From the IMG/VR virus record IMGVR_UViG_3300045950_000282, positions 1 to 28,107 of that record: a stretch of 28,107 bases of DNA. One strand, 5' to 3'. The translations under genes and the position numbers were made by a program. The notes beneath the pieces were generated by a model. It had not been told where the DNA came from. It made no database searches and saw nothing but the letters and a program-made list of their open reading frames with translations. The DNA comes from a virus. The first letter of the stretch is position 1. The number at the start of each line of letters is the position of its first letter. Shown in pieces: positions 1-28,107 of the stretch.

Positions 1-336
1 TCAATCTGTATTCTCCTCCGGTATTTTCTTTTGAAGAACGTCTCCTATCATATCCACCGCCTTATTGAAATCAGCAAGAGCAACTTCAATAATCTCCTTG
101 ATTGATGACTCATCCGCCAGATGAAGCTCGATGATTTTGCGACCAGGGAGCAGCAACTCCTTCATTTTAAAAACACAAGGATGAACTCTTTCGTTACGCT
201 CAAACAAGGCAATAAATTCATCGAGATCCCGCAGAGCAATTCCCATAGAAATTTTATCAACGAATTGGTCATGAGCCAACCTATAAAGGACCATATGGGC
301 CTGGTCTAATTTTGTTCTGGGGTCGTATTCAGTCAT
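1..336 (-). CDS. Hypothetical small protein (111 aa)
   Basis: I do not recognise this protein. It is complete, running from an ATG (complement of 334-336) to TGA at the left edge of the window. It is soluble, mostly helical and charged, with an Asp/Glu/Lys-rich composition and no membrane segment, cysteine cluster or signal peptide. No good Shine-Dalgarno site precedes the start; a weak GGTAAT-like stretch is all I see, so it may depend on translation of the upstream gene at 402-749, from which it is separated by a 65-base gap holding a hairpin. It is transcribed away from the structural operon and so probably belongs to another expression class (inference). Confidence 0.6.
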   Translation of the reverse strand: MTEYDPRTKLDQAHMVLYRLAHDQFVDKISMGIALRDLDEFIALFERNERVHPCVFKMKELLLPGRKIIELHLADESSIKEIIEVALADFNKAVDMIGDVLQKKIPEENTD

Positions 337-361
337 AATTTTATTACCAATAATCAGAAGA

Positions 362-388
362 GGCTGGCATCACTTATCAATACCAGCC
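362..388 (-). other. Hairpin between the two minus-strand genes
   Basis: On the minus strand GGCTGGTAT (388-380) can pair with ATGCCAGCC (370-362), a nine-pair stem with one G-T wobble and a nine-base loop. No T run follows on that strand, so it is a poor intrinsic terminator. It may instead be an mRNA processing or stability element that sets the level of the downstream 111-residue protein. Confidence 0.4.
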
Positions 389-401
389 CCATTCTGTTTT
401 A

Positions 402-749
402 TTAAACCATGATTGGCACTTGAGTTTCTTCAGCTATTTCCTCTTCATGTATTTCGCATGATTCAATGTGTTCTGATAAATATTCTTTAAAGCCGTCCGA
501 CAAATGTTGCATAAGAATTTCTGACTCAGCAATGACCGGGAAAACCGCCATCGCTTCAGCCATAATGACTTCCTTAAACTCGTTGTCTTTATCTTTAAAT
601 CTGGTAATTATTCTAACCGTTCTGTGAATACTCTGGGAGCTGCTTTTTGTATTAATTTCAAATATCTCCTGGGCGACTAAATTTCCTGAGTCATCACGGA
701 CTTCCTGACCAACGATGCGGTTTTTTTGAGGTAGGGACGCATTTCTCAT
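402..749 (-). CDS. Hypothetical protein (115 aa), start corrected
   Basis: The open frame extends upstream to 800, but the ATG at 749-747 is preceded by a near-perfect Shine-Dalgarno AGGAGGT (complement of 755-761) with five bases of spacing, so the real product is 115 residues beginning MRNASLPQK. The middle (VGQEVRDDSGNLVAQEIFEI and the following 45 residues) looks like a beta-rich fold; the C-terminus is very acidic (EIHEEEIAEETQ). I do not recognise the family. It is the first gene of the leftward unit and lies about 115 bases downstream of a TATAAT promoter at 870-898. Function unknown. Confidence 0.65.
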   Translation of the reverse strand: MRNASLPQKNRIVGQEVRDDSGNLVAQEIFEINTKSSSQSIHRTVRIITRFKDKDNEFKEVIMAEAMAVFPVIAESEILMQHLSDGFKEYLSEHIESCEIHEEEIAEETQVPIMV

Positions 750-869
750 TGGGAACCTCCTTTGCCTATTAAGGTTAATAATGGACTTCCTTGACCTCAA
801 CAGGGTAAAGCGAGATTCTCTCCTTTTCGCCCAACCGCTTGGTTAGAAAGGTTTTCGTAATTAAAATTT

Positions 870-898
870 ATTATATATAAATTCCAGACGGGAAACAA
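870..898 (-). promoter_or_regulatory. Leftward sigma70-like promoter
   Basis: On the minus strand, TTGTTT (898-893) is followed after 17 bases by a perfect TATAAT (875-870). The spacing is optimal and the -10 box is perfect; the -35 box matches TTGACA in its first three bases. Transcription would start near 863, giving a leader of about 114 bases before the ATG at 749. No other candidate for the leftward genes looks as good. Confidence 0.55.
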
Positions 899-948
899 TC
901 ATTTTTTGGCCTCCTCCGACCTAAAATAGCGGAATGAAAAAAATATTT

Positions 949-963
949 TATTTCACTGAAATA
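949..963. promoter_or_regulatory. 15-base perfect palindrome, candidate operator
   Basis: TATTTCA-C-TGAAATA is an exact inverted repeat with seven-base arms around one central base. It sits between the two divergent promoters, about 50 bases upstream of the leftward -35 box and 34 bases upstream of the rightward one. The size and place suit a small dimeric phage regulator controlling both directions, but the regulator itself is not in the window. Confidence 0.4.
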
Positions 964-996
964 CCAGAAGTTACGAAAAACAGGACCTTCTCGACT

Positions 997-1026
997 TCGA
1001 CAGATTCGAAAACCGAATGTTATACT
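997..1026 (+). promoter_or_regulatory. Rightward promoter with extended -10, structural operon
   Basis: TCGACA (997-1002, five of six matches to TTGACA) is followed after 18 bases by TATACT (1021-1026, five of six). A TG one base upstream of the hexamer (1018-1019) makes an extended -10. The spacer contains a small inverted repeat ATTCG/CGAAT (1004-1008 and 1014-1018). Transcription would start near 1033 and give a leader of about 100 bases before the first structural gene at 1131. Confidence 0.5.
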
Positions 1027-1130
1027 TGTAATAGAAGCATTGATTCTGCTTTCTCCTGCCAGATTCTGTTCCCATACCAGCATGTTTCTGCTTAATCCTC
1101 TTTAGGCAACCTATTTCCACAGTATAACTT

Positions 1131-1778
1131 ATGAATGAACACAAAGAAGGCTATCAGTTCCAGGGTACCGGACTTACATCCAAAGAGAAAAAATGGGGCG
1201 AACAAAGGTTTTCCGAATACCGGATCAATTACCCGCATCTGCATAAAATGAGCGACCTGCTCGTCCTTGAAGAACTTATTTACCAGGAAGCTCTTCATGA
1301 GCGGTTAAAGGAAAAAATTTCCCAGACCACCCGGAAAAAGATTGCCGAAGAAAAAGCGGAGTTTCCATCGCATCTTCAGGAAGATCTTAAATCCTCGATT
1401 GACCTTCAGTTCAAACTCAAGGAAAAATTGGGTCTTTTTGAGGATAAAAAAAAGCTCGATGCGTTCAGGGATTTTGAGCAGATCAGGGAAGATTTCCGGG
1501 AATACCGCAAAAGGAATCCGCACCTCTTTAAAACAACCTGCCCGCGCTGTTCATTCGAATATTTTCTCAAAAGGCGCACGAACTGTTATGAGGAAATCGA
1601 ATCTCCCTGGTTTAAGGACAAAGTCCTGTGCAACCCAGAACTCTGGGACGCTTACAAATGCGGAGAAATCACGAAAGAACGCACATCCAGAATTTTGGGT
1701 GTATCACCTGATTACATCGACTGGCTGTCGAAGAAAATATTTCCGGACAAAGAGGACCCTCCCGCTGTCAGCGGATAA
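1131..1778 (+). CDS. Putative terminase small subunit (zinc-finger/HTH-like)
   Basis: First gene of the rightward operon, 215 residues, directly upstream of the large terminase, the usual place of the small subunit that recognises phage DNA and regulates packaging. Residues 40-125 are highly charged and probably form long helices, suited to oligomerisation. A CPRC pair at 137-140, with further cysteines at 152, 167 and 177, suggests a metal-bound knuckle. Residues 171-200 (LWDAYKCGEITKERTSRILG and following) read like a helix-turn-helix. Typical small terminases carry the helix-turn-helix at the N-terminus, so the arrangement differs. The start at 1131 has no clear Shine-Dalgarno. The role is inferred mainly from position; it could be another DNA-binding protein. 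Confidence 0.5.
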   Translation: MNEHKEGYQFQGTGLTSKEKKWGEQRFSEYRINYPHLHKMSDLLVLEELIYQEALHERLKEKISQTTRKKIAEEKAEFPSHLQEDLKSSIDLQFKLKEKLGLFEDKKKLDAFRDFEQIREDFREYRKRNPHLFKTTCPRCSFEYFLKRRTNCYEEIESPWFKDKVLCNPELWDAYKCGEITKERTSRILGVSPDYIDWLSKKIFPDKEDPPAVSG

Positions 1779-1862
1779 ATCTTTCTATCTCCCTCCTGCT
1801 TCCGTTCCTGTTCAGATTCCCGTTCCTGCTCTTTGATTTCTGCCTGTTAAAGGACACAGTAT

Positions 1863-3974
1863 ATGACAAGGACGAACTTAACCGAAAGCGACATTCATTT
1901 TATGGAATATTGGTATACGCCGGTATGCCTGATTGAATGTTTGTTCCATGATTTCGACAACCTGACGGCGTATAAAAGCGGCCGGTTCGGCGAAGTCCGC
2001 CTTTACCAGTATCCAATGGTTTCTGACGAATCCCTCATCGACTTCGAACTCACTGCCGAATATCACGGCATGAATAAAAAAGAAGAATTTCAGACGAGAA
2101 AAAATGTCGGAGACATTTACTGTTTCGGCGCCCGTAAATTCGGAAAATCCCTGATGGTCGAGACAATGGACTTAATCGTGTCCATGCTGACCTCCGATGG
2201 GGACAAGGTCGCCTTTGCCTCCGTTGACCTAATTCATATTAAGCAGATTCTCGATCCAATAAAAAACGCACTGGGAAATCACAGAATCCTTTCTCATTTC
2301 GTCCAGCGCATCAAAGGATCGCCGGATTATTATTTCGAACTTAAAAATAATTACGTCCTTAACAGCGTAAACTTCAATCTCGGTTCCACCATGCCCGGTC
2401 GCCAGTGGTACGGCAAACACGTTAAACGTGTTTATATCGAGGAGGCTTGTTTTTCCGGCCGGGCCAGAGTCGCCTGCATTGACAGCAAAGGAAAGCGTGT
2501 AACAAAGCGGTTATCTCAATTGGTAAACCAAAACGAATGGCGGGATCTGAAAGTTTGTAGCTACAACTTAAAAACCCGGGAATTGGAGGCCAAACGAATT
2601 ATCAAACCATTCAAGAAGACCGTTAAAAATTATACTTACTACAAAATTTCTGTCTTTTCACACGATAAAAACACCAAGCGGGTTCTGGAATCTTCCAGGA
2701 GACAGCAATTCTGGACAGATCAGGGATATAAATATGTAACGGATTTAAAAGCCGGGGATATTGTTTACAGCTTAGATTATCAGCAACTTAACCGTATTCC
2801 TTCCAAAGTTCTTTCCGTTGAACCTGTAACCGTCGGTTCGTGGACAATGTACGACATTGAAGTGGAGGATAATCATAACTTCTTTGCCAATGGAATTTTA
2901 GTCCATAATTCGATGGAAACCGACGAAGTCTACGATAAACGCAAGGACGCCCTTTCCGAGTTTGGCGCCGTATTCAGGGTCTCCGGCATGACGGATTTTA
3001 CTCCCTATTCCCCTGCCGGAAAGACCTTTTATAAGCTCGAAAATCAGAAATTTGTCCTGAATTATCCGCAGTTCGTGAACCCCTTCTTCGACGAAAAGGA
3101 AAAGCAGGAAAAGATCGAGGAATACGGCGGAGAAGATTCCATCGGGTACAAGGTCTTTGTCAAAGGCGAAGTCGTCGAAGACGGCGTCAGCGCCCTGGAC
3201 ATGAAACGCATCCGGGATAACTGCTACCTGGTCAACAAGAAGGGTAGTTTTCTCAAGGAAATCAAACGCTTTGAGATCAGCAAGGAAAGTTTCCGCTTCT
3301 GGAACCGCACCATCGTGGTTCAGCGGCCTGACAACGCGGATAGAATTTTTGTCTGTGCCGACATTGGTAAAAAGGTCACGGAAATCATCATTCATTCCGA
3401 AACCGCCGATAAATACGAATATCTTTACAACATCGTTCTTTACAACCTGACCCAGCAGGAAACCGAGACGATTCTTAGGCATGTCGTCAAAAAAGTCCGT
3501 GCCAATGTCGTCGGAATCGACTGCGGAGACGGCGAAGGACGCGGGATTTACAGCAGCTTCGAACAGGAATTCCCGAAAGACAATCTGGTTTATTACGACG
3601 GCAGCATGAAAATCAAGGTCGGCTTTGAATACGAAGACGCCGATGAAAACGGCGAAAAACGTATCAAACTGGACAAGGGCAAACCCGTCTTCCGTTTCGA
3701 ATACATGTCCGAATTTTCTGTCCAGCGAATTAAAGATCTCCTGTACGCAGGCAGATGCCGTATCCCGCAGGATTACAAGTTCGATGCCCAGTTCAGCGTC
3801 GTTATCGAAACCATGTCCGGCACACGGACGATTTACAAATGCGTCAGTACTCAGGGCGACCACCTTTTCGACGCCTGGCGTGTATTTGCCATTGCCCAGT
3901 GGCTGAAAAAGGATTTCAACGAAACGGGTGAAATATTCGATGACAGCAACTGGGGTGTCGGCGCTGTCAACTAA
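1863..3974 (+). CDS. terL: Terminase large subunit, interrupted by a mini-intein
   Basis: DNA-packaging motor: an ATPase that translocates DNA through the portal plus a nuclease that cuts concatemers. Walker A is GARKFGKS (residues 89-96), a variant like the RxxGKS/T form of large terminases. Walker B is VYIEE (190-194). Residues 196-349 are an intein whose removal joins IEEA to SMETDEVYD. VSGM (373-376) fits the coupling motif. The RNase H-like nuclease domain has its acidic residues at D500 (CADIG), D553 (VGIDCGDGEG) and D666/D670 (GDHLFDAW). Without the intein the protein is 549 residues, normal for the family. AAGGA lies eight bases before the ATG. A portal gene follows ten bases downstream. 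Confidence 0.93.
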   Translation: MTRTNLTESDIHFMEYWYTPVCLIECLFHDFDNLTAYKSGRFGEVRLYQYPMVSDESLIDFELTAEYHGMNKKEEFQTRKNVGDIYCFGARKFGKSLMVETMDLIVSMLTSDGDKVAFASVDLIHIKQILDPIKNALGNHRILSHFVQRIKGSPDYYFELKNNYVLNSVNFNLGSTMPGRQWYGKHVKRVYIEEACFSGRARVACIDSKGKRVTKRLSQLVNQNEWRDLKVCSYNLKTRELEAKRIIKPFKKTVKNYTYYKISVFSHDKNTKRVLESSRRQQFWTDQGYKYVTDLKAGDIVYSLDYQQLNRIPSKVLSVEPVTVGSWTMYDIEVEDNHNFFANGILVHNSMETDEVYDKRKDALSEFGAVFRVSGMTDFTPYSPAGKTFYKLENQKFVLNYPQFVNPFFDEKEKQEKIEEYGGEDSIGYKVFVKGEVVEDGVSALDMKRIRDNCYLVNKKGSFLKEIKRFEISKESFRFWNRTIVVQRPDNADRIFVCADIGKKVTEIIIHSETADKYEYLYNIVLYNLTQQETETILRHVVKKVRANVVGIDCGDGEGRGIYSSFEQEFPKDNLVYYDGSMKIKVGFEYEDADENGEKRIKLDKGKPVFRFEYMSEFSVQRIKDLLYAGRCRIPQDYKFDAQFSVVIETMSGTRTIYKCVSTQGDHLFDAWRVFAIAQWLKKDFNETGEIFDDSNWGVGAVN
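2448..2909 (+). other. 154-residue mini-intein in the terminase, no homing endonuclease
   Basis: The in-frame insertion begins with Cys (TGT 2448-2450, CFSGRARVACID, block A) and ends with VHN (block G), followed by Ser at 2910-2912 as the +1 nucleophile. Block F is clear (MYDIEVEDNHNFFANGILVHN has the YDxxVxxxHNF pattern). The DLKAGDIVYS segment is typical of the Hint fold. The block B TxxH motif is replaced by SRRQ at intein residues 83-86. There is no room for a LAGLIDADG or HNH endonuclease. By hand count 2521-2880 is about 39% GC, whereas sampled flanking lines of the host gene are 50-57%. Confidence 0.9.
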
Positions 3975-3984
3975 AGGATCATAA

Positions 3985-5760
3985 ATGTCCGGCGAAACTC
4001 ACGGAATTTTATTAAATCACATTTTATCCCTGATGATCAAAAGGATCATCGTTCCCGGCGACTTTCATGGACGGGTCAAAGCCGTCAAGGAAATGCTTCA
4101 GGACGATGTAACCGGTCTCGTTGATTCCCTGACCGATTTTGCCGTTGAGACCGCGGCGGTGGATTACAACATCGAAACCAATAACGACGAATTAACCTCC
4201 GCCCTTAAGAAATGGCTCGAACAGATTAACCGCGATTTCAGAGGGAAGATCCCTTCAGGAATCAAACCTCTGGCCGAAGAATATTTCAAGGAACGCTGGA
4301 AATACTCCTCCTTCCCCGTTCTTAAAATATCCGGATGGGAAGTCGATCCCAAGTCGAAACTCCTTCTGCCTTCGAAAATGTTCTTTCTGGATGGCGGAAG
4401 CATTTATGCCAAAGACAAAAACCCCGACGATCAGGGTTTAAGTATCGAGCAGTATGACTATTACCTGGGCAAAAACCTTGAAACCAAAAACAAACTCGAC
4501 AGCAACATTATTTTTACCAGACAAAACGGCCGCTGGCACGATAAATATCCCGTTCCGTTTTTAATCAAACGTGGAATTTACCGAAACTGGCGGATTATCG
4601 AAGCCATCAAGAGCAACGAAATGGACATCCTCGATCAGGTGATTCCTTACATGCTTCTTATCAAAAAGGGGACGGAACGTCTGGCCATCGATAAAGGGAT
4701 TAATTACGACGACAAGAAACTCAAGCAGGTCATCGAACAGCTTGAGGAATTGATCCAGAAAGCAAAAAGCTCTCACATCGATCTTGAAAAGAGCCTCGGT
4801 ACGCCGGTCAGGGCGAGCCAGTTCGACGAAGAAATCAAACACCTGATTCCCGATCTGTCCGCCATCTTCAATCCTGACCTCTTTGTCTTTGCCGAAAAGA
4901 ATATCCTAGCGGGACTCGGATTCATCGACGTTGTCGATGCCTCGACCAGTACACGTAGGGAAAGTATTCTTAACCCCAAACCGTTTATTCAGGAAGTCTA
5001 CAGCGGGGTCGATGCCTTCAAACAGTTATTAAAGGAAGTCTTATTTCTGATCATCGAAAAGAACCAGGATCACCCCAAGTACATGAACGCCGATTTCGAG
5101 ATTACATCCTCCCCCATCCGCGGCTTTATGACGGATAAATTCAAAGAGCGTATCCGGCAACTCTATGACCGCGGACGGATTTCATCGAAGACAGCCGTGG
5201 AATTAATAGGCGAACTGGATTTCGAAGTCGAAGTCAAACGCAGAGAAAAGGAAACCCGTGACGGCATCGAGCATACGATGTATCCGCCCGTGGTTGAAAA
5301 CCGAGAGGGTACCGGCGAAGATATTCTTTCTTCCTCTGAGGGGGATCACGAAATTCCAGATGATAAAGCGGGGATCCAGGCCAGAAATTTTGACAAAGCG
5401 TCGTTAGACCAAGAACCTGAAATTATCGCCTCGCCTTTTCAATCCGTTAAGGACCTGCCCCAGAGCGTAAGGGACAACCTTCCGACCTTGAGGCAAAGAC
5501 GCAAATGGCTGAGGATATTCAACAGTGCCTTTAATTTCTATTTGACAAAATTCAATGATGAGAAAAAGGCAGAGTCACGGGCCTTTGCGACGGCATGGGC
5601 CAAAGTCGATAAACCAGATTCCAAGCCAGATCAGGAGAAACCCAGGAAAAAGGAAGCCGAACTTGACACCGCCGGAATCGAACGTGAAGTCCTTGAGGAA
5701 GAAATTGCCGAGAAGAAAAATCAGCTACTGGACCATCTGCTGGAAAAAAGCAGGGAATAA
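3985..5760 (+). CDS. Portal protein with C-terminal ChaB-like domain
   Basis: Dodecameric head vertex channel through which DNA is packaged and to which the tail joins. The 591-residue product follows terL immediately and reads like a portal: LIPDLSAIF and NILAGLGFIDVV (about 283-315) match the segment before the clip, a long helix follows, and RGRISSKTAVELIGELDFEVEVKRREKE (about 395-422) is the usual portal motif after the stem. Residues about 484-543 resemble the ChaB family: SVKDLPQSVRDNLP, then FNSAFNFYL, then AFATAWAKVDK. The last 40 residues are a charged helix. AAAGGA precedes the ATG by about seven bases. The ChaB addition is unusual; its role in a portal is unknown. Confidence 0.8.
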   Translation: MSGETHGILLNHILSLMIKRIIVPGDFHGRVKAVKEMLQDDVTGLVDSLTDFAVETAAVDYNIETNNDELTSALKKWLEQINRDFRGKIPSGIKPLAEEYFKERWKYSSFPVLKISGWEVDPKSKLLLPSKMFFLDGGSIYAKDKNPDDQGLSIEQYDYYLGKNLETKNKLDSNIIFTRQNGRWHDKYPVPFLIKRGIYRNWRIIEAIKSNEMDILDQVIPYMLLIKKGTERLAIDKGINYDDKKLKQVIEQLEELIQKAKSSHIDLEKSLGTPVRASQFDEEIKHLIPDLSAIFNPDLFVFAEKNILAGLGFIDVVDASTSTRRESILNPKPFIQEVYSGVDAFKQLLKEVLFLIIEKNQDHPKYMNADFEITSSPIRGFMTDKFKERIRQLYDRGRISSKTAVELIGELDFEVEVKRREKETRDGIEHTMYPPVVENREGTGEDILSSSEGDHEIPDDKAGIQARNFDKASLDQEPEIIASPFQSVKDLPQSVRDNLPTLRQRRKWLRIFNSAFNFYLTKFNDEKKAESRAFATAWAKVDKPDSKPDQEKPRKKEAELDTAGIEREVLEEEIAEKKNQLLDHLLEKSRE

Positions 5761-5762
5761 CC

Positions 5763-6056
5763 ATGACTATTTATGAGGATCAGAACTTAACCAAACCGAT
5801 TGACAGGCTCGATCTGGGCATTGTCCCTGGGGGAGAAACCAGACGGTATTCTCTCTGGATCATGAACGATAACGGGACACTGGTCAAAGATCTTAAATTT
5901 TCTGTTGATCATAAAGAAGTAAAAATCATACAGGCCCCTGAGCAGATGCAGCCGCTGGAAAGACATGAAATCATTCTTGAGTGGACACCTTCCGTAACTC
6001 TTAAGGAAGGCCTGAAAACGGAACTTAAACTGAATGGAATCGAACTATGGAGTTAG
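5763..6056 (+). CDS. Small Ig-like beta-sandwich protein (97 aa)
   Basis: Unknown small virion-type protein. The alternation of short hydrophobic strands (GETRRYSLWIMND, LKFSVDHKEVKII, RHEIILEWTPS, KTELKLNGIELW) is that of an immunoglobulin-like or fibronectin-like domain, and the whole protein is just one such domain. No signal peptide or membrane segment. It starts two bases after the portal stop with an AGGGA ribosome site within that gene's end, and its last ten bases overlap the next gene, so the two are translationally coupled. It could be a small head decoration protein or the base of a fibre made from its neighbour (inference). Confidence 0.6.
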   Translation: MTIYEDQNLTKPIDRLDLGIVPGGETRRYSLWIMNDNGTLVKDLKFSVDHKEVKIIQAPEQMQPLERHEIILEWTPSVTLKEGLKTELKLNGIELWS

Positions 6057-7093
6057 GTGAAGAAATCATCGAGCCTCAGCCTGTAAACAAGGGTAATATT
6101 TTTCTGTCCAAAAACAGCAGTTCGCCGGGCGTCCCCCAGCGGCAGGTTTATTATGTCGGCAAGCACGGAAGCAATTCGAACAACGGCCTGACGATCAATA
6201 CCGCACTTTTGACTTTTACCCAGGCTATAAATCTGGCTACTCTCCAAAGTCCATCGTCAAACAAACGTTTTGTTATTATCTGTCTGGATCCCGGGGTATA
6301 TGCCGAAAATATAACGACTGTCCAGTGGGTTGATATTTATGCGCCGAATGCCGTTGTGGAAGGGTTCATAGCTCTCGCCGATAATGTGAGCGTGACTTTT
6401 CACAGAATACAGACCACCGGAAGTGCCGTTGTCAAAGCAGCGGGCAGCGGAATAAGTCATGTCATTATCGAACATATCCAGTTAAACAGTTCTGCGGACT
6501 TTACGATGGGAATCGCGAATCTCTCTCCCGATGGTATCATCATCGCACGGGTGGAAAAAATCATATGCAACGCTCCCTTCACGATTGCGGTTTTCTCAAA
6601 CTCTCCCGGTGCAGGATATATCGATTTTCAGATTGACAGCATTCTTTTAAACAGCGAATCAACCTTCGGTCTGGCTGCGGTGGATAATGGCAAATTGTAC
6701 GGCAGCGTAAATCAGATCATTGTCGTCACCGATTCCTCTCTGAACACTTTCGGGATATATACCCTGACCAACGGTGTCGTGGACGTTAACTGCCGGAAAA
6801 TCGATGCGAGTACCGCCATCTTGGTAAACCCTTCGAGCGTATGTTCGGTATTCGTTAATGAGCTGCTTGGGGCAGTGATCGGTCTGGGGACTCTTCATCT
6901 TGCGGAGGCAAAAAACAGCCACACTCCCGTATTCAAACAATTATCCGCCGATCCGCCTGATCCGGCAGAAGGACAGTCCATTATGTGGATGTCCGACGGC
7001 ACAGGTTCAGGCGATGCCGGAGATATTATGATCAAAATTACAAGTGCAGGCATAACCAAAACCGGAACACTGGTTGACTTCAGTGCTCTTTAA
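6047..7093 (+). CDS. Parallel beta-helix fibre/spike-like protein (348 aa)
   Basis: The N-terminal 35 residues resemble a virion attachment segment. YYVGKHGSNSNNGLTINTAL (from residue 35) is the opening of many right-handed beta-helix proteins (GSDxNxG followed by a region rich in aliphatic rungs). Residues 75-280 continue as short strands (VIICLDPGVYAENI, VDIYAPNAVVEG, ISHVIIEHIQL, YIDFQIDSILL, VNQIIVVTD, VVDVNCRKID), fitting stacked coils. The C-terminus (PPDPAEGQSIMWMSDGTGSG then GDIMIKI) is of a type seen at the ends of phage fibre proteins. No catalytic motif is evident. The start overlaps the preceding gene by ten bases. Its position between portal and protease suggests a head fibre rather than a tail spike. 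Confidence 0.65.
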   Translation: MELGEEIIEPQPVNKGNIFLSKNSSSPGVPQRQVYYVGKHGSNSNNGLTINTALLTFTQAINLATLQSPSSNKRFVIICLDPGVYAENITTVQWVDIYAPNAVVEGFIALADNVSVTFHRIQTTGSAVVKAAGSGISHVIIEHIQLNSSADFTMGIANLSPDGIIIARVEKIICNAPFTIAVFSNSPGAGYIDFQIDSILLNSESTFGLAAVDNGKLYGSVNQIIVVTDSSLNTFGIYTLTNGVVDVNCRKIDASTAILVNPSSVCSVFVNELLGAVIGLGTLHLAEAKNSHTPVFKQLSADPPDPAEGQSIMWMSDGTGSGDAGDIMIKITSAGITKTGTLVDFSAL

Positions 7094-7104
7094 GGGATAA
7101 CTCC

Positions 7105-7650
7105 ATGCTGATCATCGCCTATTTCTCGAATAAAGGCGTACCGGCAACCGGATTGACGCCGAGGATCAATATCTGGCGTGACAGCGGAGTACTGTTAATC
7201 AACAGCGCTCTTATGACGGAAATCGCAGGCGGGTTCTATAAATATGATTTCACTACGTATGACGACAGTCTTAATTACGTTTTTCGCGCGGACGGCGGGA
7301 CCATTCTGCTTAACGAAGACCGTTATGCGTTCGGTTCGAATGAAGCGGGACAGGTCACCAGCGGCATATCGTTAATTCCCGATCGGGTATGGGACGAATC
7401 CACTGCCGGACATAATCTGACCAATTCATTTGCTGAACTTGTAAAGAGGATTTCAGGGTTATGTCAGGACAATTACGCGGTTTTAAACCCCACGCACGAT
7501 AAATTCAACAATCTGACAAGCGGGATTATCAGAATTTATCCCACAGCCGCTGATGTCGATAACGACACTAACGCCATCGCCAGTTTTCAGATCAATGCGG
7601 CTTATAACTCGAAGGGGCAGTTGACGAGCTATAAAGTAAAACGCCTATGA
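7105..7650 (+). CDS. Virion-associated beta-sandwich protein (181 aa)
   Basis: Two-part protein. Residues 1-80 form a beta-sandwich-like domain (IAYFSNKGVPATGLTPRINI, then MTEIAGGFYKYDFTTYDDS, then YVFRADGG), a pattern I associate with accessory virion proteins carrying an Ig-type domain. Residues 90-181 begin with a helical linker (DRVWDESTAGHNLTNSFAEL) and end with a second beta domain (KFNNLTSGIIRIYPTAADVD ... SYKVKRL). The exact function is unknown. An AAGGG site lies about ten bases before the ATG. Its last codons overlap the next start as ATGA, so it is coupled to the repeat protein at 7647. I place it in the same head-fibre-like group by position. Confidence 0.6.
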   Translation: MLIIAYFSNKGVPATGLTPRINIWRDSGVLLINSALMTEIAGGFYKYDFTTYDDSLNYVFRADGGTILLNEDRYAFGSNEAGQVTSGISLIPDRVWDESTAGHNLTNSFAELVKRISGLCQDNYAVLNPTHDKFNNLTSGIIRIYPTAADVDNDTNAIASFQINAAYNSKGQLTSYKVKRL

Positions 7651-8216
7651 TCAAAGTATTTACCAGAGGCCTCACCGCTATTAAAAAGGCTGTCTCCCTA
7701 GCAACCAAAGGGATCCTTGATCCCGGTGCACTAAAAGGCGGAGGTCAGGCCGTCCGCAATAAAGTCGATGTTGCACTGAAGATCGAAGGTACGAAATCCT
7801 TCCCTGTCAGGGAAACTCTTTCCATCGAAGGCAGAAAAATATTTTCATCTGTATTCGCATTTCTGATTAAAGGGACAAAGGCTTTTTCTTCAGAAAGTTC
7901 TTTACCAGTCAAAGCTGTTGTTTCTCAGAAGCTCGGGAGTTCATTTAAACTGTCGGGCTCACGCAGCATCATGACCGGCAGGGGTCTTAAATTAAACGGA
8001 AACAAACAATTCCGTTTAAGAAAAGTCCTGAACGTTTCCGGTCACCGGAGTTTCCCGCTTAGTCTCTCCCAAGCGGTTACCGGTGTAAAGCAGTTTGAAT
8101 TCTCGGGGAATACCCGTCTGAAAGGTGCCAGACAAACCAGGCTTGGACAGAATTTCGAAGTCAACGGCAGAAAAGATATCACCAACATCCTCACAGCCCT
8201 CGATCTGATCGACTGA
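7647..8216 (+). CDS. Protein of ten 14-residue repeats, predicted beta-solenoid (189 aa)
   Basis: I know no family for this protein. After a basic, helical 40-residue N-terminus, residues 44-183 are ten repeats of exactly 14 residues with no insertion or deletion. The repeat glycine falls at 48, 62, 76, 104, 118, 132, 146, 160 and 174, with alanine at 90 in the one weak unit. Consensus: [L/F]-x-[I/V/L]-x-G-x-[K/R]-x-[F/I]-x5, as in LKIEGTKSF, LSIEGRKIF, FLIKGTKAF, LKLNGNKQF and LNVSGHRSF. The alternating hydrophobics and fixed period suggest a beta-roll or beta-solenoid, possibly trimeric. The protein is strongly basic. It starts within the stop of the preceding gene (ATGA) and ends with a short helical tail. 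Confidence 0.75.
   Translation: MIKVFTRGLTAIKKAVSLATKGILDPGALKGGGQAVRNKVDVALKIEGTKSFPVRETLSIEGRKIFSSVFAFLIKGTKAFSSESSLPVKAVVSQKLGSSFKLSGSRSIMTGRGLKLNGNKQFRLRKVLNVSGHRSFPLSLSQAVTGVKQFEFSGNTRLKGARQTRLGQNFEVNGRKDITNILTALDLID
7776..8195 (+). repeat. Protein-level tandem repeat, 10 units of 42 bases
   Basis: The ten 14-residue units correspond to ten consecutive 42-base units, all in phase. At DNA level the copies are strongly diverged (different codons at nearly every position), so the period is maintained by selection on the protein rather than by recent duplication. Confidence 0.75.
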
Positions 8217-8258
8217 TCCCCTGTTATTTTCCGTTTCCGATCCCCAGCAAAATTTCCC

Positions 8259-8277
8259 GGAGGTCAATAATGTAATG
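8259..8277 (+). promoter_or_regulatory. Start-stop minimal ORF ahead of the protease/scaffold gene
   Basis: GGAGGT (8259-8264) is five bases from an ATG at 8270-8272 that is followed at once by TAA (8273-8275). The TAA overlaps the ATG of the real gene (8275-8277), giving ATGTAATG. The ribosome site is thus best placed for the dead-end start and ten bases from the productive one. Initiation, immediate termination and reinitiation is a possible way to tune protease/scaffold output. Confidence 0.45.
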
Positions 8278-10122
8278 TCAGAAAAAATCTCAAGTCTTGA
8301 AATTCAGAATTTCCTGAAAGATTTCAGGGACAATGCCCACACCGAGGTCTTTGAAACCGGCAGAGAGAAAGAAGAGATCATCCAGATCACCCGTGCCAAG
8401 ATGGGTATCGATCTGCAAAACAACACCGACTTGGCCGGGTTCAAAACCGTTTATACTTTTGGGGACGTGGCAAACGGCAACGGTGCCCGCCTACCGAAAC
8501 ATTTATTGCTGAAGGCTCTCCCCTCTCTTATCGGGAAACCCGTCAACATCAACCATGTCAGAAACTACGTGGTCGGATACTACATCGATTACCGGTACAT
8601 CGAGGCCGAGAATAAAGTCATCGCATACGGCATTTTCTTTAAAAGCAACTTCGGTCAGGAATGGTCGGAAGCCAAACAGCTTTTGAGGTCGAATCTTCTT
8701 GGGACATCGCATGAAGTCTGGTGCCCGCGCAAAAGCCGAAAATATTTGTCCGATGGCACCTATGAAGCCCAGGCCATCGAATTTGCCGGAGGCGCTCTTA
8801 TCTATCGAACCCATAAAGACGCCGTGAACCCTGAAAAAAATATGGATACGGCTTATAAAGGCTGTGACGTTCTTGAAATGGCCATGCAGCATATGAATAA
8901 AAACAATACAGATCTGATTTTCGCTTCCTTGCAGATTCCTGAGAAAAAGAAATACAGTCAGGAAGATCTGATTATCGCTGTCGAAGCCGGAGATATCCTT
9001 CCGAAACCTGAAGTTACCCCGGTGCAGGTACCTCCTGTACTGCCTGTTCAGCAGGTCCCGCGCATCAAATGCCAGAATTGCGGACATGAATTCGAAACCA
9101 ATTCGGTCGGAGAAATCCCCTGTCCGGAATGCCGTGCCATTATCGACAGAACCGGAAAAGTTCTTTATCCGCCTCAGAGAATCAAGTTCAGTTTCCGGGA
9201 TCCTGAAGACGGATCTACAAACTGGCGGCTGATTGAAGAGACCGATACCAAAGCCGTCATCAAGAATTTGGACACAGGCAAAATCTACGAACTCAGTTAT
9301 AAAACCAGGGACGATAATGACGAGCTTCTTAACCGGCTGAAATTCGTGTATATCGGCCATGCCAACTGCCCGCAGTGCGGATATTCGACCTCTTTCAGCA
9401 CTGTTACCAATGTCAGTAAATACGACATCAACTGCAAACACTGCGGCCTGCATTATGCCGTCAACATAAAGAAAGATAGTCTTCGCAAACAGATAAATGC
9501 CTACCGCGATATTACCGAAGAATTCAGATCGGGCAAAACAACACAGGGAGAAAACGTACAAGTGACAGAGAAAATTATGGAATTAGAAGTAGCGGGTCTT
9601 CAGGAAGGAATGGAGCTTGAGACAGCAGTTTTATCTGTCCCGGAGTCTCCTTCTGAAAAGGAAATCGAACTTCAGACGGCTACTCTGACCCGCACAGCCG
9701 CCGCAGATCTTATTGATCGTTATAAAAAAGCTGTTCGGAAGATGTCATCCAGAATCAGAGAACTCAGGAAAACCCTGAACCTGGAGACTTCCAGTCTTAA
9801 ATCTGCAAATGCGCTCGAAACAGCAAAGATACAGGAAGACGCAGACAAAAAGATAAACTGGTACAAAGCCAATGCCATCGAACTCATCAGAAGACGCGAG
9901 TCTCTGGGTAAGTTCGCAGACGATTTATCCGATGAAAAGATAATGGATGAAGACTCTTACGCAAAGGCCAGGCTTGAGAAAGAAAATGCTTTGCTCAAGG
10001 CGAACAAAGAACGCGGCAACGATGTCGTGGGAGACAAATACTTCCTCGTCAAAGACGCCGGCGAACTGAACCGCCTGAAAAACGAGATAAACAGCAAAGC
10101 ATTCGGAAATTCCTTAATTTAA
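8275..10122 (+). CDS. Prohead protease - zinc ribbon - scaffold fusion (615 aa)
   Basis: Residues 60-200 resemble an assemblin-type prohead protease: IGKPVNINHV with H94 as likely catalytic histidine, a VGYYIDYRYIEAENKVIAYG strand pair, and LLGTSHEVW with S145 as likely nucleophile. Two four-cysteine zinc ribbons follow: CQNC/CPEC (266-269, 283-286) and CPQC/CKHC (365-368, 387-390), separated by a beta-rich stretch. Residues 475-605 are charged, long-helix sequence typical of scaffolding proteins. The gene lies just before the major capsid gene, where protease and scaffold are expected. Possible internal starts (GTG 9562, ATG 9577) could give a free scaffold. The start follows a minimal ATG-TAA. 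The protease assignment is moderate; the zinc ribbons are plainly visible. Confidence 0.7.
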   Translation: MSEKISSLEIQNFLKDFRDNAHTEVFETGREKEEIIQITRAKMGIDLQNNTDLAGFKTVYTFGDVANGNGARLPKHLLLKALPSLIGKPVNINHVRNYVVGYYIDYRYIEAENKVIAYGIFFKSNFGQEWSEAKQLLRSNLLGTSHEVWCPRKSRKYLSDGTYEAQAIEFAGGALIYRTHKDAVNPEKNMDTAYKGCDVLEMAMQHMNKNNTDLIFASLQIPEKKKYSQEDLIIAVEAGDILPKPEVTPVQVPPVLPVQQVPRIKCQNCGHEFETNSVGEIPCPECRAIIDRTGKVLYPPQRIKFSFRDPEDGSTNWRLIEETDTKAVIKNLDTGKIYELSYKTRDDNDELLNRLKFVYIGHANCPQCGYSTSFSTVTNVSKYDINCKHCGLHYAVNIKKDSLRKQINAYRDITEEFRSGKTTQGENVQVTEKIMELEVAGLQEGMELETAVLSVPESPSEKEIELQTATLTRTAAADLIDRYKKAVRKMSSRIRELRKTLNLETSSLKSANALETAKIQEDADKKINWYKANAIELIRRRESLGKFADDLSDEKIMDEDSYAKARLEKENALLKANKERGNDVVGDKYFLVKDAGELNRLKNEINSKAFGNSLI

Positions 10123-10135
10123 GGAGAATAACGCA

Positions 10136-11125
10136 ATGGACGGATACGATCCTACGCGACGCTTAGATCTGGAAATTGCAAGGTTGTTGGGCGAACCCAT
10201 CAACACACAACTTCCTGTTCCGGTCGCTATTTCTGAGATTGCCGATACTTTTACTGCTGAACCGGGTGAACATATCTGGAGAATCAAAAATCTGGACAAC
10301 ACCCCGGATATCATTCTTGATGTCGATCCCAACGGTGTCATTACCCCTGTCAAGCGCACGCCGCTGACGGACGTTGAGTTGACCTTCAAAGGGTTAAACT
10401 CGAAAATGGATTACGTTCTTGTCGAAGATGTGCTTAACAAGGTGGATACAAACGCCCTGGCACGCCGGAAAGAGGCCATCTCCCGCGGGATGGATAAAAC
10501 CGAACTTAAGACCATCATCGATGCTCTCTTGACCCCCACCAACGAGGTGTTCCCTCACAACGAGGTCGGCGGATACGTCGTTACTGTCGAATCCGGTGAT
10601 GATCTTTACGACGTGTTTTTCAAGGCAAAACACGGTGTTGAGGATTACGGTGACAACTATCATGCTTTGGTCGGAGGAACGGTGAAGGAAAAGATCGACA
10701 CCTACGACAAAGACAACGTTACGACCTTCAACTACAACATCACGCTGATGGATCGCCTGGCTAAAGTCGGTATTTCTTTGAGGAAGATTTTCGGCAAAGT
10801 TTCCCGCAACGCTTCGGAAACCGAAACCGATCTTCTGGACAAGAAAAAACTGATCCTGGTAGCCCGCGATTCCACTATTGCCGAAGGTAAACCGATTCAG
10901 TTTGTGAGACGTAAAATCAACCCTGCCATCGCGCAGCTGATGGGTGCTGATGTTGACAGTGCCCAGCGCGCTATCATGGTCGGCCAGGTTCCTGTAATCG
11001 TCGAAGTATCCGGGACAAAGGAAAACGTCCTCGGCTATTCTGTCTACGGTTACGAATCTGTCGTTATTGCTGTAAAGAATCCTCGTGCCATCGCTACTGC
11101 TGACGTAACCGGGATCTTAACCTGA
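10136..11125 (+). CDS. Major capsid protein, HK97-fold type (329 aa)
   Basis: Shell-forming protein, identified by position (after the protease/scaffold, before a terminator and connector genes), by size and by character. The N-terminal region is polar. A typical spine-helix segment is seen around 105-135 (VLNKVDTNALARRKEAISRG), then LYDVFFKAKHGVEDYGDNYHALVG and NYNITLMDRLAKVGISLRKI, with LILVARDSTIAEGKPIQFVRRK and a C-terminal strand-rich axial domain (QVPVIVEVSG, YSVYGYESVVIAVKNPRAI). The C-terminal form is common in capsid proteins of this type. AAGGAG lies nine bases before the ATG, the strongest ribosome site of the head genes, in line with a very abundant product. No N-terminal scaffold (delta) domain is present, consistent with a separate scaffold upstream. 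Confidence 0.82.
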   Translation: MDGYDPTRRLDLEIARLLGEPINTQLPVPVAISEIADTFTAEPGEHIWRIKNLDNTPDIILDVDPNGVITPVKRTPLTDVELTFKGLNSKMDYVLVEDVLNKVDTNALARRKEAISRGMDKTELKTIIDALLTPTNEVFPHNEVGGYVVTVESGDDLYDVFFKAKHGVEDYGDNYHALVGGTVKEKIDTYDKDNVTTFNYNITLMDRLAKVGISLRKIFGKVSRNASETETDLLDKKKLILVARDSTIAEGKPIQFVRRKINPAIAQLMGADVDSAQRAIMVGQVPVIVEVSGTKENVLGYSVYGYESVVIAVKNPRAIATADVTGILT

Positions 11126-11135
11126 CAGATCTCTT

Positions 11136-11163
11136 AAGAGGGGAGCGTTTCCGCTCCCCTCTT
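11136..11163 (+). terminator. Strong hairpin after the major capsid gene
   Basis: AAGAGGGGAGCG (11136-11147) pairs perfectly over twelve bases with CGCTCCCCTCTT (11152-11163) around a TTTC loop. The following CCTTCCTTATTGTTTT is pyrimidine-rich but has no compact T run, so partial termination and 3'-end protection of the capsid message are both likely. Confidence 0.8.
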
Positions 11164-11240
11164 CCTTCCTTATTGTTTTCGTTTCATTCCCTGATTCTGT
11201 TCCCATGTTTTAACTTTCTATTAATACGAAAGGATACCAG
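11164..11240 (+). other. Pyrimidine-rich leader before the connector genes
   Basis: A C/T-rich gap with GATTCTGTTCCCAT at 11193-11206, identical to 1062-1075 in the leader of the first structural gene. It ends in AAAGGA, the ribosome site for 11241. No convincing promoter is visible. Confidence 0.35.
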
Positions 11241-11726
11241 ATGATCGTTTTTAAAAACGGCCTGTCGGATAAGGAAAAAAAGCAGATAACTTCCCTGCTT
11301 TGCGAACTTACCGACGTATACGGCGATTTTTATATCACCAGAGACAACTTACGGCTTTTCATCAAAGAAAACCTGAATGTCCTGTTCGACTGCCTGAAAA
11401 AAGGAGACAAAATCGCCTTTGACGATTCGGGAGTCGTGGTTATCTGCGGATTCTCCGACAAGGCCGACAGGAAGTACCTGAAATTCCTGACCAGAAACCC
11501 CGATGACACGGAAAAGTTCCTTAAAGTTATCGCATGGAACCTTAACTGCGACTTATACGTCAAAATCAAGAAAAATAACCCTCTCAAAGACGTTTTGCAG
11601 AAAAATTATTTCCGCTTTGCGGGAGACCGCGGGAAAGAAATTCTCCTTGTAAAAAGGGCCAGAACATATGCTGAGCGAAATACGGACAAAAATCCGGGCA
11701 CTGACCGAAGACTTTGCGAAGTCTGA
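11241..11726 (+). CDS. Acetyltransferase-fold-like protein of unknown role (161 aa)
   Basis: The second half reads like the C-terminal part of a GNAT-type acyltransferase: KIAFDDSGVVVICGFSDK as central strands, then EKFLKVIAWNLNCDLYVKIK, NNPLKDVLQKNYFRFAGDRG and KEILLVKRA, the strand-helix-strand pattern in which the xxNxxxxxxxxxxGFxxxG element is usual. The acetyl-CoA loop (RxxGxG/A) is not evident, so it may be a non-catalytic relative. It is the first gene after the capsid terminator and has AAAGGA before the ATG. Its last 59 bases overlap the adaptor gene. It may be a head completion protein or modify a virion or host protein; this is inference only. Confidence 0.5.
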   Translation: MIVFKNGLSDKEKKQITSLLCELTDVYGDFYITRDNLRLFIKENLNVLFDCLKKGDKIAFDDSGVVVICGFSDKADRKYLKFLTRNPDDTEKFLKVIAWNLNCDLYVKIKKNNPLKDVLQKNYFRFAGDRGKEILLVKRARTYAERNTDKNPGTDRRLCEV

Positions 11727-12630
11727 TTTCCAGATTTTTTCATATACGAATTCACCCATTTTCACCCTGGCAGAACCCAACATTGCCGCCGTTACAGAGG
11801 TGTTAATCAACGGCAATGAACTGCAATCCGGTGAATCATACAGCTTCGATTCTTTGACCAACAAAATCACGATCAGCGGGGTATCGTTTAATCTGGGCGA
11901 CAAAATCGAAGTGGATTTCACATTTAATCAGTTCAGCGATACCGAGCTGGACGAATATATCCGCGCCGCCCTGGTCTGGCTGAGCATTTACGATTACACC
12001 GAAGGAGATTTCGAGATCGAAAGTAACGGCATCTTCCCCACCCTTTCAAATAAGGAAGAAGACATGGTAGCCATCATAGCCTCGATTCTGATCAGGCCGG
12101 ACTACACCAGCTACCGTCTGCCGAATGTTTCGGTCATGTACCCCGAACATTCGACCAAGGAAGAAAGAATCAAAGACCTTATAAATTATTTTAAACACGG
12201 CAGCGGTGCTGTCGGAGTCATCAACTGGCACCAGTCAACCATCGAGCATGACATCGTGGACAGTCTCCTTTTAACCGCCGTCAAAACCGAGACAAAATAT
12301 CTCGATCTTCAGATCAACAGAAAAACTCAGACGGTTTATACCCTGGAAATTCTGACGAAAAACGGTTATATCGTGGACATGACCGGAGGCGTCATTTACG
12401 TAACCGTTAAAGAAAAAATGGAAGACGACGATGTCGAGGCGGTAATTGCCAAAGATATCGTTCCCTCTTCCCCTTCGTCGGGTATCGAGAAAATCATATT
12501 CTCGTCGTCCGAAACGGATATTTCAGGAAATTTTTATTACGACATTAAATTCAAAGACAGCGACGGCAATTCCTATATTCTGTTTCGCGGTAGAGTCAAA
12601 TTCATAGACGCCGTGACCACACGCGCATAG
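11668..12630 (+). CDS. Head-tail adaptor fused to a BppU-like Ig domain (320 aa)
   Basis: The opening MLSEIRTKIRALTEDFAKSD is typical of head-tail adaptor (connector) proteins that attach under the portal. Residues 30-88 are a small beta domain (VTEVLINGNELQSGESYSFD, then KITISG). Residues 90-190 are helical (DTELDEYIRAALVWLSIYDY; EDMVAIIASILIRPDY; KEERIKDLINYFKHG). Residues 208-318 form a separate Ig-like module of the type at the N-terminus of BppU-like upper baseplate proteins: YTLEILTKNGYIVDMTGGVI, FSSSETDISGNFYYDIKF, then LFRGRVKF. The start lies inside the previous gene, with AAGGG nine bases before it. An adaptor carrying such a decoration domain is uncommon; the C-terminal module may project from the neck. 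Confidence 0.6.
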   Translation: MLSEIRTKIRALTEDFAKSDFQIFSYTNSPIFTLAEPNIAAVTEVLINGNELQSGESYSFDSLTNKITISGVSFNLGDKIEVDFTFNQFSDTELDEYIRAALVWLSIYDYTEGDFEIESNGIFPTLSNKEEDMVAIIASILIRPDYTSYRLPNVSVMYPEHSTKEERIKDLINYFKHGSGAVGVINWHQSTIEHDIVDSLLLTAVKTETKYLDLQINRKTQTVYTLEILTKNGYIVDMTGGVIYVTVKEKMEDDDVEAVIAKDIVPSSPSSGIEKIIFSSSETDISGNFYYDIKFKDSDGNSYILFRGRVKFIDAVTTRA

Positions 12631-12634
12631 CCAG

Positions 12635-13012
12635 ATGAAAAACGAACTTGACGAGTTAATCAAATCAAAAGGACAGTACATCCATATCTATCAGGGGATC
12701 GAATCAGTTGATGACCCCTTCGAGAAAAATGTCAGCACGACCAACTTAAATCCTCTGCCTGTTAAAGCCCTTGTGGTCGATTTCGTTGCCTCGAAAGCCC
12801 AGTGGGTTATGCCCGGAATCAAAGTCTCACGGATAAAAGAAATTTACGTTCCCAGGAAATACAGATCCCTGCTTGAAAATTCGCAAAAGATAGAAATCCG
12901 GAACTCCGATGGTCAGAGCGAATTTTATGAAGGCTGGCGGGAGAATGGCCACATGCAGCTCCGCGAGGAAGGCGGTTACCTAAGAGTATACATTTACTCG
13001 AAACATACCTGA
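12635..13012 (+). CDS. Putative head closure (stopper) protein (125 aa)
   Basis: By order (adaptor, this gene, HK97 gp10-like, tail terminator) it should be the head-closure protein that plugs the connector after packaging. The sequence is consistent: a small beta-barrel with a short N-terminal helix, strands KALVVDFVASKAQWVMPGIK and SRIKEIYVPRKY, and a C-terminal strand pair (SEFYEGWRENGHMQLREEGG, LRVYIYSK). It is four bases downstream of the adaptor stop with no clear Shine-Dalgarno, and its TGA overlaps the next ATG by one base, so it is translationally coupled on both sides. The family cannot be proved by eye. Confidence 0.5.
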   Translation: MKNELDELIKSKGQYIHIYQGIESVDDPFEKNVSTTNLNPLPVKALVVDFVASKAQWVMPGIKVSRIKEIYVPRKYRSLLENSQKIEIRNSDGQSEFYEGWRENGHMQLREEGGYLRVYIYSKHT

Positions 13013-13521
13013 TGGCATTTCTCAAAATAGAATTTCTGTCTGACCAGGGGTTCAAAGAGCTTCAGGATAGTCTCCGGACCGACTCCAAGAGTTTAAGAAA
13101 GCAGGTCAAAGACTTAGGCTCCCAGACCGCCGAACAGATGAAAACGATTATCAAAGACAGCAAGGTAAGACCACAGGCCGGAGAACCCACAACTCTTGAG
13201 GCCAACATTGATGTCGAATTCTTCGCTGATGACCGCGGATGGGGTGTCGGCGATATCGAGAAACTTAACAAAAACGCGGAATACTGGCGGGCCGTTAATT
13301 TCGGGTCGAATCATCTTGTCGGCAAAAGACTGCCTTTGGGTCGTTTTGAACCTGACCCTGAAAACGGGCGTCCGAACGACGCTTATTTCAGGGAAGGACG
13401 ATGGAAAGTCCCCGGAGTGTTCAGCGCGCTGGTTAAAAGACCAATCCCTGCGATGAACTACATCGAAAAGACGGTCAATTTCCTCCGCAGAAAAATCAAC
13501 GAAATACGTTTTGGGGGATAA
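13012..13521 (+). CDS. HK97 gp10-like neck/tail component (169 aa)
   Basis: Matches the HK97 gp10-like family in layout: an N-terminal helix with FKELQDSLRTDSKSLRKQVK, a long helix ending AEQMKTIIKDSK, a central glycine-rich beta region (GWGVGDIEKLNKNAEYWRAV, NFGSNHLVGKRLPLG, where YWRAVNFGS resembles the YAxxxExGT motif) and a C-terminal helix PIPAMNYIEKTVNFLRRKIN. Such proteins act in joining head and tail. It begins at TGATG with the previous stop and is followed after three bases by the tail terminator gene. Confidence 0.6.
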   Translation: MAFLKIEFLSDQGFKELQDSLRTDSKSLRKQVKDLGSQTAEQMKTIIKDSKVRPQAGEPTTLEANIDVEFFADDRGWGVGDIEKLNKNAEYWRAVNFGSNHLVGKRLPLGRFEPDPENGRPNDAYFREGRWKVPGVFSALVKRPIPAMNYIEKTVNFLRRKINEIRFGG

Positions 13522-13524
13522 GTC

Positions 13525-14025
13525 ATGGCCATATACCGGGTTTCCCGCAACATCGAAGCCTCGATCATCCAGTATATCGAGCAGGAACTGGCGTCTGGCG
13601 GATGGACGAATATCGCCGTTGAGAAAACCTTCAGCCGGATTTACGACATCCCTATCGACACCTTTCAGAAACAGGGCGCTGTCTGCGTGAGACTCGAAGA
13701 TACCGATCATCAGCAGGCGGAAATAGGCGAGACTTCGACGAGACGGTTTCCTTTCGCACTGATCGATATTTTCGCCGCCAGCGATGGACAAAGGCTGGAC
13801 TTAAAGGATTTTCTCATCGAGGTTCTGAAAAAAGGGCTCCCCTTTTTCGAGTATGAGGTTAACGGCAGCACCATCGTCAACAAAACCCAGAATGGCCGGA
13901 TACGGGTGTCGAACATTGACGATACTCTTGTCAATCTTGGAATAGACAGATCGCTCTTGACGGTGCATGACCGATACAGACATTTGCTGACTCTGGAATT
14001 AAGTCTGGGGCGCGTGGAGGTTTAA
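13525..14025 (+). CDS. Putative tail terminator protein (166 aa)
   Basis: Tail terminators cap the tube when it reaches the tape-measure length and bind the connector. This one lies in the canonical slot after the gp10-like gene. The N-terminal helix (NIEASIIQYIEQELASGGWT), the strands AVCVRLEDTDHQQAEIGETS and RRFPFALIDIFAASDGQRLD, the helix LKDFLIEVLKKGLPFFEYEV and the closing strands (IRVSNIDDTLVNLG, HRHLLTLELSL-type end) form the alpha/beta pattern of the family. GGGGGA-type purines within the end of the previous gene serve as ribosome site. A small membrane protein gene starts just after its TAA. Confidence 0.6.
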   Translation: MAIYRVSRNIEASIIQYIEQELASGGWTNIAVEKTFSRIYDIPIDTFQKQGAVCVRLEDTDHQQAEIGETSTRRFPFALIDIFAASDGQRLDLKDFLIEVLKKGLPFFEYEVNGSTIVNKTQNGRIRVSNIDDTLVNLGIDRSLLTVHDRYRHLLTLELSLGRVEV

Positions 14026-14026
14026 A

Positions 14027-14269
14027 ATGCCGAGATTTTTCTTACAGCTATTTCAGTCATACGGCCTGGATGTCGTACAGATCGTGCTTATCATTTATCT
14101 GTTCTGGAAACTTTTTGCCAATCACTTAAGACACATTACTGACCGTCTTGAAAACAATATCAGGGAAACCAAATGCGTGAAAAAAGAGGTCATTGACCTG
14201 AAAGAAAGAGTTTCCCATATCGAAGGAAAGCTCGAATCCCCGATTCAGAAAGATAAAAGCACGCAGTAA
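14027..14269 (+). CDS. Small membrane protein with coiled-coil tail (80 aa)
   Basis: Residues 12-30 (GLDVVQIVLIIYLFWKLFA) are a clear membrane segment. The remaining 50 residues are charged heptad-like helix (ITDRLENNIRETKCVKKEVI, LKERVSHIEGKL), so the protein is probably anchored by its N-terminus with a coiled coil on one side of the membrane. GGAGGT lies seven bases before the ATG, overlapping the previous gene's end. A membrane protein between tail terminator and tail tube is not part of standard tail assembly. It could be a holin-like or membrane-remodelling protein or the partner of a lysis protein elsewhere, but the orientation is opposite to that of XhlA-type proteins. Function unknown. 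Confidence 0.65.
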   Translation: MPRFFLQLFQSYGLDVVQIVLIIYLFWKLFANHLRHITDRLENNIRETKCVKKEVIDLKERVSHIEGKLESPIQKDKSTQ

Positions 14270-14366
14270 CTTAACCTCTCGTTTTCTTTCCTGTTTCCGA
14301 TCCTGTTTCGTTCAGATAACAAACTTTATTCCCCCGCAGGGAACGGTCTAAGGAGGACTGTCACAC
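14270..14366 (+). other. Pyrimidine-rich gap before the tail tube gene
   Basis: The gap contains CTTTCCTGTTTCCGATCCTG (14287-14306); its core GTTTCCGATCC (14293-14303) recurs at 8233-8243 before the protease/scaffold gene. It ends with AAGGAGG, a strong ribosome site nine bases before the tail tube ATG. Confidence 0.35.
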
Positions 14367-15611
14367 ATGATTCACTCAAGCAAATACCAACCAAGAATTT
14401 ATCCGGTTAACGGCGATGGAGCGCCGGCGGAAATCGACCGGGCCCAGTCTATCGATCCAACGACGACTCTTAACAGAGACAAGGTCGAGGAAATCGGCAG
14501 AACAGACGTGGTGGGGTATGTCAAACGAAGCCCGACTGTTACCTACCGGCTCACACAGTTCGAGTACGGCTCAATGGAGTTCTGGCGAAAGATCACGAAC
14601 AAATCCGATTCTATCAATACGATCACTCTGGAAGATTTTAAAACTCCGATTTGCGATATCGCCGCGTTCCTGACGGATGACGATGGAAGTTTCAGGGGGA
14701 CGCTCGTATATCCAAACTTAAGGACTTCCGGCTTTTCCTTAAACATCAGCGATCCAGATGCCATTATCGAGAGAACGTTCGATTTGGTCGGTGAGGAACA
14801 TATCATCTGGCAGGGCAATAACAAATATTACATCTTTCACGAGCATGACGCAGGTTCCGGTGTCGATGATACGGTGGATTTAAGTACCAGAATTCCTGTT
14901 ATCGATCCCGATGTTCCGTCCGGTAAAACCAATGCCGAGAAATACATCTTCAGGGTTATCCGTATCCGCGGCGGCCAGTCAACACAACTGGACTTAAGCA
15001 CCGATGTTACCTATAACCCCGGAATTCAGGAACTAACCATTCTTGATGTACAGGCAAACGATAAGTTCAAAATCTGGTACACCTCTTCTGCTGCGCCTTC
15101 GACGCTGTTTACGCCCAATGATGTCGATGCGGACGCCCTTGTGGCCGATTCTGCCTCGATTTTTCTCTACATTCCTGCTTCCGGCAACCCGTCACAGAGC
15201 GATTATGTTTACAGATTGCAGAGCGTCACCCTTGACGTTACGTTCGACCGCGAAGACTTAAAGGAAATCGGCAATAAAAAGGTCGTTCAGCGGGGAGTTA
15301 ACAACAATACCGTCAACGTTACGCTTGGCCGTATCCTGGAACAGTTCACGATTGAGGAAATCTTAAGGGGCGAAGCAGCCGGTTACGGGAAACTTGACGT
15401 TGAAAAGCTGACCGATAAAGCCAGCCTTATCGTGAAAATCTTCGAAGATAACACGAAAACGAATCTTAAATACGGATTCAAGGCTGACAATTTATCCCCG
15501 ACGGATTTATCGAACAGGGCCGGGATCAATGCTTACGTTAATTCCGAAAACACGATGCAGGGCGAATCCCTGACAATCAGTTCCGATAACGCTCAGTTAG
15601 GCGGATTTTAA
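14367..15611 (+). CDS. Major tail tube protein with internal duplication (414 aa)
   Basis: Main component of the tail tube, recognised by position (after the tail terminator, before chaperone-like genes and tape measure), strong ribosome site, strand-rich sequence and a dedicated terminator. Two segments resemble each other: residues 34-62 (TLNRDKVEEIGRTDVV ... TVTYRL) and 292-320 (TFDREDLKEIGNKKVV ... TVNVTL) share T-x-[N/D]-R-[D/E]-x-[V/L]-x-E-I-G, VV at the same place, then TV and L. This suggests two tube-fold domains in one chain, as known for T5 pb6, with a beta-rich insert of about 110 residues (150-265) between them that may decorate the tube. At 414 residues it is about twice the usual single-domain length. 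Confidence 0.72.
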   Translation: MIHSSKYQPRIYPVNGDGAPAEIDRAQSIDPTTTLNRDKVEEIGRTDVVGYVKRSPTVTYRLTQFEYGSMEFWRKITNKSDSINTITLEDFKTPICDIAAFLTDDDGSFRGTLVYPNLRTSGFSLNISDPDAIIERTFDLVGEEHIIWQGNNKYYIFHEHDAGSGVDDTVDLSTRIPVIDPDVPSGKTNAEKYIFRVIRIRGGQSTQLDLSTDVTYNPGIQELTILDVQANDKFKIWYTSSAAPSTLFTPNDVDADALVADSASIFLYIPASGNPSQSDYVYRLQSVTLDVTFDREDLKEIGNKKVVQRGVNNNTVNVTLGRILEQFTIEEILRGEAAGYGKLDVEKLTDKASLIVKIFEDNTKTNLKYGFKADNLSPTDLSNRAGINAYVNSENTMQGESLTISSDNAQLGGF

Positions 15612-15622
15612 CACAAATACTC

Positions 15623-15650
15623 AGGGAGGAGGAAACTCCTCCTCCCTTTT
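15623..15650 (+). terminator. Intrinsic terminator after the tail tube gene
   Basis: AGGGAGGAGGA (15623-15633) pairs perfectly with TCCTCCTCCCT (15637-15647) around a three-base AAC loop and runs into TTTT (15647-15650). It lies 11 bases after the tail tube stop, just as the other strong hairpin follows the capsid gene. Confidence 0.8.
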
Positions 15651-15670
15651 AAGAATGTGAGGACATAGGT

Positions 15671-15898
15671 ATGGACAAGGAACTCATTCTGACCGAAGAA
15701 TATATCGACCAGGTTCTGGACGCCTGTTTTTCCGCATTGGTCGGAGAGCAGATGAAACGTTTCGAAATCCTGGAAAACAAAGAAGACATCAAGAAAGACT
15801 GTAAGGAACTGGCTTACGAAAAAAAACGAGAAGTTAAGGCTTTATTGAGAGCGTTTAGCTCCGGCGTAAAATTTATAGCTCCCAAAAAACGAGCTTAG
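15671..15898 (+). CDS. Small helical protein, tail-assembly region (75 aa)
   Basis: Acidic-to-basic helical protein with no recognisable family: LTEEYIDQVLDACFSALVGE and then a long charged helix (KEDIKKDCKELAYEKKREVK), ending KKRA. GAGGA is seven bases before the ATG. It occupies the place of the first tail assembly chaperone (gpG in lambda order). Its 3' end contains AAAAAAC (15884-15890), and the +1 frame from there is open without a stop to the ATG of the next gene, so a shifted product is conceivable. The end of the gene also forms one arm of a terminator-like hairpin. Confidence 0.55.
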   Translation: MDKELILTEEYIDQVLDACFSALVGEQMKRFEILENKEDIKKDCKELAYEKKREVKALLRAFSSGVKFIAPKKRA

Positions 15899-15920
15899 GT
15901 TCGTATCCGGGAGTTTTTTT
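15877..15920 (+). terminator. Terminator-like hairpin with seven Ts, overlapping gene end
   Basis: AGCTCCC (15877-15883), still inside the 75-residue gene, can pair with GGGAGTT (15909-15915), including one G-T wobble. An inner ACGA/TCGT stem (15889-15892 and 15901-15904) lies within the 25-base loop. Seven Ts (15914-15920) follow. The outer stem is short, so termination is probably partial. Confidence 0.5.
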
Positions 15921-15938
15921 ATTTATGGAGGATTACGT

Positions 15939-16601
15939 ATGGAAAACGAAGTAACAGAACATAAAGTTGACAGGAAAAAATTATTGGCTGAGGTCAATGA
16001 GCGAATCAAAGAGTTGGACGATCTTCAGGAAACTGAGGACATGATCCGGGACAACACCATCGAGTTTCAGTTCGATCTGAAAACCTACCGAGTCCGCAAA
16101 CCAGGACGGCGGGAAAGACAGGAACTCCGGGAAATCAAGAACAAAAAAAAGAATCAGCTTCTCCGTGATCCGGAAAACGTGACCGAGGAAGAACTGATCC
16201 AGCTTTATCTAAACCGCAGTCAGCCCGTGGATATCCCCAAAATGCGGCTCGATATAAAAACCCTGCAGCACAAAATCGATCAGGTTGCCGTCAGGATTAT
16301 CGAAACGCCGCATCCCAAGGACCGGGATGAATTGGAAAAACAGGCAGAAGCGCTCAAATATGACCAGATCGCGCTTCAGTACCGGATAACCGAACTTCTT
16401 TCCACCTGTGTCGAAGAGCAGCTTAAAAATTACGTTCAGGAATATCTCGTCTACCTTCTTCTTGAGGAGAAAACAGCCGACGGCTGGCAAAGACATTTCC
16501 AATCCTATGACGATTTCATGAACTGCGATGACGATGATGAAGACAGACTGATTTACCGTGCCACATACTATTTATCCGTACTGCTCTACCGGGATGCGTA
16601 A
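15939..16601 (+). CDS. Putative tail assembly chaperone-like protein (220 aa)
   Basis: Located between tail tube and tape measure, where chaperones that coat the tape measure are encoded. The N-terminus is a charged helix. TIEFQFDLKTYRVRKPGRRE (41-60) followed by a basic helix and VTEEELIQLYLNR is the kind of start seen in such proteins (a strand pair with YRVRKP, then helices). The rest is nearly all helical, ending in an acidic patch MNCDDDDEDRL. GGAGGA lies six bases before the ATG, so it can initiate by itself. The last eight bases overlap the ATG of the next gene. The family is inferred from place and composition; it is not certain. Confidence 0.5.
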   Translation: MENEVTEHKVDRKKLLAEVNERIKELDDLQETEDMIRDNTIEFQFDLKTYRVRKPGRRERQELREIKNKKKNQLLRDPENVTEEELIQLYLNRSQPVDIPKMRLDIKTLQHKIDQVAVRIIETPHPKDRDELEKQAEALKYDQIALQYRITELLSTCVEEQLKNYVQEYLVYLLLEEKTADGWQRHFQSYDDFMNCDDDDEDRLIYRATYYLSVLLYRDA

Positions 16602-16812
16602 ACGACGGCAGGATCCCCTGCGGAAATTAGCCCGCAGTCCCTATTATCAGATTCTCTACGCAAGGGCCAGAGAACTGGCCTGTGTTCACCTCTTCGAGAA
16701 TACGACCGATTTTTCCAGGATACAGCATGAGTTCTTATACTGGATTGCCTTATATAACCGTCTTTACCAAGACCTTGCGATGGACGGACGGTATCTGACC
16801 GAAGATATCTGA
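16594..16812 (+). CDS. Small protein, second tail-chaperone-region gene (72 aa)
   Basis: Starts at ATG 16594, which overlaps the preceding stop as ATGCGTAA. An upstream GTG at 16558 would add twelve residues, but neither start has a good ribosome site, so coupling to the previous gene, or a frameshift from it, is likely. The product is basic at the N-terminus (RKRRQDPLRKLARSPYYQIL) and helical, with LFENTTDFSRIQHEFLYWIA (about 37-56), a pattern reminiscent of small phage proteins encoded just before the tape measure. I found no classical slippery heptamer in the 45-base overlap window. Function is probably tail assembly, by position only. Confidence 0.5.
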   Translation: MRKRRQDPLRKLARSPYYQILYARARELACVHLFENTTDFSRIQHEFLYWIALYNRLYQDLAMDGRYLTEDI

Positions 16813-17004
16813 TTTGGGAGGAAAAAGTAAAAAGAAAACGGGAATCCGAAGAGATAAACAATCCCATAAGATTTCAGAATCGGAAAAACCCGAAGAAACA
16901 GATAGATAATAATTCGGTTATTCCTTCGGTGGTTTTTACGAAATAACTCCTCTGTGTTCTTGTTTCTGTTGTTAATCAAAAAATAGTACAGGCGGAATTA
17001 TCCA
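16813..17004 (+). other. AT-rich gap before the tape measure gene
   Basis: A 192-base gap with no acceptable gene. GGGAGG at 16816-16821 looks like a ribosome site, but the only codons at the right distance lead to a stop (GTAA), so it may be a relic of a lost start. A terminator-like hairpin lies at 16890-16937. The end is AT-rich, and the tape measure start is the GTG at 17005. Confidence 0.4.
16890..16937 (+). terminator. Possible weak terminator before the tape measure
   Basis: CCGAAG (16890-16895) and CTTCGG (16924-16929) can pair over six bases, followed by TGGTTTTT. A smaller AATAA/TTATT hairpin lies inside the loop. The stem is short and the loop long, so this is a weak call. Confidence 0.3.
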
Positions 17005-20000
17005 GTGGCAAACGAAACCAAAAGTTTCACTATAAAAACCATTTATGACTCGCAGGGGCTCAAAGCATACAGCAACGACCTGACGATTGCGCGCAGCGTA
17101 TCGCGCAGGTTCGCTATTGAACTTTCCGACAATGCCAAAATTCTTGAACAAACGACCTCAAGGTCTTTTAACCGTGCGGGGCAAGCGGTAAATCGCACTA
17201 CAGCCATCATTCAGGATAGTGGACGAAAAATTAAAGTCGTTTACGACCAAATGTCGGACAGGACTAATTTTGTTTCTGCATCGTTCGTTAAATTCAGAGA
17301 CAACATTGCTCAGACCGGCTTGGAACTTCAGAAATTAGTCGCACGCGCAGGTCTGGTCATTCCTGTCTGGCTGCTTTTAAGAAGCGCTTTTACCGGCGTA
17401 CTGAACGTTATCCGCGACAGTTTGAAATTCATGATCGACTGGGAATTTCAGATGGCCCAGATTCGCATCGTCTCTAACAATACTGAACAGGAAATTCAAA
17501 ATTTATCCCGTTCCCTTCTTACGTTATCGAGAACTCTCGGCATATCAAACAGCGACATCGCACTAGGCTCGAAGCTGTACGTGCAACAGGGCCTGGCCAT
17601 AAAAGAAATTATCCCGTTAATGGATGCCACGGCCAAATTATCCCTTTTAACGGGCAGAACGATTACCCAGTCTGTCGAGGATCTCACCGCCATCCTCAAG
17701 GCCTATAAACTGGAATCCACCGAGGCTATCCGTGTCGTGGACGCCCTGACAAACGTCGAACTGGTTCATGCCGTCACCACCGCAGATTTAACCGAAGCCT
17801 TAAAACAAGTGGCTTCCACTGCCGCTACAACGGGAATATCGCTTGAATCCCTGATTGGTTTTATTACGGCCATTAAATCGGAAACCCGCGACACGGCAAA
17901 CAGGGTCGGCCTTTCTCTGAGGACGATGTTTGCCCGTATTTCGACTTCGTCAGCGGAATCCTTGCAGACTCTGACCGGTGTCCCCTTCTTCCTCGATGAC
18001 TTAGGAAATGCAACCACTCAGGTTACCCCGATCATGCGGAACCTTGAATCCGTCATTACCGAACTGGCCCTGGTCTTCCCCACACTTACCAATGCCCAAC
18101 AGGCACAGGTCGCTCATCTGGTAGGCGGTACTCACCGACTGAATCAGGCATTTGCATTGTTTAATAACTTTACGGAAGGCATACAGGCTCAGGCGGATGC
18201 TCTCTTTTCTCTAGGCAAAGCGGATAAAGCTATCGGAATCCTTACCGATACTACCGAACTTCGTATCAAAAAACTTAAAGGCGCCTGGGACGAATTTATC
18301 GCCTCCGTAGCTGATACCAGCGCCATCAAGGAAGCGACCGGATTTCTGACAGACCTGATTCAGGGGACAACGGCCATCGTCAACCCGGATGAGGCTTTCA
18401 GATCGGGATTGATCGATCAATTAACCCAGTCGCAGCAGCAGGCCACCCGCCAGGAGGCTTTCGCCAGTGCTTTGCTGGATGTTCAAAAAAGAGCGGAAGA
18501 ACTGGCTAAAATCGTCGAAAGGAATCCCGAAGCCATCGAACAGGCCAGGATCCAGACTGCCATCTGGGCCGAAAGAATCAATGAGGTCGGCAGAGAGTTC
18601 GGGATTGCCATTGACCGTTCTGTCGAATTGCCCGGCCAGCTTGCCGGTGCCCTCAATCAGCAGCTTTCCACGATTAAGGAAATTTCCGTTCAGGGCGCCC
18701 TCGATGTTATCAAAAGGGACATTCAGAAAGACCTGGTTAACATCTCCACCGACATCCGGAAAATCATCGGTGAAAATTTTAAAGGACAGGGACTTCTCGG
18801 AGAAGGCACCTTTCAGGGAAGACAAAAAGAAGGCTTCTTTGCCAATCTTATTACAACCGGATTAGAGGATGAACTGAAAGAAGCCAGAAAGATTTTTATC
18901 GATTTTCAGAATGGAATTTTTATCTCCCCAGAGCAGGGAGAAAAACTGAGGAATACATTTAAAAATCTGCTGGATGAAAAAGATTTTGCCGATTTCTCCC
19001 GCCTTGTGAACGAATTGGTGCAGGCCCAGGAATCCTTAATCAGCGTCGAAAGCAGAAGATCGCAGCTATTGGATCAGATCAACGCGAAATTGGAGGAACA
19101 GAATCGGATTCAGCAATCGAATCGTCTGACGCAGGAGCAGATCGAGGAAAAATTATTACAGATCGAACGTAACGCTATCGAAAACAGCACCGACAGATTA
19201 TCCATCATAAACCAGGAAATCGATTTGCTTAAATCACAGGAGGACACCCTGGAGGGAGTTTTAGAAACGAGACTAAGGAATCTCGAAACAGAAAAATTGA
19301 GTCTGGAGGTTGCCCGTCGCAGGGCGGAGACCGAATCCCGTCAGAGAGTCGCATTAAATCAACTGACGAACAGAGGCGCGACGAATTTACAAATTCTGAT
19401 TCAGGAATTAGCTTTTCTGGAAAAGATTGGAGCAAAAGAAGATGAAATCCGTCAAAAGCGTGAACAAATCGCCATCGAACGGCAAAACGTAGAAAAAAAC
19501 GCCATTGATGCGATTGTCGATGCCCAGATTGACCTGTTAAAAATTCAGGGACAAAGCGAAATCCAGCTTATTCAATCCAGACTCGAATTGGAGAAAAGAC
19601 TGGGAATCGAGCGCGAAGGACTCGACGCTCTCAGGCAGCAGCTCGAACTTGCAAAAGCTATCGCCAAAGAAAATCAAAAATCCCGTGAGGACAGGCTTAA
19701 GGAACTGCGTCAGGCCATTATCGACAGACGTAAAGAAGAATCTCCTTCCAGACAGGCAAGGCTGGATCTTCAGGAATCAAACCTGGTTTTCAGCGCCAAA
19801 TTTGCGGGTTTTTCTCAGGAGGAAATCGACAAAATTTTGCGTCCTGCGGAAAGCGTCAAGAATCTTCTTCCCGATTCGCTGGATAACCTGGCCCAAAAAA
19901 ACGACGATCTGGGGTTTACGATTTCAGATTTGGCGAGGGCCGTTGATGGTCTGACCGAGGCCGTCCTGCGTGAAGAATCAAGGCGATTAGACCTATCCAC

Positions 20001-20277
20001 CGTCAGAACGACACTAAATCCCGAAATTCAGACGAAACCGACCATCGTCGAACCGGCTCAGCCCAGAGTCGTTATCGCTCCCCGTCCCGGTACGGAACCC
20101 ACGATTGTCTTTCAGGACGGTGCTTTCCGGATCGAAATCACCGAGACGGATCCGGATAAAATTGATTCCCAGCTTCGTCAGGCGTTTGACCAGGCCCGCA
20201 GACAGATCGTCGATAACTTCAATACCAGAGGCACGAACGAAAATAACGCTCTGCGTAAATTCACTGAGGAGTTTTAA
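17005..20277 (+). CDS. Tail tape measure protein (1090 aa)
   Basis: Determines tail length and is ejected ahead of the DNA. At about 0.15 nm per residue, 1090 residues suggests a tail near 160 nm. A hydrophobic segment at 115-135 (AGLVIPVWLLLRSAFTGVLN) and the conserved TP901-type core are visible: TTGISLESLIGFITAIKSET then ANRVGLSLRTMFARI (about 275-313). Residues 455-960 are almost pure charged helix with long coiled-coil stretches, as expected for a protein running along the tube. The C-terminus (PRVVIAPRPGTEPTIVFQDG and following) is beta-like and probably binds the baseplate. The start is GTG with AGGCGGA ten bases before. The stop TAA is followed by the distal tail gene three bases later. 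Confidence 0.9.
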   Translation: MANETKSFTIKTIYDSQGLKAYSNDLTIARSVSRRFAIELSDNAKILEQTTSRSFNRAGQAVNRTTAIIQDSGRKIKVVYDQMSDRTNFVSASFVKFRDNIAQTGLELQKLVARAGLVIPVWLLLRSAFTGVLNVIRDSLKFMIDWEFQMAQIRIVSNNTEQEIQNLSRSLLTLSRTLGISNSDIALGSKLYVQQGLAIKEIIPLMDATAKLSLLTGRTITQSVEDLTAILKAYKLESTEAIRVVDALTNVELVHAVTTADLTEALKQVASTAATTGISLESLIGFITAIKSETRDTANRVGLSLRTMFARISTSSAESLQTLTGVPFFLDDLGNATTQVTPIMRNLESVITELALVFPTLTNAQQAQVAHLVGGTHRLNQAFALFNNFTEGIQAQADALFSLGKADKAIGILTDTTELRIKKLKGAWDEFIASVADTSAIKEATGFLTDLIQGTTAIVNPDEAFRSGLIDQLTQSQQQATRQEAFASALLDVQKRAEELAKIVERNPEAIEQARIQTAIWAERINEVGREFGIAIDRSVELPGQLAGALNQQLSTIKEISVQGALDVIKRDIQKDLVNISTDIRKIIGENFKGQGLLGEGTFQGRQKEGFFANLITTGLEDELKEARKIFIDFQNGIFISPEQGEKLRNTFKNLLDEKDFADFSRLVNELVQAQESLISVESRRSQLLDQINAKLEEQNRIQQSNRLTQEQIEEKLLQIERNAIENSTDRLSIINQEIDLLKSQEDTLEGVLETRLRNLETEKLSLEVARRRAETESRQRVALNQLTNRGATNLQILIQELAFLEKIGAKEDEIRQKREQIAIERQNVEKNAIDAIVDAQIDLLKIQGQSEIQLIQSRLELEKRLGIEREGLDALRQQLELAKAIAKENQKSREDRLKELRQAIIDRRKEESPSRQARLDLQESNLVFSAKFAGFSQEEIDKILRPAESVKNLLPDSLDNLAQKNDDLGFTISDLARAVDGLTEAVLREESRRLDLSTVRTTLNPEIQTKPTIVEPAQPRVVIAPRPGTEPTIVFQDGAFRIEITETDPDKIDSQLRQAFDQARRQIVDNFNTRGTNENNALRKFTEEF

Positions 20278-20280
20278 TGT

Positions 20281-20715
20281 ATGTCCGGCACATGGGTCCC
20301 GAAAGTAAATCTTTGGTCAAGCAATGGACTGAATCTCCTGTATACCTTCCCTACGGTAAACGACCATAACGCGCCCCAAAGCGTCCAGAAAAGCGTTGTT
20401 CAGACCAATTTCCGATCTCAGGGCGGAATCATTATCCCCGGGGGTGAAGATCTCTGGGAGCTTACCATCCGCTTTGCCCTTACGGCTGAGGGGTATGAAA
20501 ACATCACCTCGGCCATCGAAACTCTCGAAAGCACGATTCAGTTGCATACGCCTTATCTGATACGGATCGATAAAACCCAGACGACATATTTCAATCAGTC
20601 CGAAGGCGGTTACAAAGTGAAACGAACCAAACCTTTTGAATACACGGACAGATCACGGGATTTAATGAATGACATTCAGAAAGTCGTAGCGAAATTTGAT
20701 GTGAACGCATGGTAG
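20281..20715 (+). CDS. Putative distal tail (Dit-like) protein (144 aa)
   Basis: First gene after the tape measure, the usual position of the distal tail protein that forms the ring joining tube to baseplate. VNLWSSNGLNLLYTFPTVND, GGIIIPGGEDLWELTIRFAL, a helix EGYENITSAIETLESTI and the closing YKVKRTKPFEYTDRSRDLMN then VAKFDVNAW fit the short Dit N-terminal domain: beta-sandwich, one helix, final strand ending in W. It lacks the C-terminal galectin-like domain of longer Dit proteins. GAGGAG is nine bases before the ATG at 20281; a second ATG at 20277 in another frame is closer but leads to a short dead end. Confidence 0.58.
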   Translation: MSGTWVPKVNLWSSNGLNLLYTFPTVNDHNAPQSVQKSVVQTNFRSQGGIIIPGGEDLWELTIRFALTAEGYENITSAIETLESTIQLHTPYLIRIDKTQTTYFNQSEGGYKVKRTKPFEYTDRSRDLMNDIQKVVAKFDVNAW

Positions 20716-20733
20716 TAAGGAGGAAATTTTGAC

Positions 20734-21363
20734 GTGACCAATCTAACCATTGCTTTAAATACAGATACTCAAGACCTTGCCTATGGGTCATCAGGAGTAG
20801 AGTATACCGAAATAAATTTAGACAATGACTTTCTCATTTTCACCGCAGGCAGTAACGTTGTCAAAGACGGCGAACCAATCCCTTCCGCTTCGGAACTTAC
20901 CCAGGCAGGGATTCTTTTAAACGGTTCCGAACAGACAGTCGATCTTTATTTACTGGCTGACGTGAGCGCCAATGAGCTTAAGGAAGTACATAACATGGGA
21001 GACCAGGATAAACGGTACGTCATGGCCTTTGTTTTCGACGGCCCGACCGCTTCCGAGCCCGTTCTGGAAGCCTGGGATAACGACAGCATGAATTCTATCA
21101 ATAATGTTTCCTTGGGTTCGGGCGTTGCAACAAGTTCATGGCTGCGTGGTGTGGTTACGACGGACGGCTTGCCAGGACCCAACTGGACAGGACAAAGACT
21201 AGCTGGAGCTTCTGACGGACACTTTCTGAAACTGAACAACGATAACGGCGCATTATCCACCGCCAAAACACTGTACTGCAATCTAAAGCTAGTCATCCCT
21301 TCCGTTCAGACGGAAGGACTGAATGAAACTCCTGTCCTAATAGTGAAATATACCACCAACTAA
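20734..21363 (+). CDS. Beta-rich tail-tip protein of unknown function (209 aa)
   Basis: Begins with GTG, ten bases after AAGGAGG. The sequence is almost entirely short strands and loops rich in Asn, Asp, Ser and Gly, as in surface-exposed virion proteins: LTIALNTDTQDLAYGSSGVE, LLNGSEQTVDLYLLADVSAN, RYVMAFVFDGPTASEPVLEA, and CNLKLVIPSVQTEGLNETPV. No enzyme motif, cysteine cluster or membrane segment. It lies between the distal tail protein and a propeller-like protein, so a baseplate or receptor-binding accessory role is reasonable but not shown. I do not recognise the family. Confidence 0.55.
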   Translation: MTNLTIALNTDTQDLAYGSSGVEYTEINLDNDFLIFTAGSNVVKDGEPIPSASELTQAGILLNGSEQTVDLYLLADVSANELKEVHNMGDQDKRYVMAFVFDGPTASEPVLEAWDNDSMNSINNVSLGSGVATSSWLRGVVTTDGLPGPNWTGQRLAGASDGHFLKLNNDNGALSTAKTLYCNLKLVIPSVQTEGLNETPVLIVKYTTN

Positions 21364-21372
21364 CGACAAAGC

Positions 21373-21978
21373 ATGACTATCTTTAAGGATTATCTCTATG
21401 GACACAAAAAGATCGATGCTCTGGCCGTTGACACCAATCAGGGAGAATTTCTCTGGGTCGGGTTTAAACAAGACACCAACGGCAACTGCAAACTGAAGAA
21501 AGTCAGCGCCAACGACCCGTCGCAGACTTATTTCGATGTCGATCTGGCCATTGCTGCCATAAAAACACTGCACGTAAGCGGTTCAAACATCCTGATCGGG
21601 ATCGATGACCCCGTGAATTATATTTATCGTTTTTCGGTTTTTAACCCTTTAGGCATACCCACGGTCATTGCCAGACCATCGGGTGTCAATGAGTCTCCCA
21701 TCGCATTGGTGGAAGACAGTGGTTTTCTCTGGTGGCTGTTTCCCGGAAACGAAAGCGGCGAATACGCAAAGATAGTCAAAACCAACACCTTCGGAACTTT
21801 TCAGGAAACCATCGATCTTCAGCAGAGCGGCGATGAAGTGCATAACGCAACATCTCTTGTTTTTAAAGACGGAGAATTGTGGGTCGTAACGAATACTGAT
21901 CCGGTTGAGTTATGGAGAGTTTATCAGGACAGCGCAAGTATATGGACTCTTCAGAAAAATGAAATTATCGCAAACTAA
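21373..21978 (+). CDS. Propeller-like repeat protein (201 aa)
   Basis: Four segments of about 45-50 residues look like beta-propeller blades, each with a hydrophobic strand, a W/I-rich strand and a polar strand: IDALAVDTNQGEFLWVGFKQ, IKTLHVSGSNILIGIDDP, PIALVEDSGFLWWLFPGNES and TSLVFKDGELWVVTNTDPVE. Four blades is low for a full propeller, so it may oligomerise. A similar stretch occurs in the large hub protein at residues about 722-845 (IVTDSSPMKVVKVDITN ... YNAIFDLIYVACADGKILQV). There is no strong ribosome site, and it begins nine bases after the previous stop. Probable role in adsorption; unproven. Confidence 0.5.
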   Translation: MTIFKDYLYGHKKIDALAVDTNQGEFLWVGFKQDTNGNCKLKKVSANDPSQTYFDVDLAIAAIKTLHVSGSNILIGIDDPVNYIYRFSVFNPLGIPTVIARPSGVNESPIALVEDSGFLWWLFPGNESGEYAKIVKTNTFGTFQETIDLQQSGDEVHNATSLVFKDGELWVVTNTDPVELWRVYQDSASIWTLQKNEIIAN

Positions 21979-21994
21979 AAAAGGAGTACGAACG

Positions 21995-22168
21995 ATGAAC
22001 GAAAAAATCAAAAGTTACTTACAGGATAGTAACAAAAGGGTATCTGTCGGCTGCGGGCTTCTGATGCTGTTGAACATTTACAACGCAACACTGGGCACGG
22101 TGTTGTTAGGTATAGCAGGCGCACTTTTATGGTTATACAGCGATGGAAAACTGACGAAACGAGGTTAA
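21995..22168 (+). CDS. Tiny membrane protein, holin-like candidate (57 aa)
   Basis: The open frame reaches back to 21905, but AAAAGGAG (21978-21985) lies nine bases before the ATG at 21995, so that is the start. The product is an N-terminal polar stretch (MNEKIKSYLQDSNKRVS), a hydrophobic core of about 31 residues (VGCGLLMLLNIYNATLGTVL then LGIAGALLWLY), long enough for one long or two short membrane helices, and a basic tail DGKLTKRG. A small size with a basic end suits a holin or antiholin, but there is no endolysin nearby to support this. It lies between tail-tip genes. The stop overlaps the ribosome site of the next gene. Confidence 0.6.
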   Translation: MNEKIKSYLQDSNKRVSVGCGLLMLLNIYNATLGTVLLGIAGALLWLYSDGKLTKRG

Positions 22169-22173
22169 ACAAG

Positions 22174-22635
22174 ATGAGAAAGAAAAACCAATTCGGCATT
22201 AAATACAATGCCGTCATCCGAAGACTGAACCGCCACACAGGCGAAATTCTGGATGAGGAAAGAATCCACAATATCGTTGTCGATGACGGGCTCGAACGTG
22301 TAGCCCGCCGGTTATTCGCCAACACCCAGGACTTTTATGATTACATTGCCATCGGCACAGGCACAGCCGCCGCTCAAGCGACGGACACGGCGCTGCAAAC
22401 CGAAGTCACGAGAGCACAGGCTACCATCTCATATGAAGCGAGTTTTAAGGCCAAATTCGAAAAGGTGTTTACGTTCGGTTCCGGCGAAGCCTACACGATC
22501 ACCGAGGCCGGAATTTTCGATGATGCCGTGGCTTCCGGTTCGGGGATGTTTAACCGTCTGGTCTTCACCGGGAAAGCCGTCGATTCCGATACGAGTCTTT
22601 CGGTGACGATCACGATCACGGTCGGACGGGTTTAA
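22174..22635 (+). CDS. Virion accessory protein, tail-fibre-associated type (153 aa)
   Basis: GAGGTT (22161-22166) is seven bases before the ATG at 22174, so this start is preferred over the open frame's upstream methionine at 22129. The product has a pattern I associate with phage tail-tip proteins: IKYNAVIRRLNRHTGEILDE, then HNIVVDDGLERVARRLF, then DYIAIGTGTAAAQATDTALQ, TEVTRA, and FTFGSGEAYTITEAGIFDDA, ending in a VTITITVG strand. Such proteins are beta-rich, and their threonine/alanine-rich middle is usual. The exact function is unknown; a baseplate or fibre-base role is inferred from the surrounding genes. Confidence 0.55.
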   Translation: MRKKNQFGIKYNAVIRRLNRHTGEILDEERIHNIVVDDGLERVARRLFANTQDFYDYIAIGTGTAAAQATDTALQTEVTRAQATISYEASFKAKFEKVFTFGSGEAYTITEAGIFDDAVASGSGMFNRLVFTGKAVDSDTSLSVTITITVGRV

Positions 22636-22648
22636 GGAGTGAGAAAAA

Positions 22649-23668
22649 ATGTCTACTCAGATCGACACCGATGCCAAAGTACAGGGTGAAAATACCAATG
22701 GATTCGGCCAGAGACAAGTCATATCCGTAGGTTCCAGGCTTTATGCAGCACATATCACGGAAACCAATGACATCGAAGTTCATTATTCCGATACCAATGG
22801 GGCTTCATGGAATCTGGACATGACCTTCTCAGGAATCACCAATCCTCTTGAGATAAGTTTATGCAAATCTGAGCTGGACGATTTATTTCTCATGTATCGT
22901 CAGGGAACGGCAAGCCCCATTCACTTCATCATCAAGAAAAGAGACCGCACGACCGGTTTATGGTCAGAGGTCAGGGATGAATCCGTCAGCGATTCCAATA
23001 CGCACGGAATGATCGTTTACAACGGTGCGAATAACAGGTTGTTTCTTATGTGGACGATTTCCGATGGATTCGTCTTCAAAACCAGATATTCGTCCGATTA
23101 TGGCTCAAGCTGGAGCAGCGGCAGCGGATGGTCGTGGGGAAGCGGGCCGACACCGGGACCTTTATGGGGAATCGATACCGACAATGTAACAGGAAACATG
23201 TACGCATTTGCTGATGTTCCTTTTTTCGATCCTCAGACGATCATTCTAAACGGTAACGGAGACAGGACAGGATCCGAGGCTGTCCGGCCGCCCAATACTT
23301 ACGGCGGGGGACTCGTTATCGACAGTGCGGGGAACCGCTGGCAGATGTCTTATTTCGAAACAGGCGGGTCATATTTCCTGCGCGTCAACAAAAACAACGA
23401 CAGCACGGCCAGCCTGGAAGTCAACTACGGGGTAACGGACGCGCTCAAAAGAGGAATGTTTTCAATCGGGGCAGACGGTCTCGATAACATTTACATTTTC
23501 TACGTCAAAGAATCCGACGGAAAATGTTATTATCGGAAGTTCGACGCCGCCAGCCAGATCTGGGGTATGGAAACGGCGCTTACGACAGGAGATGGTTTCC
23601 GTCCAAGCTGCGAACAGCATTCCCTGCCAAGCAGCGATAAATTACAGATTGTTTTCTACACGAGTTAA
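22649..23668 (+). CDS. Sialidase-type beta-propeller protein with Asp-boxes (339 aa)
   Basis: Repeated blade-like segments run through the protein. One is a canonical Asp-box, SSDYGSSW (148-155, pattern SxDxGxxW). Another is degenerate, SDTNGASW (47-54). Further strand-turn-strand units are seen (HFIIKKRDRTTGLWSEVRDE; NRWQMSYFETGGSYFLRVNK; IYIFYVKESDGKCYYRKFDA). This matches the BNR/sialidase propeller fold, used in phages for receptor binding or glycan hydrolysis. I could not identify the catalytic arginine triad, so enzymatic activity is open. Its ribosome site AAGGAG is eleven bases before the ATG. It lies just upstream of the large adhesin-hub protein, fitting a host-recognition role. Confidence 0.58.
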   Translation: MSTQIDTDAKVQGENTNGFGQRQVISVGSRLYAAHITETNDIEVHYSDTNGASWNLDMTFSGITNPLEISLCKSELDDLFLMYRQGTASPIHFIIKKRDRTTGLWSEVRDESVSDSNTHGMIVYNGANNRLFLMWTISDGFVFKTRYSSDYGSSWSSGSGWSWGSGPTPGPLWGIDTDNVTGNMYAFADVPFFDPQTIILNGNGDRTGSEAVRPPNTYGGGLVIDSAGNRWQMSYFETGGSYFLRVNKNNDSTASLEVNYGVTDALKRGMFSIGADGLDNIYIFYVKESDGKCYYRKFDAASQIWGMETALTTGDGFRPSCEQHSLPSSDKLQIVFYTS

Positions 23669-23677
23669 GGAATATGT

Positions 23678-26600
23678 ATGGCTGAGATTTTCTTTCATGA
23701 AAACCTGAATGCCGCCAAAGGAATACGTATTTTTTCCCATACGGTTCTTCCCGAGGCTCCCCCATTTCTGCCGGACTGGTCATACCGTAAACTCATAACG
23801 TTAGACCACACCTGCACGGCCAGCTTACGACAAAACATTCCCGTTTTAATCCGTCTGACCGATCTGAACTTTGATTTTTCCAAGGCGAAACCGGACGGCG
23901 CAGACATCCGGTTTACCGACGCAGATGGTCTGACCTTGTTGAATTTCGAAAAGGAATTTTACGGTCAGACCTCGCCTCAATTCGGTCCTGATATCTGTAC
24001 CGGCGGATCCTGCTCTGCCAGTATAGGTGACTGTACACCCGCCTTTGATAACCTCGATAACGGCGGACACTGGGGCACTCCCTCCGGTGTGCTGCCCGGC
24101 GCCTGGATTCAGTATGATCTTGGAGCGGGCAATACAAAAACAGCCCGCCGACTCAGACTTAAACCCCACCACAATGTCAACGGAGGATTCGTCAAGGATT
24201 TCGAGCTTTACGGAAGCAATACCGGAGCCTTTAGTGGCGAAGAAATCCTTCTTCTCTCTGACCAGCACGCCAATAACAATGCCTGGGAGGAATACGACTT
24301 TGCCAATTTAACCGCATTTCGCTACCACCGCATCGTCGTACTTACCAACTGGCGTCCTGCCTTTTCCGATACGGCTATCGAAGAAATAGAACTTCTCGAA
24401 ATAACCAGTGGCGGCGGGAACGAAGCGACGTACTGGGTCAGAATACCTTCCGTTAATAATGTAACGGATACCTCCATTTATATCTATTACGGAAATCCGT
24501 CCGCTTTGGATGGTTCCAATCCGACCGAAGTCTGGAAAAATGCCGACGGCTCTGATTTCGAAGCTGTCTGGCATCTGGGCGAGGTTCCGGCCGGAACGCC
24601 GGGAGAAATCTTAGACTCGACCGAACACAACCATGACGGACAGGGTGTGGGAACTCTGCCTGTTCAGGTAGAAGCATTGATTTCCAAAGGACTGCGCGGA
24701 CAGGGCGGCAATTCGTACCTCAGCTTTCCCGACAGCGCCGGATTTTACCTTAACGCGGATTTTACGCTGGAATGGAAAATGCGCTGGAATGGATCCGTCA
24801 CCAATGGTTCCATCATGGGGCAATCACAAGGAGGCGGGTCACAACCAAAATGGTTCATAAATTACGGAGACATAAACGCAGGAAAAATCGGTTTTTATGA
24901 ACAATCCTTTGGCGTCACGTTTACCTGGTCTCCCCAGGCGAATACCTGGTATCATTGCCTCCTGAAACGGGCAGGCAACGACTGGAAATTCTTTGTAAAT
25001 AATATTCAGATCGACGCCACTCAGATCAACAGCGGTGTGGTGCAAAATATTACGACGGATTTTCGTCTGTTCAACGAAGGCGAAAGCTGGCGATGGTTTA
25101 CAGGCGATCTCGATGAGGTGCGTATTACCAAAGGGTCAGCCAGATCCGATGATTACATTTCGATAGCTTATTGTTCAGACAGCGATAATCTTCTGACATT
25201 CGGAGCAGAGGAACAAAATTCGGGAGAAAATTTCGAAGGCGCTGACAACATCACCCTTTCGGATCAGATTGACCTGTCTCTGACCAGAATCGTTTCTTCT
25301 TTCGAAAGTATTCTTTTAAGCGACGGGATAAATGTCGAACTCCTGGAAATTATCGGAATGGATACTCTGACGCTCTCCGATGATTTTCTGGTTAGTTCTG
25401 CGAAATCGCTTGATCTGGCGGATAGTATCAGTCTTTCGGATAACATTGACATTCAGCAGGCTTTGACTGCCATCGAACAGGACGCCGTATCCTTAAGCGA
25501 AGACATCGGACTGATCCGCACTGTTCAGAGAGAGATTAATAAGCAGGATTCAATAGTCCTCAGTGAAGATATCAGCCTGGGAATTCAGTCTCAGATAAAT
25601 GAGGATATCGCTCTCGCTGACGAAATCATTGCCGATAAATTTCTGTCCGTTGATGAAAGCAATACTGTCACGTTAAGTGACGAAGTCGATGTTATCAGAT
25701 TTGTTCAGAAGACGGTTAACGAAAATGAATTTCTGACCTTATCCGATCAAATCGTAGTTTCCCCTTCTTCGGAGTTTATCGATGAATCCGAGACCATCGA
25801 ATTACTGGATCAGATAGTCGTTTCCGTACTGGTCGAGACAGCAAAGAATGCCAGTAAAATCCTCTCCGTCAATCCCCTGGTGATCGTGACGGATTCCAGC
25901 CCGATGAAGGTGGTCAAGGTCGATATCACCAACCCTGCAAGTCCGACTTGGGAAATCTTCAGCTTTCCTTCCCTTTCGAATGCTAAAGACGCCGTTTACA
26001 ATGCGATATTCGACCTGATTTATGTGGCCTGCGCGGACGGCAAAATTCTTCAAGTAGACGCAGGCAATTTCTCCAATACCCAGATCGTTGATACGGGAGA
26101 TCTGAACGACCTGCAGCATATCGTCTCACTCGATGGCTTCCACAGACTTTATGCCGGAACCGATGATTCACAGGGGGAAATCCTCTATGTCGATAATGCG
26201 GATCTGGGGATACTGAATCTGGATATTCAGTGTCTGCAGCAGATTAACGGTATTACGGATATGGATATCAGAACGATTCAGGGCGGTATTCTGGGTACAA
26301 ATATTCAGTGTCTTGGGATAGAATCCGACAGAATCGGACTGGATATCCGTGTTATTTCTGATCCGTTTAATGAGATACCTCTTAATCCCATCAAGCAGAC
26401 CGATTTTCATGTTTATGTAAATGGAAATGAGATCGATGATGTACTTCTGGATGCCATAAAAATTTACCATGCCGCAGGGGAACAAAGCACCGCGACCTTT
26501 ATTGTCAAACGCCGACATGATGAACTTGATACAACAGTCAGCGGTCAAACATCACAAATTACCAGTCAAAACGATGTTCAGATTTATATCCAGGGTCATC

Positions 26601-27625
26601 TGGAGTTTACGGGAAAAGTAGCCCGTATTCGGACCAACAGCGAGAATGAAACCGTTGAGGTGACCGCCCAGGGATCCGAGAAAGAAAACGAGAACCGGAT
26701 TATTACTATCTCTCTTTCGGGGATTAACGAAAAACTTCACCCCTACCACTGTCTGGTCGATAATGAGGACATTTATAATCCTGTTATCGACCCAAACGCC
26801 GAAGATCCCGAATTCTTCTTTGGTATTGAGATCGATCTGGGAATGAGGATTATCCAGAACGTTTCCCGCTGGCTCGCGTTATTCGACGTATCGGAAGACT
26901 TAATAGACGGGACTTTTCAGCCGAAGCAAAACTGGACTTATTTTTGGTTCTGCAAAGCAACGAATTACCTGACAGGTGTCAAGCAGGCGTCCACCAGATA
27001 TATCGGAACAAGCCCTTCCACGATAACCGGGGATTTATGGGAAATCGATTTTATGAATTACCGCTATCAGCGGGAATTTGACGATAAGGAAACCGAACTG
27101 GGCGTTTACCAGGTGGGTACCGCGCCTTTTAAGAAACTCAGAGTCCGTAATGGCTGTAAAATCACCAAAAGCCGGTGGGTTGATAAGAACGACGGATTAT
27201 ACCGTGAAAAGGATACAGGGTATGATTTCGTCGAATACGCCAAAACAGTAGCCCAACTGGAATATGAAAAACTTCAGAACATCAATGGCGGTATTCTGCC
27301 GATAACCTCATGTGACATCGAAGTGATGATCGATGGTTATTACTATTACGGACTCAAACTGCTTACCAGAATAAACATCGATAACACGACGACTCCCGGC
27401 ATTTATAAAAACAACAACGGGTTCCCTGTAGCGGTGAAGGCTATCGAAATCGATTCCCGGTCAATGAGAGTTTCCCTGAAATGCGACAACCAGAAATCTG
27501 ATCAGGAATTACAGAAAATAGACGACCGGTTTCCTGATCCCGAGTCCGATGAGTTTAATTTCCCCGAAGAATCGGTCAGGGAATTTACCAAGTTCGATTT
27601 CGGAAGATTCGAGAGCGTGCAATAA
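23678..27625 (+). CDS. Giant adhesin fused to baseplate-hub-like domain (1315 aa)
   Basis: Multi-domain adsorption protein. Residues 31-95 and 249-302 look like the two halves of a DUF2341 domain (WSYRKLITLDHT ... PDGADIRFTDADG; then ATYWVRIPSV ... IYIYYGNPSA). Between them (107-244) lies a discoidin-like F5/8C domain (GAWIQYDLGAG, VKDFELYGSNTG). Residues 310-510 are a LamG-like lectin fold (NADFTLEWKMRW, WYHCLLKRAGNDWKFFVNN, GDLDEVRITKG). Residues 524-716 are ten LSD repeats, 722-845 a propeller-like part, and 849-900 short LDI repeats. The C-terminus (about 905-1290) resembles tail hub proteins: FHVYVNGNEIDDVLLDAIKI, VQIYIQGHLEFTGKVARI, ENETVEVTAQG. AAGGA is seven bases before the ATG. Hub at the C-terminus and adhesin at the N-terminus is the reverse of most tail-tip proteins. 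Confidence 0.72.
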   Translation: MAEIFFHENLNAAKGIRIFSHTVLPEAPPFLPDWSYRKLITLDHTCTASLRQNIPVLIRLTDLNFDFSKAKPDGADIRFTDADGLTLLNFEKEFYGQTSPQFGPDICTGGSCSASIGDCTPAFDNLDNGGHWGTPSGVLPGAWIQYDLGAGNTKTARRLRLKPHHNVNGGFVKDFELYGSNTGAFSGEEILLLSDQHANNNAWEEYDFANLTAFRYHRIVVLTNWRPAFSDTAIEEIELLEITSGGGNEATYWVRIPSVNNVTDTSIYIYYGNPSALDGSNPTEVWKNADGSDFEAVWHLGEVPAGTPGEILDSTEHNHDGQGVGTLPVQVEALISKGLRGQGGNSYLSFPDSAGFYLNADFTLEWKMRWNGSVTNGSIMGQSQGGGSQPKWFINYGDINAGKIGFYEQSFGVTFTWSPQANTWYHCLLKRAGNDWKFFVNNIQIDATQINSGVVQNITTDFRLFNEGESWRWFTGDLDEVRITKGSARSDDYISIAYCSDSDNLLTFGAEEQNSGENFEGADNITLSDQIDLSLTRIVSSFESILLSDGINVELLEIIGMDTLTLSDDFLVSSAKSLDLADSISLSDNIDIQQALTAIEQDAVSLSEDIGLIRTVQREINKQDSIVLSEDISLGIQSQINEDIALADEIIADKFLSVDESNTVTLSDEVDVIRFVQKTVNENEFLTLSDQIVVSPSSEFIDESETIELLDQIVVSVLVETAKNASKILSVNPLVIVTDSSPMKVVKVDITNPASPTWEIFSFPSLSNAKDAVYNAIFDLIYVACADGKILQVDAGNFSNTQIVDTGDLNDLQHIVSLDGFHRLYAGTDDSQGEILYVDNADLGILNLDIQCLQQINGITDMDIRTIQGGILGTNIQCLGIESDRIGLDIRVISDPFNEIPLNPIKQTDFHVYVNGNEIDDVLLDAIKIYHAAGEQSTATFIVKRRHDELDTTVSGQTSQITSQNDVQIYIQGHLEFTGKVARIRTNSENETVEVTAQGSEKENENRIITISLSGINEKLHPYHCLVDNEDIYNPVIDPNAEDPEFFFGIEIDLGMRIIQNVSRWLALFDVSEDLIDGTFQPKQNWTYFWFCKATNYLTGVKQASTRYIGTSPSTITGDLWEIDFMNYRYQREFDDKETELGVYQVGTAPFKKLRVRNGCKITKSRWVDKNDGLYREKDTGYDFVEYAKTVAQLEYEKLQNINGGILPITSCDIEVMIDGYYYYGLKLLTRINIDNTTTPGIYKNNNGFPVAVKAIEIDSRSMRVSLKCDNQKSDQELQKIDDRFPDPESDEFNFPEESVREFTKFDFGRFESVQ
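25247..25825 (+). repeat. Ten LSD repeats of about 20 residues in the adhesin
   Basis: The motif [I/V]-x-L-[S/A/L]-[D/E]-x-[I/V]-x-[L/V] recurs with its first leucine at residues 527, 547, 566, 586, 606, 628, 646, 666, 688 and 709, that is, at intervals of 18 to 22 residues. Examples are ITLSDQIDL, ISLSDNIDI and VTLSDEVDV. The acidic, serine-rich units probably form an extended, perhaps calcium-binding, stalk between lectin-like head and hub. Confidence 0.7.
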
Positions 27626-28107
27626 TGCCCAGGACAGAGAAATTCAAACTCCCCAAAGTATGGGAACAGGTTCTGGATGATGAAAACAGAATCGGGAATG
27701 TCGAGATTATCGATGTACGCAATGAAGACGTAGCCTTTAACAAAAGGCACAGAAAAATTATCCTGATCAAAGACCATCTTGTGGTAGAAGAATTTGCTTC
27801 CGAGAGTCTGATCGTTAATTACGAATTCGAGAAACTACCGGAATGGGCGATTCCGTTTTTGCACGTGCATACGATTCTTCACACGGAATCAGGATTTGAG
27901 GTCAATGAATACCTTTCATGGGGCATAAATTATTTATGGAAACAGGTTGGGGAATCTTATTTTCTCAAATATACCTTAAGAGGTAAGCTGCTTAATGTCC
28001 TTAACGAAGTCCCTCTTACGTTAATTGAGGCTCCTCTTTATGCCGATGTTGAGATACACGTTCTAAATAAATTCGTCTGGCACGAAGTCCAGCAGTCAAA
28101 GGCCTAA
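27625..28107 (+). CDS. Hypothetical baseplate/virion protein (160 aa)
   Basis: Complete; its ATG overlaps the preceding stop (TAATG) and it ends at the window edge. It has a basic N-terminus (MPRTEKFKLPKVWEQVLDDE), then strand-rich sequence (RKIILIKDHLVVEEFASESL, IVNYEFEKLP, IPFLHVHTILHTESGFEVNE) and a C-terminal mixed region (YFLKYTLRGKLLNVLNEVPL, ADVEIHVLNKFVWHEV). No motif, membrane segment or cysteine was recognised. Translational coupling to the hub gene suggests that the product assembles with it at the tail tip, but this is inference. Confidence 0.55.
   Translation: MPRTEKFKLPKVWEQVLDDENRIGNVEIIDVRNEDVAFNKRHRKIILIKDHLVVEEFASESLIVNYEFEKLPEWAIPFLHVHTILHTESGFEVNEYLSWGINYLWKQVGESYFLKYTLRGKLLNVLNEVPLTLIEAPLYADVEIHVLNKFVWHEVQQSKA

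Follow-up and report, generated by a model that had tools for sequence, protein, structure and literature searches.

The virus record analysed here (28.1 kb; the window, in what follows, is the whole stretch of 28,107 nucleotides) encodes, among genes for head formation, a small protein built largely from a 14-residue tandem repeat. The locus raises two questions: what such an array might fold into, and what a phage might use it for. The gene, designated REP, is an ORF at window positions 7647–8216 (+ strand) with a product of 189 aa. It was compared with viral contigs (L numbers below) that are incomplete. The features concerned are:

3985–5760, + strand: portal, by position and relatives; nearly all relatives have a homologue, which mostly follows TerL
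5763–6056, + strand: p97, Ig/ASH-like, directly after the portal gene; weak HYDIN/ASH matches and co-occurrence with REP
6047–7093, + strand: p348, probable beta-helix fibre-like protein, judged by position and the look of its sequence
7105–7650, + strand: p181; its stop codon overlaps the REP start (ATGA)
7647–8216, + strand: REP gene, an ORF with homologues in eight other viruses
7647–7715, + strand: REP N-terminal region, where a TRG/TKG motif occurs twice at a spacing of 14 aa; the motif is doubled also in L014, L024, and L032
7773–8192, + strand: ten 14-residue REP units, residues 43–182
7899–7940, + strand: aberrant unit 4 (SLPVKAVVSQKLGS), six units ahead of the array end
8151–8213, + strand: last REP unit plus the C-terminal tail (NFEVNGRKDITNILTALDLID), where conservation is highest (alignments A2 and A4)
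8275–10122, + strand: p615, prohead protease/scaffold-like with zinc-ribbon parts, by position and weak zinc-ribbon matches
10136–11125, + strand: major capsid protein, by position and conservation (alignment A3 and a scan; 24 viral loci)

The 14-residue array and its homologues

Residues 43–182 of the window REP form ten units, each of exactly 14 aa and with no insertions. The unit glycine falls at residues 48, 62, 76, 104, 118, 132, 146, 160, and 174, with alanine at 90. This reproduces the series given in an earlier, sequence-only reading of the same DNA; the array had been placed at 7776–8195, however, which starts one residue late and is corrected here to 7773–8192. At lag 14, the BLOSUM62 autocorrelation of the protein is 45, compared to a shuffled mean of −142 (SD 27; z 6.8), a score attained by none of 20,000 shuffles; with all lags from 5 to 40 scanned, the best observed lag was matched by none of 2,000. 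Further peaks are found at lags 28 and 42. The units were rightly described as strongly diverged in DNA: mean identity between them is 22% for amino acids and 35% for nucleotides, vs. 25% for nucleotides in rotated registers. The consensus does not extend to all ten, as had been supposed, since unit 4 (SLPVKAVVSQKLGS) has neither the glycine nor the lysine at position 8. Ahead of the array, the two N-terminal motifs read T6-R7-G8-L9 and T20-K21-G22-I23.

The family was opened via a terminase query without its mini-intein, which yielded 14 related viral contigs, two of them with REP; profile scans with REP and the capsid protein brought the REP count to nine distinct viruses (the window, L014, L002, L017, L018, L019, L021, L024, and L032). 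Later scans for more REP viruses added none, and viral contigs scanned with REP, the capsid protein, or p615 as a single query gave no match. The mini-intein (about 152 residues) is in the large terminase (window 1863–3974), directly after a Walker B-like VYIEEA, and is missing at that position in most relatives.

The other eight REPs are 21–38% identical to that of the window. The 14-residue period had been expected in homologues, with its absence there taken beforehand as grounds for giving up the reading; it is present in every member (z about 5–9.7 by shuffling). There are ten units in six members including the window, nine in L018 and L021, and six in L019, so that repeat number differs between members by whole units. 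The perfect register of ten units reported earlier thus stands for the window and most homologues, but not for L019, with its six units and a 2-residue step. The shared unit is h-x-h-x-[GA]-x-[KR]-x-[FI]-x-h. In the profile of 84 units, position 4 is hydrophobic in 98%, position 6 is Gly or Ala in 93%, position 8 is Lys or Arg in 80%, position 10 is hydrophobic in 83%, and positions 2 and 12 are hydrophobic in 69%. Six units from the end, the arrays of the window, L014, L017, L021, L024, and L032 have an odd unit, in which the glycine and/or the lysine is missing. The part most conserved between members is a C-terminal tail, G-x-KD-[IL]-T-[NP]-IL-x-ALDL; the N-termini of L002 and L021 are different, with an FNS/FNT-type start. 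The window protein is basic, as already remarked (33 K+R, 11 D+E; pI 11.3), and all its homologues are basic too (pI 9.3–10.5).

Searches of known families returned little. The window REP has no Pfam or PHROGs family at E 1, and for the nine members together there were only isolated single-member matches (best E 0.005). The window, L032, and L002 REPs had no tblastn match in annotated phages, a PDB profile search was empty, and a literature search for a 14-residue phage solenoid found nothing.

A contig in a Lokiarchaeota MAG (L022 / JAEOSD010000030.1) is 100% identical to the L014 virus over 11 kb. An Asgard host was considered and set aside. The binning of a virus in a MAG is weak host evidence, and among the 228 genomes of the phylum just one more has a related capsid gene, so no host is claimed. 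A search for Amidase_2, as a hint of a bacterial host, found none in seven contigs, which is not informative alone.

Fold of the array

Hydrophobic residues make up 82% of positions 2, 4, 10, and 12 of the REP units vs. 25% of positions 3, 5, 9, and 11, and in eight of nine arrays the hydropathy spectrum has its maximum at 180 degrees. As a sequence pattern, this is strict beta alternation, in a single phase throughout the array, and the beta-type pattern first ascribed to the units is supported. The step from there to a solenoid is not borne out. AlphaFold found no fold either for the nine aligned full-length REPs (pLDDT 35.5) or for the array alone (pLDDT 28.7), its best-scoring part being an N-terminal helix at residues 3–20 (pLDDT about 50–60); the alignment held 8–9 sequences, and a shallow alignment alone also yields a failed run. 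These monomer predictions lend no support to a monomeric solenoid and neither prove nor exclude a multimer. Coupling of charge, volume, and hydropathy over 75 adjacent unit pairs gave no consistent diagonal or antidiagonal signal, that is, neither stacking nor meander pairing. This is a failure to show a solenoid rather than a disproof, and on these models the term is unproven for the REP array. As the repeat is explained neither by AlphaFold nor by any solved structure, its beta-architecture could be a new one.

The left-handed parallel beta-roll of YadA-type heads has the same 14-residue tandem period as REP, is likewise of beta type, and also occurs in an adhesin context. Its motif, GxNSVAIGAxSxAx, has two glycines and small residues (PMC9543794), while that of REP is h-x-h-x-G-x-K-x-F-x-h; REP, unlike YadA-type heads, is encoded among phage head genes. 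The shared period and the differing motif had both been pointed out and are both confirmed. Membership of REP in the YadA type was rejected on the motif (84-unit profile), and the PDB profile search also found no match.

One possibility is that REP by itself forms a multimer, for example a trimer, with the architecture of a beta-fibre or beta-roll; it would then be a short fibre in its own right, neither acting as an adaptor nor partnering p97 directly. Alternation in one phase along the array, the central glycine, and variation by whole units would all fit. Short beta repeats with a conserved glycine are known from the triple beta-spiral and triple beta-helix shafts of phage and adenovirus fibres, which are obligate trimers, but period and motif differ from those of REP, in which there is no parity change at the glycine. 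At the unit borders, moreover, turn residues are not strongly conserved (turn-formers 0.36 at position 13 and 0.40 at position 1), adjacent units show no coupling signal, a PDB match is lacking, the monomer is unfolded in AF2, and the link to p97 described below is left unexplained. On balance, a fibre of REP alone seems rather unlikely.

The variable slot and the partner gene p97

In most contigs the genes run from terminase through portal, p97, variable fibre-type genes, REP, and protease/scaffold to capsid; REP was correctly assigned to a head-gene region, upstream of the protease/scaffold and capsid genes. In eight of the nine members, the rearranged L002 among them, REP immediately precedes the protease-like gene. 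In that contig (11916–14417), the portal and p97 genes are downstream of the capsid gene, with REP still upstream of the protease. The window protein at this position, p615 (8275–10122), is presumably the protease; it has two zinc-ribbon-like stretches mid-protein.

What lies between portal and REP varies. Since neither p348 nor p181 had a significant match in family searches, the role of p348 is one that we infer: its sequence and its place in the variable slot suggest that it is probably a fibre-like beta-helix protein. By similar inference, p181 would be adhesin-like; its homologues are in p97/REP contigs only. Among the slot neighbours of REP are DUF2793 fibres, LamG proteins, and F5/8C proteins; beta-helix fibres are found there in relatives. 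In L024, the slot holds p97 and REP alone. In relatives without REP, the slot is filled by an 82-aa gene, in most cases along with NPxTG fibres, or by other genes, or it is nearly empty (gaps of 3 nt in L034 and 16 nt in L041). The 82-aa family is after or near the portal gene in ten contigs (L004, L005, L008, L010, L011, L012, L013, L034, L037, and L040), in most of them followed by fibres with NPxTG in the N-terminus. The slot of L018 also includes a glycosyltransferase-methyltransferase-like protein (4411–5835). Elsewhere in the window (23678–27625), a 1315-aa protein combines numerous repeats of LSDxIxLS type with a stretch resembling LamG (phrog_3545, E 1e-15).

The constant companion of REP is p97, whose matches to Ig/ASH-type profiles are weak (best E 1e-4, to HYDIN/ASH, for the L019 member) and end at profile column 74–80 of 98–100. 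It is present in nine of nine REP contigs. Twenty related contigs, a set that includes some near duplicates, are without REP, and also without p97 apart from a single marginal match (E 0.007, within a larger ORF). In L015, p97 is present and the contig ends before the place of REP; a scan with a closer subset of p97 proteins found only contigs already known to have REP. On the capsid tree, the presence of REP requires at least five changes, two of them forced by supported branches, and p97 tracks every one, although two to five independent gains or losses are too few for a formal test of the link.

This distribution bears on the suggestion, also made from the sequence, that REP is a DNA- or capsid-binding protein of the head. 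The pI of 9.3–11.3 in all members and the location among head genes would suit such a protein. REP is however missing from relatives that share the capsid family and occurs, with p97, beside an unrelated T4-type capsid protein in L019 (phrog_138, E 4e-36), which argues against a core capsid role; family searches gave no match to a DNA-binding family. DNA or capsid binding is accordingly very improbable.

A proposed adaptor or shaft for exchangeable fibres

The p97 and REP pair is accessory, mobile, and tied to the fibre slot near the portal. Because of the constant company of p97 and the adjacent swappable fibre genes, REP is probably an accessory part of the particle, and its earlier description as possibly part of a fibre is supported; fibre- and lectin-type genes lie beside it. 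The reading preferred here makes REP an accessory component of the virion that, together with p97, provides surface fibres near the portal or head with an exchangeable adaptor or shaft; the probability of this reading is put at roughly 0.5. REP would then sit in the virion, with the N-terminal motif and the helix-like C-terminal tail as its attachment ends and the array as an elongated multimeric beta-structure, and would carry or extend neighbouring fibres for host attachment. An obligate multimer is compatible with the AF2 result, in which the REP monomer did not fold. Fibre genes can also lie elsewhere, as in L024, so direct contact between REP and a fibre is no more than a proposal.

By architecture, the closest precedent for p97 and REP is the head spike of RcGTA, which consists of a base (Rcc01079) and a fibre (Rcc01080) anchored by a short repetitive N-terminus (PMC7296036). 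Both would be two-part accessory surface structures, with a small beta-sandwich-type base and a longer protein; the RcGTA base, though, is a jellyroll while p97 looks Ig/ASH-like, and the RcGTA fibre, unlike REP, is not described as a 14-residue repeat. The slot could also serve the tail, since DUF2793 marks a tail fibre in RcGTA (PMC10883770).

A more intimate relationship between the two proteins is conceivable, with REP as a polyvalent string of donor strands, each unit completing or augmenting one Ig-like p97 (or another Ig-like domain), and up to about ten copies of p97 threaded on it as beads. Strict co-occurrence would follow, and the array alone would have no fold, as in AlphaFold. In chaperone-usher pili, donor strands are alternating hydrophobic strands with a central glycine and an Ig-like partner, and the unit h-x-h-x-G-x-K-x-F-x-h resembles them by analogy; those pili have one donor strand per subunit, while REP would have ten units in one chain. 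The p97 profile matches stop near column 75–80 of about 100, which leaves space for roughly a single short strand; in six of ten p97 proteins, the best match to the REP unit core lies in the last residues. The mean of these C-terminal matches is below the 95% shuffle level, however, the p97 proteins are not independent, and the Ig match itself is weak; a literature search for donor strands in phages found no relevant paper. Donor-strand threading is therefore unlikely, and its fullest form, a beads-on-a-string p97 shaft on some ten strands, its length set by repeat number and its exchangeable fibres borne across unrelated capsids, slightly more so.

REP could also act outside the mature particle, in the assembly or chaperoning of the head or of the neighbouring fibres. 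It is small and basic, adjoins the protease gene, and is missing from some relatives. Its link is to p97, though, and not to any single fibre type, and a large tandem-repeat array is unusual among phage fibre chaperones. A role confined to assembly is hence improbable.

REP defines an undescribed repeat family, and with p97 it makes up a two-gene module that phages of unrelated capsid type have in common. The slot occupied by this module switches between no content and at least two systems associated with fibres. Should REP and p97 indeed act as an adaptor, these poorly known phages would exchange their surface fibres as cassettes, and the number of repeats may set fibre length.
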